From Bacillota bacterium (GTDB lineage Bacteria > Bacillota > DTU030 > DUMP01): DNA of 64,000 nucleotides. A program made the position numbers and the translations under genes. Positions 1-64,000 of the stretch are shown piece after piece (positions within the stretch are counted from its first letter, which is position 1; every line of letters starts with the position of its first letter). The DNA lies in contig JAAZKX010000046.1 in NCBI GenBank assembly GCA_012799605.1, positions 32,908 to 96,907 on the forward strand. Direction: 5' to 3'. The notes beneath the pieces are model-generated. The model did not search any database, was not told the DNA's origin, and saw nothing but the letters and a program-made list of their open reading frames with translations.

Positions 1-1
1 T

Positions 2-1120
2 TCGTTTTCCTGCCAGCCGGTGGTACCGTATTTGGATACGGTTCATAACCGCAGTATGTTGGAGCTGTTCCGGGGGTGTACGCGAGGATGCCGGTTTTGT
101 CAGGCGGGCATGATCTATCGCCCAGTGCGGGAGCGCAGCCGGGAAACCCTGCTCAAACAGGCACGGGAATTGTTAGCGCGCACCGGTTATGATGAGATAT
201 CGCTCAGCTCCCTGTCTAGTTTAGACTACTTTGAAATTGAAAAACTGATCGATGATCTGGTCTCGGAGCACAAGTCAGCCGGTGTACGTATATCACTACC
301 TTCACTTCGGGCCGACAGTTTTGCTATCGAACAAGCGGAGAAAATCCATCCTTTGCGCCGTTCCAGCATGACTTTGGCACCGGAGGCTGGCAGCCAGCGT
401 TTACGTGATGTAATCAATAAAAACGTGACCGAGGATGATTTGTTAACAGCTATCGAGGCAGCAGTAGCTGCTGGTTGGAGGGCGTTTAAACTTTATTTTA
501 TGATTGGGTTGCCGACTGAAACAGAACAGGACGTGGCGGCGATAGCAACGTTGGCTCAAAAGGTGGCCGCGGTCAAAGCGGATGGTAGGCAGATTACCAG
601 GGTTACGGTATCCACATCAAACTTTGTCCCCAAAGCTCATACACCCTTTCAATGGGAGGGGCAACTACCGCGGGGAGAGCTCAGGAAACGCCAGCAACTA
701 CTGAGCAGCAAAATTAAAGGCCGAAAGGTTGAACACCGCTGGCATGATCCGGATCAAAGTTTTCTGGAAGCGGTATTTTCCCGCGGCGACAGGCGATTGG
801 CGGTTGTTTTGGAAAAGGCCTGGCAGCTGGGTTGCCGCTTAGACGGCTGGAGCGAATATTTTCGGATGGATTTGTGGGAGCAGGCCTTTGCGGAAACTGG
901 CTGTGATCCTGAATTTTATGCTAACCGAGCTATTCCTGAAAACGAAACGCTACCTTGGCAGCATTTAAGTCCGGGCTTAGAACTCGATTTTCTTCTTACT
1001 GAACGGTCGCGGGCATTTTTAGGCCTAACTACAGCTGACTGCAGTTTTAAACAGTGCCAGGCGTGTGGTGTTTGTACAGCTTTGCGGCTGCCATTGAAGC
1101 GGCGAGGTGAGCGGATGTGA
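2..1120 (+). CDS. Radical SAM protein, TIGR03960 type (5' end outside window)
   Basis: This is the C-terminal part of a radical SAM enzyme; the frame is open from the window edge, so the N-terminus (including any B12-binding-like region) lies outside. The signature CTRGCRFC (CX3CX2C, the SAM-binding 4Fe-4S ligand motif) is visible close to the left edge, followed by VRERS, the SLSSLDY region and a TIM-barrel-like stretch. A small Cys cluster (CSFKQCQACGVC) lies near the C-terminus. In Clostridia this family is almost always followed by a DUF2344 protein, as here, with a 4-bp overlap (ATGTGA). The precise substrate is not established to my knowledge; a role in tRNA or ribosome biology is only guessed from the neighbouring RNase G. 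Confidence 0.85.
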   Translation, partial: SFSCQPVVPYLDTVHNRSMLELFRGCTRGCRFCQAGMIYRPVRERSRETLLKQARELLARTGYDEISLSSLSSLDYFEIEKLIDDLVSEHKSAGVRISLPSLRADSFAIEQAEKIHPLRRSSMTLAPEAGSQRLRDVINKNVTEDDLLTAIEAAVAAGWRAFKLYFMIGLPTETEQDVAAIATLAQKVAAVKADGRQITRVTVSTSNFVPKAHTPFQWEGQLPRGELRKRQQLLSSKIKGRKVEHRWHDPDQSFLEAVFSRGDRRLAVVLEKAWQLGCRLDGWSEYFRMDLWEQAFAETGCDPEFYANRAIPENETLPWQHLSPGLELDFLLTERSRAFLGLTTADCSFKQCQACGVCTALRLPLKRRGERM

Positions 1121-1833
1121 GGATCAGGGCCAAAATAGCTAAAAATGAAATTCTCCGCTTTATTTCCCACCTGGATTTTGCCGGAGTGCTGGAAAAAGCA
1201 GTGCGCCGGGCTAAACTTCCGTTAGAATTGAGCCGTGGCTATACACCCCGTCTTAAAATAAGTTATGCTTCAGCGTTAGCAATGGGCACGACTTCCGAAG
1301 CCGAATATGCCGATTTTTATCTCCGAGAGCGGATGCCGGTTACGGAATTTGTACGCCGTTTAAACGGGCAGCTGCCAGGGGGAATAAAAGTCATAACTGC
1401 AAGCCAAGTAGCTGCCAATGCCCCTTCGCTAATGGCTCAAATCCGGGCTGCTTCCTACTGGGTTACGGCTGAGTTGTTGCAATCTTCCCCGGAGCAATTG
1501 GAACAGGAGTGGGAGCAATTTTTACAGCAAGATAAGATTATAATTACAAAGACCACAAAACGCAGAACCCGGCAAATTGACATCGTGCCTTTGATTCTGG
1601 CTACCCGTTTTTACCCTGGTCCTAAAAGCAGCAGCTGGGATTTGCTTGTAGCGAGTGGATCGGCCGGTAACTTGAGGCCAGAAGAATTGCTGGAGGCTTT
1701 CTTTGCCCATAGCGGTTTTGCGGGAAAGATTGATCGTATTCATCGGACCGGGCTCTTTATTGAACGCTTTGGGCAGTTGATGTCACCTTTGGCCCGGTTA
1801 CGTCCGGCGGAGGAATTGGGGGAAGGGTTGTGA
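1117..1833 (+). CDS. Radical SAM-linked protein, DUF2344 (TIGR03936)
   Basis: A 238-residue protein beginning at a GTG that overlaps the previous stop, preceded by a GAGGTGAGC Shine-Dalgarno. The N-terminal pattern RIRAKIAKNEILRFISHLDF and the following LPLELSRGYTPRLKISYA are typical of the DUF2344 family found fused to or downstream of the TIGR03960 radical SAM protein. It ends in a 4-bp overlap with the RNase G gene, so the three are probably translationally coupled. The biochemical role is unknown; it is probably a partner of the upstream radical SAM enzyme. Confidence 0.85.
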   Translation: MRIRAKIAKNEILRFISHLDFAGVLEKAVRRAKLPLELSRGYTPRLKISYASALAMGTTSEAEYADFYLRERMPVTEFVRRLNGQLPGGIKVITASQVAANAPSLMAQIRAASYWVTAELLQSSPEQLEQEWEQFLQQDKIIITKTTKRRTRQIDIVPLILATRFYPGPKSSSWDLLVASGSAGNLRPEELLEAFFAHSGFAGKIDRIHRTGLFIERFGQLMSPLARLRPAEELGEGL

Positions 1834-3503
1834 AGACAGAAATATTGGTACACGCGACGGCCGAGGAAACTTGGGTGGCAGTTTTGGAAAATCAAGTGCT
1901 AGTGGAGTTATATATAGATCAAAGTGGGTCCGAGCGCTTTAGCGGCAATATCTATAAAGGCCAGGTAGAGAATGTACTCCCGGGCATGCAAGCTGCATTC
2001 GTCGATATTGGCTTGGATCGAAATGCGTTTTTATATATAGCTGATGTAAAAGCTAAGGGAAAACAGGTTAAGGAAACAGCGAATATTAAAAAACTTTTGC
2101 GCCCGGGACAACAAGTCGTGGTGCAGGTTGTGAAAGAGCCTACCGAGTCAAAAGGTGCGCGGGTTAGTATGCATCTTTCATTACCGGGCCGGAATTTGGT
2201 CCTTATGCCTGGGGCGGACCATGTGGGTGTATCTCGGCAAATTCAAACCGAAAAAGAACGTGAACGCTTGCGGCAAGCAGCAACCAATATCAAACCGCCT
2301 GGTATGGGCCTTATCGTCCGCACGGTAGCAGCGGGAATGGAAGAAGATGAATTTGCCCAAGATCTCGAATTTTTACAGCGCTTATATAAGACTATTAAAC
2401 GCCGAAGTAGAACAAAAACCGTACCGACATTACTATACCGGGATCTGGATTTGGTTTATCGTATTGTTCGCGATTTGTTTACCCCCGGTGTTGACCGGTT
2501 TGTGGTGGACAGTTGGGAGGTATACGAACGTACGCTGGAGCTTTTAAGCATAATGAGCCCGGAACTAAAAGACCGGGTTGAATACTTTGAGCCGGAAAAA
2601 GATTTGTTACTGACTTATGCCCTGGAAGCGGATGTGGAAAAGGCCTTCCGCCGTAAAGTTTGGCTTAAATGTGGGGGATACATTGTAATAGATCAAACCG
2701 AAGCCCTTACAGCAATTGATGTTAACACCGGCAAGTTTGTTGGCAGTACTTCTTTTCAAGCTACGGTGCTAAAGACCAATTTGGAAGCAGTGAAGGAAAT
2801 AGCCCGCCAAATTCGCCTGCGCAATATCGGCGGTATTATTGTGGTAGATTTTATTGATATGGAAGACCCTGAAGCTAGTGGCCGGGTAGTGACAGCTTTG
2901 GAGGATCAACTTAAACGGGATAAAATTAAAGCCCAGGTGTTAGGTTTGACCAAGCTGGGGCTGGTGGAAATAAGCCGAAAAAAAGAACGTCGTAGTTTGG
3001 AAAGCGTGTTTTTAAAACCATGCCCCTATTGCGGCGGCAAAGGCAAGATACCATCCGAGCAGGCGGTAGGATTTAAAATACGGCGGGAAATCCAACGGCT
3101 TGTAGCCGAAGAAAAACCGGGAGCGCTGCTGGTAGAAACGCATCCGTCAGTAGCTGCAGTATTAATTGGACCCGGCGGTAAGAGCCTGAAGCAGCTGGAA
3201 AACAACGTAGGCGTTCCAATTCAGGTGCGAGGGATGAAGAGCTTGCATAGCCGGGATTTTGCTTTGGTGCCGCTGGCATCAAAGGAAGAGCTGTGGGCAG
3301 CCGGAATACCGGTTAAGGCTGGCCAAGTGATCACAGCTTCGATTGAGGAACGACACCTGACTAAAACCATGGATGGCGTGGCCCGTATTGAGGGTTTTGT
3401 TATTAATGTAAAAAACGGGGCTATGTTTGTCGGTGAAACAGTGCGGTTAAAAATTACAAAAGTATCACGTACTTATGCCCAAGCTGAAATGCTCGATAAC
3501 TAA
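1830..3503 (+). CDS. rng: Ribonuclease E/G family endoribonuclease
   Basis: A 557-residue RNase G-like enzyme for single-strand RNA cleavage in rRNA maturation and mRNA decay. The GTG start overlaps the upstream stop. An S1-like RNA-binding segment is near residues 35-75 (GNIYKGQVENVLPGMQAAFVD). The catalytic metal-binding aspartates lie in TAIDVNTGKFVG and GIIVVDFIDMED, and the Zn-link motif CPYCGGKGK follows. A GPGGKSL-containing stretch comes next. The last ~70 residues (GQVITASIEERHLTKTMDGVARIEGFV and onward) resemble a TRAM-type beta-barrel, an extension absent from short E. coli RNase G. Third gene of an overlapping set. Confidence 0.93.
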   Translation: MKTEILVHATAEETWVAVLENQVLVELYIDQSGSERFSGNIYKGQVENVLPGMQAAFVDIGLDRNAFLYIADVKAKGKQVKETANIKKLLRPGQQVVVQVVKEPTESKGARVSMHLSLPGRNLVLMPGADHVGVSRQIQTEKERERLRQAATNIKPPGMGLIVRTVAAGMEEDEFAQDLEFLQRLYKTIKRRSRTKTVPTLLYRDLDLVYRIVRDLFTPGVDRFVVDSWEVYERTLELLSIMSPELKDRVEYFEPEKDLLLTYALEADVEKAFRRKVWLKCGGYIVIDQTEALTAIDVNTGKFVGSTSFQATVLKTNLEAVKEIARQIRLRNIGGIIVVDFIDMEDPEASGRVVTALEDQLKRDKIKAQVLGLTKLGLVEISRKKERRSLESVFLKPCPYCGGKGKIPSEQAVGFKIRREIQRLVAEEKPGALLVETHPSVAAVLIGPGGKSLKQLENNVGVPIQVRGMKSLHSRDFALVPLASKEELWAAGIPVKAGQVITASIEERHLTKTMDGVARIEGFVINVKNGAMFVGETVRLKITKVSRTYAQAEMLDN

Positions 3504-3575
3504 CCGCCGGCATATTTTGCCATTTATAACCAGGCATACTACTAAATCTTGGTGCCTCGTTTAATCCCAGTTTCG

Positions 3576-3604
3576 TTGACTTGATCTTTGGGGTATGCTA
3601 GAAT
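3576..3604 (+). promoter_or_regulatory. Sigma-A promoter for rplU operon
   Basis: TTGACT (3576-3581), a 17-bp spacer, then TAGAAT (3599-3604). It lies between rng and rplU and would start a transcript of about 75 nt before the rplU start, giving room for an L21 leader. Confidence 0.75.
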
Positions 3605-3610
3605 GATTCG

Positions 3611-3676
3611 GTAAGCTACCCGCTCGGGGCAGGCTTTGCGTACTGCCTTCTCCGGCGGAGATAATAGGGTGGAGGT
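3611..3676 (+). promoter_or_regulatory. Probable ribosomal protein L21 leader RNA
   Basis: The 5' UTR between the promoter and rplU contains a GGCAG/CTGCC stem (3628-3632 with 3643-3647) and a CTCC-GGC-GGAG mini-hairpin (3650-3660) just before the Shine-Dalgarno. Position and stem arrangement fit the L21 leader known from Firmicutes, an autoregulatory element. I did not run a covariance model, so the assignment rests on context. Confidence 0.5.
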
Positions 3677-3683
3677 GGAGAAA

Positions 3684-3995
3684 ATGTATGCAGTGATTGC
3701 TACTGGTGGAAAACAATACCGGGTCCAGCCGGGGGACATAATTACGGTAGAAAAATTACCTTATGAGCCCGAGGATACGGTGGAATTTGAAGAAGTTTTG
3801 CTTGTAGCGGATGGGGAAAGGGTTAAAGTGGGTGACCCTGTATTATCCGGTATCAAGGTTACAGCGAAAGTGTTGGAACAGGGGAAAGGGCCCAAAATTC
3901 ATGGCCTTAAATTTAAACCTAAAAAAAGATACCGCCGTCGTTATGGGCATCGACAGCGCTACACAAAAGTTCAAATTCAATCAATTGTGGTCTAG
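3684..3995 (+). CDS. rplU: 50S ribosomal protein L21
   Basis: A 103-residue ribosomal protein. The ATG at 3684 follows GGAGGTGGAG and gives the standard start [14 protein letters not shown]; a longer upstream in-frame reading adds only non-conserved residues. The C-terminal [14 protein letters not shown] and YTKVQI segments are typical for L21. First gene of the rplU-prp-rpmA operon. Confidence 0.97.
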
Positions 3996-3998
3996 GCA

Positions 3999-4325
3999 AT
4001 GATAAACGTTCGATTATGGCATAGCGGCCGTGGAAACATTGTCGGTTATACCATAACGGGACATGCAGGCTACGCTCCCCGGGGTACGGACATCGTCTGT
4101 GCTGCTGTTTCAGCCCTGACACAGGCAGCGTTGTTAGGTCTTACTGAACATCTGGGCCTTGACCCTAAGGTGGAGACCGAGACCGGATATCTCTCGGTGA
4201 TGTTGCCCGAGGGCAGTGAAAAAGATGGGACGGTTCAGGCAATTTTGGCTACGTTAGAGCTGGCGCTAGCTGATATTGCCGATCAGTATCCGGCCCAGGT
4301 ATGTCTTAAGAAGGAGGGGTTATAA
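3999..4325 (+). CDS. prp: Ribosomal-processing cysteine protease Prp (YsxB family)
   Basis: A 108-residue cysteine protease of the Prp/YsxB family, which in Firmicutes removes the N-terminal extension of ribosomal protein L27. The expected catalytic pair is visible as His22 in GHAGY and Cys34 in [10 protein letters not shown]. It sits three bases after rplU and just before rpmA, the invariant genomic position of this family. The downstream L27 carries the matching cleavage sequence, so the protease and its substrate are encoded side by side. Confidence 0.93.
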
Positions 4326-4327
4326 AG

Positions 4328-4612
4328 ATGATGGATTTACAATTATTTGCTACTAAAAAAGGCGGCGGCAGCTCGCGCAACGGGCGCGATAGCCATTCAC
4401 AAAGGTTGGGAGTCAAAAGATTTGGCGGCCAACACGTGAGGGCAGGTAGTATTTTGGTCCGTCAGCGCGGAACTAAGATTCACCCGGGGCAAAATGTTGG
4501 TTTGGGCCGGGACCATACGTTGTTTGCCAAAATTGATGGCATTGTATCGTTTGAACAAAAGGCTGGCGGCCGGCGTCAAGTCAGTGTTTTACAAACTGCG
4601 GCCGCGGAATAA
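4328..4612 (+). CDS. rpmA: 50S ribosomal protein L27 with Prp-cleaved N-terminal extension
   Basis: L27 of 94 residues, two adjacent ATG codons (4328 and 4331) after AAGGAGGGG. The protein opens with DLQLFA followed by [14 protein letters not shown]; the LQLFA segment is the extension removed by Prp so that the mature N-terminus can reach the peptidyl transferase centre. Body motifs [10 protein letters not shown] and [11 protein letters not shown] are typical. Followed by an intrinsic terminator. Confidence 0.97.
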
Positions 4613-5953
<1,341 letters not shown>

Positions 5954-6008
5954 TCGGCTGAGGAATTTATTAAAGGCCGATAATTATGGTATCTGGAGGT
6001 TAGAGCAA

Positions 6009-6632
6009 GTGGAGGGTCAGCCGGGGATCAGACTGGGCATTATGGGAGGAACCTTCGATCCAATTCACTATGGGCACTTGGTAACAGCGGAAGCAGCTCG
6101 GGACGCATTTGGGCTTGATAAGGTTCTGTTTGTACCCAATAAGCTGCCGCCGCATAAAAAGGATTATCAAGTATCCGGGGCAAAACACCGCTATTTAATG
6201 GTAGTACTGGCCACAATTACCAACCGCTTTTTTGAGGCGTCACGGATCGAGCTGGATCGAGGCGGCATTTCATATACTATTGACACTTTACGTTCTTTGC
6301 GATCGGTTTATGGATCAGAGGTTGAGCTATATTTTATTAGCGGAGCCGATGCGATCTTGGACCTGCTAGGGTGGAAAGACGTGGATGAACTGATGGCGCT
6401 ATGTTATTTTATTGCTGCCACGCGGCCGGGTTACCGGCTAAGCGAACAGCTGTTACGATTGCAAAATGAATACCCCAGCCGGGTTTTTTTTGTCGAAGTG
6501 CCAGCACTGGCGATTTCGTCCACCGATATACGCCGCCGGGTTAAGTTGGGGAAATCGATCAAGTATTTGCTCCCGGAACCGGTGGAATACTACCTAAGAA
6601 AAAACAAACTTTACTTGTCTAACCAAGAATAA
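6009..6632 (+). CDS. nadD: Nicotinate-nucleotide adenylyltransferase
   Basis: A 207-residue NaMN adenylyltransferase of the NAD biosynthesis pathway. The nucleotidyltransferase motif [12 protein letters not shown] and the C-terminal ISSTDIRRR motif are present. I prefer the GTG start at 6009 because TGGAGGT lies eight bases upstream and it gives the normal family length; the frame is open further upstream to 5922, overlapping obg, but those residues are not conserved. Follows obg and lies upstream of yqeK and rsfS, the normal Firmicutes order, here with an RRM gene inserted between nadD and yqeK. Confidence 0.93.
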
Positions 6633-6731
6633 GTTATTTTTTGCATCAGCTGGGCAGGAATGTCCATACTAAACGTAGAATCATATGTCATGTAAGGAGG
6701 TTCCTGGCCTCAGAAAGGTAGGTGATGGTGA

Positions 6732-6992
6732 ATGAAAACCATCTACGTTGGCAATCTGCCGTGGGCTACCACAGAAGACGAGCTAGCCTCGGTGTTTGCT
6801 GAAAAGACAGGTGTAGAAGTCCAGGCTAGTCGTATCATTACGGATCGCGAGACCGGACGTTCCCGCGGATTTGGGTTCGTCGAGGTTGCCGATAATGATT
6901 TGGAAAAGTGCTTGGAGGCAATGCAAGGTACAGAATTAGACGGTCGCGAACTCGTTATCAATGAGGCTCGCGAGAGGCAAGATCGCTTCTAA
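6732..6992 (+). CDS. RNA-binding protein, RRM family
   Basis: An 86-residue protein consisting of one RNA recognition motif. RNP2 is KTIYVGNL at the N-terminus and RNP1 is RGFGFVEV near residue 50, both with the expected aromatic residues for single-stranded RNA contact. It has its own ~100-nt leader, a Shine-Dalgarno AGGTAGGTGATGG and its own terminator, so it looks like a single-gene unit dropped into the nadD-yqeK interval. Similar small RRM proteins in bacteria are often cold- or stress-responsive, but nothing here shows that directly. Confidence 0.9.
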   Translation: MKTIYVGNLPWATTEDELASVFAEKTGVEVQASRIITDRETGRSRGFGFVEVADNDLEKCLEAMQGTELDGRELVINEARERQDRF

Positions 6993-7003
6993 ATAGGTAA
7001 TCG

Positions 7004-7039
7004 AAAGGGTCTTCGCGGCTTGTCCACGAAGGCCTTTTT
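7004..7039 (+). terminator. Rho-independent terminator after RRM gene
   Basis: Imperfect stem pairing AAAGG and CTTCG (7004-7015) with CGAAG and CCTTT (7027-7037), ending in a TTTTT tract. Confidence 0.8.
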
Positions 7040-7065
7040 CTTTTGGGAAAGGCGGCTTAAACCTT

Positions 7066-7695
7066 ATGGATGACTACGGGGCGCTAAAATTACAACTTAA
7101 AAACTCCTTGTCCCAACAATTATTTACACATTCTGTCAATACGGCCCGGACAGCAATGGCTTTGGCCCGGCGGTATGAAAGTGATCCCAGCCAGGCTTAT
7201 CTTGCTGGTCTGTTACATGATTGTGCCAAGGAATGCGCTCCTCAATATCTGTTGCAAACAGCAATTGCCTTTGGTATAGTAAGGGATGATAGCGAAAAAA
7301 GGCATCCGGATCTTTTACATGACCGCGTGGGGGCCTTGCTGGCTTGGAAAAAATATGGGATCCAGGACAAAGAAGTTCTTACTGCAATTGCTGTACACAC
7401 CCTTGGCGCTGAAACAATGGGGCTTCTTGATAAAATTGTATATATAGCTGACTTAATTGAGCCGGGCCGCGATTTTCCTGCTGTGGGCGGGCTACGAGCT
7501 TTGGCTCACCAGGATTTGGATCGTGCCGTACTTATAGCTATGGATAATACTATTTCACGTGTTCTGCAACGGGGATTGTTCCTTCATCCCCAGACAGTAC
7601 AGGCACGAAACAGCCTATTGCTGACAGCGACAGCTTCGACATGGGAGAGGGGAGAAAATGGCCCAGACAAGAAAGAGGGTTATTCGGAAGCTTAA
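7066..7695 (+). CDS. yqeK: HD-domain protein YqeK, probable Ap4A hydrolase
   Basis: A 209-residue HD-superfamily phosphohydrolase. The metal-binding residues are visible as FTHSVNTARTA (first His), GLLHDCAKE (HD) and the later AVHTLGAE and YIADLIEPGRDF. YqeK proteins hydrolyse diadenosine tetraphosphate symmetrically. The end overlaps the start of the following LCP gene by 38 bases, implying co-translation; rsfS follows further downstream, as in many Firmicutes. Confidence 0.9.
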   Translation: MDDYGALKLQLKNSLSQQLFTHSVNTARTAMALARRYESDPSQAYLAGLLHDCAKECAPQYLLQTAIAFGIVRDDSEKRHPDLLHDRVGALLAWKKYGIQDKEVLTAIAVHTLGAETMGLLDKIVYIADLIEPGRDFPAVGGLRALAHQDLDRAVLIAMDNTISRVLQRGLFLHPQTVQARNSLLLTATASTWERGENGPDKKEGYSEA

Positions 7696-8896
7696 CTGGC
7701 GAAAATTCGCCCTATTTTGTACCTGCGTTATGGTGCTAGTAACGCTGGCCCTACTTGCCGGATTATATGCTTTCTTGGGTGGGTTAAGGGGCCCCGATGG
7801 ACAAGCAGCCGGGCATGGTCATCCGGAACCGGATAAACACGAACCTGTGAATGTGTTAGTTCTCGGTTTAGATGTAGGTGATGTTGACAATCCTTACGGA
7901 GGGGCCCCGGAGCGAAGTGATACAATGATAGTAGCCAGGATAGATCCGGACAAGGAACAAGCTGGCCTATTGTCCCTCCCACGTGATAGCCGGGTTGCTA
8001 TCCCGGGCTGGGGGGTCGATAAGATCTGTCATGCCCATGCGTTTGGGGGGACGGACTTGGCCGTACAAACTGTGGAAACCCTTCTCAATATGCCAATTCA
8101 TTACTATATAAAAATAAATTATGCCGGCCTGCGTGGTTTGGTGGATGCTTTGGGCGGGGTGCATATCAACATCCAAGAGGACATGAAATATACTGACCGG
8201 GCTGGGGGGCTGTATATTGACCTTAGGGCAGGACCCCAGACCTTGGACGGGGCCCAAGCCGAAGAGTTTTTGCGTTTTCGTGACCGAGCTACTGGCGATC
8301 TGGGCCGGGTAGAACGGCAGCAACAGTTTATCCGGGCTCTAGCCGAACATGTTTTTTCCACCAGTACGGTATTTAAAATTCCAGAGCTAAGCCGCATTAT
8401 TCTTAATAATGTCGAAACCAACATGACGCCGGCTCAAATCGTTTTTTATGCTAATGCAGCCCGGAAAATCGATTTAAAAGCTGTGCCGATGGAAATGCTG
8501 GCCGGTACAGACTCTTACATTGATGAAATAAGTTATTGGATTGTAGACCAAAATAGCATACCTGAACAGGTAGCTAGGGTTCTACTCGGTATTGACCGGG
8601 AAGCAAACAAAGCTATTAGTTTGGAAATACTAAACGGTAACGGCAACCGCGGGGCGGCGGGGAAGATCGCCCGCCAACTTGAACACCTGGGCTATACGAT
8701 CAACAGTGTTGGTAATGCTGATAACTTTGGCTATGATACAAGTAAAATTATATACCGCTATCATACGCCACCGGAAGCGATAGAAGCGGTAGCCAAATCA
8801 CTTAATATTAGCCAAACCATTCTTGCTCCTAAAGAGGATACTTACGAGGACGAGGCGGATATCACGATCATCATTGGGAGTGACCTGGCTAGCTAG
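7658..8896 (+). CDS. LytR-CpsA-Psr (LCP) family cell-wall glycopolymer transferase
   Basis: A 412-residue membrane-anchored enzyme that attaches anionic glycopolymers to peptidoglycan. The N-terminus is cytoplasmic and basic (KRVIRKLNWRK), followed by one membrane segment at about residues 19-42. The LCP domain starts at VNVLVLGLDVGD and contains RSDTMIVARID, LSLPRDSRV and LRFRDRATGDLGRVERQQQF, including the conserved Arg residues that bind polyprenyl pyrophosphate. A C-terminal LytR_C-like domain follows (ISLEILNGNGNRGAAGKIARQL). Sandwiched between yqeK and rsfS. Confidence 0.92.
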   Translation: MAQTRKRVIRKLNWRKFALFCTCVMVLVTLALLAGLYAFLGGLRGPDGQAAGHGHPEPDKHEPVNVLVLGLDVGDVDNPYGGAPERSDTMIVARIDPDKEQAGLLSLPRDSRVAIPGWGVDKICHAHAFGGTDLAVQTVETLLNMPIHYYIKINYAGLRGLVDALGGVHINIQEDMKYTDRAGGLYIDLRAGPQTLDGAQAEEFLRFRDRATGDLGRVERQQQFIRALAEHVFSTSTVFKIPELSRIILNNVETNMTPAQIVFYANAARKIDLKAVPMEMLAGTDSYIDEISYWIVDQNSIPEQVARVLLGIDREANKAISLEILNGNGNRGAAGKIARQLEHLGYTINSVGNADNFGYDTSKIIYRYHTPPEAIEAVAKSLNISQTILAPKEDTYEDEADITIIIGSDLAS

Positions 8897-8906
8897 GAGG
8901 GAGTAT

Positions 8907-9293
8907 GTGAACACTTGGGAAGTAGCGCAGGCTGCGGCTAGAGCGATAGAGGAAAAAAAAGGCCATGATATCGTGATCCTTAATATTAGTCCAGTGTCTC
9001 TTATCGCAGACTATTTTGTTATAGCCAGTGCCAGCAATAGACCCCAGATGGAGGCCATTGCTGACAATGTGGTCGAAAAGTTAGCAGAACTTGGCCAAAC
9101 GATTTTGCATCGTGAAGGACGCCAACCAGCAACGTGGATTCTGCTCGACTATGGGGCGGTAGTGGTGCATATTTTCCGGGAAGAAGCCCGGGATTTCTAC
9201 GCTTTGGAACGCCTGTGGGGTGATGTGCCAACGCACCAGTTGCACCAGTTGGAAGAGAGCATTAATCCAAGCCCATCCCCTGATGGCCAGTAG
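8907..9293 (+). CDS. rsfS: Ribosome silencing factor RsfS
   Basis: A 128-residue RsfS/Iojap protein that binds L14 and blocks subunit joining under starvation. The GTG start at 8907 follows AGGAGGGAG and gives VNTWEVAQAAARAIEEKKG; an ATG two bases earlier is out of frame. Core motifs DIVILNISPVSLIADYFVIASA, WILLDYGAVVVHIF and YALERLWGD are diagnostic. Confidence 0.95.
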   Translation: MNTWEVAQAAARAIEEKKGHDIVILNISPVSLIADYFVIASASNRPQMEAIADNVVEKLAELGQTILHREGRQPATWILLDYGAVVVHIFREEARDFYALERLWGDVPTHQLHQLEESINPSPSPDGQ

Positions 9294-9337
9294 GAACTGG
9301 ACCTGACTACATTTCCGGTTAAATAAATACGGAAACC

Positions 9338-9366
9338 TTGACAACGGTTATTAACTTAGCTATAAT
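9338..9366 (+). promoter_or_regulatory. Consensus sigma-A promoter of the leuS T-box / tRNA-Ala transcript
   Basis: Perfect TTGACA (9338-9343), 17-bp spacer, perfect TATAAT (9361-9366). It would start transcription near 9373, before Stem I of the T-box. It is also the only promoter visible for the nested tRNA-Ala. Confidence 0.9.
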
Positions 9367-9512
9367 GGCGAAGGTGACAAAAGAAATACCTTGGCGATGA
9401 TAAGGAGTAGTAAGTAGCTAGCTTGACCGAAGAGAGCCGGTGGCAGGTGTGAACCGGTGGCAGCGGCTGCCGAACTCGCCTTAGAGCTAAAATGTGAAGA
9501 GGGTAAAGAAGT

Positions 9513-9587
9513 GGGGCTGTGGCGCAGTGGGAGCGCGCTTCCTTGGCATGGAAGAGGTCACGGGTTCAACCCCCGTCAGCTCCACCA
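9513..9587 (+). tRNA. tRNA-Ala (anticodon GGC), nested in the leuS T-box leader
   Basis: A full cloverleaf can be drawn: acceptor GGGGCTG/CAGCTCC, D-arm GCGC/GCGC, anticodon arm CTTCC-TTGGCAT-GGAAG (anticodon GGC, reading Ala GCC/GCU), variable loop AGGTC, T-arm ACGGG-TTCAACC-CCCGT, discriminator A and an encoded CCA. All invariant positions look normal, so it should be a functional tRNA. It lies between Stem I and the antiterminator of the leuS T-box and must be transcribed from the T-box promoter, upstream of the terminator decision, so its synthesis should not depend on tRNA-Leu charging. Confidence 0.96.
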
Positions 9588-9632
9588 AGATTTATGCTTT
9601 ACCAAACAGGGTGGTACCGCGGGTTGGTACAT

Positions 9633-9680
9633 AACCTCTCGTCCCTGGACAAGCTACAGGGCGGGAGGTTCTTTATATTT
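9633..9680 (+). terminator. T-box regulated terminator upstream of leuS
   Basis: Long near-perfect stem: the 5' arm at 9633-9647 pairs with the 3' arm CAGGGCGGGAGGTT at 9657-9670, followed by CTTTATATTTTT. The 5' arm contains the CGTCCCT that alternatively pairs with the T-box AGGG, the usual antiterminator switch. Confidence 0.88.
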
Positions 9681-9716
9681 TTGGCAACATAGTAGAACGC
9701 AAAAGAGGTGGTTATT

Positions 9717-12206
9717 TTGGCTTACAATGATGGGCAATATAATTTTCAGACTGTCGAGCGTAAGTGGCAAAATATCTGGGAGAAAGAGAACACTTACCGG
9801 GTTCCTAACCGGAGCGAAAAACCAAATTATTATGTTCTGGAAATGTTCCCTTATCCTTCCGGGGCATTGCACATGGGGCATATCCGCAACTATGCTATCG
9901 GTGATGTTGTTGCTCGTTTGAAAACTATGAGCGGCTATAATGTCTTACATCCAATGGGCTGGGATGCTTTTGGTCTCCCAGCGGAAAATGCAGCAATTCA
10001 GCGGGGCATACATCCGGTTGAATGGACCCGGGAAAATATTGCTAACATGAGAAGCCAGCAGAAACGCTTGGGATTGAGTTATGATTGGGAGCGCGAAGTA
10101 ACTACCTCTGATCCCGAATACTATAGATGGACCCAGTGGATGTTTCTTTTAATGTATAACAGGGGTTTGGCCTATAAAAAACTAGCTCCGGTGAACTGGT
10201 GTCCTACTTGTCAAACTGTATTAGCCAATGAACAAGTAAGCGAAGGGGGTTGCTGGCGCTGCGGTACCCCGGCGGTTGAGAAGGATTTGGAACAGTGGTT
10301 TTTCCGTACTACCGACTACGCTGACCGGCTGCTGAAGGATCTGGATCTGCTCGATGGCTGGCCGGAGCGGGTTCGCACTATGCAGGAGCATTGGATCGGT
10401 AAGAGCGAGGGGACGGATGTAACCTTTCCCTTGCCAGGGTATGAAAATGGAATTACGGTTTTTACCACCCGGGCCGATACTCTTTACGGGGTAACGTTTA
10501 TGACATTAGCCCCAGAACATCCTTTAGTAACAAAACTGGCTCAAGCCAGCCCTCGTAAACGAGAGATCATGGCTTTCGTCGATAAATGCCGGCAGGAAAG
10601 TAAAATAGAACGTGCTGCTGCGGATATGGAAAAGGAAGGAATGTTCCTTGATTCCTATTGCCTGAATCCATTAAATGGGGAACGGATCCCTATCTGGGTA
10701 GCTAATTATGTTTTGATGGACTATGGTACCGGCGCGGTAATGGGCGTGCCAGCCCATGACCAGCGTGACTTTGAGTTCGCTAGGAAATACGGTCTGGCTA
10801 TCCGGGTGGTAATTACACCACCGGGAACTGAACTTCAGGCTGATGATATGACAGGGGCCTATGTGGAGCCGGGCATTTTGATAAATTCAGGGCCCTATAA
10901 TGGCTTGACCAATTTAGAGGGCCTGAAGCGGATTAATGCGCATCTTAAAGACCAAGGCTTTGGTGTGCCATCTGTTACCTACAGGCTGAAAGACTGGCTT
11001 GTTTCCCGTCAGCGCTATTGGGGGGCGCCGATACCTATTATTTATTGTTCTCATTGCGGAACCGTACCAGTTCCGGAGACCGATTTGCCGGTTCTGCTGC
11101 CGGAACATATTGATTTTGACCCTAGCCTGATGTCGCCTTTGGCCCATGTAGCAGAATTTATCAACACTACCTGCCCGAAATGTTCTCGACCGGCGCAGCG
11201 TGAAACCGATACGATGGACACTTTTATTTGCTCTTCTTGGTATTATTTTCGTTATAGTGATCCTAAAAACGACCGGTTGCCATTTAGCAAGGAGGCAGCG
11301 GCGGCCTGGCTACCGGTGGATCAGTATATCGGTGGCGTCGAGCATGCTGTAATGCACCTGCTGTACTCACGCTTTTTTACCAAAGTGTTGTATGATGCTG
11401 GTTGGGTACAAAAGGTTGAGCCTTTTACTAATCTCCTTACCCAGGGCATGGTAATTAAAGATGGTCATAAAATGTCCAAATCTAAGGGGAATGTAGTCGA
11501 TCCGGAGGAGATAATAGCAAAATACGGGGCTGATACGGCTCGTCTATTTATCTTGTTTGCTTCCCCCCCGGATAAGGATCTGGAGTGGTCGGATCAAGGG
11601 GTGGAGGGATCGTGGCGTTTTCTAAACCGAGTTTGGCGATTGGTAAAAGGGCTGGATGTGTTTGGTGCCATCGATGATGCCCACGATCAGCTCAGCCGAG
11701 CTGATCGTGATCTTCGCCATAAAATTCACCGCACGATCAAGAAGGTAAGCGAGGACGTGGAAGATCGTTTCAGCTTAAATACTGCCATTGCAGCTATTAT
11801 GGAGCTCGTTAACGAAATCTATCGCTATAAGGACAATGTACCCTCGCCTGACCAAAATAAAGCGCTGCTAAAAAATGCGTTGGAAAATGTGCTCCTGCTG
11901 TTAGCTCCATTTGCCCCACATATTACTGCTGAATTATGGCAACAAACAGGGCATACCGAGAATATTCACGACTGTGCCTGGCCCAAATGGGATGAAACTG
12001 CCCTTGAAGTTGAGGAACTAACTATCGTAGTTCAGGTAAATGGCAAAGTCCGTGACCGGCTGGTCGTAGCCGCAGATAGCTCCAGTGAGGAAATAGAGCA
12101 ACTGGCTTTAACAGCTCCTAAGGTACAGCCTTTATTGGATAATAAACAGGTGGACCGGATTATTAGTGTGCCAGGACGGTTGGTGAATATCGTAGTTCGT
12201 CCGTAA
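9717..12206 (+). CDS. leuS: Leucyl-tRNA synthetase
   Basis: An 829-residue class Ia synthetase. TTG at 9717 is preferred because AGAGGTGG lies five bases upstream and it gives AYNDGQYNFQTVERKWQ; a GTG at 9708 overlaps the Shine-Dalgarno. Motifs: HIGH-type MGHIRNYAIGD, the zinc-binding CPTCQTVLANEQV...CWRCG, the CP1 editing domain containing TTRADTLYGVTFM and YGTGAVMGVPAHDQRD, the signature MSKSKGN, and the C-terminal anticodon-binding and leucine-specific region ending in VNGKVRDRL. Regulated by the upstream T-box. Confidence 0.97.
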   Translation: MAYNDGQYNFQTVERKWQNIWEKENTYRVPNRSEKPNYYVLEMFPYPSGALHMGHIRNYAIGDVVARLKTMSGYNVLHPMGWDAFGLPAENAAIQRGIHPVEWTRENIANMRSQQKRLGLSYDWEREVTTSDPEYYRWTQWMFLLMYNRGLAYKKLAPVNWCPTCQTVLANEQVSEGGCWRCGTPAVEKDLEQWFFRTTDYADRLLKDLDLLDGWPERVRTMQEHWIGKSEGTDVTFPLPGYENGITVFTTRADTLYGVTFMTLAPEHPLVTKLAQASPRKREIMAFVDKCRQESKIERAAADMEKEGMFLDSYCLNPLNGERIPIWVANYVLMDYGTGAVMGVPAHDQRDFEFARKYGLAIRVVITPPGTELQADDMTGAYVEPGILINSGPYNGLTNLEGLKRINAHLKDQGFGVPSVTYRLKDWLVSRQRYWGAPIPIIYCSHCGTVPVPETDLPVLLPEHIDFDPSLMSPLAHVAEFINTTCPKCSRPAQRETDTMDTFICSSWYYFRYSDPKNDRLPFSKEAAAAWLPVDQYIGGVEHAVMHLLYSRFFTKVLYDAGWVQKVEPFTNLLTQGMVIKDGHKMSKSKGNVVDPEEIIAKYGADTARLFILFASPPDKDLEWSDQGVEGSWRFLNRVWRLVKGLDVFGAIDDAHDQLSRADRDLRHKIHRTIKKVSEDVEDRFSLNTAIAAIMELVNEIYRYKDNVPSPDQNKALLKNALENVLLLLAPFAPHITAELWQQTGHTENIHDCAWPKWDETALEVEELTIVVQVNGKVRDRLVVAADSSSEEIEQLALTAPKVQPLLDNKQVDRIISVPGRLVNIVVRP

Positions 12207-12230
12207 TCAAAGTGGCAGCTTTATTGCTTA

Positions 12231-12264
12231 AACGTAGGTCGATGCCCTAGTGTCGGCCTACGTT
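12231..12264 (+). terminator. Stem-loop after leuS, possible terminator
   Basis: A 12-bp stem: AACGTAGGTCGA (12231-12242) with TCGGCCTACGTT (12253-12264), one G-U pair. The tail GTTAAATTTA is poor in T, so terminator function is likely but not certain. Confidence 0.55.
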
Positions 12265-12373
12265 GTTAAATTTATGCCGGGGCTTATCAGCAAGGTGTTG
12301 CAGGATTTTAGCCGCCGGAGGTTGAATAAGCCTGCTAAGGCTTGTGGCGGTATAGAGTGGTATAGATTAGGAG

Positions 12374-13012
12374 GTGCGAATTGGGGGTGCAGAAACGAAC
12401 GTGTTTAATCTTACTCGGACCCAGCAATATTTACTGGTAGCTCTGGCAGCGGTGTTGGTGTTGACCGCCTCATGTATTTATTGGCGCCATATTGCTTCTT
12501 CCCGTCAGGCAATAATTATTGAACCGAATGCGGCTGAAACCGCCCCGGATAATGATTATGTGGTTGAAGCAGAACCTAAGGAAATAGTTGTGCATGTTGC
12601 CGGGGCGGTAAAACAAAGCGGGGTTTATTCCCTAGCGGAAGGTAGCCGGGTTATCGATGCCATAATTGCCGCCGGCCAAGCTGAGGCTGAGGCTGATTTA
12701 GATGCTATTAATTTGGCTCAGCCCCTGGTCGATGGACAAAGGGTATGGGTGCCCAAAAAAGGCGAACAGGCTGGATCGAATCCGGGCGGGGAATATGTAG
12801 ATGTTTCCTTTGGGACAGCAAAAGTTAACATCAATACCGCTAATTTGGTCGAACTGCAGACCCTATCTGGTATTGGCCCATCCTTGGCTCAAAGAATTAT
12901 CGACTTCCGTGCCCAAAACGGGCCCTTTAAACAGATAGAAGATATTATGAATGTATCCGGTATTGGCGAAAAAAGATTTGAACAGCTAAAGAACCATATA
13001 ACTGTTTATTAA
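12374..13012 (+). CDS. comEA: ComEA family helix-hairpin-helix DNA-binding protein
   Basis: Up to 212 residues with one N-terminal membrane segment (QQYLLVALAAVLVLTASCIYW), a SLBB domain (EIVVHVAGAVKQSGVYSLAEGSRVIDAI) and a C-terminal double helix-hairpin-helix (VNINTANLVELQTLSGIGPSLAQRI and FKQIEDIMNVSGIGEKRFEQL). ComEA is the membrane-bound dsDNA receptor for transformation. The start is uncertain: GTG 12374 overlaps the Shine-Dalgarno, and GTG 12401 is a plausible alternative. No comEB or comEC follows; the next gene encodes an FMN dehydrogenase, so this is an orphan comEA. Confidence 0.85.
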   Translation: MRIGGAETNVFNLTRTQQYLLVALAAVLVLTASCIYWRHIASSRQAIIIEPNAAETAPDNDYVVEAEPKEIVVHVAGAVKQSGVYSLAEGSRVIDAIIAAGQAEAEADLDAINLAQPLVDGQRVWVPKKGEQAGSNPGGEYVDVSFGTAKVNINTANLVELQTLSGIGPSLAQRIIDFRAQNGPFKQIEDIMNVSGIGEKRFEQLKNHITVY

Positions 13013-13031
13013 TTAGGAGGTAGCGTATATT

Positions 13032-14051
13032 ATGAGCTGGCCAAAAATAAAAGAACAAGCCCGAGAAAAACTACGAGGGATTTGCCGCCTTTGTCCGAAT
13101 TGTGATGGCCGTTCTTGCGCGGGGGAGGTCACTGGCATTGGCGGTGTCGGTACGGGCAGTTCCTTTATAAACAATTACGAAGCACTGCGGAAAATACACT
13201 TAAATTTAGATGCTTTACACAGCGTTACTGATCCTAGCCTAAAAACGCGGCTTTTCGGCCACTCGTTGGCATTTCCGATTTTAGGAGCCGCAGTGGCTGG
13301 GTGTAAGATTAATTTTCAAGGGCGTATGAATGAGGATGAATTTTGCCTCGCCCAGGTGCAAGGGGCACATGAAGCCGGGACAGTGGCGCTTACCGGCGAT
13401 GCCGGACACGCAGAAGTTTTTGCGGCTGGAATTAAAGCTGCCAAGGCTGTAGGAGGGGCCTCGATTCCTATTATTAAGCCACGCGAAGTAGCGGATATAG
13501 TTGCCCGTATACGCGAGGCTGAGGAAGCAGGAGCGATAGCTGTAGGTATCGATATAGATGCAGCCGGGCTGGTCAATATGCGGCTTTTGGGACAACCGGT
13601 AGGACCGCTTAGCTTGGCTGAGTTAAAGTCAGTTTGCCGCAGCACGGAACTACCTGTTATAATTAAAGGAGTAATGACACCTAAGGCAGCGCTATTGGCT
13701 TATGAAGCGGGGGCCCGGGCTGTTGTGGTTTCCAATCATGGCGGGCGCGCGTTGGATCATACCCCGGGAACGGCCACGGTATTACCCGAAATAGCCCAAG
13801 CGGTACGGGGACGCCTTGCAGTTATGGCTGACGGCGGTGTGCGTTCTGGTGTAGATGTACTGAAATTTTTGTCCTTGGGGGCAGACGTAGTCCTCGTCGG
13901 TCGTCCACTTGTTTGGGCCGTTTTCGGCGGCGGGGTTGAAGGAGTCAAGACTTTATACACGAAGCTGGCTGAAGAACTCAAAACAGCGATGATCCTTACA
14001 GGCTGTCCCAACCCATCACAGGCTGGAAAGCATCTATTGGCTATCAGTTAG
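13032..14051 (+). CDS. FMN-dependent alpha-hydroxy acid dehydrogenase family protein
   Basis: A 339-residue TIM-barrel flavoprotein of the lactate oxidase/glycolate oxidase superfamily. The substrate and flavin-binding SNHGGRALDHTPGT and the phosphate-binding ADGGVRSGVDVLKFLSLGADVVLVGRP are clear. The N-terminus carries CRLCPNCDGRSCAGE, a cysteine cluster seen in the anaerobic Clostridia branch of this family and absent from classical lactate oxidases. ATG after TTAGGAGGTAG. The substrate cannot be read from sequence; isopentenyl diphosphate isomerase type 2 belongs to the same fold but lacks these motifs. Confidence 0.85.
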   Translation: MSWPKIKEQAREKLRGICRLCPNCDGRSCAGEVTGIGGVGTGSSFINNYEALRKIHLNLDALHSVTDPSLKTRLFGHSLAFPILGAAVAGCKINFQGRMNEDEFCLAQVQGAHEAGTVALTGDAGHAEVFAAGIKAAKAVGGASIPIIKPREVADIVARIREAEEAGAIAVGIDIDAAGLVNMRLLGQPVGPLSLAELKSVCRSTELPVIIKGVMTPKAALLAYEAGARAVVVSNHGGRALDHTPGTATVLPEIAQAVRGRLAVMADGGVRSGVDVLKFLSLGADVVLVGRPLVWAVFGGGVEGVKTLYTKLAEELKTAMILTGCPNPSQAGKHLLAIS

Positions 14052-14091
14052 ATTTTGATTTATAATCCTAGCCTGCTCTACAGGTATAAGG

Positions 14092-15288
14092 TTAACAGTT
14101 CTTTTTTGGCCGGGGAGATCTAGCAAGGAGGCGAGCTCTTACCAGGGCCTGATCGCCAAATTGCGCTCGCACCTGATCGACAACTTGGGCCAAACGGCTG
14201 TATTTTTCTTTTTCGGCCGAAAAAAGATTAAGTTGGGTAGGGGTTTTGTTACTGCAAATGCCGCTGACGGTAATGCCTACTGATCGTATGCGCAAGCGGC
14301 GAAAATGTTGGCGATAGATGCTTACCGCATGCCGGTAAATGGTTTCGGTAAGATCGGTAGCAACCTGGTGAGTTTGGGACCGGGTAATAAACCTGAAATT
14401 AGAAGTTTTCACGCTTACGGTTACAATGTTCCCGGTTAGATCCTGACACCGCAACCGGGTTGCTACTTTTTCAGCCAAAGCTAGAAGTATAGTTTCTATT
14501 TCAGTATCATCCTCGCTGTCCTCGGGCAATGTAACAGTATTACCAACTGACTTGACTGGCTTTGGATTCGGGTCAACCGGGCTGTAATCTTGTCCCCGGG
14601 CCAACTGCCGCAAATGAGGGCCGTAAGTGCCGAAACGTTGTTTTAATAATGCCGGCGGGAAATTTGCCAGATCGCCAATGGTGGTTACCCCCATATTGTG
14701 TAGTGTAGCTGCCGTTTGCGGTCCGACACCGACCAGTTTGTTCACCGGCATAGGCCAGATCAAATTAGGAATATCATCCCAGGTTATAACCGTTAGCCCA
14801 TCTGGTTTTCTGAAATCGGATGCTAGTTTGGCCATAATTTTGGTCGAAGCAATACCGATGGAGCATTGCAAGCCTAATTGGTCCTTAATTTGGTTTTTTA
14901 TTTTGTGGGCGATGATATCCGGTGGACCAAACAATTTCTCGCAGCCGCTGACATCCAGCCAGGCTTCATCGATGGAATACGGCTCCAGAAGCGGGGTAAA
15001 TGAACCGAGGATGGCCATGATTTGGCGCGAATAAGAGACATATAGCTTAAAATTTGGTTTTACCAGAAGGGCATCAGGACACAGACGCAGTGCTTGGACG
15101 GTGGGCATAGCAGTTTTAACCCCCATGTAGCGTGCCTCATAGGAAGCTGTCAGGACGATACCTTTTCGGGTGCCAGGATCGCCGCTTACCAATAAGGGTC
15201 TATTTCTAAGAGCAGGATCCTGAGCCTGATGACAGGCGGCGAAAAAAGCATTCATATCGACATGAAGGATGTGTGGCAGCTTAGCCAA
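14092..15288 (-). CDS. dinB: DNA polymerase IV (Y family)
   Basis: A 398-residue translesion polymerase. TTG start with GGAGGGGG upstream, giving MAKLPHILHVDMNAFFAACHQ, which contains the first catalytic Asp. The YSIDEAWLDVSG motif has the second acidic pair, and GIASTKIMAKLASDFRKPDGL and the HhH region VGVGPQTAATLHNMGVTTIGDLA follow. The little-finger domain (VKSVGNTVTLPEDSEDD and onward) and a C-terminal LNLF, resembling a beta-clamp binding peptide, are present. It runs opposite to its neighbours. Confidence 0.95.
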   Translation of the reverse strand: MAKLPHILHVDMNAFFAACHQAQDPALRNRPLLVSGDPGTRKGIVLTASYEARYMGVKTAMPTVQALRLCPDALLVKPNFKLYVSYSRQIMAILGSFTPLLEPYSIDEAWLDVSGCEKLFGPPDIIAHKIKNQIKDQLGLQCSIGIASTKIMAKLASDFRKPDGLTVITWDDIPNLIWPMPVNKLVGVGPQTAATLHNMGVTTIGDLANFPPALLKQRFGTYGPHLRQLARGQDYSPVDPNPKPVKSVGNTVTLPEDSEDDTEIETILLALAEKVATRLRCQDLTGNIVTVSVKTSNFRFITRSQTHQVATDLTETIYRHAVSIYRQHFRRLRIRSVGITVSGICSNKTPTQLNLFSAEKEKYSRLAQVVDQVRAQFGDQALVRARLLARSPRPKKNC

Positions 15289-15387
15289 TTTAACCCCCTC
15301 CTTTTAGGTTGGTCGCTGGCAAATCAAATCGGAGCTGCTAAAGCGGCTACTTATCAGTATAACCCGAGTTTCGCTTTTGGTAAATCT

Positions 15388-15418
15388 ATGCAAAACAGCT
15401 GCCGCTGGCAGCTGTTTT
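15388..15418 (-). terminator. Terminator of the polysaccharide deacetylase gene (minus strand)
   Basis: A perfect 12-bp inverted repeat, AAAACAGCTGCC (15392-15403) and its complement (15407-15418), with a 3-nt loop. On the minus strand the stem ends in a TTTT run, consistent with termination of the gene at 15466-16401. Confidence 0.8.
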
Positions 15419-15465
15419 AAGGGCAAGATATAAAATGAAAGTTTGGGTTAAAATCAAAAGGCTGG

Positions 15466-16401
15466 CTATGGCCTAGCGACCGGGTCGCTAGCGGGGCTGG
15501 CGTTTGCCTTTGTGCTTACCGGAACGGATTTACCCGGGGCAAAACCGAATAAATCCGAGACAGTGACAAAACTATAACCTTTTTGCCGCAAATGCTGAAT
15601 AATAGCCGGTAAGGCGCGTAGGGTTTGAGCCTTCCCCTCATGAAGTAAAATTATGGAGCCTGCTTCTACCTGGCGCAGCACTTCGTTGATTATTTGGTCG
15701 GGATCATTGGTTTCCCAATCACGGGGATCCACATTCCATGTAACGATAGTTTGCCCCAGCTCGTGGGCAACATTTTTTACCCTTCCGTCAGTGGCACCAT
15801 AAGGGGGGCGAAAATAAGCCAGGGTTTGCCCGTTGACGCTGTAAATTGCCTGGGCCGAATCTACCAGATCTTGTTTTATTTGGGCTTCATTAAGGCGGGT
15901 TAACTCTCTGTGAGTATGGGAGTGGATACCGATTTCATGCCCAGCTGCTACAACAGCCTCGGCCGCAAGGGGATATTTTTTGACTTGGCTGCCGATGAAA
16001 AAGAAAGTGGCTGGGACATGCTCTTGATCGAGTACGTCTAAATATTTCGCAGTCCAGTCAGGATCGGGTCCGTCATCAAAAGTAAGTGCTATCTGTTTAT
16101 CAGCCTCTTCCCTTTTGCCCCGCAGTACTTCTTGGGAATATGGTTCCGCGGGGAAAAGAGGCGGCTTTACTACCTCGGCTGGGATCGTCGGCGGGATAGA
16201 AGGTGGCGGTTGTGTTTCGTGACCGAGCGGTTTGGTTTCTTTCGCCGGGATTTCTTCTGGTTTGAAATTGTCGGTTACACTAACAGGGTTGGCTGGTGTT
16301 TCTATTATGCTGGCGGCCAAAGTCCAGGAACAAAGAAAGAACAACGCCAAGCCTAGCAAAAAAATGGTAATGGTGGGGATACGTTTCTGAGGTTGAAGCA
16401 T
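15466..16401 (-). CDS. Secreted polysaccharide deacetylase (NodB domain)
   Basis: A 311-residue carbohydrate esterase family 4 protein. It has an N-terminal signal or anchor (IPTITIFLLGLALFFLCSWTLA), a Pro/Glu/Thr-rich linker, then the NodB domain with TFDDGPDPDW (catalytic and metal Asp), HSHTHRELT (metal His pair), RPPYGATD and the late ILLHEGK. The domain is complete and resembles peptidoglycan N-acetylglucosamine or N-acetylmuramic deacetylases of Firmicutes. The exact substrate is not determined. Minus strand, divergent from ppaX. Confidence 0.9.
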   Translation of the reverse strand: MLQPQKRIPTITIFLLGLALFFLCSWTLAASIIETPANPVSVTDNFKPEEIPAKETKPLGHETQPPPSIPPTIPAEVVKPPLFPAEPYSQEVLRGKREEADKQIALTFDDGPDPDWTAKYLDVLDQEHVPATFFFIGSQVKKYPLAAEAVVAAGHEIGIHSHTHRELTRLNEAQIKQDLVDSAQAIYSVNGQTLAYFRPPYGATDGRVKNVAHELGQTIVTWNVDPRDWETNDPDQIINEVLRQVEAGSIILLHEGKAQTLRALPAIIQHLRQKGYSFVTVSDLFGFAPGKSVPVSTKANASPASDPVARP

Positions 16402-16561
16402 GTTTTTCTCTCCCGTCGGGAAACTTGTCCTTTCCAGTCGCTTTTATAATATCATAGTTATTGGGCGAGGAGGTTACAGAAATTAAAATTTTTTTAGCAG
16501 CTTTTTGCTACCTGATAGATCATAACCAGAGAGTGAGTCTAGGTCAAAAGGAGTGCAGCAA

Positions 16562-17215
16562 TTGGGCCAAATAGATTGTATTTTGTTTGATTTAGATGGT
16601 ACACTTATTGATTCCAATCAACTTATTATTGATTCGTTCCAGCATACATTTAAAACTCATTTGGGGTTGGATGTTCCGGCGACTGAGATTGTGCATACGT
16701 TGGGCCGCCCTTTGGTGGAAATATTGCGCCAATACGGAGCAGACAAGGCGGATGATATGCTGGAAACGTTTTGTGTTTTCAATGAAACAAGGCATGATAC
16801 TGCCATAAAACTATTTCCTCAGGTAAAGGAAACCCTAACAGAGCTGAAATCAGCTGGAATTAAGCTTGCCGTTGTAACCGGTAAACGGCGGCGGCTAGCC
16901 TGGCGTGGCCTGCGATTGTTTGGCCTCGATGCTTTTATGACTGTGGTGGTAACTCCCGAAGATACAAGCTTACATAAGCCCCACCCGGCACCGGTGAACA
17001 AAGCGTTGGAACTTTTAGCTCAACGTCCCGAAAACACCTTAATGGTTGGTGACAGTCCGCTTGATATAGCCAGCGCCCGGGCGGCCGGAACCTATACAGC
17101 TGCTGTTAATTGGGGTGTGGTGCCGCTGCGGTTTATGCTAGCCAAACAACCTGACTTTATTATACAGACTATGCCTGACCTTATCGATATCTGTCTTTTA
17201 AAACCGCAAGTTTAA
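16562..17215 (+). CDS. ppaX: HAD-family phosphatase, PpaX-like pyrophosphatase
   Basis: About 217 residues. TTG 16562 lies eight bases after AAAGGAG and is preferred to the GTG at 16553 that overlaps the Shine-Dalgarno. HAD motifs: FDLDGTLIDS (nucleophile and acid Asp), VVTGKRR (motif II), KPHPAPVNKAL (motif III Lys) and MVGDSPLDIASARAAG (motif IV). PpaX hydrolyses pyrophosphate formed by HPr-Ser-P dephosphorylation; phosphoglycolate phosphatase is an equally valid family reading. The final codons lie in a 14-bp tandem repeat. Confidence 0.8.
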   Translation: MGQIDCILFDLDGTLIDSNQLIIDSFQHTFKTHLGLDVPATEIVHTLGRPLVEILRQYGADKADDMLETFCVFNETRHDTAIKLFPQVKETLTELKSAGIKLAVVTGKRRRLAWRGLRLFGLDAFMTVVVTPEDTSLHKPHPAPVNKALELLAQRPENTLMVGDSPLDIASARAAGTYTAAVNWGVVPLRFMLAKQPDFIIQTMPDLIDICLLKPQV

Positions 17216-17224
17216 AACCGCAAG
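17197..17224 (+). repeat. Perfect 14-bp tandem duplication across the ppaX stop
   Basis: TTTAAAACCGCAAG occurs twice back to back (17197-17210, 17211-17224). The first copy encodes the last codons and the stop codon arises in the second copy. Confidence 0.95.
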
Positions 17225-17313
17225 CGTCCCGGGAAAACTGAGACCCAATTCCTGCTTGTTCTCTTTGGTCAATTTTGACATAAATATATAAAGAACAAGG
17301 AGGGAAAAGTAGG

Positions 17314-18120
17314 TTGAAGGTGCTATATTTTTCCCGCCCTAAACTTTTAGCAGCGGTTATGATTCTGGTTCTGGCTTTAGGTTTAATTACAAGTAAGTCG
17401 GTCGGCTATCTGTCAGCGCTCGGCTCTGATGCCCGCCTGGTTCCAATTTATTCCGTTGAAACTGCTACCAAAAAAGTGGCGATTAGTTTTGATGCTGCCT
17501 GGGGCGCAGATAAGACCCCTATGCTATTGGATATTTTGGATCAATATGGTGTTAAAACAACCTTTTTTCTAGTCGATTTTTGGATGGAAAAATACCCAGA
17601 GACCACAAAACAAATTGCGGCCCGCGGACACGAGATCGGGAATCATTCGGCTACGCACCCACATTTTAATTCCTTAACAGCAGAAGAAATCTCTCTAGAG
17701 CTGAAAACAACCAATAGCCGGATTTATCAACTTACCGGGCAAAAACCGCTTTTGTTTCGGCCTCCGTTTGGGGAATACAATAATACAGTCATAACGGTAG
17801 CAAATGAACAGGGCTTATTTGTTATCCAGTGGGACGTAGATTCTCTTGATTGGCAAGGGCTCTCGTCTGAGGAAATTAGCCAACGGGTGATCAGTCGGAC
17901 CGAGCCAGGTTCCATTATTCTTTTTCATAATAATGCAGACAATACACCAGCAGCTTTAACCACGATTATCCCCTCCCTTCACCGGCAAGGTTATGAAATA
18001 GTACCTATATCAAAACTTATTTACCGAGACAATTTTTACATAGAAAGCCACACCGGCAGGCAGCGCCCCTACCCGGGCCTGCGCCCAACGATGGATTTTA
18101 ACAAAACTTGTCCGCCATAA
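17314..18120 (+). CDS. PdaB-like polysaccharide deacetylase with altered DD motif
   Basis: A 268-residue protein with an N-terminal membrane anchor (LLAAVMILVLALGLITS) and a NodB domain. The usual TFDDGP is replaced by SFDAAWGAD, so the metal-binding second Asp is missing, as in the PdaB/YbaN-type sporulation deacetylases. The His pair HSATHPH, the RPPFGEYN motif and ILFHNNADN are retained. TTG start after AAGGAGGG. It sits just upstream of a spore-protein gene, which fits a sporulation role, though this is inference. Confidence 0.85.
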   Translation: MKVLYFSRPKLLAAVMILVLALGLITSKSVGYLSALGSDARLVPIYSVETATKKVAISFDAAWGADKTPMLLDILDQYGVKTTFFLVDFWMEKYPETTKQIAARGHEIGNHSATHPHFNSLTAEEISLELKTTNSRIYQLTGQKPLLFRPPFGEYNNTVITVANEQGLFVIQWDVDSLDWQGLSSEEISQRVISRTEPGSIILFHNNADNTPAALTTIIPSLHRQGYEIVPISKLIYRDNFYIESHTGRQRPYPGLRPTMDFNKTCPP

Positions 18121-18129
18121 AAATCAACA

Positions 18130-18157
18130 GTATGGATAAAGTAATAATGCCATTACT
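18130..18157 (+). promoter_or_regulatory. Possible sigma-G-type promoter of SASP gene
   Basis: GTATG (18130-18134), 16-bp spacer, CATTACT (18151-18157) resembles the forespore sigma-G pattern. The predicted start would leave a very short leader that cuts into the Shine-Dalgarno, which weakens the call. Confidence 0.3.
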
Positions 18158-18175
18158 CCTAAAGGGGTGAGGCTA

Positions 18176-18364
18176 ATGGCGAGAAGGCGTCGAGGCGTAA
18201 TGTCCGATAAGCTGAAGTACGAGTTAGCCAAAGAGCTTGGGGTGGCGGATATCGTTCGCCGCGAAGGCTTTGGCGGCGTAACCTCCCGCGATTGCGGGAA
18301 TCTGGTACGTTTGGCCATTGAGCGTGCTGAACGAGCATTAGCCAACCAAGAAATAAACGAGTAA
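18176..18364 (+). CDS. Alpha/beta-type small acid-soluble spore protein
   Basis: A 62-residue DNA-binding spore protein. ATG 18176 follows AAAGGGGTGAGG. It contains the two family signatures: KYELAKELGV with the GPR protease-site-like KYELAKE, and SRDCGNLVRLAIERAE at the C-terminus. The Cys in place of the usual residue in the second motif is notable but the spacing is conserved. It coats spore DNA into an A-like form and protects it from UV. Followed by a terminator. Confidence 0.93.
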   Translation: MARRRRGVMSDKLKYELAKELGVADIVRREGFGGVTSRDCGNLVRLAIERAERALANQEINE

Positions 18365-18370
18365 TGGCGT

Positions 18371-18405
18371 CAGGGCTGCCTGCGGGTGGCCCTGAGCTGT
18401 TTTTT
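18371..18405 (+). terminator. Terminator after SASP gene
   Basis: CAGGGC (18371-18376) pairs with GCCCTG (18389-18394), followed by a TTTTTT run at 18400-18405. Confidence 0.75.
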
Positions 18406-18571
18406 AGGCCTGCATAACTTTATATCCCAAAGGAGATTTAGCCTTTTGGCGGATGTTTGCAGGAATACTGCCAACATAAAGAGAAATAATTAGGCAGGCA
18501 GTAAGATTTCTTGACGGGTGCGAATGTCAAATTAAGGCCATAGTGGCACCAATGGAAAGGGGAGATAAGGT

Positions 18572-19474
18572 ATGACAAGTCTGGCTGAATTATTGGAAAG
18601 AGCCAAACAGTACGGACCGCTGGCTATTTCGGTAGCAGCCGCAGCTGATGAAGAAGTGTTAAGGGCGTTAAAAGAAGCCCAAGAAATGGGAATAGCTACT
18701 CCCTTTCTTGTCGGGTCAGAACAACAAATCAAGGAGTTAGCTGCAAAGATTGATTTTGATGTCAGCAATTTAAAAATTTATGATGAACCCAGTGCTACCG
18801 GTTGTGCTCGCCGTGCTGTTCAGCTCGTAAGCAGCGGTAAGGCTCAAATATTAATGAAGGGCCTAATGTCTACGTCCGATATTTTACGGGCTGTGCTAGA
18901 TAAGGAAATTGGCCTTAGAACTGGACGAGTATTAAGTCATGTTATGCTGTACGAACTGCCAAAGTATGAACGGTTGTTCTTCCTGACCGATGGCGGCATG
19001 AATATGTTTCCGGATCTAAGGCAAAAAGCCGAAATTATCATTAATGCGGTGGAGGTAGCCCATGCTTTGGGCATAGCGGAGCCTAAGGTAGCTGCACTGG
19101 CTGCGGTGGAGGTCGTTAATCCCGACATGCCTGCTACTTTAGATGCTGCTGCATTGGCGCAAATGGGAGCCCGGGGGCAAATAAAAGGCTGCCTAATCGA
19201 TGGTCCCCTGGCTTTGGATAATGCGATTTGTGCCGAGGCCGCGGCCCGCAAAGGTATCCGCAGTCCTGTGGCCGGACAAGCTGATGTTTTACTAGTGCCT
19301 ACTATTGAAGCCGGCAATTTGTTAGGTAAGGCCATGACTTATTTTGGCGCCGGTAAATCAGCTGGGATTATTGCGGGTACCAAAGCCCCGGTTGTATTGG
19401 TGTCCAGAGCTGACCCGCATGAAACTAAATTACAGTCGATTGCTTTAGGTGTTGTCGCTGCGGCGGCAAAGTAA
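18572..19474 (+). CDS. ptb: Phosphate butyryltransferase (phosphate acyltransferase)
   Basis: A 300-residue member of the Pta/Ptb family that exchanges CoA for phosphate on short acyl groups. Typical segments: GIATPFLVGSEQQIKELA, ILMKGLMSTSDILRAVLDKEIGLRTG, ADVLLVPTIEAGNLLGKAMTYFGAGKSAGIIAGTKAPVVLVSRAD. ATG after AAGGGGAGATAAGG. Together with buk downstream it would make ATP from acyl-CoA. The intervening iorAB suggests the acyl-CoA may come from 2-oxoacid oxidation; acyl chain preference cannot be told from sequence. Confidence 0.92.
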   Translation: MTSLAELLERAKQYGPLAISVAAAADEEVLRALKEAQEMGIATPFLVGSEQQIKELAAKIDFDVSNLKIYDEPSATGCARRAVQLVSSGKAQILMKGLMSTSDILRAVLDKEIGLRTGRVLSHVMLYELPKYERLFFLTDGGMNMFPDLRQKAEIIINAVEVAHALGIAEPKVAALAAVEVVNPDMPATLDAAALAQMGARGQIKGCLIDGPLALDNAICAEAAARKGIRSPVAGQADVLLVPTIEAGNLLGKAMTYFGAGKSAGIIAGTKAPVVLVSRADPHETKLQSIALGVVAAAAK

Positions 19475-19591
19475 TAACGGCATTTTTGCTAATTTAACAG
19501 GAATGAAGGTACCGCTAGTCGAATTAGTATTGTAAGAAGCATGGAGCATGGTAGGATGGCAGAGCTAAAACTGCCAAAGGGGGAAAAAAGC

Positions 19592-21346
19592 GTGAAATTG
19601 TTCCTGTCGGGGAACGAGGCTATCGCTCGTGGTGGGTATGAGTATGGGGCAACTTTTGCTGCAGCATACCCGGGCACGCCAAGTACGGAAATTTTAGAAA
19701 ACCTAACTTCGTACGAAGAAATCTATGCTGAATGGTCCACCAATGAAAAAGTAGCTTTGGAAGTAGGCCTGGGCGCATCGTTGGCTGGATCTCGGGTTAT
19801 TGTAGCCATGAAGCATGTAGGTGTTAACGTGGCTGCCGACCCCCTCTTTACTGCTGCCTACACCGGGGTAAACGGGGGCTTCCTGCTAGTTTCAGCCGAT
19901 GACCCAACTATGCACAGTTCCCAAAACGAACAAGACAACCGAAACGTTGCTCCGTTTGCCAAAATACCCATGCTTGAGCCCAGCGACAGCCAGGAAGCGA
20001 AAGATTTAGTCGGCCAAGGTTTTGAAATCAGTGAAAAATTTGATACCCCAGTGCTGATACGGATAACTACCCGGATTGCCCATGGTAAGGGATTAGTACA
20101 TTGCCAGGAACGGCAGCAACCGCCTGAGCTAGATTATAAAAAAGATGCCGCTAAATACTGCATGCTACCTGCTTTTGCCCGGCAAAGGCGTTTGGTGATC
20201 GAAGAACGCACAGCACGGTTGCAGGAATTCAGTGAAAACTTTCCCTACAATAAAATTGAGTGGGGATCAAAGGATGTCGGCATAATTACCTCAGGCATAA
20301 GCTATCAATATGCTAAGGAAGTTTTTGGCGACTCAGCTTCGTATCTTAAACTGACTTTAACTTGGCCCTTGCCGGAAAAGATGATTCGTGAATTTGCTGC
20401 CAAAGTTAACAAGATCTATGTGATCGAAGAACTGGATCCTTATTTGGAAACCCAAATCAGGGCTCTGGGTGTTGAGGTTATCGGGAAAGACGTAATTCCG
20501 AACATGTTCGAGCTGTCAGCCGAAATTCTACGCGAACGGATTTTAGGTCAGAAACTTCCTGAACAAGAGCTCGATGTCCCAATTCCTCCCCGGCCGCCAG
20601 TTCTTTGCGCTGGCTGCCCGCATCGACCTGTATTTTACATTTTGAAAAAAATGAAAGTCCCGGTCATGGGCGATATCGGTTGTTATGGGTTGGCTGTACC
20701 TCCGCCATTGGAAGCTGTTGATACTACTGTTTGTATGGGCGCTAGTATTACGATGGCTCATGGGTTCCAAAAAGCTAGCTCATGGCTGGGTACGAATAAA
20801 AAAGCGGTAGGTGTGATCGGGGACTCAACCTTTTTCCATAGCGGTATGACTGGTTTGGCTGACCTGGTGTTTAATAAAGGTGCTAGTGCGGTTCTTGTTT
20901 TGGATAACCGTACAACAGCTATGACCGGCCATCAACCACATCCCGGCAGTGGGATTACCGCTAAAGGTGAACCCACGCAAGAAATTAAAATCGAGGATGT
21001 AGTCCGCAGCATGGGAGTAGAGGATGTAGCTGTTGTAGACGCTTATGATTTAGACGGGGCCGAGAAAGCCATCCGGCACGCACTGGATTTTGATGGACCA
21101 TCAGTGGTAATATTCCGCCGGGCCTGTGCTCTTTTAAAAGGTCTCCCCAAACTTCCACCGCTTCAAATCGATCAAGAAAAATGTACAAAGTGTCATATCT
21201 GTCTCAGCACCGGTTGCCCAGCATTAGTGCACCATCCGGATAAAAGCGTAACCATAGATACCGATGCCTGTACCGGTTGCACTGTTTGTGCTCAGGTTTG
21301 CCCCTTTGATGCTATTGTTGAAGTTGGGGGTGAGGTTCTTGGCTAA
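19592..21346 (+). CDS. iorA: Indolepyruvate:ferredoxin oxidoreductase, alpha subunit
   Basis: A 584-residue thiamine-diphosphate enzyme subunit. GTG 19592 follows AAAGGGGG and gives KLFLSGNEAIARGGYEYG, the family start; an ATG at 19541 adds unconserved residues. Order: pyrimidine-binding transketolase-like domain (AYPGTPSTEI, EWSTNEKVALE), middle domain, the CAGCPHRPVFY segment, the TPP-binding domain with GDIGCYGL and GDSTFFHSG...LDNRTTAMTGHQPHPGSG, and a C-terminal ferredoxin domain (CTKCHICLSTGCPA and CTGCTVCAQVCPF). It oxidises aryl 2-oxoacids to acyl-CoA, reducing ferredoxin. Confidence 0.96.
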   Translation: MKLFLSGNEAIARGGYEYGATFAAAYPGTPSTEILENLTSYEEIYAEWSTNEKVALEVGLGASLAGSRVIVAMKHVGVNVAADPLFTAAYTGVNGGFLLVSADDPTMHSSQNEQDNRNVAPFAKIPMLEPSDSQEAKDLVGQGFEISEKFDTPVLIRITTRIAHGKGLVHCQERQQPPELDYKKDAAKYCMLPAFARQRRLVIEERTARLQEFSENFPYNKIEWGSKDVGIITSGISYQYAKEVFGDSASYLKLTLTWPLPEKMIREFAAKVNKIYVIEELDPYLETQIRALGVEVIGKDVIPNMFELSAEILRERILGQKLPEQELDVPIPPRPPVLCAGCPHRPVFYILKKMKVPVMGDIGCYGLAVPPPLEAVDTTVCMGASITMAHGFQKASSWLGTNKKAVGVIGDSTFFHSGMTGLADLVFNKGASAVLVLDNRTTAMTGHQPHPGSGITAKGEPTQEIKIEDVVRSMGVEDVAVVDAYDLDGAEKAIRHALDFDGPSVVIFRRACALLKGLPKLPPLQIDQEKCTKCHICLSTGCPALVHHPDKSVTIDTDACTGCTVCAQVCPFDAIVEVGGEVLG

Positions 21347-21920
21347 AGTAACTAACGTTTTGTTAGTAGGGGTAGGCGGCCAAGGTACTCTTTTAGCAGC
21401 CCGGATTTTGTCTGGTGTTTTACAACAAGGCGGCTATGACGTTAAGATGTCCGAAGTCCACGGTATGTCCCAACGCGGTGGCAGTGTAGTTACCTTTGTT
21501 CGGTATGGTGACCGGATATACTCGCCCTTAGTGGAAAAAGGCACGGCTGACCTTATTCTTTCCTTTGAAAAGATGGAAGCTCTTCGTTGGCTGCCTTACC
21601 TTAAACCGGGTGGGACGGTAGTGGTTAATGACTTTGCTTTGTTGCCGGCACCTGTACTCATGGGTAAGGCTGAATATCCGTACAACGCCCTAGAGATCTT
21701 AAAAGAACAAGCCGAAACATTGATCGTTTTAGATGCTGCTAAAGTGGCAATGGAAGAAGCGGGTAATATTCGGACCCAAAATGTCGCCCTGCTGGGGGCA
21801 TTGGCTAGCCATATGGATATTGATACCGAAATATGGCAACAGGTTATTCGCGAGAGTGTGCCACCTAAAACAGTGGAGGCTAACTTGAAGGCATTTGCAG
21901 CCGGTGGCCAACAACATTAA
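21339..21920 (+). CDS. iorB: Indolepyruvate:ferredoxin oxidoreductase, beta subunit
   Basis: A 193-residue gamma-type 2-oxoacid oxidoreductase subunit and partner of IorA. TTG 21339 overlaps the iorA stop by eight bases, with GGGGGTGAGG just upstream, giving LAKVTNVLLVGVGGQGTLLAARIL. The family motifs VGVGGQG, EVHGMSQRGGSVVTFVR and the C-terminal NVALLGAL are present. Translationally coupled to iorA and followed by a strong terminator. Confidence 0.95.
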   Translation: MAKVTNVLLVGVGGQGTLLAARILSGVLQQGGYDVKMSEVHGMSQRGGSVVTFVRYGDRIYSPLVEKGTADLILSFEKMEALRWLPYLKPGGTVVVNDFALLPAPVLMGKAEYPYNALEILKEQAETLIVLDAAKVAMEEAGNIRTQNVALLGALASHMDIDTEIWQQVIRESVPPKTVEANLKAFAAGGQQH

Positions 21921-21943
21921 GCCCAAATACAAAACTTAAAGCC

Positions 21944-21977
21944 AAAAGCACCTGGGTAATCGCCCAGGTGCTTTTAA
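21944..21977 (+). terminator. Terminator after iorB
   Basis: Perfect 13-bp stem, AAAAGCACCTGGG (21944-21956) with its complement (21963-21975), 6-nt loop, ending in TTTTAATTT. Confidence 0.92.
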
Positions 21978-22206
21978 TTTGGCCGGGGATAAATTTTGAG
22001 GCCGAGTGGCCGGATTTTAAACACTGAAGGACAGTAAATGCCTGGTCATGGTTAATATTGTTAGCCGCTTCTTGGAATAGCTCTCCTGGGGTAGGAATAA
22101 GAATTTTAACAAGAGTATCCGTTGTAGCAAAGCATTTATGAAGGGGGATAGTAGGGATAAGATTTGGCGAGCTAACTTTGAGTATATAAGGATAGGGGGT
22201 GACAAC

Positions 22207-22746
22207 ATGGAACTACCGCGGGTGAAAGCGCGATTACCGCGGGGTTTGGCCGATACTCGCAATTTACAGCTTGCAGCCCGAACTATTGTTTTTATCGTAC
22301 TTTCTGCCTTAGGGGCAATGGTAAAGGCAAGTAGTCCTGTTGGCGTTTTGACTCTGGCAGCTGCCCCGTCTTTTTTTGTTGCTTTGACCTACAGTTGGGC
22401 GGAGGGGGCAGTAGTAGCTGGTTTGGGGACAATTCTTGCGGCAGTGGTGGCTGGGTTTCCATTGGGTGTGTTTGCACATCTGTACAGCGCTGTACAAGCA
22501 GCTTTATGGGCAACATGTTTGCGTTTGGCTTATGAACAGAGTGGCCCTTTGATTGCTCTAATAAGTACTATTTTTTTGGCCGGAGTGGTTGCTGCGGGCT
22601 TACTGTGGCCCTTGGGTGGGCTACCCCTGGTCGTAGGATCATTAGCACGCTTAATTGCCAACGCAGCTTTTAACGTAGCAGCAGCGATGGCTTTGTTTTT
22701 ACTTTTTAACCGTAGTAAAGTGGTGTATGTGCGCCGACGCCATTGA
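22207..22746 (+). CDS. Small integral membrane protein, ECF S-component-like
   Basis: A 179-residue hydrophobic protein starting at ATG 22207 after GATAGGGGGTGA. About five or six membrane segments can be read: FIVLSALGAMVKA, VLTLAAAPSFFVALTY, AVVAGLGTILAAVVAGF, LIALISTIFLAGVVAAGLLWP and ANAAFNVAAAMALFLLF. The size and short basic C-terminus resemble the substrate-binding S component of an energy-coupling-factor transporter, but I do not recognise the ligand. The 229 bases between the iorB terminator and this start show no motif I can name. Confidence 0.6.
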   Translation: MELPRVKARLPRGLADTRNLQLAARTIVFIVLSALGAMVKASSPVGVLTLAAAPSFFVALTYSWAEGAVVAGLGTILAAVVAGFPLGVFAHLYSAVQAALWATCLRLAYEQSGPLIALISTIFLAGVVAAGLLWPLGGLPLVVGSLARLIANAAFNVAAAMALFLLFNRSKVVYVRRRH

Positions 22747-22766
22747 AATCGAACAGGGCCCCCTCA

Positions 22767-22795
22767 TTGACAGCGAATATTGGCGGCAGTATAAT
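22767..22795 (+). promoter_or_regulatory. Consensus sigma-A promoter upstream of fmdB-type gene
   Basis: Perfect TTGACA (22767-22772), 17-bp spacer, perfect TATAAT (22790-22795). The Shine-Dalgarno AGAGGAGGTGG starts about ten bases downstream, so the leader is very short. Confidence 0.85.
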
Positions 22796-22818
22796 AGAAG
22801 TTAGAGGAGGTGGTCAAT

Positions 22819-23010
22819 TTGCCCAGCTATGAGTTTATCTGTCGCCAATGTGGTGAACGTTTTACGGTTATGATACCGTACAGCAAGAAGGAAGAAGTAT
22901 CCTGCCCCCGCTGTCAAAGTGACAGGCTGCAGGAGCTGTTTGGATTTAGTTTTGTTAGCAGCGGCAGTGGAGGTTGCGCTGCTGCTGATGGCGGCTGTTC
23001 TTTCGGCTGA
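22819..23010 (+). CDS. FmdB-family zinc ribbon protein
   Basis: A 63-residue protein starting at TTG 22819 after GAGGAGGTGG. It has the FmdB pattern PSYEFICRQCGERF and CPRCQSDRLQELFGFSF, with four cysteines of a zinc ribbon, then a Gly/Ala/Cys-rich tail (GGCAAADGGCSFG). FmdB was first seen near formamidase regulators, but the role of these small proteins is not settled. Confidence 0.85.
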   Translation: MPSYEFICRQCGERFTVMIPYSKKEEVSCPRCQSDRLQELFGFSFVSSGSGGCAAADGGCSFG

Positions 23011-23042
23011 AGCCCTTTTTAAGGAACCGTGAGTTCCCTCAG

Positions 23043-23070
23043 CGCCTGCTTTCGGGCAGGCGTTATTTTT
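23043..23070 (+). terminator. Terminator after fmdB-type gene
   Basis: CGCCTGC (23043-23049) pairs with GCAGGCG (23056-23062), followed by TTATTTTT. Confidence 0.82.
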
Positions 23071-23164
23071 GGCAGGAACAAGAGGTGCAAATAGCGAATT
23101 TAACACACAGCAGGATGGTAGGTGAGGCTAAGCCTAATAATGACTAAGGAAGAGGAGTTGGTTG

Positions 23165-24250
23165 ATGTTGCAGCAAGATTTTCGTGTTTTAACCATTAAT
23201 CCCGGTTCTACCACCACTAAAATAGCAGTTTTTGATGGGGACAAGTTGTTTCTAGAGAAAAAAATAGAACATAAAGTCCAGGATTTAAAGGGTTTTGGTA
23301 AGGCAACCGACCAGTATGAGTACCGGCTAAATCTTATCCGCGCAGCCTTAAATGAGGCTGGCATCAGCCTAAATTCATTATCGGCGGTGGTAGGCCGCGG
23401 CGGACTGTTGAAGCCGTTGCCGGGCGGCACATTCGAGGTTAATGAACAGATGGTGGATGATTTGCTTCAGCGGCCAGCGACAGATCATGCATCGAATTTA
23501 GGTGCGGTTATTGCTTATCATTTGGCTCAAGAACTGGACATTCCAGCTTTTATCGTAGATCCGGTGGTAGTGGATGAGTATGAAAATGTAGCCAGAATTT
23601 CGGGCTACCCGGCCTTGGAGCGGCAAAGCCGATCCCACGCCTTAAATATGAAAGCCGTGGCCCATAAAGTAGCGCACGACCTGGGTAAATCGTATCATAA
23701 TTGTAAAATGGTGGTAGCCCATTTGGGTAGTGGCTTTTCAGTAAGTATTCATGTCGGTGGTAGAATGGTAGATACCACTAACCCCAACGATGAAGGGCCA
23801 TTTTCTATTGAACGGGGTGGTGATCTGCCTGTTACCCAGCTTGTATCTTTTGTCTGGGACAAGTTTCAGGCCGGTTATAGCTTGGAGCAACTACAGACTA
23901 TGTTAAGTAAAGAATCAGGGCTGTACGCTTATTTAGGTACTAAGGATCTAAGGGTAGCCGAGCGTAAAGCAAATGAAGGGGACAAGAAAGCTGATCTGGT
24001 TCTCACAGCTATGGCCTATCAAGTGGCCAAGGCTATCGGCGCCATGGCGACAGTTGCAGCGGGAGAAATTGACTGCATAATTTTGACTGGCGGGGTAGCG
24101 AATTCAAAGCGGATTACGGACGATATTGCCCGGCGAGTACAGTTTTTAGCCCCGGTGGTGGTAGTGCCCGGTGAGGAAGAGCTACCAGCTCTGGCCGAGG
24201 GAGCGCTTAGGGTGTTGCGGCAGCAAGAGAAGGCCAAAGAATATAAGTAA
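23165..24250 (+). CDS. buk: Butyrate kinase
   Basis: A 361-residue acetokinase-family enzyme making ATP from acyl phosphate. ATG 23165 lies seven bases after AGAGGAG. Motifs: LTINPGSTTTKIAVF (phosphate 1), VGRGGLLKPLPGGTFEVN, VVVDEYENVARISG, VVAHLGSGFSVSIHVGGRMVDTTN and IILTGGVANSKRI (adenosine). It completes the route begun by ptb 4 kb upstream; three other promoters or terminators lie between them, so they are not one transcript. Confidence 0.94.
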   Translation: MLQQDFRVLTINPGSTTTKIAVFDGDKLFLEKKIEHKVQDLKGFGKATDQYEYRLNLIRAALNEAGISLNSLSAVVGRGGLLKPLPGGTFEVNEQMVDDLLQRPATDHASNLGAVIAYHLAQELDIPAFIVDPVVVDEYENVARISGYPALERQSRSHALNMKAVAHKVAHDLGKSYHNCKMVVAHLGSGFSVSIHVGGRMVDTTNPNDEGPFSIERGGDLPVTQLVSFVWDKFQAGYSLEQLQTMLSKESGLYAYLGTKDLRVAERKANEGDKKADLVLTAMAYQVAKAIGAMATVAAGEIDCIILTGGVANSKRITDDIARRVQFLAPVVVVPGEEELPALAEGALRVLRQQEKAKEYK

Positions 24251-24276
24251 GCAATAGATCCTTTGCTTGGAATTTA

Positions 24277-26007
24277 TCAGCAGTGAGCTGTGACACAGCC
24301 TATGCGCCGTTCACCATCCAGGTAAACATTAAACAGGCCGGTATATACGCTGACAGCCGGGTGGCCGGTCGGTTCGGCCATACCAGCCTGCGAATTAAGC
24401 CAATCGGAATAAAAAACGTTTCCCGGTATATTGTCAAAGACTGATAGATATAAAATACCGTCAACTTCAAGATCGTGGAAAAAGCGGGTTCCGTAAGGCA
24501 ATTCAGGAACGAAATTGGCTGCCTTGATGCCCAGCTCTACAATTAAACCGGCATTGGAAATCTGGTTATAGCTAATCGGTACCCCTAGTTCGGCCTTAGT
24601 AGATCCCCAACGCCCGGGTCCAACCAAAATATACTGTTCGCCCTCTAAGCTGCGATTTATGCGCTCTATTTCCCGGGCTACGGCGGCCTTATTAGTAGCT
24701 TGTTTATATAAATATGGATCTACATAAACCAGGCGTTTTATTCCTAATAATATACCGGTGGCTAACATGCGGTTTCCGCAGAGCAAAATTGTTTCCGGCC
24801 GCAAGTTAGCCGGTATTTGAACGGCTCGATATTCCTCATAACTCGGTAGCGGGCGCATTTGAACTAAAGTCAATAGTTTTTCTTCCGGTTCATAGGCAAA
24901 CTCTATGTCCACCGGAAGCCCTAATTCTTTTTCCAGTGTATTTACCAAAGTATTGACCAGCTGAAAAAACTCCGGGTGCAATTGTGGAAACTGCTGAAAA
25001 GTAAATACTATTTTATCGGCAGGGCTGAGCTGATACAGGCCTTTGCTGTTCAAATCGGTTATTTGTTCATTTTCAGTGTTGTATAGTTGGGTATAATGGC
25101 TAAAGTAAGGATGGTATTTAGCTGCGTCTGGGTGCTGGTTAATATTAATAACCTGCACCTGATCAGCAGCCAAATCTAAAACATCAAACCTTTCCTGGGA
25201 GTATTTGGCGACCGACCAAGGCGCGTAGCCCTCGGGGCGTAAACTCAAGTCTGTCAAGGAAAATGTCCGGGCATATTCCCGGCCCACACACCGGGTTCCC
25301 AGTCCAAACACTAGCCTCAGGATCCCGTCTTCTTTTCGCACTTCGTTGGTCCAACGGCGGTAGTTCTTGGAAAAGGCTACACCCGATATTTCCGGATAGA
25401 AAAAAACACCGCGCTGTTTTCCGGTAAGCTGCTGAATCATAACAGCCATTTTGTCACCGCGCAATCCATGTTTACGGCGGTATTCAACTGCATTAGGACA
25501 GTAGATGCTGGCAAAAACCAACTTAATTGCCTGTTCCAATTTTGCCTGCCGCTCTGCCTGGGAACCCTTGTTGGCCATAAAAATAGTTTCGTATTTGCCG
25601 GCGAAAGAATAGCGCAGGTTATCTTCCAGAAGTGAGGATGAACGGATAGCAAGCGGCGAGGAAAAATCACCGATCAGTTGGGCCAACTGGGAGCGAATAG
25701 CCCGGTCAAATGCACCGTTGATAAAGGCATCTTTTATCTGGTCATAGTCCCGCCCGCTTTCTACGATTCTTTCCAGCTGATTTTGAGCGACAAAATCAGC
25801 GAATACACCAGTTGCGATATAGTAAGTTTTTGGTACAATGATTCGATTAAATAAAGGGTCATTACTTTGGCGGAGAATTTGTTTAGCGAATAAAAAACCG
25901 CGCGCTTTCCCGCCAAGTTTCCCCGGGCCGATGGTATAATCGCGGTAAAGCGGGTTTAATTGGGGATCGAAAGCTAGATAACGGGTGATTTTACTGGCTG
26001 TTGGCAT
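24277..26007 (-). CDS. PEP synthase/PPDK N-terminal (ATP-grasp) domain protein lacking the His and PEP domains
   Basis: A 576-residue protein; ATG 26007 follows GAGGGAGC, while a longer frame reaches 26145 without a good ribosome site. The PPDK N-terminal nucleotide-binding domain is recognisable: GKLGGKARGFLFA, PLAIRSSSLLEDNLRYSFAGKYETIF, QRGVFFYPEISGVAFS and VDIEFAYEPEEKLLTLVQMRPLP. The phosphohistidine swivel domain and PEP-binding barrel are absent. The last ~170 residues (VGPGRWGSTKAELGVPI and onward) are conserved in similar proteins but of unknown function. Likely an ATP-dependent phosphotransfer or ligase-like enzyme rather than a PEP synthase. Confidence 0.75.
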   Translation of the reverse strand: MPTASKITRYLAFDPQLNPLYRDYTIGPGKLGGKARGFLFAKQILRQSNDPLFNRIIVPKTYYIATGVFADFVAQNQLERIVESGRDYDQIKDAFINGAFDRAIRSQLAQLIGDFSSPLAIRSSSLLEDNLRYSFAGKYETIFMANKGSQAERQAKLEQAIKLVFASIYCPNAVEYRRKHGLRGDKMAVMIQQLTGKQRGVFFYPEISGVAFSKNYRRWTNEVRKEDGILRLVFGLGTRCVGREYARTFSLTDLSLRPEGYAPWSVAKYSQERFDVLDLAADQVQVININQHPDAAKYHPYFSHYTQLYNTENEQITDLNSKGLYQLSPADKIVFTFQQFPQLHPEFFQLVNTLVNTLEKELGLPVDIEFAYEPEEKLLTLVQMRPLPSYEEYRAVQIPANLRPETILLCGNRMLATGILLGIKRLVYVDPYLYKQATNKAAVAREIERINRSLEGEQYILVGPGRWGSTKAELGVPISYNQISNAGLIVELGIKAANFVPELPYGTRFFHDLEVDGILYLSVFDNIPGNVFYSDWLNSQAGMAEPTGHPAVSVYTGLFNVYLDGERRIGCVTAHC

Positions 26008-26037
26008 ATATAGCTCCCTCGCTCGATCTTTGCGTTT

Positions 26038-26066
26038 ATTATAGCACACCAAACTCGGGTAAGTAA
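26038..26066 (-). promoter_or_regulatory. Extended -10 promoter for the ATP-grasp gene
   Basis: On the minus strand TTACTT (26061-26066), 17-bp spacer, TATAAT (26038-26043) with a TGC extension before the -10. About 31 bases upstream of the preferred start. Confidence 0.6.
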
Positions 26067-26218
26067 GCCCTGTCTTGCAATTGGCAACAATCGGGCATGT
26101 ATGATGGTAGACTTTTTTAATAGCGATTTTAGGTTCTATTGCCATATGATGCTTGTGGGACTAAATACCGCCACAGGCTTTATTGTTTTTAAAGCCAAAG
26201 CCTGAAAGGAGAGCGTTT

Positions 26219-27184
26219 ATGGTAATAAAACTTACAGATTGGCTGCTGGCAGTTTTTATCCGGGGCCACGAGAAGGTGGAAGATCCGCAAGTTCGTGCTC
26301 GTTACGGATTTTTGGCAGCATGGATCAGCATTATTGGCAATATTATTCTTTCAGCCTTAAAGGTTATAATAGGATTGGCGCTAAATAGCGTTTCCTTGCT
26401 AGCAGATGCAGCCCATACTTTTTCTGATGTTATTACTTCCGCTGTAGTGCTGGTCGGTTTCCATGTTTCCCGGCGTCGCCCCGACCGGGAGCATCCTTTT
26501 GGTCATGGCCGGATAGAGCAGATCGCAACCCTGATTATATCGTTGTTGTTGGCTTTGGTAGGAATAAAGTTCGGCCAAACTGCGCTGGTCCGATTGCTGG
26601 ATGGCAATGAAGTTCGAGGAACAATGTTTGGAGCGGTGTTCATGCTTGTCTCTGGCTTGATTAAGGAGCTTATGGCTGCCGTTGCTTTTGACATCGGGGA
26701 TCGGATAAATTCGACAGCCCTTCGAGCGGATGCCTGGCATCATCGCAGTGATGCTATGGCCTCGGCCCTGGTGGCGGTCGCGATTGTAGCTGCTCGTTAT
26801 GGTTATCAAGCAGTTGACGCTATTTTGGGCTTAGCAGTGTCGGGGCTGATTATTTATACAGCCTTACGGCTGGGGCATGCTGCCGGTAGCAGTCTGATCG
26901 GTGAAGCACCCGATTGTGCTTTACTGGCGGAGATTGCTGCCATCGCCCACAATATACCCGGGGTTATGGATGTGCATGATGTTGTCGTACATGATTATGG
27001 TGCTCTCAAGGCCATCTCTTTGCATATCGTTGTCAGCCGCGATATCAGCTTTGTGTCCGCCCATAAAATAGCTTCCCGGGTAGAAAATGCAATCGAAAAC
27101 TGCATCAGCAGTATTGTAGTCGTTCATGTAGACCCAAGCGAAAAGAAATTGAATCCTACTAGCGCTCACCGGGATTTGCTTTGA
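26219..27184 (+). CDS. Cation diffusion facilitator family transporter
   Basis: A 321-residue CDF metal exporter. ATG 26219 follows AAAGGAGAGC. Six membrane helices can be read. The metal sites are LLADAAHTFSDV in TM2 and ALRADAWHHRSDAMAS in TM5, each with the expected Asp/His ligands, and HPFGHGRIEQI lies in the TM2-TM3 loop. The C-terminal cytoplasmic domain (PGVMDVHDVVVHDYGALKAISLHIVV) dimerises on metal binding. Zn or Mn export is likely; the ion is not fixed by sequence alone. Confidence 0.93.
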   Translation: MVIKLTDWLLAVFIRGHEKVEDPQVRARYGFLAAWISIIGNIILSALKVIIGLALNSVSLLADAAHTFSDVITSAVVLVGFHVSRRRPDREHPFGHGRIEQIATLIISLLLALVGIKFGQTALVRLLDGNEVRGTMFGAVFMLVSGLIKELMAAVAFDIGDRINSTALRADAWHHRSDAMASALVAVAIVAARYGYQAVDAILGLAVSGLIIYTALRLGHAAGSSLIGEAPDCALLAEIAAIAHNIPGVMDVHDVVVHDYGALKAISLHIVVSRDISFVSAHKIASRVENAIENCISSIVVVHVDPSEKKLNPTSAHRDLL

Positions 27185-27245
27185 AATCTTTGGCGCCGGT
27201 TAAAATATTTTTACTGGGCGAAGAGGATTTCGGCATTCAATTTAG

Positions 27246-27461
<216 letters not shown>

Positions 27462-27476
27462 TCTGCTGAAAAAAGC

Positions 27477-27517
27477 CGGAAAAACAAGAGCGCCGGGGCG
27501 GTCCCGACGCTCTTGTT
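27477..27517 (-). terminator. Terminator of niaX (minus strand), shared with ferredoxin gene
   Basis: A 15-bp stem with one mismatch, 27483-27497 with 27503-27517. The T-run tail is on the minus strand, so it chiefly terminates niaX; it also lies after the ferredoxin gene on the plus strand. Confidence 0.8.
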
Positions 27518-27535
27518 GTGTAATACGGGGGAAAC

Positions 27536-28027
27536 TTAGTGGTGATGGCCGATTGAAATCCCAGCGACTTTTATTCCGGCAGCGATAGCCAGGGCAATGA
27601 GTGCATCAGCTGTATGATGCAGTAATGTTCCAACACCGACTAAGACCCAGGCCTCGTAGGAACTAAATCCGAACGGCAAGACCACTAGCACTTCCCCCAA
27701 CGCGTGAATAGGTGCAGTGGCTAGAAGCGCTGTAGCAAAAGTATGATTCCGCGCTAGGATGGCTCCTACGATACCCACTGCTATGTGGACTGCTGCCCGG
27801 GCCGCTATTACTGGACCTAGTACTACTAAAAAACCAATACTGGATCCAATACCGACCAAGGCGGCTACGCTGGGGCTTACCAGCATGGCTAGCATTACCG
27901 GAACATGGGAAGCTAACGTAGCTGAAAAAGGAGGCAAGTACACTCGCAGATAGTTGCCAAATGCAATGGGTATCAGAAGCGACAAAGCGGTGAGCATAGC
28001 GCCGTAAACTAAATCACGACTTCGCAT
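27536..28027 (-). CDS. niaX: Probable niacin ECF transporter S component NiaX
   Basis: A 163-residue membrane protein with about six hydrophobic helices, beginning RSRDLVYGAMLTALSLLIPIAFG, a typical S-component N-terminus, and ending in a His-rich tail (GISIGHHH). ATG 28027 is six bases after AAAGGTG. Its direct linkage to niaR and the niaR-type operator in its promoter support niacin uptake. The call depends on context more than on a unique motif. Confidence 0.75.
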   Translation of the reverse strand: MRSRDLVYGAMLTALSLLIPIAFGNYLRVYLPPFSATLASHVPVMLAMLVSPSVAALVGIGSSIGFLVVLGPVIAARAAVHIAVGIVGAILARNHTFATALLATAPIHALGEVLVVLPFGFSSYEAWVLVGVGTLLHHTADALIALAIAAGIKVAGISIGHHH

Positions 28028-28062
28028 GGGCATCACCTTTCAATCCATTATCGTCACTAGCT

Positions 28063-28097
28063 ATTGTAGGCCCTTACAGCTGTCTTGTCAAGTGTAA
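28063..28097 (-). promoter_or_regulatory. NiaR operator overlapping the niaX promoter
   Basis: On the minus strand TTGACA (28086-28091), 17-bp spacer, TACAAT (28063-28068). Over the -35 and spacer lies an imperfect palindrome (28074-28097) with outer arms TTACA...TGTAA and inner CTTGACAAGACAG, like NiaR (YrxA) boxes known from Firmicutes. It starts nine bases after the niaR stop, so niaX has its own niacin-responsive promoter. Confidence 0.8.
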
Positions 28098-28105
28098 AGA
28101 ACCTC

Positions 28106-28639
28106 TTATTTGTTACCCCGGTGGCTCGGCAACAGAAGCCCAAGCTGATCCAACCGTCTTTTAGCCTCTTTGATGGCGCCGGGGTAATCGGCTTCCAAGG
28201 TATGAAGGTGAATACCCTCTGTGAGGCTTGATAGTAATTGAGCCGGCTGGTTTTCATAGCGAGCAATAAAATCGTCTACGTCAGCGATATTGTTCAATAA
28301 CAGGAGGCCACGAATTTCACCGTAAAGCGGATGTTCAACGATAACATCCTTTACACGGCAGCCGGCTTCGATCATTGTAGTCAGCTCCAGACGTGTTTGC
28401 TGGGCTGTGTGCTGGCAAGCCAAGCGCTGGACGAACTTGTCTTCAGTACTGGGAATTTCGTACAGATAGCCGCGGGGGGTGGCAATAATAGCAGCCCCTT
28501 GAGCCCGGAGCAAAGCAATATCTTGCACTATCACCTGACGGCTAACCCCAAAATGTTGGGCCAGCTCGGTGCCTGTTGTCGGCTGTTGTCGGCTGCTTAG
28601 TAGTTGCAATATGGCTGTACGGCGGTTATGGCTCATCAT
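28106..28639 (-). CDS. niaR: Niacin-responsive transcriptional repressor NiaR (YrxA)
   Basis: A 177-residue repressor. ATG 28639 (with another ATG three bases later) follows CCGGAGGGAT. The N-terminal helix-turn-helix is RRTAILQLLSSRQQPTTGTELAQHFGVSRQVIVQDI, followed by the 3H ligand-binding domain with its histidines (VEHPLYGEIRG and the EGIHLHTLEA region). It represses NAD synthesis and niacin uptake genes when nicotinic acid is plentiful. niaX lies directly downstream. Confidence 0.9.
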   Translation of the reverse strand: MMSHNRRTAILQLLSSRQQPTTGTELAQHFGVSRQVIVQDIALLRAQGAAIIATPRGYLYEIPSTEDKFVQRLACQHTAQQTRLELTTMIEAGCRVKDVIVEHPLYGEIRGLLLLNNIADVDDFIARYENQPAQLLSSLTEGIHLHTLEADYPGAIKEAKRRLDQLGLLLPSHRGNK

Positions 28640-28813
28640 TATCCCTCCGGCTAAGATGTTCCCTACTAACATATCTGAATCCTTCTAGCAATTTGCCCAT
28701 TTTGCCTAGCGAAGGTGGCAGCTGCCCCCTGGCGGAAAGCGCTCATAAGTAACTTTTCCGTAATATCTTTACTTTATAATCGCTCATGAGACCATCGAGG
28801 GGGGGGAAGAGGC

Positions 28814-30364
28814 GTGGGTCAAAAACTAACGGTAATATTGCTGGTCATTTCGCTGCTCTTTCTGGCCGTAGGCGGGTGTAATTCTGTTGTTGAATCGGTT
28901 GAAGATGAATCTAATAAGCGGTCTTGCCAGGGGGATCCGTCCTATACGGGTAAGCCCAGTGTTGGTGCAGGCAATCAAGATCGAAACAAGGCAGGATCAA
29001 GCCCAGATTTACCCCTGGACATACAAATAGAAACGAAACCAGACCAAACGTGCCTGGGCCCCTTTTTTGGCCTGCTGCCGGAACTCGCTTGGTCACCAGA
29101 TGGAAGGTATTTGGCTGCTTTTGGCGAAAAGAACGGGTACGGGCTCTGGTTATGGGACCAGCAGACCGAGTCTTGCCGGCGGTTAGTCCAGCTGTTAGAC
29201 CGCAGCGGGCAACGGCTTACATCTTTAACCTTTTTCGGTTGGAATCAAGCCGGGCAGGCGTTAATTTACGGCGTTGACGGCATCCAAAGCGAAGGAGAGC
29301 TGTTGGGCAAAAATGGGGTATTAGTCCGCCAGGTTGATTTACAAGGAACAGATGAAGTTTTGGCCTGGCTACCCGGCGAGGGGATGATGATTCACAACTA
29401 TTTATTCGTGCGCGCCAGTGGTTTACTGCTAATACACCGGGGCCGGAATCTATGGGTGGTAGATACTGATGATGGTAGCCACAAACTGGTTAAATCAGAT
29501 TTGCCCACCTGGGATGGACTCTTTGTTGTTACACCATCGCCGGCTGGGGAAAAGGTCGTTTACCCGGATCCTGATATTTCCAAACGGAGGCTCATTATCC
29601 TAGATTTAAAAAGTGGTATAGAAACACCTGTGGGCCTGGCCGGAGAATACTCTTTTTATCCGGTTTGGTCTCCTGACGGGGAAAAAATCGCTTTTCTCAG
29701 TTCGCAGCCCACCTACGATGGCTATGATTTCCAAGTAGGCGAAGACGGTCCTTTGCCGCCTGCCACTCGGCTTGTTATTGCTACTAAAGAAGGACAAATT
29801 CTAACCAAAATTACGCCTCCGCAGCACGAAAAAGCCGGGGCCCCGGTATGGTCTGCCGACAGCAGCCAAGTAGCCTTTTTGACAGCTACTGTTGCTCCGG
29901 GACCGGCCAAATTTCTCGAAGTAACCTGGCGCCGCTTGATTTTAAGCGATGTCAGTGGTCGCATCTGCGATCTAGGTCCTGTAAGCGGCAATTGGTTGAT
30001 TATCGGAGGTTTTTCCCCGGACGGCTCGATACTCCTTTTTGTCTATGGAGAGGGGGGCGATGTGGCAGCAGTGCTGCAAGGCAAGGATCTTAACTTAATT
30101 TTAGCCCGAGATGCCGTCGATGAACCTCTCACGTGGTGGGGACAGAATTTGATTTTGCCGCGCATAGCAGCAAGCGATGGTGATTATCTTAATACACAGT
30201 TGTACTTGGTTGAACCAGCTGGTAAAATGACGAAACTTACAGCCGGACCTGGCTGGAAGAGCGGGCTCCAAATCTCCGCCGAGGACTGGCTGGCCTACAT
30301 CAGCGCTAATAATCAACATTATCCTTACCCGTTGACAGTAGTTATACAGCCATTGCTTGAATAA
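28814..30364 (+). CDS. Lipoprotein with TolB/PD40 beta-propeller repeats
   Basis: A 516-residue secreted lipoprotein. GTG start after GGGGGGGAAGAGG. The lipobox VGGC ends a hydrophobic signal, with the modified Cys at residue 22. After a charged, low-complexity linker come propeller blades with PD40 motifs: LAWSPDGRYLAAFG, PVWSPDGEKIAFLSS, PVWSADSSQVAFLTA and GGFSPDGSILLFV. These fold as a WD40-like propeller, usually for binding proteins or glycans. The target is unknown. Confidence 0.8.
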   Translation: MGQKLTVILLVISLLFLAVGGCNSVVESVEDESNKRSCQGDPSYTGKPSVGAGNQDRNKAGSSPDLPLDIQIETKPDQTCLGPFFGLLPELAWSPDGRYLAAFGEKNGYGLWLWDQQTESCRRLVQLLDRSGQRLTSLTFFGWNQAGQALIYGVDGIQSEGELLGKNGVLVRQVDLQGTDEVLAWLPGEGMMIHNYLFVRASGLLLIHRGRNLWVVDTDDGSHKLVKSDLPTWDGLFVVTPSPAGEKVVYPDPDISKRRLIILDLKSGIETPVGLAGEYSFYPVWSPDGEKIAFLSSQPTYDGYDFQVGEDGPLPPATRLVIATKEGQILTKITPPQHEKAGAPVWSADSSQVAFLTATVAPGPAKFLEVTWRRLILSDVSGRICDLGPVSGNWLIIGGFSPDGSILLFVYGEGGDVAAVLQGKDLNLILARDAVDEPLTWWGQNLILPRIAASDGDYLNTQLYLVEPAGKMTKLTAGPGWKSGLQISAEDWLAYISANNQHYPYPLTVVIQPLLE

Positions 30365-30402
30365 ATGGCATTAACGGAAACCGGGACGAGGAGGATACGA
30401 GT

Positions 30403-31098
30403 TTGTTTGAAGCTTTAAAACCATTGTGGGAAACTGCTAAAAATGTTCTGCCGATCGTATTTTTTATGGTGGCCTTTCAACTACTAGTACTTAAGCAAAC
30501 TCCTGCAGGCTCTAAACAGATTTTGGCAGGATTGGTACTGAGTATTTTGGGTTTACATTTTTTTCTCAAGGGAATTTCTTTAAGCTTGTTGCCGTTGGGG
30601 AACTCCATCGGCCGTGACTTGGTTTTGTTAGATAATAAATACATTATTGTAGCCTTTGCATTTATACTGGGCTACTTTGCTACTTTGGTCGAACCAGCTT
30701 TGAGGGTGCTGGCCTTGGAGGTCGAAGAGGTGTCGGTGGGCGCTATACCCAACAAAATTTTGATTCATACAGTTGCAATAGGGTTTGGTGCTGGCATGGC
30801 CCTGGGCATTTTTAAAATACTAAATAATATTCCTACGCCGAAAATCGTTACCCCGATATTGGTCCTAGCTTTGATTCTGGCTCAGTTTGCGCCAGATGAA
30901 TTTGTGGCCATAGCCATGGATTCAGCCAGTGCTACCACCGGGCCGGTGAATATCCCGCTAAATGTAGCTTTGGCCCTAGGCCTTACGAAAATACTAGGGC
31001 TGACTGACCCGCTGTTGAATGGGTTTGGTATTGTTGGCCTCACCTCGCTAGGGGCTGTGATATCGGTGCTATCTTTGGGGATTATTAACAAATTATGA
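30403..31098 (+). CDS. DUF1538 membrane protein (single-domain, UmpA/UmpB-like)
   Basis: A 231-residue membrane protein with about seven hydrophobic segments. TTG start after GAGGAGGA. It matches DUF1538 in overall pattern (NVLPIVFFMVAFQLLVLKQ, GYFATLVEPALRVLALEVEEVS, TTGPVNIPLNVALALGL). Members of this family have been reported as a two-subunit Na+/H+ antiporter (UmpAB), and often occur as adjacent pairs or a fusion; here only one copy is present. It is closely followed by a P-II-like gene. Confidence 0.75.
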   Translation: MFEALKPLWETAKNVLPIVFFMVAFQLLVLKQTPAGSKQILAGLVLSILGLHFFLKGISLSLLPLGNSIGRDLVLLDNKYIIVAFAFILGYFATLVEPALRVLALEVEEVSVGAIPNKILIHTVAIGFGAGMALGIFKILNNIPTPKIVTPILVLALILAQFAPDEFVAIAMDSASATTGPVNIPLNVALALGLTKILGLTDPLLNGFGIVGLTSLGAVISVLSLGIINKL

Positions 31099-31112
31099 GG
31101 GGGGAGGCTAGT

Positions 31113-31427
31113 ATGAACTATTTGGCTATTGTAGCAATTGTGGAACGGGGGAAAGCCGATGATATTGTGGCCCGGGCAAAAAAGGCCGGGGCTCGGGGAG
31201 CGACTATTTTATACGGGCGTGGGACAGGCGAGCACGAAAGCCGTAAATTCCTCAAAATTAATATTGAATCCTCGAAAGAAATAATAATTATTATCGCCGA
31301 CCAGAATAGCTATACCCCTATTTACAATCTTATTGTCCAAGCTGGAAACATTAATCAGCCGGGGGCGGGCATTATTTTCACTGTACCGGTAGCGAACTTA
31401 ATGGGAGTTGAGCATCACAAGGTTTAG
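31113..31427 (+). CDS. P-II-family signalling protein, divergent
   Basis: A 104-residue GlnB-fold protein. ATG 31113 follows GGGGGGAGG. The opening YLAIVAIVERGKADDIVARAKKAGARGATILYGRG fits the P-II fold, but the T-loop is short and lacks the uridylylated Tyr context of GlnB/GlnK. Its tight linkage to DUF1538 suggests it regulates that transporter, in the manner that GlnK controls AmtB; this is inference. Confidence 0.8.
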   Translation: MNYLAIVAIVERGKADDIVARAKKAGARGATILYGRGTGEHESRKFLKINIESSKEIIIIIADQNSYTPIYNLIVQAGNINQPGAGIIFTVPVANLMGVEHHKV

Positions 31428-31477
31428 CCCTGTAACATGGTAGGTAGGTGATAGCTTCATCGTGAGGGGGATAAGAT

Positions 31478-31918
31478 ATGCAAAGAACACGATCCGGTGA
31501 GGCAGCTAGAGCGGCGATCAAGATGGCATTATCACGAAACCGGGCCGATGAACAGCAGCTTAAAAAAGCTTTTCAGGCTGTTGGTATTATGGCAGCTGCA
31601 GTAGACCATGGCGGCGATTTTATTTCCTCAGTAAAAAAAGTGATCGAGCGAGCAGTGGTGGCCGCTAAACGGGAGGGGCTTATCGCCGAAGAAGAAGGGG
31701 CTGAAGGCGGAGTGGCCGGAGCAGCGCGGGAAGCCTTGTCCCAAATAATGCCCAAGGCCTTAGGCCTTAATATGGGCGGGAAAATTGGTATTGCTCGTTA
31801 TGATGAACATATTGTAGTGGTGATTTTCTGCAGTATTGGATTGCTTCATTTAAATGAAGTTGCTTTCGGTCTTGGGCACAGGGCAGTAGTATCCCTGGCA
31901 AAAAACAACTGCGGTTAA
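31478..31918 (+). CDS. HutP-family RNA-binding antiterminator homologue
   Basis: A 146-residue protein resembling HutP. The ERAVVAAKREGLI segment, EALSQIMPKALGLNMGGKIGIARYDEHIVVVIF and the conserved LLHLNEVAFGLGHRAVVSLA match the family's histidine- and metal-binding core. HutP binds an RNA leader in the presence of histidine to allow hut operon transcription, but no hut genes are in this window. Its RNA target here is unknown; it is the last gene before a terminator. Confidence 0.8.
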   Translation: MQRTRSGEAARAAIKMALSRNRADEQQLKKAFQAVGIMAAAVDHGGDFISSVKKVIERAVVAAKREGLIAEEEGAEGGVAGAAREALSQIMPKALGLNMGGKIGIARYDEHIVVVIFCSIGLLHLNEVAFGLGHRAVVSLAKNNCG

Positions 31919-31949
31919 GCTGATATTAGATCCATGAGCTGATATTAGA
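31918..31949 (+). repeat. Short direct repeat after the HutP gene
   Basis: AGCTGATATTAGA occurs at 31918-31930 and 31937-31949, period 19, between the stop codon and the terminator. It may be a binding site or a chance duplication. Confidence 0.6.
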
Positions 31950-31963
31950 CCCGATAGCATCAA

Positions 31964-31995
31964 ATTAAAGGCCTTTATGGCCTTTAATTTTTTTT
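31964..31995 (+). terminator. Terminator before mraZ
   Basis: Stem AATTAAAGGCC/GGCCTTTAATT with a 5-nt loop, followed by eight T. Ends the DUF1538/P-II/HutP transcript. Confidence 0.9.
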
Positions 31996-32002
31996 AAGCA
32001 GG

Positions 32003-32027
32003 ATATTCGCCCTGGGAGGGCGAATAT
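32003..32027. other. Perfect 11-bp inverted repeat upstream of mraZ
   Basis: ATATTCGCCCT (32003-32013), 3-nt loop GGG, and its exact complement (32017-32027). It follows the terminator by only seven bases and precedes the MraZ repeats. Either a second terminator (weak ATTTT tail) or a regulatory element of the division cluster. Confidence 0.6.
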
Positions 32028-32032
32028 ATTTT

Positions 32033-32082
32033 GTGGTAACAAGTGGTGAAAAGTGGGGATTTGCTCCAATCAGTGGGGTGAA
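32033..32082 (+). promoter_or_regulatory. MraZ-binding repeats
   Basis: Three direct repeats of GTGGT/GTGGT/GTGGG at 32033, 32043 and 32053, spaced exactly 10 bp, as in known MraZ operators. A fourth GTGGG at 32073 keeps the 10-bp phase after one missing unit and overlaps the mraZ Shine-Dalgarno. Confidence 0.75.
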
Positions 32083-32086
32083 GATA

Positions 32087-32518
32087 ATGTTCATGGGGGA
32101 ATACCAGCACGCCTTGGATAGTAAGGGACGCCTTTTTATTCCAGTTAAGCTGCGTGATGATTTGGGCGAACGCTTTATCATCACACGCGGGCTTGACCAG
32201 TGCTTGTTTGTCTACCCCCTCAGTGAATGGACTCGGCTGGAGCACAAGCTAAAAAACCTGCCCTTAAGTAAAGGCGAGGCCCGGGCCTTTGTCCGTTTCT
32301 TTTTCGCCGGGGCAATCGATTGTGAACTTGATAAACAAGGTCGTGTTTTGGTGCCGCCTTACCTACGAGCATATGCCAATATTGAACGCGAGGCGGTAAT
32401 ATTGGGGGTATCGAACCGGGTGGAGATTTGGGATCAATCAACTTGGGAAGACTACAGCAGCCAGGTGAGCGCCAATTATGCCAAACTGGCGGAAAAGATG
32501 GTCGACTTCGGCCTCTAG
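32087..32518 (+). CDS. mraZ: Transcriptional regulator MraZ
   Basis: A 143-residue protein with two AbrB-like SpoVT domains, giving a ring-forming DNA-binding repressor of the division cluster. ATG 32087 after GGGGTGAAG gives MFMGEYQHALDSKGRLFIP. The duplicated DXXGR motifs are DSKGRLFIP and DKQGRVLVP. Negative autoregulation is expected from the repeats just upstream. Confidence 0.96.
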   Translation: MFMGEYQHALDSKGRLFIPVKLRDDLGERFIITRGLDQCLFVYPLSEWTRLEHKLKNLPLSKGEARAFVRFFFAGAIDCELDKQGRVLVPPYLRAYANIEREAVILGVSNRVEIWDQSTWEDYSSQVSANYAKLAEKMVDFGL

Positions 32519-32528
32519 GAGGTAATCT

Positions 32529-33419
32529 ATGTCTTTTGTGCATGAACCGGTGTTGGTTCAACAGGTTTTGTCTTATCTTGTCCATGAACCGGAAGGGGTT
32601 TATATCGATTGCACAGTTGGGGGAGGCGGACATGCCGGAGCGATATTGGATCTGCTGGCACCGAATGGTTTTTTACTGGGGATAGACGCAGACCAGGATG
32701 CGCTGGCGGCTACTGCAGCCCGCCTTCGGGTCTATGGTGAACGAGTGCGGCTGGTCAAAAATAATTTCCGTTATTTGGATGAAATATGGCATGATTCCGG
32801 TTGGCCGGCGCCGCAGGGAATATTGTTTGATCTAGGCGTATCATCCCCGCAGCTGGATCAAAAAGAGCGCGGCTTTTCTTATCATGAAGATGCCCCGTTA
32901 GATATGCGTATGGATGGCGAGCAACCGGTTACGGCCGCAACTCTCGTTAATAATTTAACGGAAAGAGAGTTGGCACACATTATAAGAAAATATGGGGAGG
33001 AACGTTGGTCTGCCCGTATTGCTCAATTCATTGTTCAACACCGACAACGGGAACCGATCAATACCACGCTCCAGCTGGTAGATGTAATCAAGGCGGCCAT
33101 TCCAGTAGCAGCCAGAAGGCGGGGGCCCCATCCTGCCCGGCGAACTTTTCAAGCCTTGCGAATTGCGGTCAATGATGAGCTGAGGGCATTAGATGAAGCC
33201 CTACAGGCGGCGAAACGAATTTTGGCTAGCGGCGGCCGGTTGTGTGTTATTTCTTTCCACTCACTGGAAGATAGAATCGTAAAACATACTTTTCGTGCTT
33301 GGGCCAGGCAGGGCAAAGTTACCATTTTAACCAAAAAGCCGGTTACACCGGCTCAAGCTGAAATTGAGGTAAACCCACGATCGCGAAGTGCTAAATTACG
33401 AGCGGTAGAAAGGTCTTAG
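32529..33419 (+). CDS. rsmH: 16S rRNA (cytosine-1402 N4) methyltransferase
   Basis: A 296-residue class I methyltransferase modifying C1402 in the ribosomal P site. VHEPVLVQQVLSYL, DCTVGGGGHAGAIL (SAM motif I), GILFDLGVSSPQLD, PLDMRMD, RRTFQALRIAVNDEL and CVISFHSLEDRIVK are standard. ATG after TCTAGGAGGTAATCT, ten bases after mraZ. Confidence 0.97.
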   Translation: MSFVHEPVLVQQVLSYLVHEPEGVYIDCTVGGGGHAGAILDLLAPNGFLLGIDADQDALAATAARLRVYGERVRLVKNNFRYLDEIWHDSGWPAPQGILFDLGVSSPQLDQKERGFSYHEDAPLDMRMDGEQPVTAATLVNNLTERELAHIIRKYGEERWSARIAQFIVQHRQREPINTTLQLVDVIKAAIPVAARRRGPHPARRTFQALRIAVNDELRALDEALQAAKRILASGGRLCVISFHSLEDRIVKHTFRAWARQGKVTILTKKPVTPAQAEIEVNPRSRSAKLRAVERS

Positions 33420-33446
33420 TTCTTAGGTTAAGAGGGGGCGCATAAA

Positions 33447-33950
33447 GTGGTAAGGGAAATAGAGGCAGCGCGTCACCTTCCAAGGCCGGATGAAAGGGCA
33501 AATAAAAAGCCGGTTAAAAATCACCCTCGGCGGCAGCAGAAAAGCGTTGCTTTGACGGCTTATAGTTTGTTCGTGGCCCTAACTGTGGGGCTAGTCCTGC
33601 TTTATATAGCTCAATATGCTTATGTGGCAAAACTTAGTCTGTCTTTAGCTCAGGCTCAGAAACAATTAGGGCAAATACAGCTGATGAATGAACAGCTGGA
33701 GCGACAGGCTTCAAAACTAAGATCCCTGCGCCGGGTGGAAGAAGAAGCTATCAACCGGTTAGGGATGGAAAAACCGCGCACCATACGTACGGTAAAAGCC
33801 CAGCTGGAACCCAATCAGGAACTGGCGTTGGCAGCTGAGCCATTACAAGTAAAGGAAGTTAGCAACCATGAAAACCGTCTTTGGGGTTTTTTAAACTGGG
33901 CGCGCGGACTTAAAAAGGCTTCTGCTTCCGGGATTAAACAGAATCACTGA
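33447..33950 (+). CDS. ftsL: Cell division protein FtsL
   Basis: A 167-residue bitopic protein. GTG start after AGAGGGGGCG. A basic cytoplasmic tail precedes one membrane segment (residues about 34-58), followed by a coiled-coil heptad stretch (LSLSLAQAQKQLGQIQLMNEQLERQASKLRSLRRVEEEAINRLGM). Position between rsmH and the PBP gene identifies it, since FtsL is poorly conserved. It forms the divisome complex with FtsQ and DivIC. Confidence 0.88.
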   Translation: MVREIEAARHLPRPDERANKKPVKNHPRRQQKSVALTAYSLFVALTVGLVLLYIAQYAYVAKLSLSLAQAQKQLGQIQLMNEQLERQASKLRSLRRVEEEAINRLGMEKPRTIRTVKAQLEPNQELALAAEPLQVKEVSNHENRLWGFLNWARGLKKASASGIKQNH

Positions 33951-33960
33951 AGGTTGGTGT

Positions 33961-36045
33961 ATGGGCTTGAAGCACACGCTTACGGCAATGCGTAAGCGCA
34001 TTGCGCTATTTTTACTGCTCATAATTTTTTGCTCCTGCGGGCTGGGTGCCCGCCTTTTCTACCTTCAGATTTTGAGGTCTGAAGAATATCGTTCAGCTGC
34101 ATTAACGCAACGGTTGCATGAAATAGAAATCCAACCTAAACGGGGTGTAATAACCGATCGTAACGGGAAAAAGCTGGCAATCAATATCAGTTTGGACAGT
34201 GTGGTGGTGAATCCGCGCCAGATTAAAAACCCGAGTGAAGCAGCTACGGTTTTAGCCGAAACCCTTGGTTTGCCCCTCGACCAGGTAGAGGAGAAACTTA
34301 CCAGCGATACTTTATTTGAATACGTGGCCCGTAAAATTGAATCGGAAAAATCAAAAGCTGTGCGGGCGTTGAAGTTGGACGGGGTTTATTTGGTGGAAGA
34401 AAGCAGCCGCTTTTATCCCAATGGTAACCTAGCCGCCCATATTTTAGGTTTCGCTGGTATTGATAACCAAGGTTTGGAAGGGCTGGAGCTCGTTTATGAC
34501 CGAGAACTGCGTGGTACCATGGGCAGGTTTTTAGGAGAAACCGATGCCATTAACCGGGAAATTCCCGGTGGTGAAAAGCAGTACCTCCCATCTGAAGACG
34601 GCCATAATCTAGTACTTACTATTGATGAAGTGCTGCAGCATATTACCGAACGGGAACTAGACCGCTTGATGGAAGAAACAAAAGCCCAAGGAGCAATAGC
34701 GGTCATATCTAACCCTAATACCGGCGAAATTTTAGCGCTCGCCAACCGCCCTACTTTTGATTTAAACGACCCTTTGGCAGTGCCTGATGCAAACCGGCGG
34801 AATTTAGCCGTGTGGTATAATTATGAGCCGGGGTCTACTTTTAAAATTGTTACTGCAGCTGCTGCTCTGGAAGAAAAAGCGGTACAGCCAAACGATGGCT
34901 TTTATTGCCGTGGCAGCATGCAGGTAGCAGGTCATAATATCGCCTGCGTCACGGCCCACGGTAGCCAGACTTTTGCCGAGGTGGTCAAAAATTCCTGTAA
35001 TGTGGGCTTTATGACTATTGGTATGCGATTATCCCGGGAAACTTTTTACCAATATATAGCCGATTTTGGCTTCGGGACGACTCTAGGTTCTGAGCTTCCG
35101 GGGGAAGCAGATGGAATCTTGCTGCCGGTGGCCGATGTAGGCCCGGTAGAGCATGCAAATATTTCCTTCGGCCAAGGCATTGCTGTAACTCCGCTGCAAA
35201 TGGTAGCTATGACCGGGGCGATAGCTAACGGCGGCTTGTTGATGAAACCTCAGATTGTACGTGAAATACAGGCTGCTGATGGCACCACTAGCCAGCCTTT
35301 TACTCCACAAGTTTTACGTCAGGTGGTGTCTACCGAGACTGCTTCCCAGCTCTGCCAGCTGCTCGAGGCAGTAGTGGCCGATGGAACCGGTCGTGCCGCC
35401 CAGGTGCCCGGTTATCGTCTGGCCGGGAAAACTGGTACAGCCCAAAAAATTGTTGACGGGCGTTATGTATCGGATAAGCACGTGGCCTCATTCATAGGTT
35501 TTGGGCCGGTTGAAGATCCTCAGATGGTAATTTTAGTGGTGGTAGATGAACCTCAAGGTGCTTATTACGGCGGGGTCGTTGCCGCCCCTGCGTTCAAGCG
35601 TTTGATGGAAGATTCTTTGCGCTATTTATCTATTCCCCCGGCTGAGATAACTGAAGAGGAAGCTATGGAGGAGAAGGTGCAGGCACCAGCAGTGTTAAAT
35701 TTGCCTCTCGAGGAAGCGGGAAAGCTTTTGGCTGAACAAGGGTTTTCGTACCGGGTAGAGGGCGAAGGAACTACTGTCATTGATCAAACGCCGCCGCCGG
35801 GTACAACAGTTACGACGGATACAAAAATTATTCTGATCTGTGGTGAAAGGAAACCGGCGCCAGGGTTAGTTACTGTACCCAATTTAGCTGGCCAAACCAT
35901 GCGGCAAGCTGCCCAAAGTTTAGCCGAAATGGGGCTGACTCTAAAACCGATAGGTACCGGATTAGCCGTAAGGCAGGATCCCTTGGCTTGTAGTCAGGTT
36001 CCGATTGGGAGCATGATTGTAGTTGAGTTTGAGCCGCCCAACTAG
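33961..36045 (+). CDS. Class B penicillin-binding protein (FtsI/SpoVD type) with PASTA repeats
   Basis: A 694-residue transpeptidase. One N-terminal membrane anchor, a PBP dimerisation domain, then the transpeptidase with EPGSTFKIV (SXXK), VVKNSCNVG (SXN) and GKTGTAQ (KTG). Two PASTA domains form the C-terminus (near APAVLNLPLEEAGKLLAEQG and VTVPNLAGQTMRQAAQSLAEMG). Position in the mra cluster fits either FtsI/Pbp2B or SpoVD; with only one such gene here, the assignment between septation and spore-cortex roles is open. Confidence 0.92.
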   Translation: MGLKHTLTAMRKRIALFLLLIIFCSCGLGARLFYLQILRSEEYRSAALTQRLHEIEIQPKRGVITDRNGKKLAINISLDSVVVNPRQIKNPSEAATVLAETLGLPLDQVEEKLTSDTLFEYVARKIESEKSKAVRALKLDGVYLVEESSRFYPNGNLAAHILGFAGIDNQGLEGLELVYDRELRGTMGRFLGETDAINREIPGGEKQYLPSEDGHNLVLTIDEVLQHITERELDRLMEETKAQGAIAVISNPNTGEILALANRPTFDLNDPLAVPDANRRNLAVWYNYEPGSTFKIVTAAAALEEKAVQPNDGFYCRGSMQVAGHNIACVTAHGSQTFAEVVKNSCNVGFMTIGMRLSRETFYQYIADFGFGTTLGSELPGEADGILLPVADVGPVEHANISFGQGIAVTPLQMVAMTGAIANGGLLMKPQIVREIQAADGTTSQPFTPQVLRQVVSTETASQLCQLLEAVVADGTGRAAQVPGYRLAGKTGTAQKIVDGRYVSDKHVASFIGFGPVEDPQMVILVVVDEPQGAYYGGVVAAPAFKRLMEDSLRYLSIPPAEITEEEAMEEKVQAPAVLNLPLEEAGKLLAEQGFSYRVEGEGTTVIDQTPPPGTTVTTDTKIILICGERKPAPGLVTVPNLAGQTMRQAAQSLAEMGLTLKPIGTGLAVRQDPLACSQVPIGSMIVVEFEPPN

Positions 36046-36077
36046 TGGTTATTTTTCGCGGCCGCATAAGGGTTGAA

Positions 36078-36197
36078 ATGTTTAATCCCGGGCAGGAAAT
36101 AGATGTTGCCCCCCCGAAATTAGCTAGACGGGCAGGTAAAAAGGCGCTTAAGCAGGAAAACATTTGTAATTGGCTTCTTTTGGCTAAGCCATACTAG
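36078..36197 (+). CDS. Possible 39-residue ORF between PBP and murE
   Basis: ATG at 36078 after AAGGGTTG, open for 39 codons, with a basic middle and hydrophobic end (NWLLLAKPY). I do not recognise it. Could be chance; it is noted because it fills most of an otherwise gene-free interval in a dense operon. Confidence 0.2.
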   Translation: MFNPGQEIDVAPPKLARRAGKKALKQENICNWLLLAKPY

Positions 36198-36230
36198 AAA
36201 TAACAAATAACTACAAAGGGGGGCATTCTG

Positions 36231-37736
36231 TTGACAAAAACCTTATCAGAACTTTTAACTGAAACTGTGGTGCTAAATATCGATTGGAACGAGCTGCCGC
36301 CGGAAACAAAGATCAAGCAGGTAGCCTACGATTCACGGGCAGTAAAGCCGGGAGGTTTATTTGTTGCCATCCCGGGCTTTAGGTATGATGGTCATGAATT
36401 TATTCCGGACGCCATAGCCAATGGTGCGGCTGCTGTGGTGCTTGAGCAGCCGACAACAAGGCTGCCGGCTGGGGTAGCGAAGGTGATCGTGCCAGATAGC
36501 AGGGAGGCTTTGCCCGATATAGCGGCAAATTTTTATGATTACCCGTCCCGGAAACAAAAAGTAGTGGGGGTCACCGGTACGAATGGTAAGACGTCCACTA
36601 CTTTTTTGTGCGAAGCAATGTTCCAGCAGGCAGGGTATAAAACCGGGCTGATCGGCACTATAGAAAACCATATTGGAGACCGGATACTTCCCGTAGAGCG
36701 GACCACTCCGGAATCAGTTGATATAGAGTATTTGCTCGGAGAAATGGTAAAAGACGGTGCCACCCATGTAGTACTGGAAGTTTCATCCCATGCTCTCGAT
36801 CTGAAGCGGGTTAAAAACATCGACTTCGATGTGGCGGTATTTACTAATCTATCCCAGGATCATTTAGACTATCATAAAACTTTGGCCGACTACCGCTTAG
36901 CCAAAGCGCAATTATTCGCCCAGCTAAGCTCGAAAGGTCGCGGGAAAGGCGTGAAAACGGCCGTACTTAATGCCGACGATCCTAATAGCGCTGTTATGGA
37001 AAAAGCTACTGCAGCAGCTGTACTAACTTATGGAATAGAAAACAAAGCTGATATTACTGCCAGCCAGATCAAGATAGAAGCCCAAACCGCCTCTTTTCGG
37101 CTAACGACTCCAGCCGGTATCAGCCAAATCAGACTTAATACTACTGGTCTATTTAGCGTGTATAATGCCTTGGCAGCGTGCAGCGTTGGAATTAGTCAAG
37201 GGATTGGGCAGGATATAATCTCAGCAGCGTTGGAGAACATGTCCGGTGTTCCCGGCCGGTTTGAGCAAGTAAAATGCGGGCAAGACTTTTCTGTTATTGT
37301 GGACTATGCTCATACCCCGGATGGATTGGAAAACATTTTGAAAACTGCCCGTGAATTTGCTGCTGGCAGAGTTATTTTAGTTTTTGGCTGCGGTGGCGAC
37401 CGTGATCGAACCAAGCGTCCCCTCATGGGGCGGCTGGGGGCAAAATATGCCGATCTGGTCTATATAACGTCGGATAATCCGCGTAGCGAAGACCCCGAAG
37501 AAATTATTAACCACATCGAAGCCGGGGTAAAAGAGGTTGCGGATAAAGGATCCTATAACCGAATCATCGATCGTCGCCAGGCAATCTATGCTGCCTTGGC
37601 TGCAGCCCGGCCCCAAGATGTGGTGCTTATCGCCGGAAAAGGCCACGAAACTGATCAAATTTTGAACGAAAGAACCATACATTTCGATGACCGGGAAGTA
37701 GTGCGCGATTATTTTAAGGGGCTGAACAGCTCATGA
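36231..37736 (+). CDS. murE: UDP-MurNAc-tripeptide synthetase MurE (meso-DAP adding)
   Basis: A 501-residue Mur ligase. TTG start after AAAGGGGGG. GVTGTNGKTSTTFL is the ATP site, FTNLSQDHLDYHKT the Mur motif, and the substrate-recognition motif DNPRSEDP (DNPR) indicates meso-diaminopimelate, not lysine. The C-terminal domain includes VIVDYAHTPDGLEN. Overlaps murF by four bases. Confidence 0.96.
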   Translation: MTKTLSELLTETVVLNIDWNELPPETKIKQVAYDSRAVKPGGLFVAIPGFRYDGHEFIPDAIANGAAAVVLEQPTTRLPAGVAKVIVPDSREALPDIAANFYDYPSRKQKVVGVTGTNGKTSTTFLCEAMFQQAGYKTGLIGTIENHIGDRILPVERTTPESVDIEYLLGEMVKDGATHVVLEVSSHALDLKRVKNIDFDVAVFTNLSQDHLDYHKTLADYRLAKAQLFAQLSSKGRGKGVKTAVLNADDPNSAVMEKATAAAVLTYGIENKADITASQIKIEAQTASFRLTTPAGISQIRLNTTGLFSVYNALAACSVGISQGIGQDIISAALENMSGVPGRFEQVKCGQDFSVIVDYAHTPDGLENILKTAREFAAGRVILVFGCGGDRDRTKRPLMGRLGAKYADLVYITSDNPRSEDPEEIINHIEAGVKEVADKGSYNRIIDRRQAIYAALAAARPQDVVLIAGKGHETDQILNERTIHFDDREVVRDYFKGLNSS

Positions 37737-39124
37737 AACCAATAACAACGGCTGAGATTGCCAGCATCACCGGAGGAGACATTATTGCCGGCAGCGGCGA
37801 TACCCGGGTGCTGGGAATTAGTGTGGATTCGCGGGTGGTGAAAAAAAAGGACCTGTTTGTGGCCTTGCCAGGCGAGCGCACTTGTGGGCATAAATTTGTT
37901 CCGGAAGCTCTGGCTGCCGGAGCCTCAGCAGCCTTGGTTAGCCAGGCCATGGAACATTCTTGTTTGCCGGAAAAAACTATTATTTTGGTACCAGATACAG
38001 GCAAGGCATTGCTAAAACTAGGGGCCTGGTATCGTCGCCAATTTACTGTTCGCACAGTAGCTATTACCGGTAGTACAGGTAAAACCACGACTAAGGATAT
38101 TACAGCGCGGGTTTTAAATTGCCGCTGGCCTACTTTGAAAAACCCAGGAAACCTTAACACTGAAATAGGGCTGCCGCTAACGCTTTTTAAGTTGAAAAAA
38201 CAGCATAAAATAGCCGTATTGGAACTGGCAATGCGGGGGTTAGGGCAAATTCGCCAGCTGGCCCGGATAGCAAAGCCGGAAGTGGGTGTTATTACCAATG
38301 TGGGTGTAGCCCACATAGAGCTGCTTGGCTCCAGGGATAACATCGCCCGCGCTAAAGGAGAACTGTTAGAGTCGCTGCCGACCCATGGTATGGCAATTTT
38401 AAATGGCGATGATCCGCAGATCAGGCAGTTGTCTGCCCATAGTCGTAGCCCAGTATTATATTATGGTCTTGATGATAGCGCTGATATTTTTGCTTCGGCG
38501 ATAAAAACTTCAGAAACCAGGACTAGTTTTACTGTCAATGGTCTCTGTGGAAACGGGCGAATTCATTTACCATTGATAGGCCGTTTTAATGTTTACAATG
38601 CTTTAACCGCTATAGCAGTAGGGTATTATTTTGGCTTAGCGCTGGACGAGATGGCAGCAACATTGGAGAAGGTCGAATCGACTCCCATGCGCTTTAATAT
38701 ATGCCGGCGGGCCGATGATGCCCTGATTATCGATGATGCTTACAATGCCAATCCGGTTTCAGTAAGCAACGCTTTAACTGCCCTGGCTGACATAGCCCAG
38801 GGCCGGAGAACGATAGCCATTCTGGGCGATATGTTAGAATTAGGGGAGCTGGCGCCATCAGCTCATACTGAAATCGGTGAACTGGCGGCTAAGCTGGGCT
38901 TGGATTGTCTTATCGCAGCAGGAAAATGGGCGCCGTTTCTAGTCGAAGGTGCTGTTTCCGCTGGATTTTGCCCCGATAAAGTGTATTTATGTCCTGATAC
39001 AGCAGCCGCGGCGGATATCGCTGCTCGCCAAGTACGGCCCAAGAATGTGGTGTTGGTTAAGGCATCGCGCGGGATGCAGTTTGAACAGATAATTGCAATG
39101 TTAAAACAAGAAGGGTGCAGATAA
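37733..39124 (+). CDS. murF: UDP-MurNAc-pentapeptide synthetase MurF
   Basis: A 463-residue ligase adding D-Ala-D-Ala. ATG overlaps the murE stop (ATGA). Motifs: AITGSTGKTTTKDI, NLNTEIGLPLTLF, ELAMRGLGQI, ITNVGVAHIELLGS and DDAYNANPVS. Full family length. Confidence 0.96.
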   Translation: MKPITTAEIASITGGDIIAGSGDTRVLGISVDSRVVKKKDLFVALPGERTCGHKFVPEALAAGASAALVSQAMEHSCLPEKTIILVPDTGKALLKLGAWYRRQFTVRTVAITGSTGKTTTKDITARVLNCRWPTLKNPGNLNTEIGLPLTLFKLKKQHKIAVLELAMRGLGQIRQLARIAKPEVGVITNVGVAHIELLGSRDNIARAKGELLESLPTHGMAILNGDDPQIRQLSAHSRSPVLYYGLDDSADIFASAIKTSETRTSFTVNGLCGNGRIHLPLIGRFNVYNALTAIAVGYYFGLALDEMAATLEKVESTPMRFNICRRADDALIIDDAYNANPVSVSNALTALADIAQGRRTIAILGDMLELGELAPSAHTEIGELAAKLGLDCLIAAGKWAPFLVEGAVSAGFCPDKVYLCPDTAAAADIAARQVRPKNVVLVKASRGMQFEQIIAMLKQEGCR

Positions 39125-39127
39125 TTC

Positions 39128-40093
39128 ATGCTCAAGCGGATAATATTAGCAGTTGCGGCAGGACTTTGTACTGTCCTGGTCCTTACTCCTCCCTGGATTA
39201 AATATCTCAAACGATTAGACTATGGGCAAATTATTCGCAGCCAAGGCCCCAAAAGGCACCAAATAAAGTCGGGAACACCTACAATGGGTGGGGTTGTGAT
39301 AGTTATTGCAATTGTTGCGGCGGCGTTGCTAGTTGCCGATTGGACTTCAGAGGTGCTTTTATCCGTGGCCCTTACGGTGACATATGCACTGATCGGGTTG
39401 GAGGATGACTGGCGCAAGACGGTCAAGAAACGGTCTTTAGGGCTTAGGGCGCGTGAGAAACTTATATTTCAAATAATACCGGCGGCGATTATGGGCAGCT
39501 GGATATATTTGCAGGGAGGCTCGGGTACTGAGATTTACATCCCTGTTTACGGTGCTGTGCAATTAGGGTTATGGTATGTGGTTTTTGCAGTATTAATAGC
39601 AGTAAGTACCGCAAACGCCGTCAACCTGACTGACGGGCTGGATGGGTTAGCCGCAGGTACAGTATTTATTGCATTGCTCGCATTTACTGTAATCGCTTGG
39701 GAACAACAGTCTGTGTTAGCTATTTTCACTGCTGGAGCAGCAGGAGCTTGTCTTGGTTTTTTATGGTTTAATGGCTACCCGGCCCGAATCTTTATGGGGG
39801 ATACAGGTTCGCTCGCTCTAGGAGCGGTGCTCGCTACGGCTGCAATATTTACCAAAACAGAGCTGTTTTTGATTATTATCGGCGGGATATTTGTTCTTGA
39901 AGCACTATCGACCATAATACAGGTACTGTTTTTTCGCCTTACCGGTGGGAGAATCTTCCGGATGAGCCCACTTCACCATCACTTTGAACTATTGGGCTGG
40001 AGCGAACCGGTAGTGGTACGGCGGTTTTGGCTAGCCAGCACAGCAATGTCTGTTTTGGGCTTGACCATTTGGTACCATTTTGTGGTTTTGTAG
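39128..40093 (+). CDS. mraY: Phospho-MurNAc-pentapeptide transferase MraY
   Basis: A 321-residue polytopic enzyme forming lipid I on undecaprenyl phosphate. Signature stretches: KRHQIKSGTPTMGG, GLEDDWRK (DD motif), NAVNLTDGLDGLAAG, NGYPARIFMGDTGSLALGA and FRMSPLHHHFELLGWSE. ATG three bases after murF. Confidence 0.97.
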   Translation: MLKRIILAVAAGLCTVLVLTPPWIKYLKRLDYGQIIRSQGPKRHQIKSGTPTMGGVVIVIAIVAAALLVADWTSEVLLSVALTVTYALIGLEDDWRKTVKKRSLGLRAREKLIFQIIPAAIMGSWIYLQGGSGTEIYIPVYGAVQLGLWYVVFAVLIAVSTANAVNLTDGLDGLAAGTVFIALLAFTVIAWEQQSVLAIFTAGAAGACLGFLWFNGYPARIFMGDTGSLALGAVLATAAIFTKTELFLIIIGGIFVLEALSTIIQVLFFRLTGGRIFRMSPLHHHFELLGWSEPVVVRRFWLASTAMSVLGLTIWYHFVVL

Positions 40094-40113
40094 AGGGGGG
40101 AATCAGGAATCCT

Positions 40114-41505
40114 ATGGCTAATCGAGTCCAGCCTGCAGTTTTGGTTCTGGGGTTAGCCAAAAGCGGTTATGCTGCGGCTACTGCTTTACTAGCCCGGGGA
40201 GTGCAGGTTATAGTAACAGATTTACAAATTAGTCCACTTATGCGAGAACGCGCAAGAAAACTTACTGCTCTGGGTGCTAAAGTGGTCTTGGGGGAGCATC
40301 CATTTCATTTATTGGAGCAGGTGAACTATATCGTGACAAGCCCGGGGGTTCCCGATACAGCGCCTATCATCATGGAGGCCAAGCGGCGCCGCTACCCTAT
40401 TATTAGCGAACCTGAGTTGGCATACCGCCTTCATCGGGGCCTATATATAGCAATAACCGGGTCTAATGGCAAAACCACCACCGCTACTTGGGTTCAAGAA
40501 ATTTTATCGGCAGCTAAAATCCCCGCGGTACTGGCCGGAAATATTGGCCAGCCCCTTACCGCTGCGCTAGCTACTGTTAGCCCTTCGAGTTGGGTCGTGG
40601 CCGAGCTATCAAGTTTCCAGCTTCAATACACAGATGAATTCCATCCCCGTATAGGAGCAATCTTAAATCTGAGCGAGGATCACTTAGACCGCCATGGCAA
40701 TTTTGATGCTTATGTCGCAGCTAAAGCCAATATTTTTGCCCGCCAAAAGCAGCAAGATATTCTAGTTCTCAACGCTGACAATAAAACATGCCAGGATCTG
40801 GCTACAGCAGCTTCAGCACGAATTATGTTTTTTAGCCGAAAAAAGATACTTACTGCCGGCGCCTGGGTTGAAAATGGGCATATTATGTTAAAGTGGGGGA
40901 GCCCTTCGATTCCAATCTGTCCGGTGCACGAATTGGGCCTTCCGGGTGAACACAATTTGGAAAATGCTCTGGCGACAACTTGTTTAACTTGGGCGGCTGG
41001 AGCAAACAGTGCAGCCATCACCAATGGGCTTAAAACATTTTCTGGGTTGGAACACCGCTGCGAACAAGTTGCAGTAATAGACGGAGTTAATTACATAAAT
41101 GATTCAAAAGGCACCAACCCAAATGCTACTTTAAAAGCTATTTCCGCTTATGCTCCGCCTCTTATTTTAATTGCCGGTGGTAAAGACGAAGGTGCCTGCC
41201 TTGATGTTTTGCTACCTGTTATTAAAGAGCGTTGCCGCGCCGTTATTCTGCTGGGGGAAGTGGCCGGCAAGTTTCAACAAACTTTGGTCAAAGCGGGGTT
41301 TACTGACGTGTATCGAACAGAAACCTTGCCGGCTGCAGTACAGCTGGCACAGCAGCTTGCTCGCCCGGGAGAAACCGTATTGTTATCCCCGGCTTGCGCT
41401 AGTTTCGATATGTTTTCAAACTATGAACAGCGGGGGCAAGTTTTTAAACAAGCGGTAGCAGGATTAGGAGGTGCCGAAAGGTGGAAAGGCGGCCGGACTT
41501 TCTAA
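40114..41505 (+). CDS. murD: UDP-MurNAc-L-alanine:D-glutamate ligase MurD
   Basis: A 463-residue ligase. ATG 40114 gives MANRVQPAVLVLGLAKSG; the frame is open upstream to 40027 inside mraY but without conservation. Motifs: AITGSNGKTTTATWV, ELSSFQLQ, LNLSEDHLDRH and NDSKGTNPNATLKA. Overlaps ftsW by 25 bases. Confidence 0.95.
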   Translation: MANRVQPAVLVLGLAKSGYAAATALLARGVQVIVTDLQISPLMRERARKLTALGAKVVLGEHPFHLLEQVNYIVTSPGVPDTAPIIMEAKRRRYPIISEPELAYRLHRGLYIAITGSNGKTTTATWVQEILSAAKIPAVLAGNIGQPLTAALATVSPSSWVVAELSSFQLQYTDEFHPRIGAILNLSEDHLDRHGNFDAYVAAKANIFARQKQQDILVLNADNKTCQDLATAASARIMFFSRKKILTAGAWVENGHIMLKWGSPSIPICPVHELGLPGEHNLENALATTCLTWAAGANSAAITNGLKTFSGLEHRCEQVAVIDGVNYINDSKGTNPNATLKAISAYAPPLILIAGGKDEGACLDVLLPVIKERCRAVILLGEVAGKFQQTLVKAGFTDVYRTETLPAAVQLAQQLARPGETVLLSPACASFDMFSNYEQRGQVFKQAVAGLGGAERWKGGRTF

Positions 41506-42578
41506 TTTTTTTTGCTATTGTTACTTTGTTAGGCATCGGTATTGTTATGGTTTTCAGCGCCAGCAGCATATCGGCAACAATTGAGTTTGATGATAGTTCC
41601 TACTATTTGAAAAAACAGATTATCGCCGCGGCGATTGGTATTTTGGCCATGCTTTTATTTATGCAAATTGACTACCGGCGCCTAAAAAAGTGGGCTCCGG
41701 TAGCGCTGTTGATCGCCTTAGCACTGTTAGGGTTAGTGCTGGTGGAACAGGTTGGTGTTGAAGGTGGCGGCGCTACCCGGTGGTTGCACTTGGGGCCTTT
41801 TAATCTCCAGCCGTCAGAAGTGGCCAAAATCAGCACCGTATTGTTTATGGCGGCGGCATTGTCCAGCCGCAGGATAAAAATTACAGATTTTTTTCGCGGT
41901 TTGCTGCCTTTGGCTGCAATGCTCGGAATCCTTTTTCTGCTTATTTTAAAACAACCTGATCTGGGAACGGCTATTACCTTGGTGGCTACGACAGTGGTGA
42001 TGCTTTATGCATCTGGGGCCAAGGCCGCTCACTTATTAGGCTTGGCCGTTTGTTCATTGCCGGTACTTTGGTGGGCGGTTGTTGGGGAGAAATACCGCCT
42101 ACAACGATTTCTGGCCTTTTTGAACCCGGAAGCCGATCCACTGGACACAGGCTTTCATATCATTCAATCGCTGTATGCTATTGGATCCGGGGGGCTGCTC
42201 GGCGTTGGCCTGGGTCAGAGCCGACAAAAATTTCTCTATTTACCTGAGCGGCATACGGACTTTATCTTCGCTATTATTGGTGAGGAATTAGGTTTGCTTG
42301 GAACACTGTTTGTGTTGGGATTGTTTATGCTGTTTGCTTGGCGTGGCTGCCGGGCAGCGATGTTAGCCCCGGATCGTTTTGGTATTTTACTCGGCACCGG
42401 TATAGTGGCCATGGTAAGCATCCAGGCGCTGGTAAATATCGGCGTAGTGACAGGATCGATGCCCATTACCGGCATCCCGCTGCCCTTTATTAGTTACGGT
42501 GGCTCATCTTTGGTGTTTACGTTGGCTGCAGTTGGGATCCTGCTCAACATATCCCGCCATGGCACCGGTTCCAGCTAA
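41481..42578 (+). CDS. ftsW: SEDS-family peptidoglycan polymerase FtsW/SpoVE
   Basis: A 365-residue membrane protein with about ten helices. GTG start after AGGAGGTG inside the end of murD. SEDS features: LQPSEVAKI, KQPDLGTAITL, GGLLGVGLGQSRQKFLYLPERHTDFIFAIIGEELG and GIPLPFISYGGSS. It is the glycosyltransferase partner of the class B PBP upstream. FtsW or SpoVE cannot be separated by sequence alone. Confidence 0.94.
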   Translation: MERRPDFLIFFAIVTLLGIGIVMVFSASSISATIEFDDSSYYLKKQIIAAAIGILAMLLFMQIDYRRLKKWAPVALLIALALLGLVLVEQVGVEGGGATRWLHLGPFNLQPSEVAKISTVLFMAAALSSRRIKITDFFRGLLPLAAMLGILFLLILKQPDLGTAITLVATTVVMLYASGAKAAHLLGLAVCSLPVLWWAVVGEKYRLQRFLAFLNPEADPLDTGFHIIQSLYAIGSGGLLGVGLGQSRQKFLYLPERHTDFIFAIIGEELGLLGTLFVLGLFMLFAWRGCRAAMLAPDRFGILLGTGIVAMVSIQALVNIGVVTGSMPITGIPLPFISYGGSSLVFTLAAVGILLNISRHGTGSS

Positions 42579-42594
42579 AGAAGGAGTAAGACGT

Positions 42595-43701
42595 ATGAGA
42601 ATTTTATTCACCGGCGGCGGTACCGGAGGGCATATTTATCCCGCCTTGGCCATGGCCCAATTGATACAACAGCGCAAGCGAGACGCTGAAATAATATTTG
42701 TGGGCACCGATCGTGGCCTAGAAAGAGAGCTGGTACCTAAGGCTGGATTTAAGCTGAAGAAAGTAGCTGCAGCCGGATTGAAGCGGCGTCTGGTTAAGGC
42801 CAATTTAGGCGTTTTCGCAGCTAATGCCTACGGTTTTTTCCAAGCACTTAAGGTGGTGCACAAGTTTAAACCACATGTGGTTGTAGGCACAGGCGGGTAT
42901 GTGACTGTGCCGGTAATATTGGCGTCAGTCTGCCTACGCAAGCCAATCATATTACATGAACAAAATGTTTTGCCTGGTCTGGCCAATAAAATTTTAAGCC
43001 AGTTTGCTAACTGTGTGGCCTTGTCGTATGAACAAAGTGCAGCCCACTTCAAACGGGCCCGGCGTGTGGTCATAACCGGGAATCCTGTCCGGCCGGCGAT
43101 TTGGCAGCAAAGCCGGGAACAGGGGCGCCACAATTTGGATATTAAAGCCAATGCCCGTTTTGTATTGGTGTTCGGCGGCAGCCGGGGTGCCCGTCCCATC
43201 ACCGAAGCGGCTGTAGCAGCGGCAGAGCGCCTGCTGCTTGATCCGAGGCTAACCCTATTGATAGTGACAGGGAGAGCGGATTTTGTTACAATTGAGGAGA
43301 AAGTCCGCCATTTGGGTATACAAGCCTCCAGGGCGGGGAAAATGTTACTAAGGCCTTATATGTACAATATGGAAGATGCCTTGGCTGCGGCCGATATAGT
43401 GGTAACTCGAGCCGGAGCCACTACTTTAGCTGAGATTACCGCCCGCGGTCTGCCGGCGGTATTGATACCATCTCCTTATGTAACTGCCAATCACCAAGAG
43501 TATAATGCCCGTACGTTGGCTGATAGCGGAGCAGCGGTGATGATCAAGGAACAGGACTTGTCACCGCGGGTTCTGGCTGACACTATCCAGTCATTATTGG
43601 CAGATCCCCAGCGTTTGGTTCAGATGGGAGCTGCTGCTCGATCTCTAGGCCGACGTAACGCGGCTGAAATCCTGGTGCAAGAAATTCTCAAATTCACCTG
43701 A
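42595..43701 (+). CDS. murG: UDP-GlcNAc:lipid I N-acetylglucosaminyltransferase MurG
   Basis: A 368-residue GT28 enzyme making lipid II. ATG 42595 after AAGAAGGAG gives MRILFTGGGTGGHIYPALA. VVGTGGYVTVP, LHEQNVLPGLANK, VFGGSRGARP, VTRAGATTLAEIT and PSPYVTANHQEYNA are standard. Confidence 0.97.
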   Translation: MRILFTGGGTGGHIYPALAMAQLIQQRKRDAEIIFVGTDRGLERELVPKAGFKLKKVAAAGLKRRLVKANLGVFAANAYGFFQALKVVHKFKPHVVVGTGGYVTVPVILASVCLRKPIILHEQNVLPGLANKILSQFANCVALSYEQSAAHFKRARRVVITGNPVRPAIWQQSREQGRHNLDIKANARFVLVFGGSRGARPITEAAVAAAERLLLDPRLTLLIVTGRADFVTIEEKVRHLGIQASRAGKMLLRPYMYNMEDALAAADIVVTRAGATTLAEITARGLPAVLIPSPYVTANHQEYNARTLADSGAAVMIKEQDLSPRVLADTIQSLLADPQRLVQMGAAARSLGRRNAAEILVQEILKFT

Positions 43702-43804
43702 AGTAACACTTTCAAGCCGTGCCGCATAGATTACAATGCTGGTGCCCATTTAAAGTTGTCCGCTGCGCGGCTAGTTTGTCGAGAGTGGGAAGGAGAGAAC
43801 CTGA

Positions 43805-45199
43805 ATGCCGACTGATAGTCGCACTATACACTTTATTGGCATCGGCGGCGCCGGCATGAGTGCTATCGCCAAGGTGTTGCTGGAGGCAGGGAACACCATC
43901 ACCGGCTCAGATCTAAAGATTTCCGATGCTACCGAACGATTATCCTCCATGGGCGCTAATATTTTTTTAGGCCACCGGGAAGAAAACTTATTAAATCCCG
44001 ATGTTGTTGTAGTGTCATCAGCGATTCCAGCAAATAACATAGAGCTCCAGACTGCTAAACAACGGGGCATCAAGGTTATGCAGCGTGGCGAAATGTTAGC
44101 AGAGCTCATGAGCCAGCGAAAAGGAATCGCCATAGCCGGCGCTCATGGCAAAACTACTACAACGTCGATGGTTTCATTGACGTTAGAAAAAGCAGGGCTA
44201 GATCCCACAGTGCTTATCGGTGGTGAGCTAAACGATATTGGCGGCAATGCCAAGTTGGGCCGCGGCGAATTTTTGATAGCGGAAGCGGATGAAAGCGATG
44301 GTAGCTTTTTAAAATTAAAACCTCATATTGCGATAGTGACAAATGTCGAGGATGACCATTTGGATTATTATGGAAGCATGGACAATATCGTCGCCGCTTT
44401 TACAAACTTTGTGGAGCAGGTGCCGACAGATGGGGCGGCTATTGTTTGTGCCGACAACAGCAATGCAATGAAAATGATCGCGAAGGCCAACCCGAGCCGT
44501 TGGATAACCTACGGCATCAATCAGCCGGCTGATTATCAAGCCCGCCAAGTCAGTTTTGAGGCCTTTACTAGCACTTGTGAAGTGTGGAAACAAGACCGCT
44601 ACCTAGGATCGCTCGACTTGATTGTGCCGGGCAGGCACAGTATTTTAAATGCCTTAGCTACAGTCGCTTTAGCCCAGGAAGTTGGGGTAGAGTTTAATGT
44701 GGTTAAAGAAGCTTTGGCTACATTTAACGGAGTACTGCGGCGATTTCAACATTTAGGTACGGTAAACGGCATCCATGTAGTGGATGATTATGGGCATCAT
44801 CCTACAGAGATCCTGGCCACTTTAAGTGCTGCCAAGCAAGGGCGGTTTAAGCGTACTGTATGTGTCTTCCAACCTCATCGCTATAGCCGCACAAAATTTC
44901 TTTATCGTGAATTTGGTGCTGCTTTTCACCAAGCTGACAAGCTTATTGTCACCGATATTTATTCCGCCGGAGAAACACCCATTGCAGGAGTAACGGCAAA
45001 ATTAATAGTAGATGCTGTGTTGGCTGAAGGTGGTCCCGACACGATCCACATTCCTGATTTGAAAGATGTGGTTTCCTACTTGTTAAAGTTTACAAAACCC
45101 GGTGACCTGGTGCTCACCTTAGGCGCTGGTAATGTCTGGCAGGCAGGGGAAGAATTGATCCGGATGCTCTCACCGGCTAAACATATGGTCAAAACGTAG
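43805..45199 (+). CDS. murC: UDP-MurNAc:L-alanine ligase MurC
   Basis: A 464-residue ligase. ATG after GGAAGGAGAGAACCTGA. Motifs: FIGIGGAGMSAIAK, AGAHGKTTTTSMVS, NVEDDHLDYYGS, DYGHHPTEI and FQPHRYSRT. A 103-bp gap separates it from murG. murB, which commonly follows murC in Firmicutes clusters, is absent. Confidence 0.96.
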   Translation: MPTDSRTIHFIGIGGAGMSAIAKVLLEAGNTITGSDLKISDATERLSSMGANIFLGHREENLLNPDVVVVSSAIPANNIELQTAKQRGIKVMQRGEMLAELMSQRKGIAIAGAHGKTTTTSMVSLTLEKAGLDPTVLIGGELNDIGGNAKLGRGEFLIAEADESDGSFLKLKPHIAIVTNVEDDHLDYYGSMDNIVAAFTNFVEQVPTDGAAIVCADNSNAMKMIAKANPSRWITYGINQPADYQARQVSFEAFTSTCEVWKQDRYLGSLDLIVPGRHSILNALATVALAQEVGVEFNVVKEALATFNGVLRRFQHLGTVNGIHVVDDYGHHPTEILATLSAAKQGRFKRTVCVFQPHRYSRTKFLYREFGAAFHQADKLIVTDIYSAGETPIAGVTAKLIVDAVLAEGGPDTIHIPDLKDVVSYLLKFTKPGDLVLTLGAGNVWQAGEELIRMLSPAKHMVKT

Positions 45200-45239
45200 A
45201 ACCGGATAAGGGCAAAGGGGATAGAGGGGTGTTGCTGCA

Positions 45240-46493
45240 GTGGGTAAGTTTGTTATAACCGGCGGTAAGCCGCTGCAGGGGTCAGTACGTATTGCCGGAG
45301 CTAAGAATGCTACTTTGCCTATTATGGCAGCCACATTGCTTTGCCCCGGTAGCTGTGAACTCAAAAGGGTACCAAATTTGCGCGACGTTCATATGATGAA
45401 AGAAATTTTAACCTCGCTGGGAGCCAAAATAGAATCTGGCCCCCAGTGGTGTAAAATTGACGCTGCTAATGTGGTTTCCTATCAAGTGCCGGAACGGCTT
45501 ATGCGCGAAATGCGTTCATCGGTATTCCTCATTGGTGCTTTATTAGGACGGCTGGGAAGGGCGAAAGTATCATATCCTGGCGGTTGTGCTATCGGTCCGC
45601 GGCCGATCGATCTTCATTTGAAAGGCCTCGCTGCTTTAGGGGCTCGAATAGATGAACGCCATGGCTATATCATAGCTACTGCACAGACTTTACGGGGGGC
45701 TGATGTTCACCTCGACTTCCCCAGTGTAGGCGCTACCGAGAATATTATGCTAGCATCAGTGCGGGCGCAAGGAAAAACAGTTATTCGAAATGCAGCCAAA
45801 GAGCCCGAGGTGGTTGACCTCCAAAATTTTTTGACCAAAATGGGAGCCCAAATTCGTGGGGCCGGCACCGATACTATTCAAATAGAAGGGGTCAACAACC
45901 TCAAACCGGCAGCCCATTTTATAATTCCGGATCGTATTGAGGCTGGCACATTTATGGTAGCTGCCGCCATGACCGGAGGCAATGTTTTGCTCCAGGATGT
46001 GATCGATGAGCATACGGAACCTGTTGCAGCTAAACTGCGTGAAGCTGGTGCGGTCGTAGAAAATATGAACGGGCAAATCCGTGTCCGGGCTCAAGGGGGC
46101 CTCAATGCGGTAGACATCAAGACCCTTCCTTACCCAGGTTACCCTACCGATATGCAGCCGCAAACTATGGCTATGTTAAGCTGTGCTAAGGGTACAAGTG
46201 TTATAATTGAGACCATTTTTACCAATCGCTTCAAGCACGTAGATGAACTAAGACGTATGGGGGCCCAAATCGGCATTGAGGGCCGGGCAGCGGTAGTCCG
46301 TGGTGTTGAAAGATTGAGCGGCGCTGCTGTGGAAGCGTCGGATCTTCGGGCTGGAGTTGCTTTGGTATTGGCTGGATTAGTAGCGAAGGGTCAAACTGTG
46401 GTGGATTATATACACCATATTGACCGCGGTTATGATGGTCTTGAACAGAAACTGTCGGCCTTGGGGGCCCAAATAGAGCGTATACAAGATTGA
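45240..46493 (+). CDS. murA: UDP-GlcNAc 1-carboxyvinyltransferase MurA
   Basis: A 417-residue enolpyruvyl transferase. GTG start after AGAGGGG. AGAKNATLPIMAATLL holds the Lys-Asn pair; the PEP-binding Cys region is YPGGCAIGPRPIDLHLKGL, so the enzyme has the catalytic Cys targeted by fosfomycin. PGYPTDMQPQ and TIFTNRFKHVDEL are further family motifs. Confidence 0.96.
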   Translation: MGKFVITGGKPLQGSVRIAGAKNATLPIMAATLLCPGSCELKRVPNLRDVHMMKEILTSLGAKIESGPQWCKIDAANVVSYQVPERLMREMRSSVFLIGALLGRLGRAKVSYPGGCAIGPRPIDLHLKGLAALGARIDERHGYIIATAQTLRGADVHLDFPSVGATENIMLASVRAQGKTVIRNAAKEPEVVDLQNFLTKMGAQIRGAGTDTIQIEGVNNLKPAAHFIIPDRIEAGTFMVAAAMTGGNVLLQDVIDEHTEPVAAKLREAGAVVENMNGQIRVRAQGGLNAVDIKTLPYPGYPTDMQPQTMAMLSCAKGTSVIIETIFTNRFKHVDELRRMGAQIGIEGRAAVVRGVERLSGAAVEASDLRAGVALVLAGLVAKGQTVVDYIHHIDRGYDGLEQKLSALGAQIERIQD

Positions 46494-46541
46494 CGGGGGC
46501 ATACCGAGGTTGCTTTTTTGCCAGATGAGGGGTGAACGAGC

Positions 46542-47258
46542 ATGCTATCCAGCCGTTCTTTTCGCCTTATTTTCATTTTATTCGTAGCCTTAATAGGAAT
46601 AGTTGGAGGGCTGATGCGCTCCCCATACTTTAATATAACCGCTGTGACTGTACAGGGAACCGAACAGATAAGCCCGGATGAGGTCATGTTGCTTACCGGT
46701 ATCCAGCCAGGACTGAATATTTTCAGCCTAAGGGCCGCTGAGGTAATAAAGGCTGCTACCGGCCATCCTTGGATCCGCCATATAGAAATGATTCGCCGGC
46801 TGCCAGGGCAGGTGATACTGAAGGTTACTGAACGGCAGCCATTCCTGCTCGTGCCCTATCGCACTTCTTTTTTAGAAATAGCCGAAGACGGGGTTGTATT
46901 GGCTGTACGGCCAACCTTATCGGGACAAGCCTTGCCTTTAGTGACGGGATTTTCGGTTACAGATCAAGTGCGGCTGGGGCAGAAGTTGCCGGATGAGGAG
47001 GTGGCCCAGGTCAGCCTTTGTTTAAATGGGTTACCAGCAGATTTTTGGTCCCAAGTAGCTGAAATCCATTTGGATGAAAACAAAGAAATTACCTTATATA
47101 CTTTAGACCGAGTCCAGATTAGGTTGGGTGAACCGGTAAGGTTAAAGCAAAAATTAGCCTTATTGTCCGGTACCTGGGCTAAACTTAAAGATCAAGGCCA
47201 AACTGCGGTAAGTATTGATGTTAGGACCGGGGAAAAAGCTATAGTTAAGCCGAAATAG
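46542..47258 (+). CDS. ftsQ: Cell division protein FtsQ/DivIB
   Basis: A 238-residue bitopic protein. One membrane helix (LIFILFVALIGIVGGLM), the POTRA domain beginning FNITAVTVQGTEQISPDEVMLLTGIQPGLNIFSL, then HPWIRHIEMIRRLPGQVILKVTERQPF and the beta domain. It links early and late divisome proteins. ATG after GAGGGGTGAACG. Confidence 0.92.
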   Translation: MLSSRSFRLIFILFVALIGIVGGLMRSPYFNITAVTVQGTEQISPDEVMLLTGIQPGLNIFSLRAAEVIKAATGHPWIRHIEMIRRLPGQVILKVTERQPFLLVPYRTSFLEIAEDGVVLAVRPTLSGQALPLVTGFSVTDQVRLGQKLPDEEVAQVSLCLNGLPADFWSQVAEIHLDENKEITLYTLDRVQIRLGEPVRLKQKLALLSGTWAKLKDQGQTAVSIDVRTGEKAIVKPK

Positions 47259-47328
47259 CGGGCATTGTCGCTATAGTCTCCGGGTTAAAACTTTACCGCG
47301 GTTTTTGCAAGAGAGAGGTGAGGTTCCA

Positions 47329-48042
47329 ATGGGACGGCAAGGGCAAATTTGGATTACTATAATCTGTATTATCTTGGGGATTATATTATCAGCCCAGCTT
47401 CGGACCCAAGCCGGAATCAGACAGGACATTCCGACCAAACGAATCGAGGAAATGGCGAGTCTGCTCAATGAGGCTGAGTCGGAGCGCGATAAATTGAGGC
47501 TTCAGCTTTATAGGTTACAGGCTGAAACTGACGAGATTATGAATAAAGAAAAAAGTATTGCAGCCGGTATTCAAATTGATTTGCAGCAAGCTCGTATGGC
47601 TGCAGGCTTTACCGAAGTTCAAGGCCCGGGACTGCTTATTACGTTAAGCGACAGCACCAGAGTTGCACAAACGGGACAAGATCCAAACCTGTTTCTTATA
47701 CATGATGAGGATTTGCTTAAACTAACCAATGAACTTAAGGCCTCCGGGGCAGAAGCTATAGCTTTGAACGGCCACCGGCTGGTGGCCTCGACTGAGATAA
47801 GATGTGCCGGTCCTACAATTTCTGTTAACAATACTAGAATTAGCCCGCCTTACGTAGTGGAAGCTATTGGTGATCCGGCCGGGTTAGAAAGTGCCCTCAA
47901 AATGCGCGGCGGCATCGTGGAAACAATGCAGTTTTGGGGCATCCAAGTCACAATGGAAAAAAAAGATCAGCTACAGCTACCTGCTTATGTGGGCAGCCAT
48001 ACGTTTAAATTTGCCCAACCAGTGGATAAGGAGGCTAAATGA
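47329..48042 (+). CDS. DUF881 family membrane protein (YlxX/YlxW type)
   Basis: A 237-residue protein. ATG 47329 follows GAGAGGTGAGG. One membrane segment (IWITIICIILGIILSAQL) precedes a coiled-coil (EEMASLLNEAESERDKLRLQLYRLQAETDEI) and an alpha/beta domain with GPGLLITLSDS and ALNGHRLVASTEIRCAGPTI, typical of DUF881. Usually found between ftsQ and sbp in Firmicutes; role in the envelope is unknown. Confidence 0.88.
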   Translation: MGRQGQIWITIICIILGIILSAQLRTQAGIRQDIPTKRIEEMASLLNEAESERDKLRLQLYRLQAETDEIMNKEKSIAAGIQIDLQQARMAAGFTEVQGPGLLITLSDSTRVAQTGQDPNLFLIHDEDLLKLTNELKASGAEAIALNGHRLVASTEIRCAGPTISVNNTRISPPYVVEAIGDPAGLESALKMRGGIVETMQFWGIQVTMEKKDQLQLPAYVGSHTFKFAQPVDKEAK

Positions 48043-48407
48043 TGTTTTGGCCGTTAACGGGGATTCTGATAGGGATGATAGTAGGGCTGGTCTTTCCTTT
48101 TTCTTTTCCCATAGCCTATGCTCGTTATATAGCTGTAGCTATCTTGGCCGGGCTGGATTCTGTTTTTGGGGGTATTAGAAGCAATTTTGAACGCAATTTC
48201 GACCCGGTAATTTTTATTTCTGGTTTTTTTAGCAATGCTGTTTTTGCTGCTGTTCTTACCTATATCGGCGACCGCCTAGGGGTGGAAATATATTATGCTG
48301 CGGTTTTTGCGTTTGGCGTGCGTATTTTTCAAAACCTCGCTGCCATGCGCCGGCATCTGGTGGAGCAGATCCGTGACCATGGAAAAAAACGCAGGGCGGC
48401 GCAATAG
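48039..48407 (+). CDS. sbp: Small basic protein Sbp (DUF1290)
   Basis: A 122-residue membrane protein of the DUF1290 family, about three to four helices. ATG overlaps the DUF881 stop. Conserved: GMIVGLVFPFSFPIAYARYIAVAILAGLDSVFGGIRS and FGVRIFQNLAAMRRHLV. In related genomes ftsA and ftsZ come next; here rpsB does. Confidence 0.88.
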   Translation: MMFWPLTGILIGMIVGLVFPFSFPIAYARYIAVAILAGLDSVFGGIRSNFERNFDPVIFISGFFSNAVFAAVLTYIGDRLGVEIYYAAVFAFGVRIFQNLAAMRRHLVEQIRDHGKKRRAAQ

Positions 48408-48433
48408 CTGGATCGGACGAGATTTACGATCTA

Positions 48434-48462
48434 TTGCTAAGGCCGGTAATCTATGGTATACT
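48434..48462 (+). promoter_or_regulatory. Promoter upstream of rpsB
   Basis: TTGCTA (48434-48439), 17-bp spacer, TATACT (48457-48462) with a TGG extension before the -10. It leaves a leader of about 95 bases before rpsB, room for an autoregulatory S2 leader, though I cannot define one by eye. Confidence 0.6.
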
Positions 48463-48563
48463 ACTTCCGGCTAAAACACACGTTTTCTGACCTGAGCCGG
48501 GAGTGCCTGCGGGTTCTGGCCGGGACTGATGAAAACGGAGGCAAAACTTAAGGAGGTTAACAG

Positions 48564-49271
48564 ATGGCAATAGTAACTATGAAGCAGTTATTGGAGGCAG
48601 GAGTCCACTTTGGTCACCAGACCCGGCGTTGGAACCCTAAAATGGCAGAATATATTTTTACCGAACGAAACGGCATATACATTATTGATCTACAAAAAAC
48701 CGTTCGAAAAATTGAAGAAGCCTATGACTTTGTTAGGGATCTGGTGGCTCAAGGCGGTTCGGTGCTTTTTGTTGGCACTAAAAAGCAAGCCCAAGACTCT
48801 ATTCGGGAAGAAGCCGAACGCTGTGGGATGTTTTATGTTAATCTGCGTTGGCTCGGCGGCATGCTTACTAACTGGAAAACTATAAGGCAGCGGATCCAAC
48901 GGCTGGAAGAGCTAGAAAAAATGGAAGCCGATAACATGTTTTCGGTCCTGCCTAAAAAAGAAGTTATGCAGCTTATGGCTGAAAAAGACCGGCTCAACAG
49001 ATTTCTTGGCGGCATCAAGGATATGCCCGGGCTGCCGCAAGCTGTCTACATCGTTGATCCGCGCAAAGAACGTATAGCCGTAGCCGAAGCACGCAAGCTG
49101 GGTATTCCGATTGTCGCTATAGTGGATACAAATTGCGATCCCGATGAGATCGACTACATTATACCGGGTAACGATGATGCTATCCGGGCTGTCAAGCTAT
49201 TAACGGCTAAAATGGCTGATGCGGTACTAGAAGGTAAATTGGGAGAACAAGCGATGGAAGAGGAACAGTAA
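48564..49271 (+). CDS. rpsB: 30S ribosomal protein S2
   Basis: A 235-residue ribosomal protein. ATG after TTAAGGAGGTTAACAG. Motifs: [60 protein letters not shown] and [29 protein letters not shown]. Confidence 0.98.
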
Positions 49272-49362
49272 ACCATACTCAAGGTAGGGGAGCATGAGAG
49301 CCCTAAGCAGCCGAAAGCTTCATGTCCCTTACCTTCTTGATTATAATAGGGAGGTACAAAAA

Positions 49363-49965
49363 GTGGCGGTTTCTGCACAAGAGGTAAAGAAATTAAGGGA
49401 AAAAACCGGGGCCGGAATGATGGATTGTAAACGCGCACTCGAAGAAACTGGCGGTATTATGGATAAGGCTATCGAATACCTAAAAGAGCAAGGTTTAGCA
49501 GCGGCATCTAAGCGGGCGGATCGCGTAGCTGCCGAGGGAATCATTGAATCATATATCCATATGGGTAATAAACTGGGCGTGTTGGTCGAAGTTAACTGCG
49601 AGACAGATTTTGTTGCACGCACGGATGAGTTTCGTGAATTTGCAAAGGACATCGCTATGCAAGTGGCAGCCAGCAACCCATTGTATTTATCCCGGGAAGA
49701 TGTTCCGGCAGAAGTTCTGGCCAAGGAAAAAGACATACTCCGCAAGCAAGCCATTAATGAGGGCAAACCCGAGCAGGTGGTTGATAGAATTGTAGAAGGA
49801 CGCCTGGCCAAGTTTCTAGACGAAACTTGTTTGCTCGAACAGCCGTTTATCAAAGACCCTGACAAAAAGGTCGGGGATCTGTTGAAAGAAAAAATAGCTC
49901 GTATTGGCGAAAATATGGTTATCCGCCGTTTTGTGCGTTTCCGACTGGGTGAACTGGTAGAATGA
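49363..49965 (+). CDS. tsf: Elongation factor Ts
   Basis: A 200-residue GDP/GTP exchange factor for EF-Tu, of the short form seen in several Clostridia and Thermus. GTG 49363 follows [31 protein letters not shown] is the N-terminal signature and [16 protein letters not shown] the core motif; the second core subdomain of the long form is reduced. Confidence 0.95.
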
Positions 49966-50009
49966 TTTTTCCTGCCCGAATATAAATTCATTAATCGGGA
50001 GGAATGAGT

Positions 50010-50750
50010 ATGCTGGGTCCAAAATATAAGCGCATAGTGTTAAAATTAAGCGGGGAAGCATTAGCCGGCGAAAAAGGTTTTGGTATAGACCATCAGGTTG
50101 TTAAAGGGGTCGCCCAGGAGGTCAAGGAAATTTACGAACTGGGGGTCAAGGTAGGCATTGTCGTAGGTGGTGGCAACATATGGCGTGGTGTTTCCGGTAG
50201 TGAAATGGGTATCGACCGGGCTACAGCTGATTATATGGGTATGTTGGCAACTGTTATTAATGCGTTGGCCTTCCAGGATGCTCTAGAGAAAATTGGTGTC
50301 GATACCAGGGTTCAAACCAGTATTGAAATGAGGGCCGTAGCGGAACCGTATATCAGACGCCGGGCAATACGCCACCTGGAAAAAGGGAGGGTGGTAATCT
50401 TTTCTGCGGGCACCGGTAGCCCATATTTCAGTACCGATACTACTGCTGCGCTTCGGGCAGCCGAAATCGGGGCTGAAGTAATACTTATGGCCAAACGGGT
50501 GGATGGTGTCTATGATTCCGATCCCCTGGAGAACCCGGCCGCGAAAAAGTTTGCTCGCCTAAGCTATATTGCTGTTTTAAACCAAGGCCTAGGTGTTATG
50601 GATTCTACGGCAGCTTCGCTATGCATGGACAACAGCATACCACTACTCGTGTTTGGCATTTCCACCCCAGGCAATATAAGGCGGGCAGTAATGGGGGAAG
50701 GTATTGGTACTATTATAGGAGGGGAGTTTGATGTCGCTGGGACGGATTGA
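50010..50750 (+). CDS. pyrH: Uridylate kinase
   Basis: A 246-residue amino-acid-kinase-fold UMP kinase. ATG 50010 is preferred, six bases after CGGGAGGA; an ATG at 50004 is too close. [41 protein letters not shown] and [11 protein letters not shown] are standard. Overlaps frr by 20 bases. Confidence 0.97.
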
Positions 50751-51291
50751 AAGTGAAGCCGAAGAAAAAATGGAAAAGAGTTTAGAAACCTTTCGGAAAG
50801 AATTGGCCGTTATGCGTACTGGCAGGGCTACACCGGCATTATTGGAAAGAGTTATGGTGGACTATTATGGTAGTCCCATGCCGATTAATCAAGTAGCGAC
50901 TATTTCAGTGCCTGAATCACAGCTGCTTGTCATTCAACCGTGGGATCGATCCATAATAAAGGAAATTGAGAAAGCCATTTTGAAATCCGACCTAGGTCTT
51001 AACCCGTCCTCAGATGGCACGCTTATTAGGTTACCTATTCCCAGCCTTACCGAAGAACGACGCCGTGATCTGGCTCGCATAGTCTGGAAAAAGGCTGAAG
51101 AGACAAAAATAGCTGTACGCAACATTCGTCGCGAGGCCAACGATGAATTAAAGCGGTTGGAAAAAGAAGAATCTATCTCGGAAGATGAAATCAAGCGTCG
51201 CCAACAAGAAATACAAAAACTAACGGATAAATTTGTTGGCGATGTGGACAGCGTAGCTGAGGCTAAAGAAAAGGAAATTATGAGTATATGA
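50731..51291 (+). CDS. frr: Ribosome recycling factor
   Basis: A 186-residue three-helix-bundle factor. ATG 50731 follows AGGAGGGGAG; a TTG precedes it immediately. [47 protein letters not shown] and [25 protein letters not shown] are characteristic. Overlaps the small downstream ORF by four bases. Confidence 0.97.
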
Positions 51292-51521
51292 AGCCCGGCG
51301 GTAAGGCAATGCCCGACGTGCTGGCCCGGCCGCTAGCCGGGGCTTTGGCTAGGCTGAACCAAGAAGGGCTAACAGCTATTGTCAAAGAAACTAGCTTACC
51401 CGACCAGCCGCCAGTAGGTTCTGAACTGCGGGTTGTCCGTGCAACTATAACCCAAGGAGTTGTGAATTTAGTTACAGCCAGGTTCAAGACTTGGCCGGCG
51501 GATGCGGAGCCCCCTCTGTAA
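51288..51521 (+). CDS. Small hypothetical protein between frr and uppS, PASTA-like pattern
   Basis: A 77-residue ORF coupled to frr by an ATGA overlap. The pattern of a Pro-Leu-Ala segment followed by a Leu-rich helix and GLTAIVKET, then a Pro-rich loop and [23 protein letters not shown], resembles a single PASTA-like alpha/beta unit. I know of short ORFs in this spot in related Peptococcaceae, but no function. Confidence 0.65.
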
Positions 51522-51556
51522 AGGGGGCGTTTACCTTCTAGGAGGGAGGGTATGGG

Positions 51557-52306
51557 ATGGAAACAAAAAACCAAACAAACGATGTTGGCCCAGGTAGGTC
51601 TAATTTGCTCCATGTTGCTATAATCATGGATGGAAACGGCCGGTGGGCCCGTAAACGTGACCGGCCGCGGCTTTACGGACATCGAGCGGGTTTGGAGGCA
51701 GTCCGCCACCTAGTCAGCTGTGCGCCTAAACATGGTATAAAGCATTTGACCTTGTTTGCTTTTTCGACCGAGAATTGGCGCCGGCCGCGCCCTGAAGTTG
51801 AAGGACTTTTTGCTTTGCTTCAAGAATACGTAAAAAAAGAGACGGCTAAACTGGTTGAACAAGGTGTGCGGGTTCGCTTTTTGGGGGAACGAAAAGGACT
51901 GCCCGATACGGCAAAGAAAATTGTTGATCGATGTGAACACGGGACAGCTCAAGGTTCTCGTTTAAATCTAAATATTGCCCTAAATTATGGGGGACGAAGT
52001 GAAATATTGCATGCGGTTCGGAAAGTGGCAGCCAAGGTAGAAAAGGGTATGCTCAAAGCGGCCGAAATTAAAGCAACCGATTTTGAATCCCAGCTGTTTA
52101 CCCGGGGGCTGCCGGATCCCGATTTACTGATTCGCACCAGCGGAGAAAATCGCCTGAGCAATTTTCTTCTTTGGCAGCTAGCTTACACTGAATTACATTT
52201 TACACCGGTACTGTGGCCGGATTTTAAAGAAGAGCATTTAGTAGCTGCTCTATCCGATTTCCGTCAGCGTGAACGCCGGTTTGGCGCTATTGCAAACAAA
52301 GGATGA
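51557..52306 (+). CDS. uppS: Undecaprenyl pyrophosphate synthase
   Basis: A 249-residue cis-prenyltransferase. IIMDGNGRWARKRDRPRLYGHRAGLEAVR carries the catalytic Asp, followed by LTLFAFSTENWRRP, LNIALNYGGRSEI and DLLIRTSGENRLSNFLLWQLAYTELHF. It makes the lipid carrier used by MraY and MurG encoded 9-12 kb upstream. Overlaps cdsA by four bases. Confidence 0.97.
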   Translation: METKNQTNDVGPGRSNLLHVAIIMDGNGRWARKRDRPRLYGHRAGLEAVRHLVSCAPKHGIKHLTLFAFSTENWRRPRPEVEGLFALLQEYVKKETAKLVEQGVRVRFLGERKGLPDTAKKIVDRCEHGTAQGSRLNLNIALNYGGRSEILHAVRKVAAKVEKGMLKAAEIKATDFESQLFTRGLPDPDLLIRTSGENRLSNFLLWQLAYTELHFTPVLWPDFKEEHLVAALSDFRQRERRFGAIANKG

Positions 52307-53097
52307 TAAAGGTGCTGGCTCGAATTTTCACGGCCGTGGTCGGAATTCCAGTTATTATATTGTTGGCGCTGGAAGGAGGCTACCCCTTTTTTCTGCTCAT
52401 ACTGTCACTGGCCTTGATGGGACTGTATGAATACTATTGGCTGACCAATCTCCCACAACTGTTACGGCATTGGGGCTACCTTATCAGCGCTTTATTACTT
52501 ATCACAATTAACAGGCAACAATTTCGATACAGCTGGTTGGTTTTCGCCGGCGGTATAATTCTTTTACTTTCGGCAATGCTATTTGGTTTTGACCAGTATA
52601 ATTTTGGGCAGGCTGGGGCAGCCCTGCTCGGGGTCTGTTACATCCCCCTGTTTTTAAGCTGCCTGCTGCTTATCAGATCCCTCCCTCTGGGGAGAAGGCT
52701 TACTATAATGGTTTTTATTTTGACTTGGATTACGGATACACTAGCATTTTTCGTTGGTTCGCGATTTGGTCGCCGACGCCTAATGGCCAAAATCAGCCCC
52801 CAGAAAACTTGGGCTGGTGCCTGGGCAGGGTTGGCTGGAAGCGTAACGGCAGCGTTTTGGGCAGCACCGTATGTTGATCTAGAACCTACAGCAGCTATTT
52901 TTACCGGGGTAACGACAGGAATTGCTGCGGTGTTAGGTGATCTCATAGAATCTGCTCTAAAGCGCCTGGCCGGGGTAAAAGATTCCGGCACCATTTTGCC
53001 AGGGCATGGGGGTATCCTAGATCGGTTTGATGCACTACTTCTGGTTGCACCTACTGCTTATTTTGTTTTAAGTTGGTGGTACTCTCGAGGAGGATAG
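52303..53097 (+). CDS. cdsA: Phosphatidate cytidylyltransferase
   Basis: A 264-residue membrane enzyme making CDP-diacylglycerol. ATG overlaps the uppS stop. The C-terminal signature SALKRLAGVKDSGTILPGHGGILDRFDALL is complete, and MAKISPQKTWAG is typical. About seven membrane segments. Confidence 0.95.
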   Translation: MIKVLARIFTAVVGIPVIILLALEGGYPFFLLILSLALMGLYEYYWLTNLPQLLRHWGYLISALLLITINRQQFRYSWLVFAGGIILLLSAMLFGFDQYNFGQAGAALLGVCYIPLFLSCLLLIRSLPLGRRLTIMVFILTWITDTLAFFVGSRFGRRRLMAKISPQKTWAGAWAGLAGSVTAAFWAAPYVDLEPTAAIFTGVTTGIAAVLGDLIESALKRLAGVKDSGTILPGHGGILDRFDALLLVAPTAYFVLSWWYSRGG

Positions 53098-53102
53098 AAA
53101 CT

Positions 53103-54140
53103 ATGGACCGACAGCTTGTGTATCTGCTAGGGGCTGTGTTTGCCCTGATTATTTTATATCTAAGTTTACGTTATCTTTTGCCTTTGATCCTGCCTTTCGC
53201 ATTCGGTGCTTTTTTAGCTTTGATGTTAGAACCTATTGTGAGCCATATACAGTCCAAAGGGCGTTTACCACGCCCTTTGGCAACTACAATTACAATAATT
53301 GGAGCAGTTGTAGTAACCATTCTGGCAGTAATCCTGCTTTCGGCCAGCGTAGCCTTGGATGTCAAACAAATCATCCAGCACCTACCCACATATAGCCGCT
53401 CCATGATCAAAACATTGCAGCAAGCTGTTACTCAATTAACAATTTTTTATGGTCGCCTACCGGTTCCCCTGCTGCACGCTGCTGAACAAGGGGTTCTGCG
53501 CTTATACACCATTATCGATAATTTGCTTGGGAAACTGCTGGGATCGTTGGGGGCGCTACCATATCTGGTCTTGAATTTGGTCATAAGCTTCATTGCGGCC
53601 TATTTTGTCAGTAAAGACCGAGATAAACTGACGAATGCTGTTTTATCTTTATTGCCTGCTAACGGTGTACGGCACTTACGAACGCTGACACACGACGTAC
53701 TGGAAAGCCTAGTCGGGCTAGTTTGGGCCCAGATAATATTGGTTACAATAACTACGCTGGTAACCCTGTTGGGGTTATGGCTATTAAAAGTTCCTTACCC
53801 GGTCTTTATCAGCCTCCTCTGCGGCCTATTAGACATCATTCCTGTTTTGGGGCCCGGGCTAGTTCTGATTCCCTGGGCTACTATGGCCCTGATCGGCGGT
53901 GCGCCGGCTTTGGCGTTGGGAATACTATTGGTGTATGTAGCCATGATTTTTACCAGACAAGTACTCCAAGCCAAAATTATCGGCACTCACACCGGTCTAC
54001 ATCCTCTAGCTGTACTGGTGTCTCTTTATTTGGGGATTAAACTGTTTGGGTCTTATGGGATTATTCTAGGGCCGTTTACGCTGATTGTGCTCAGGTCGCT
54101 GTTGAGGCTTGATTTTTTTGCCAATTTGAACAAGATGTAG
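53103..54140 (+). CDS. ytvI: AI-2E/PerM family membrane protein, YtvI-like
   Basis: A 345-residue polytopic protein. ATG 53103 follows GAGGAGGATAG. Eight or so membrane segments, with the conserved FGAFLALMLEPIV near the N-terminus, LLDIIPVLGPGLVLIPWA and GTHTGLHPLAVLVSLYLGIKLFGSYGIILGPFTLIVLRSL. The spore-associated YtvI group (TIGR02872) is the closest reading; the transported substrate is unknown. Confidence 0.8.
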   Translation: MDRQLVYLLGAVFALIILYLSLRYLLPLILPFAFGAFLALMLEPIVSHIQSKGRLPRPLATTITIIGAVVVTILAVILLSASVALDVKQIIQHLPTYSRSMIKTLQQAVTQLTIFYGRLPVPLLHAAEQGVLRLYTIIDNLLGKLLGSLGALPYLVLNLVISFIAAYFVSKDRDKLTNAVLSLLPANGVRHLRTLTHDVLESLVGLVWAQIILVTITTLVTLLGLWLLKVPYPVFISLLCGLLDIIPVLGPGLVLIPWATMALIGGAPALALGILLVYVAMIFTRQVLQAKIIGTHTGLHPLAVLVSLYLGIKLFGSYGIILGPFTLIVLRSLLRLDFFANLNKM

Positions 54141-54149
54141 GTGAACGAT

Positions 54150-55301
54150 ATGATCACTTTGGGTATCTTAGGATCAACTGGCTCCATCGGCACGCAAGCG
54201 TTGCAAGTGGTGGAAGCATTGCCGGAGAAAATCAAAGTTTCTGCTTTGACCGGCGGGAGCAATGCAAAATTATTGGCAACCCAAGCACTTAAATTTCGCC
54301 CCCGAATGGTTGCTATTGCCGAAAAAAACCGCTATCCGGAGCTAAAGCGGCTTTTGGCTAGAACCGGTATCGAGATTTTAGCTGGAGAAGATGGGCTAAC
54401 TGCTGTAGCTACTGATCCTGGTAGCAAGACCATCCTAGCTGCTATTGTGGGCAGTGCCGGATTAAAACCTACCTTGGCTGCGATAAGGGCAGGAAAGCGA
54501 GTGGCTTTAGCTAACAAAGAGACTTTGGTGATGGCCGGCTCCCTGGTTCAAAATGAAAAAAAAATTAGCGGGGCAGAGATCTTACCTGTGGACAGCGAGC
54601 ATTCAGCCATTTGGCAATGTTTGGCTGCCGGGAGGAAAAAAGAGGTAAAATCCTTAATTTTGACTGCATCTGGAGGCCCTTTTTGGACTTGGTCCAAAGC
54701 CAAAATGAACCGAGTTACGGTCCAGGAAGCTCTCAAACATCCCAATTGGGCCATGGGGGCTAAAATTACCGTTGACTCGGCTACAATGATGAACAAGGGC
54801 CTAGAAATTCTGGAGGCTAAATGGCTGTTTGACCTACCTTTGGCTAAGATCAGGGTCCTGATTCATCCGGAAAGTATTGTCCATTCATTGGTGGAATTTA
54901 TTGACGGGGCAGTGATTGCACAGCTAGGACGGCCCGATATGAGGCTGCCGATACAGCTGGCCCTCACCTATCCATACCGGTTAGAAACATCATGGCCACG
55001 GCTTAGTTTGGCCGGCAAATCATTAACCTTTGAAGAACCTGATAATAACCGCTTTCCTAGCCTTGAACTAGCCCGAAAGGCAGGTATGGCCGGCGGGACG
55101 GCCCCGGCAGCGCTGAATGCGGCCAATGAAATAGCGGTGGGGGAGTTTCTAAAAGGAAACCTTCCTTTTGTAAAAATACCATGGGTTGTGGAACAGGTTC
55201 TTGACCGACATCAGGTTGATCCTGAACCGACGCTTGCTACTATTCTCAGGGTAAATAACTGGGCCCAGGATCAGGCAAGATGTATAATAGCCAAGGGGTG
55301 A
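54150..55301 (+). CDS. dxr: 1-deoxy-D-xylulose 5-phosphate reductoisomerase
   Basis: A 383-residue enzyme of the MEP isoprenoid pathway. ATG 54150 is preferred, with AGGTGA just upstream; the GTG at 54141 falls in that site. LGILGSTGSIGTQAL (NADPH), LANKETLVMAG, LPVDSEHSAIWQCL, TASGGPFW and HPNWAMGAKITVDSATMMNKGLEI are standard. ispG, another MEP gene, follows rseP. Confidence 0.97.
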   Translation: MITLGILGSTGSIGTQALQVVEALPEKIKVSALTGGSNAKLLATQALKFRPRMVAIAEKNRYPELKRLLARTGIEILAGEDGLTAVATDPGSKTILAAIVGSAGLKPTLAAIRAGKRVALANKETLVMAGSLVQNEKKISGAEILPVDSEHSAIWQCLAAGRKKEVKSLILTASGGPFWTWSKAKMNRVTVQEALKHPNWAMGAKITVDSATMMNKGLEILEAKWLFDLPLAKIRVLIHPESIVHSLVEFIDGAVIAQLGRPDMRLPIQLALTYPYRLETSWPRLSLAGKSLTFEEPDNNRFPSLELARKAGMAGGTAPAALNAANEIAVGEFLKGNLPFVKIPWVVEQVLDRHQVDPEPTLATILRVNNWAQDQARCIIAKG

Positions 55302-55308
55302 TCTTTGT

Positions 55309-56331
55309 TTGAGTACGGTACTAGCGCTGATATTTGTTTTAGGTCTGCTAGTAATTTTCCATGAGTTTGGGCACTTTATCATGGCCAAACGAACTGGGGT
55401 GCTGGTGGAGGAATTCGGTATTGGTTTTGGACCAAAAATTTGTCAGCGTGATTTCGGAGAAACTACATATACTATCCGTTTGTTTCCCTTGGGCGGATTT
55501 GTAAAAATGCTGGGTGAGGATAACGATCTACCTACAAATAACGACCGCTCCTTTCGCCAACTTCCGCCAAGTAAGCGCCTATTGATCATAGGTGCCGGTC
55601 CGGTGATGAACTTTTTTTTGGCTTTGCTCCTTTTTGCCCTGATCTTTTTCCTGGCCGGTGTGCCGGCTTCAGAAGCACAGGTGGGGGCCGTTATACCGGA
55701 TAGCCCGGCTGATAAGGCTGGGATTAGGCCAGGTGATAAAATCGTGGCCATTGAGGGGGCAAAAATCCAGACTTGGAATCAGGTGATTGAGCACATAGGC
55801 CCCAGGGCGGACCAGAACACACACATAGTATTAAGCCGTGATACCGGGCAGACCCAGATCTGGCTTACCCCGGAACTGGATGCCGAAAGTGACCGCGGGA
55901 TTATTGGTATCCAAAGGGTAATGAAACCGTATCAGCCTTTATCTTCTTTATATTTCGGGGCGCGCCAGACCTTAGGCACTATAATCCTGATCACGTCCCA
56001 AGTAATAGAGATGGTGGCCCAACGACAGCCAGCAGATGTAGCGGGGCCTGTTGGTATCGCCAAGGTAGTAGGTGAGGTTGCCCGCACAGGCTTTATAAAT
56101 TTACTTGTGTTGACTGCTTCGCTAAGTGTAAATCTAGGCTTATTTAATCTGTTTCCCATCCCTTTACTGGATGGGGGCCAGATAGTTCTGACGGTTTGGG
56201 AAAGTATTAGGGGCAAAAGACTGGGCCCGGAAGAAGAGGGAGTCTTTAATTTGGTTGGGGCGTTTTTGCTGCTGACTTTACTGGTATTAGCGACCTATCA
56301 GGATTTTAAGCGTCTAGGGCTGGGGGGATAA
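55309..56331 (+). CDS. rseP: Site-2 intramembrane metalloprotease RseP
   Basis: A 340-residue membrane protease. TTG start after AAGGGGTGA. HEFGH in TM1 is the zinc-binding motif, and NLFPIPLLDGGQI gives the third ligand Asp. A PDZ domain lies between (GAVIPDSPADKAGIRPGDKIVAI). It cleaves membrane-anchored regulators such as anti-sigma factors; the Bacillus orthologue is RasP. Confidence 0.95.
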   Translation: MSTVLALIFVLGLLVIFHEFGHFIMAKRTGVLVEEFGIGFGPKICQRDFGETTYTIRLFPLGGFVKMLGEDNDLPTNNDRSFRQLPPSKRLLIIGAGPVMNFFLALLLFALIFFLAGVPASEAQVGAVIPDSPADKAGIRPGDKIVAIEGAKIQTWNQVIEHIGPRADQNTHIVLSRDTGQTQIWLTPELDAESDRGIIGIQRVMKPYQPLSSLYFGARQTLGTIILITSQVIEMVAQRQPADVAGPVGIAKVVGEVARTGFINLLVLTASLSVNLGLFNLFPIPLLDGGQIVLTVWESIRGKRLGPEEEGVFNLVGAFLLLTLLVLATYQDFKRLGLGG

Positions 56332-56335
56332 ATAT

Positions 56336-57406
56336 ATGTCAAGGCCACGTCGTATCAGCAGGCAAGTGATGGTGGGGAATATTAAAGTTGGCGGGGGAGC
56401 GCCGATAAGCGTTCAATCTATGACCAATACCGATACCAGGGATATAAAAAGCACGCTCGATCAGATTGCAGCCTTGTCCAAGGCAGGCTGCGAAATAGTT
56501 CGGGTAGCTGTGCCCGACCATGAGGCTGCTGAGGCGCTGGTGACACTATGTCGCAACACCGATGTTGCGCTAGTGGCTGATATTCACTTTGATTATCGGC
56601 TGGCATTGGCTTCGCTAAAAGCAGGTGTGGCCGGACTGCGCCTTAATCCGGGCAATATAGGTGGTCCTGACCGCGTGCGTGAGGTGGCCTTGGCTGCTAA
56701 GGCAGGCCAAGTACCTATACGTATTGGGGTCAATGCCGGATCGCTAGAGCCGAGAATTTTGAACAAGTATGGTGGCATCACTGCAGCTGGCATGGTAGAA
56801 AGCGCCCTAGACCAAGCAGAGTTGTTAGAGCAAGTTGGGCATAAGGATATTGTGCTATCATTAAAAGCATCAGATGTACTTCTTACAATAGAGGCTTACC
56901 GGTTGGTAGCCGACAGGTGCGAGTACCCCTTGCATGTGGGAATAACAGAAGCCGGTACGATCTGGCGTGGTACGATACGGTCCGCAGTAGGCATAGGCAC
57001 CCTACTACAGGAAGGAATCGGCGATACCATCAGAGTTTCGCTGACCGGTGATCCGGTAGAAGAAATTAGGGTTGGTTATGAGATTCTACGTTCGTTGGGG
57101 CTTAGGCAGCGTGGACCCACGATTATTTCCTGTCCAACCTGCGGGCGTTGCCAGATTAACTTAGCTAAATTAGCGGAAGAGATCGAAGTGGCGGTGGCTG
57201 ATCTTGAGACCCCGCTGAAAATAGCTATTATGGGGTGTGCGGTTAATGGACCGGGAGAAGCGAGGGAAGCCGATGTTGGTATAGCCGGCGGCCGGGGTTC
57301 CGGCCTGATCTTTCGCCGCGGTAAAGTAGTGCGAAAAGTACCGGAAGATGAACTGGTAACAGCATTACTGGCTGAAATACAAACAGCACTTAGCCAGCAA
57401 AAATAA
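56336..57406 (+). CDS. ispG: 4-hydroxy-3-methylbut-2-enyl diphosphate synthase
   Basis: A 356-residue Fe-S enzyme of the MEP pathway. The TIM-barrel start (VQSMTNTDTRD, EIVRVAVPDHEAAEAL, VADIHFDYRLAL) and the 4Fe-4S cysteines in SCPTCGRCQINL and MGCAVNGPGEA are present. Only four bases from rseP. Confidence 0.97.
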   Translation: MSRPRRISRQVMVGNIKVGGGAPISVQSMTNTDTRDIKSTLDQIAALSKAGCEIVRVAVPDHEAAEALVTLCRNTDVALVADIHFDYRLALASLKAGVAGLRLNPGNIGGPDRVREVALAAKAGQVPIRIGVNAGSLEPRILNKYGGITAAGMVESALDQAELLEQVGHKDIVLSLKASDVLLTIEAYRLVADRCEYPLHVGITEAGTIWRGTIRSAVGIGTLLQEGIGDTIRVSLTGDPVEEIRVGYEILRSLGLRQRGPTIISCPTCGRCQINLAKLAEEIEVAVADLETPLKIAIMGCAVNGPGEAREADVGIAGGRGSGLIFRRGKVVRKVPEDELVTALLAEIQTALSQQK

Positions 57407-57429
57407 AAAAATGCTAGGGGGATTTACAT

Positions 57430-59160
57430 ATGCGGATGTCCAAATTATTTGCGCCTACGTTACGGGAAGTGCCAGCAGAAGCAGAAGTTGCAAGTCACCA
57501 ATATTTGTTACGTGCCGGCTATATAAGAAAAACAGCAGCCGGTATGTATAGTTATTTGCCTTTAGCCTGGCGGGTGCTAAGAAAAATTGAAAATATTGTT
57601 CGTGAAGAAATGGATCAGGCTGGAGGCCAGGAGGTGTTGCTGCCGGCGTTACAGCCGGCCGAACTATGGCGGGAATCAGGCCGTTGGGACGTTTATGGTA
57701 AGGAGCTGTTCCGCCTTCAAGACCGGCATGAGCGGGATTTTTGCCTAGGGCCTACTCATGAAGAAATCATTACAGCCCTGGTACGAAAAGAAATTAACTC
57801 TTGGCGCGATCTACCCTTACTGTTATATCAAATACAAACCAAGTTCCGTGACGAGATTAGACCGCGCTCGGGGTTGATACGTTGCCGCGAATTCATTATG
57901 AAGGATTTATATAGTTTTGACCGGGATGAAAAAGGACAATCTGTCAGTTACAAAGCGATGTATAAAGCGTACAGTAAAATATTTACTCGCTGTGGGCTGA
58001 AATTTAAAGCAGTCGAAGCTGACAGCGGAGCCATAGGCGGCACCGGATCACATGAGTTTATGGTCTTGGCCGAAACTGGCGAAAGTGTCATCGTTTATTG
58101 TCCTAGCTGTGATTATGCCGCAAACCTAGAGCGGGCAGTGTCGACCCCGGCTACGGCTGATCCGAGCTCCAAGGTAGAGCAGCCGTTGCAAAAGGTACAC
58201 ACACCTTCTAAATATAGTATCGAAGAAGTAACCGGGTTTTTAAATGTGCCAGCTTCAAAACTGGTCAAAACCTTGCTTTACCGGATAATTTACCGCGACC
58301 GGGAGGAATTGGCGGTGGTGGCAGTTCGCGGTGACCGTGATGTCAATGAAATTAAACTGAAAAATGCTTTACAAGCGCTGGAAGTAGAACTGGCTGATCC
58401 TATAACAGTGGAACGAGTAACTGGAGCGCCGGTGGGCTTTGCCGGTCCAGTCGACCTTCAAGGTATGCCTATACTGGCTGATCCGGAAGTAACTTTAATT
58501 AATAACGCTGTCGTTGGGGCCAATCAGCACGATTACCACCTAATTAATGTTAGCTATGGCCGGGATTGGACCGCCACTAAAATAGTAGACCTTAAAAATG
58601 TCATCGAGGGCGATCCTTGTCCCCGTTGTAATGCTTCTTTAAAAACTACCAGAGGTATTGAAGTAGGGCACATCTTCAATCTGGGCACGAAATATAGTGT
58701 GGCTTTAAAAGCGATGTATCTGGATGAAAATGGCGCGAGCAAGCCGATTATAATGGGCTGCTATGGCATTGGCATACCACGCACCATGGCAGCTGCGGTA
58801 GAACAGCATCATGATCGGGACGGTATAATTTGGCCCGTCTCGATTGCGCCTTATCAAGTTTCAATCGTACCAGTCAATTATAATGACAAGAAGCAACGCC
58901 TTTTGGCAGAAGAGCTGTATTTTATGCTGTCGAAAGCAAACGTGGAAGTTGTTATTGATGACCGTGATGAACGGGCGGGGGTTAAATTCAACGATGCAGA
59001 TCTTATGGGATTCCCTTTGCGCATCACCATAGGCCCACGCTCACTTAAAGATAAAAAAATCGAAATAAGACGCAGGCTTGACGGTATGGTTTGGCTAGTT
59101 GATAAAGAAGCGGTGATAGATAAAATACAAACGGAGCTGGCAGAACTTACCCAGCAGTAA
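57430..59160 (+). CDS. proS: Prolyl-tRNA synthetase
   Basis: A 576-residue bacterial-type class II synthetase with an editing (INS) domain between motifs 2 and 3. [42 protein letters not shown] and [17 protein letters not shown] are catalytic-domain motifs; the C-terminal anticodon-binding domain contains [22 protein letters not shown] after TAGGGGGATT. No T-box is seen in the short gap upstream. Confidence 0.97.
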
Positions 59161-59191
59161 CCTCAATAATGGGTGACCGGAGGTTTTATGT

Positions 59192-59842
59192 ATGAAGAAG
59201 GTAGCGGCCGTGATTCCGGCTTACAATGAAGCAGAACGTATTGGCAAGGTCCTTTCAGCCGTTTGTTTGACCGATAAAATTCAAGAAGTTATTGTCGTTA
59301 GCGATGGCTCTACTGATGATACAGCAGATGTAGCCAGAAAAGCGGGGCCCAAAGTAAACGTTTTAGAATTGGCCTCTAATCAGGGCAAAGGGGCAGCGCT
59401 TCTGGCCGGGGTTCAAACCACGACAGCTGGGATCCTGGTATTTTTGGACGCAGACCTTATCGGGCTGGAACCCGGGCATGTAGAGAGCTTGCTCCAGCCG
59501 GTACTGTTAAAACGCGCGCCCATGGCTGTTGCTGTGTTTGAACAAGGACGACTGGCTACCGATTTGGCCCAAAAATTAGCCCCTTTTCTTTCTGGGCAGC
59601 GGGCAGTAAAACGCACCTTGCTGGAGAGCATCCCGGAATTAGATGTTAGCCGTTTTGGGGTCGAAGTAGCTTTAACCCAATATGTGCATGAACAAGATAT
59701 ACCGATAGTGCATGTACCTTGGCATGATGTTACCCACGTAATGAAAGAAGAAAAACTTGGACTGGCGAAAGGTTTCGGTGCCCGGTTAAAAATGTATCAA
59801 GAAATAATATCGAGCTTGAAAATCTCCAGAGGTCGTAAATAG
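59192..59842 (+). CDS. Glycosyltransferase family 2, soluble
   Basis: A 216-residue GT-A protein. AVIPAYNEAERIGKVL, VSDGSTDDTADVARKAG and the DXD-type VFLDADLIGL are present. No membrane segment is visible. It resembles small soluble GT2 enzymes found in Clostridia; donor and acceptor are unknown. ATG after GACCGGAGG. Confidence 0.8.
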   Translation: MKKVAAVIPAYNEAERIGKVLSAVCLTDKIQEVIVVSDGSTDDTADVARKAGPKVNVLELASNQGKGAALLAGVQTTTAGILVFLDADLIGLEPGHVESLLQPVLLKRAPMAVAVFEQGRLATDLAQKLAPFLSGQRAVKRTLLESIPELDVSRFGVEVALTQYVHEQDIPIVHVPWHDVTHVMKEEKLGLAKGFGARLKMYQEIISSLKISRGRK

Positions 59843-59899
59843 CAAGGCAAGTCAATCTAAATCGTTCTAATAATAACAACATGCATGAGGTGACCGGCC

Positions 59900-62800
59900 G
59901 TGGGTGTTAGTAGGCAGGATTTATGGGAACAGGCAATCACTAAATTTCAACTTCCGCCTAAAATGGAGGCTTTGCTGCGCAAAACTGGTCTAAAACGGGT
60001 AGAGGTTACAAGCGACGGTAATTACTGGACCCTGGTCCTGGATGATAAAACGCTACTACCTCCGGCAGCCAAACAAAATATTGAAAAAAAGATCAGTACG
60101 GCTACTGATACTAAACCTGTGGTTTCCATCAGCCAAACTATGATTCAGGCGGAGCGGATGCCCCCCGGAAAGTTGTGGGAAACCACTGTTAAAACCCTCA
60201 GCACCGAGTTTCCTACTTTAGGGTTTTGGCTTAAGATGGCAAAGTGGAACTATACTAACCAGAGCTTATTTATTACCGTCGCGGGCCAGTTTGCTGCCCA
60301 AATGATGCAAACTCGTAAAATCAACATTCGTGTTCAAAAGTTATGGGCGGAACATGGTTATGGACCGATTAGGGTAGAAGTAAATTGGGATCAAGATTTG
60401 TATCTAAAGCTGGCTGATAAACTAGAGGCTGCTCGGGATTATAAACTAAAGAAACAGCTGGTTAAAATAAAAAACAATACCGGCAAAAAAGCTCCCAGCG
60501 GCGATTGTGTACTTGTGGGGAAACCTATCACGACTGTACCTCAGCCAATTTCATCATTAGAAGGGCTGGGCAGCAATGTAATTGTGGAGGGTTATGCGAC
60601 CAAGTGGCATTTGCATAGGACAAAAAATGGAAAAACATTGCTCGTTTTTGACTTGGCTGATCAGAACGATGCCATTACTGTGAAAACGCTTCTACGCCAA
60701 GCCAAGGAAGAGCAAAGGGCAGCCAATGTGCCAACGGGCAGCTGGCTTAAAGTGGCAGGTGAATTGACCTTTGATCGCTTAAGCGGCGAAGAGTTTGTTT
60801 GGGCTCAGGCGGTAGAAATAATTGAACCTAAAGTCCGCCAGGACACAGCTGATCAAAAAAGAATTGAACTTCATTTACACACCCAAATGAGCTCACTTGA
60901 TGCTACAATCAAGCTAGAAGACTTATTTAGCCTAGTGGCTAGGTGGAAGCATAAAGCAGTGGCCATTACTGATCATGGATCAGTACAAGCGTTCCCGGAA
61001 GCTTACGAATTGGGGCGCCGTTATGGGATTAAAGTAATTTATGGCTTGGAAGGTTATCTGGTAGAAGATGATGAAGTTGACCCGCTCCAGGATAGGGCGC
61101 CAATTTATCATATTATTTTGCTGGTAAAAAATCAGACCGGATTAAAAAACTTGTATCGCTTAGTTACTCTGTCCCATTTGAACTATTTCCATCGTGTTCC
61201 CAGATTACCACGCCGAGTAGTACAACAGCATCGTGAGGGACTAATTTTGGGCTCAGCCTGCGAGGCCGGCGAACTGTTTCAGGCTGCACTTCATAACGCT
61301 TCGTCGGAGGAGCTTAAACAGCGGGCTGGTTTTTATGATTTTATCGAAATTCAACCGCGAGACAACAATGCATTTTTGATCCGGGAGGGCCGCCTTAGCG
61401 AAACACAGCTGCTAAAATTAAACAAGCGCTTAGTCCAATTGGGTCAAGAGCTGGGCAAACCTGTGATTGCAACCGGTGACGTTCATTTTCTAAATCCGGA
61501 GGACAAAATCCTCAGGCAAATATTATTAGCCGGTCAAAAATACAGTGATGCAGATTTTCAGCCGCCGCTGTATTTTAGAACGACTACTGAAATGCTGGCT
61601 GAGTTTGATTATCTCGGCCCGGAATTGGCTAACCGAGTAGTGATTGAATATCCAACCCAGATAGCTGATTCTGTCGATGATGGTTTAAGGCCAATACCAG
61701 CTGGTCTGTCAGTTCCAAATATAGCCGGTGCGGAAACTCAGATTGAGCAAATGGCCAAGGAAAAAGCTGCTCAGTTATATGGAACGCCGTTACCTGATTT
61801 AGTGGCTCGCCGGCTAGATAAGGAACTGAGCTCGATTATTACCAACGGCTATGCTGTTATATATTTAATCGCTCATCGGTTGGTAAAAAAGTCGCTTGAA
61901 GATGGATATCTAGTCGGCTCCAGGGGCTCGGTGGGTTCGTCGCTGGTGGCCACTTTATGCGGGATCACCGAGGTTAACCCGTTACCACCCCATTACCGCT
62001 GCCCGGAGTGTTCCCATAGCGAATTTTTTGCTGCCGTTGATGTGGGGTCAGGATATGACCTGCCACCAAAACAGTGTCCTCGCTGTAAAACCGAAATGGA
62101 AACAGATGGCCACAATATTCCGTTTGAGACCTTTCTCGGTTTTAGGGGGGACAAGGTTCCTGATATTGACCTTAATTTTTCAGGGGAATATCAGGCCAAA
62201 ATTCACCGCTATACGGAGGAGCTGTTTGGCTCCGACCGGGTTTTTCGGGCTGGTACGATATCCACTCTGGCCGAGCGAACTGCCTACGGGTTTGTTAAAG
62301 CCTATGCGGACACACGCGGATTAAAACTTCGGCGGGCACAAATTGACCGTCTGGTAGCTGGATTGTGTGGTATCAGGCGTACTACCGGACAGCATCCTGG
62401 CGGAGTGATGATCGTTCCCGCTGACAAGGATATTTTGGATTTTTCACCGGTTCAATACCCCGCCGACACAAAAAGTGAAGTACGCACTACCCATTTCGAC
62501 TATCATTCCATCAGCGATCGTTTGCTTAAACTGGACTTGCTCGGGCATGATGATCCTACCATGCTCAAAATGCTGGAGGAAATGACCAACGTTGACCCGC
62601 AATCGATTCCGCTTGCTGATAAAGATACCATGAAACTGTTTTCGGAAGTATCTCCTTTGGGTGTTATCCCCGAAGATATCGGTTGCAAGGTAGGAACATT
62701 AGGTTTGCCAGAGTTCGGGACCCGTTTTGTCCGGCAGATGCTACAGGTTACTAAACCGCGAACTTTTAATGAATTAGTGCGTATCTCCGGCTTGTCCCAC

Positions 62801-63577
62801 GGGACAGATGTTTGGCTAAACAATGCCCAGGATCTAATCCGCAGCGGACAGGCTACTTTGGCGGAAGTTATCTGTACCCGCGATGACATTATGTTGTTTC
62901 TCATGCAGCAAGGCTTGGAGCCGGCGCAGGCGTTTAAGATTATGGAAAGTGTGCGCAAAGGACGGGGCCTAAACCCCGAGATGGAGAAACTGATGGAAAG
63001 CATAAATCTCCCGGCTTGGTATATGGACTCATGCCGCAAAATCAAGTATATGTTTCCGAAGGCCCATGCAGTAGCTTATGTGCTAATGGCAGTACGTATC
63101 GGATATTTTAAAGTCCACTACCCGGCAGCATTTTACGCCAGCTATTTTTCCCTTTGCTTGGATGATTTCGATTTACAGTTGGCCTTGGCCGGATTGGAAC
63201 AGCTAAATGCCCGGATTGCAGAAATTGAAGCCAAGGGCAATGATGCAACTCCGAAGGAAAAAAGCATGCTGACAGTTTTAGAAGTAAAGCGGGAGATGTT
63301 TTGCCGGGGCCTCAATTTCGTGCCTCTTGACATTGAACGTTCGCATCCAGCGCAGTTTATAATTACCGATCAAGGGTTATTGCCTCCGCTGATGGGGGCT
63401 GCCGGCCTAGGTAAGACCGCAGCCGATAATATTGTCGCTGCTCGGACTGAACGATCTTTTTCATCACAAGAAGATCTGCGCACGCGGGGGCGCTTATCGC
63501 GGCCGTTGATTGAAACACTTCGAAACACAGGTTGTCTCGACCGCCTGCCGGCGACGGAACAATTAACTTTATTTTAA
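59900..63577 (+). CDS. polC: DNA polymerase III PolC, lacking the 3'-5' exonuclease domain
   Basis: A 1225-residue replicative polymerase; usual PolC is about 1430. GTG start after GAGGTGACC. Order: N-terminal domain, OB fold (near residues 220-310, VIVEGYATKWHLHRTKNGKTLLVFDLAD), PHP domain from residue 321 (ELHLHTQMSS, AITDHGSVQAF), polymerase with a CPECSHSEF...CPRC zinc ribbon, PDIDLNFSGEYQ (catalytic Asp pair, about residue 753), AGTISTLAERTAYGF and GQHPGGVMIVP, then the C-terminal domain ending in a clamp-binding QLTLF. Between EGYLVEDDEVD (about residue 385) and LLVKNQTGLKNLYRLV, where other PolCs carry the DVETTG exonuclease, only a short linker is present. Confidence 0.95.
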   Translation: MGVSRQDLWEQAITKFQLPPKMEALLRKTGLKRVEVTSDGNYWTLVLDDKTLLPPAAKQNIEKKISTATDTKPVVSISQTMIQAERMPPGKLWETTVKTLSTEFPTLGFWLKMAKWNYTNQSLFITVAGQFAAQMMQTRKINIRVQKLWAEHGYGPIRVEVNWDQDLYLKLADKLEAARDYKLKKQLVKIKNNTGKKAPSGDCVLVGKPITTVPQPISSLEGLGSNVIVEGYATKWHLHRTKNGKTLLVFDLADQNDAITVKTLLRQAKEEQRAANVPTGSWLKVAGELTFDRLSGEEFVWAQAVEIIEPKVRQDTADQKRIELHLHTQMSSLDATIKLEDLFSLVARWKHKAVAITDHGSVQAFPEAYELGRRYGIKVIYGLEGYLVEDDEVDPLQDRAPIYHIILLVKNQTGLKNLYRLVTLSHLNYFHRVPRLPRRVVQQHREGLILGSACEAGELFQAALHNASSEELKQRAGFYDFIEIQPRDNNAFLIREGRLSETQLLKLNKRLVQLGQELGKPVIATGDVHFLNPEDKILRQILLAGQKYSDADFQPPLYFRTTTEMLAEFDYLGPELANRVVIEYPTQIADSVDDGLRPIPAGLSVPNIAGAETQIEQMAKEKAAQLYGTPLPDLVARRLDKELSSIITNGYAVIYLIAHRLVKKSLEDGYLVGSRGSVGSSLVATLCGITEVNPLPPHYRCPECSHSEFFAAVDVGSGYDLPPKQCPRCKTEMETDGHNIPFETFLGFRGDKVPDIDLNFSGEYQAKIHRYTEELFGSDRVFRAGTISTLAERTAYGFVKAYADTRGLKLRRAQIDRLVAGLCGIRRTTGQHPGGVMIVPADKDILDFSPVQYPADTKSEVRTTHFDYHSISDRLLKLDLLGHDDPTMLKMLEEMTNVDPQSIPLADKDTMKLFSEVSPLGVIPEDIGCKVGTLGLPEFGTRFVRQMLQVTKPRTFNELVRISGLSHGTDVWLNNAQDLIRSGQATLAEVICTRDDIMLFLMQQGLEPAQAFKIMESVRKGRGLNPEMEKLMESINLPAWYMDSCRKIKYMFPKAHAVAYVLMAVRIGYFKVHYPAAFYASYFSLCLDDFDLQLALAGLEQLNARIAEIEAKGNDATPKEKSMLTVLEVKREMFCRGLNFVPLDIERSHPAQFIITDQGLLPPLMGAAGLGKTAADNIVAARTERSFSSQEDLRTRGRLSRPLIETLRNTGCLDRLPATEQLTLF

Positions 63578-63639
63578 TCTTTTGCCATTGAAATTACTGC
63601 ATCAATCACTCTGAGTTTCTTCATCTCTTGTTTTGTCAT
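63574..63639 (-). pseudogene. Truncated IS transposase start (21 codons)
   Basis: On the minus strand an ATG at 63639 after GAGAGAGGAAAC opens MTKQEMKKLRVIDAV and stops after 21 codons inside the end of polC. The opening resembles the N-terminus of helix-turn-helix transposases that read MTxKELxRLxVIxKV in ISNCY-like elements. The rest of the gene is gone. Identification is from pattern only. Confidence 0.45.
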
Positions 63640-63663
63640 GTTGAATGTTTCCTCTCTCATAGG

Positions 63664-63717
63664 TGACATTTTATCAGATTAGATACAACATGACATTATC
63701 ACAGATTAACTACAATT
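63664..63717. repeat. Two 27-bp imperfect direct repeats, probable IS end
   Basis: TGACATT starts at 63664 and 63691, and the 27-bp units agree at about 20 positions, sharing CAGATTA and TACAA. They lie just upstream of the truncated transposase start, where transposase-binding end repeats would be. Confidence 0.55.
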
Positions 63718-63731
63718 TATCACAAGACTTG

Positions 63732-63760
63732 TTGACAAGATCAGAGCCAGATGCTAAGAT
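63732..63760 (+). promoter_or_regulatory. rRNA operon promoter P1
   Basis: TTGACA (63732-63737), 17-bp spacer, TAAGAT (63755-63760). Confidence 0.8.
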
Positions 63761-63826
63761 AATCGAGCGGAAATTATTCCGAAACTGTAGTATTAAAACC
63801 CAATAAATTTTTCTTCCGAACTGTAC

Positions 63827-63855
63827 TTGACAGTGACGATATCAAATGATAAAAT
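63827..63855 (+). promoter_or_regulatory. rRNA operon promoter P2
   Basis: TTGACA (63827-63832), 17-bp spacer, TAAAAT (63850-63855). Tandem with P1, 95 bp apart, as usual for rrn operons of Firmicutes. Confidence 0.85.
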
Positions 63856-63870
63856 GTTACATGCTTCTTG

Positions 63871-63885
63871 TGTTCCTTGACAACT
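63871..63885 (+). promoter_or_regulatory. boxA-like antitermination site in the rRNA leader
   Basis: TGTTCCTTGACAACT resembles the boxA element of Bacillus rRNA leaders, where the Nus complex assembles. It lies just after the P2 start region. Confidence 0.65.
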
Positions 63886-63948
63886 GAACAGAGGTAAAGA
63901 ACTACAAGCGCAAGCGGTTTAGAGCTGGGATAGCAAAGCAGAAGCTTA

Positions 63949-63968
63949 CCGGTTGTGGGAACAACCGG
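63949..63968 (+). other. Pre-16S leader hairpin
   Basis: CCGGTTGT (63949-63956), loop GGGA, ACAACCGG (63961-63968): a perfect 8-bp hairpin just before the 16S 5' end, likely part of the precursor processing region. Confidence 0.7.
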
Positions 63969-63977
63969 CGGAGATAA

Positions 63978-64000
63978 TAATTCGGAGAGTTTGATCCTGG
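63978..64000 (+). rRNA. 16S rRNA, 5' end only
   Basis: CGGAGAGTTTGATCCTGG at the window end is the universal 16S 5' sequence (E. coli position 8 equals 63986). The rest lies beyond the window; the exact mature 5' end is estimated from Bacillus. Confidence 0.97.

What the first reader, a model, noticed from the sequence alone, without database searches (positions are those of the whole stretch)
9390..9680. A complete tRNA-Ala gene nested inside the leuS T-box riboswitch
Seen directly: canonical Stem I with a Leu specifier (CTC at 9475-9477), then a full, normal-looking tRNA-Ala(GGC) at 9513-9587, then the T-box sequence, antiterminator and terminator before leuS. One consensus promoter serves everything. 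Known: T-box leaders sense uncharged tRNA and normally have stems II/III here; RNase P and 3' processing cut out tRNAs. Inference: the tRNA would be made whether or not leuS is read through, and its excision would separate Stem I from the antiterminator, so either processing is slow, or it destroys the switch, or it is part of the regulation. I do not know of a described case.
Basis: partly seen in the sequence, partly recalled or inferred. Interest (0 to 1): 0.93.

Follow-up and report, generated by a model that had tools for sequence, protein, structure and literature searches.

The report
Riboswitch with a tRNA gene inside
A switch in the RNA leader of the leucyl-tRNA synthetase gene, predicted to sense uncharged leucine tRNA, contains a complete alanine tRNA gene at one fixed place, an arrangement found in bacteria of several phyla, so a single RNA would likely serve first as a gene switch and then as the source of a needed tRNA.

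Summary
A full-length T-box match (RF00230, 9388-9649) encloses a complete tRNA-Ala(GGC) (9513-9587); one consensus promoter lies upstream, an antiterminator/terminator follows, then leuS. The tRNA sits at a precise place: the bases flanking it pair (GGUAAAG/CUUUACC) and carry the RRRNG-StemIII-AA signature, so it is predicted to cap Stem III. The flanking stem covaries across genomes.

The arrangement is widespread. A corrected pattern hit 79 of 398 genomes of the phylum. Record titles include Syntrophomonas, Desulfofundulus, Sphaerobacter and Armatimonadota. In the 8 genomes searched of the window's family, one of them complete, it is the only GGC-anticodon match.

Best reading: one transcript decides leuS read-through co-transcriptionally, then tRNA-Ala is likely excised from terminated and read-through RNA alike, so attenuated transcripts would not be waste. 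Structure and conservation rest on computation; tRNA-Leu sensing, RNase P timing and tRNA release are untested. Nine searches of one open-access library found no description, but it lacks key T-box surveys. New variant of a known kind.

The parts
9338..9366 (+). Promoter TTGACA-N17-TATAAT, the only strong one for leader, tRNA and leuS
   Evidence: 12 of 12 consensus positions; TTGAC...TATAAT at nearly fixed distance in 12 of 12 loci examined, window included
9388..9649 (+). T-box leader (RF00230), full-length match that encloses the tRNA
   Evidence: 79.9 bits, E 8e-18, model 1-219
9394..9487 (+). Stem I, with AGAGAG (9431-9436) and Leu specifier CTC (9475-9477)
   Evidence: RF00230 alignment; CTC at the expected distance in 90 of 94 nested loci with enough upstream sequence, rule met in 194 of 1880 shuffles
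9497..9508 (+). RRRNG signature AAGAG (9497-9501) and 5' strand of Stem III GGTAAAG (9502-9508)
   Evidence: pairs with 9597-9603; consensus fold and covariation
9513..9587 (+). Complete tRNA-Ala(GGC), CCA encoded, G3:U70 present, predicted tip of Stem III
   Evidence: ARAGORN, RF00005 66.1 bits, compensatory changes in its stems among relatives
9597..9605 (+). 3' strand of Stem III CTTTACC (9597-9603) and the AA of the Stem III signature
9608..9646 (+). T-box sequence AGGGTGGTACCGCGG with bulge TGGT (9612-9615), and the predicted antiterminator AGGG...CCCT
   Evidence: RF00230 alignment; discriminator A of tRNA-Leu(GAG) fits the U of UGGU
9633..9682 (+). Intrinsic terminator hairpin and T-rich tract
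   Evidence: MFE folds; present in the consensus fold
9708..12206 (+). leuS, leucyl-tRNA synthetase (in-frame TTG at 9717 may be the true start)
   Evidence: ORF of 832 aa; its homologues lie downstream of the same leader in relatives

Best explanation
The leuS leader is a full-length T-box match that holds a complete tRNA-Ala(GGC) gene, predicted to cap its Stem III, so that one transcript would likely act first as a leucine-tRNA-sensing switch and afterwards as the precursor of the only GGC-anticodon tRNA found in this assembly. Shown by sequence and computation: full-length T-box match, Leu specifier CTC, intact tRNA, complementary flanks of the tRNA that fit the base of Stem III, single strong upstream promoter, terminator downstream of the tRNA, conservation. 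Inferred: (1) the cloverleaf folds as it emerges and holds Stem III and the purine string in place beside the antiterminator; (2) uncharged tRNA-Leu(GAG) bound at Stem I and the UGGU bulge decides read-through while RNA polymerase is still near; (3) only then RNase P and 3' processing cut the tRNA out, from terminated and read-through RNAs alike, so that tRNA-Ala supply does not depend on the leucine decision and the attenuated transcript is not waste; (4) the strong promoter serves tRNA output, and termination keeps leuS low.
For: T-box and tRNA models both match, one inside the other; the T-box match is full length in 31 of 31 other nested loci given to cmscan. Among 119 stretches from an isotype-blind scan, 100 hold tRNA-Ala(GGC) and 95 of these have leuS downstream. 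Stem III base on 18 aligned leaders: 7 pairs, 6 with changes on both sides, 95.8% of cells paired; whole Stem III plus tRNA structure 99.0% paired against 88.5% in shuffles and 43-50% in slid controls, 0 of 500 shuffles as high. In 98 nested loci, 91 have a run of 4 or more pairs after a G and before an A, 76 of those with RRRNG and 75 with AA; runs of 5 or more in 72 of 95 distinct loci against a mean of 34.4 and at most 46 in 200 permutations of the 3' flanks. Pattern hit in 79 of 398 genomes of the phylum, the reversed control pattern in 2. The nested gene is the only GGC-anticodon match in all 8 genomes searched of the family, one complete, and the only GGC among 38 tRNAs of this assembly. 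tRNA-Leu(GAG), which reads CUC, is present with discriminator A. leuS T-boxes without the tRNA exist in the same phylum: 7 of 21 plain leuS loci have a T-box sequence, with a plain hairpin at the Stem III place in those read by eye.
Against: No expression data. The window scores 79.9, below Rfam's gathering score. The single-sequence fold of the whole leader is only 1.7 sd better than shuffles (6 of 100 as good) and does not show a canonical Stem I; a fragment ending after the terminator folds without the Stem III base, while the antiterminator-length fragment keeps it. 7 of 98 loci show no Stem III run of 4 or more; of the other 91, 15 lack RRRNG and 16 lack AA by the script's rule; own flanks rank in the best quarter of swaps in only 61 of 95. 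G008, G009 and G011 have a second Ala(GGC) gene, so the nested copy is not always the sole source. Slow RNase P action through G(-2)U(-1) pairing cannot be claimed as special to nested genes: GT precedes 54 of 98 nested tRNAs and 9 of 17 distinct non-nested ones. The assembly is 92.5% complete and no Ala(UGC) gene was found in it, so a missed GGC copy is possible here, though not in complete G003.
Confidence: 0.78

Rival explanations
1. Processing is part of the regulation: RNase P cuts at the tRNA 5' end while the switch is still being read, so leader cleavage and antitermination compete, and RNase P activity or tRNA maturation feeds into leuS expression.
For: The tRNA 5' end lies between Stem I and the antiterminator. 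Published kinetics with E. coli RNase P show that pairing of the leader with RCCA slows cleavage (PMC9433436, passages), so the rate can be tuned.
Against: G(-2)U(-1) is as common before non-nested Ala(GGC) genes. Termination is a one-time decision close to the polymerase; nothing in the sequence shows that cleavage is fast enough to matter.
Confidence: 0.13
2. The tRNA is only a structural cap of Stem III; it is not processed into a working tRNA.
For: It keeps the Stem III base and signature.
Against: It is the only GGC-anticodon match in 8 of 8 genomes searched of the family, including complete G003; G3:U70 in 18 of 18 and compensatory changes in D, anticodon and T stems; CCA encoded in 17 of 18 aligned leaders (in the 98 loci CCA was required by the search pattern, so that count is no evidence).
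Confidence: 0.04
3. The switch is dead: a tRNA gene landed in an old T-box and now merely borrows its promoter.
For: Score under the gathering threshold.
Against: Stem I, CTC specifier, T-box sequence and covarying Stem III are kept over several phyla; 9 of 31 loci pass the gathering score.
Confidence: 0.04
4. The nested tRNA is a second sensor that couples alanine status to leuS, for instance by its own CCA end competing for the UGGU bulge.
For: Its discriminator A and CCA match UGGU as well as those of tRNA-Leu.
Against: In the nascent RNA its 3' end is not free, and charging needs prior excision; leuS T-boxes without it exist in the same phylum.
Confidence: 0.03

Closest known systems
Transcriptional T-box riboswitch (RF00230), plain leuS members such as L252, L259, L263, L264, L266-L268
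   Same: Leu specifier, T-box sequence, leuS downstream; in L263, L264 and L266 also the Stem III marks, by eye
   Different: Stem III ends in a small loop there and in a whole tRNA gene here
glyQ-type T-boxes without Stem II (PMC7583486, passages)
   Same: In the window's family Stem I is followed almost directly by Stem III
   Different: No tRNA in glyQ Stem III (recalled); the more distant nested leaders (L023, L026, L027, L030, L031, L035) have a longer stretch between Stem I and the tRNA that looks like stems II and IIA/B (by eye)
tRNA genes co-transcribed ahead of mRNAs, e.g. E. coli tufB and metY-nusA operons (recalled, no call)
   Same: tRNA excised from an mRNA leader
   Different: There the tRNA lies beside, not inside, a switch
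RNase P cleavage of riboswitches such as btuB, and processing of the B. subtilis thrS T-box leader (both recalled, no call)
   Same: Nuclease cleavage inside a regulatory leader
   Different: No tRNA is released

Membership tests
T-box riboswitch | Covariance match to RF00230 | tested here: met
   full length, E 8e-18, but 79.9 bits against gathering 93
T-box riboswitch | Specifier codon in Stem I that matches the downstream gene | tested here: met
   CTC (Leu) before leuS; CTC in 90 of 94 nested loci
T-box riboswitch | T-box sequence with UGGN matching the discriminator of the cognate tRNA | tested here: met
   UGGU and tRNA-Leu(GAG) with A73
T-box riboswitch | 5'-RRRNG-StemIII-AA-3' (definition: PMC7778990 passages, PMC7583486 passages) | tested here: met
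   AAGAG-GGUAAAG...CUUUACC-AA in the window; 76 and 75 of the 91 loci with a stem, of 98
T-box riboswitch | Competing antiterminator and terminator | tested here: met
   terminator in the MFE and consensus folds; antiterminator strands in the RF00230 alignment
T-box riboswitch | Uncharged tRNA-Leu promotes read-through | not testable with these tools
   needs in vitro transcription
tRNA-Ala | Cloverleaf with GGC anticodon and G3:U70 | tested here: met
   GU pair in 18 of 18
tRNA-Ala | Processed and aminoacylated | not testable with these tools
   inferred from being the only GGC tRNA found

The most novel reading that the evidence does not exclude
A bifunctional RNA class: riboswitches whose terminated, normally discarded transcripts are the cell's main source of a needed tRNA, with the pre-tRNA built in as Stem III of the aminoacylation sensor and its excision by RNase P resetting the system and freeing the bound tRNA-Leu. 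The arrangement may predate the split of the leuS lineages of Bacillota, Chloroflexota/Thermomicrobiota and Armatimonadota.
Probability: 0.4. Interest if true: 0.93.

Novelty: new variant of a known kind. Interest (0 to 1): 0.87.

Why it matters
Attenuation is usually pictured as throwing away the terminated RNA; here that RNA would carry a tRNA that the cell needs. It gives a natural test of how fast RNase P acts relative to a riboswitch decision, suggests that the sensing domain of a T-box tolerates a 75-base folded RNA in Stem III, and ties the supply of one tRNA to the promoter of a synthetase for another amino acid. The insert may also explain why some leuS T-boxes score below the usual detection limit.

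Tried and rejected
Assembly artefact: rejected, since the nesting recurs in 18 other genomes of the 41 examined and in records of cultured isolates. Other isotypes nested in T-boxes: the four candidates (Ser L107, Gln L115, Pro L136, Thr L183) have no T-box match, so chance. Of the 15 stretches without a called tRNA, L084 and L113 look like Ala(GGC) leaders before leuS, cut or scrambled at the locus start; the other 13 I take as chance as to the tRNA, of which only L088 was put to Rfam (no match). The five Ala loci without leuS (L121, L122, L142, L146, L187) hold 63-1139 bases downstream, too little to tell.

One search used a faulty pattern that demanded A after CCA (28 of 398 genomes, some of them plain chance); it is superseded (79 of 398). 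In one search one of the 80 printed matches (G139:C52) does not end like an Ala acceptor; the isotypes of the rest were not called one by one. That pattern still misses leaders without encoded CCA such as G020. Two early regex counts of the specifier (55 of 94; 79 of 94 with a Leu-like codon) were too strict or too loose and are replaced, whose rule was written after seeing the sequences (90 of 94 CTC, 2 other, 2 none).

Leader pairing G(-2)U(-1) as a special brake on RNase P: rejected as a distinguishing feature. The LeuS tree was a quick search over 60 nested rows (the window and those 59 loci whose LeuS frame exceeded 700 aa from near its start, of 95 with leuS) and 21 plain rows; it needs at least 10 changes of label, 6 if only well supported branches count, so it neither shows one origin nor excludes it; two long branches meet.

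The library searched lacks the two comparative T-box papers that I tried by id, so a remark there could have escaped me. Nine paper searches. In the one held T-box survey, PMC2494555, 'tRNA gene', 'Stem III' and 'tRNA-Ala' do not occur (passages).

Full report
What is there. The region reads, in order: promoter TTGACA-17-TATAAT (9338-9366), Stem I with the Leu specifier CTC (9475-9477), the signature AAGAG, GGTAAAG, a complete tRNA-Ala(GGC) (9513-9587), CTTTACC, AA, the T-box sequence AGGGTGGTACCGCGG, antiterminator, terminator, leuS. RF00230 matches over its full length with the tRNA read mostly as an insertion (79.9 bits, E 8e-18; gathering score 93). The tRNA model scores 66.1 bits.

Where the tRNA sits. 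The bases on either side of the tRNA are complementary: GGUAAAG/CUUUACC. Published structural work gives 5'-RRRNG-StemIII-AA-3' as the mark of Stem III, an indispensable part of the aminoacylation sensor whose stem and loop are variable (PMC7778990 passages; PMC7583486 passages). The window has exactly AAGAG-GGUAAAG...CUUUACC-AA, so the tRNA is predicted to be the tip of Stem III. RNAalifold on 18 leaders, the window's included, finds this by itself: seven Stem III pairs, then the cloverleaf with one extra U(-1):A73 pair, then the terminator. Counting pairs on that alignment, 6 of 7 Stem III pairs have changes on both sides; the Stem III plus tRNA structure is 99.0% paired against 88.5% in shuffles and at most 49.8% when slid. 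In a series of MFE folds of the window's leader, grown in steps of 15 bases, the cloverleaf is absent up to 9570 and present from 9585 on, when its 3' acceptor strand is included. Single-sequence folds are less clear than the alignment: the whole leader keeps 5 Stem III pairs but no canonical Stem I, and of two fragments the antiterminator-length one keeps Stem III and the terminator-length one does not.

How general it is. Among the window's genome and 40 relatives, 19 show the nesting: the 8 searched of the same family, the 5 of the next family (in G009 the contig end cuts the tRNA) and G020, G022, G027, G036, G038, G039. Of these 100 hold tRNA-Ala(GGC), 95 with leuS downstream; 4 hold another tRNA and no T-box; 15 have no called tRNA. 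Record titles include Syntrophomonas wolfei subsp. methylbutyratica, S. palmitatica, Thermosyntropha lipolytica, Desulfofundulus, Desulfovirgula, Orenia, Pelotomaculum, Symbiobacterium, Sphaerobacter, Thermomicrobiales, other Chloroflexota, Armatimonadota, Coprothermobacterota and Caldisericota; many are metagenome bins, so single phylum labels may be wrong. A corrected pattern hits 79 of 398 genomes drawn from the phylum, 52 of 266 genera; the reversed control pattern hits 2. cmscan finds the full-length T-box match in 17 of 17 and 14 of 14 nested loci given to it, 5 and 4 of them over the gathering score. CTC stands at the specifier distance in 90 of 94 loci; the rule is met in 194 of 1880 shuffles.

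Both functions look selected. For the switch: in 98 nested loci 91 have a Stem III run of at least 4 pairs, 76 of these with RRRNG and 75 with AA, and own flanks pair better than swapped ones (5 or more pairs in 72 of 95 against at most 46 in 200 permutations; duplex energy -10.6 against -6.65 kcal/mol, own flanks in the best quarter in 61 of 95). In three Armatimonadota loci (L106, L126, L138) leuS lies about 1 kb downstream, and in L126 the gene between is an aminotransferase of class IV, the family of branched-chain aminotransferases (family function recalled), which would fit leucine control. For the tRNA: it is the only GGC-anticodon match in the 8 genomes of the family, including the complete single-contig G003, and in single-contig G020 and G027; the window's assembly has 38 tRNAs, Ala only as GGC (nested) and CGC. 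In 40 long frames of the window GCC and GCT, the codons read by GGC, make up 1060 of 1621 Ala codons.

Mechanism. Every transcript from the strong promoter contains the tRNA before it meets the terminator. I infer that uncharged tRNA-Leu(GAG), present in the genome with discriminator A, bound at CUC and UGGU, allows read-through; otherwise transcription stops. Either RNA would then be processed to tRNA-Ala. Because the choice is made once, near the polymerase, later excision need not harm it. E. coli RNase P is slowed when two leader bases pair with RCCA (PMC9433436, passages), and GT precedes many nested tRNAs (54 of 98), but as many non-nested ones in proportion (9 of 17), so I do not rest timing on it. 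Whether Stem III itself delays RNase P is open.

Evolution. 7 of 21 plain leuS loci in other families of the phylum have a T-box sequence upstream (regex); in L263, L264 and L266 a short hairpin stands, by eye, between the same kind of marks, so the tRNA seems to have taken the place of the Stem III loop. On a quick LeuS tree nested leaders are strongly clustered but spread (10 changes; 0 of 500 shuffles as low): an old arrangement with repeated loss, or transfer with leuS, or both.

Against. Searches that found no description: (listings seen; passages only in PMC7778990, PMC2494555, PMC7583486 and PMC9433436).

Verdict. A real, conserved variant of the T-box riboswitch in which a working-looking tRNA gene is predicted to form the tip of Stem III.

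Noticed in passing
L196:73-526, L198:209-661, L199:1-189: In three genomes of the neighbouring family (G008, G011, G009) a second tRNA-Ala(GGC) gene lies 10-12 bases 3' of the RNase P RNA gene, i.e. a tRNA directly behind the ribozyme that matures it.
   Followed up: partly
L105 (pattern match at 7385-7431): The Caldisericota nested leader seems to have a very short Stem I that lacks the usual distal part, seen when the specifier rule failed although GAACTC is there; RF00230 still matches it.
   Followed up: no
L145:476-2155, also L081, L097, L135, L160, L191: In Pelotomaculum/Desulfofundulus-like genomes an AMP-binding ligase gene of about 560 codons stands between the nested T-box leader and leuS (Pfam run on L145 only, the others judged by like sequence and length).
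   Followed up: partly
L100:396-986, also L095, L112, L161: In some Chloroflexota loci a GNAT acetyltransferase-like ORF lies between the nested leader and leuS (Pfam run on L100 only).
   Followed up: partly
window 6732-6992: A free-standing 86-aa RRM protein (PF00076) a few genes upstream, in a nadD/yqeK/rsfS/leuS neighbourhood; no link to the leader was tested (gene names nadD and yqeK recalled by eye).
   Followed up: no
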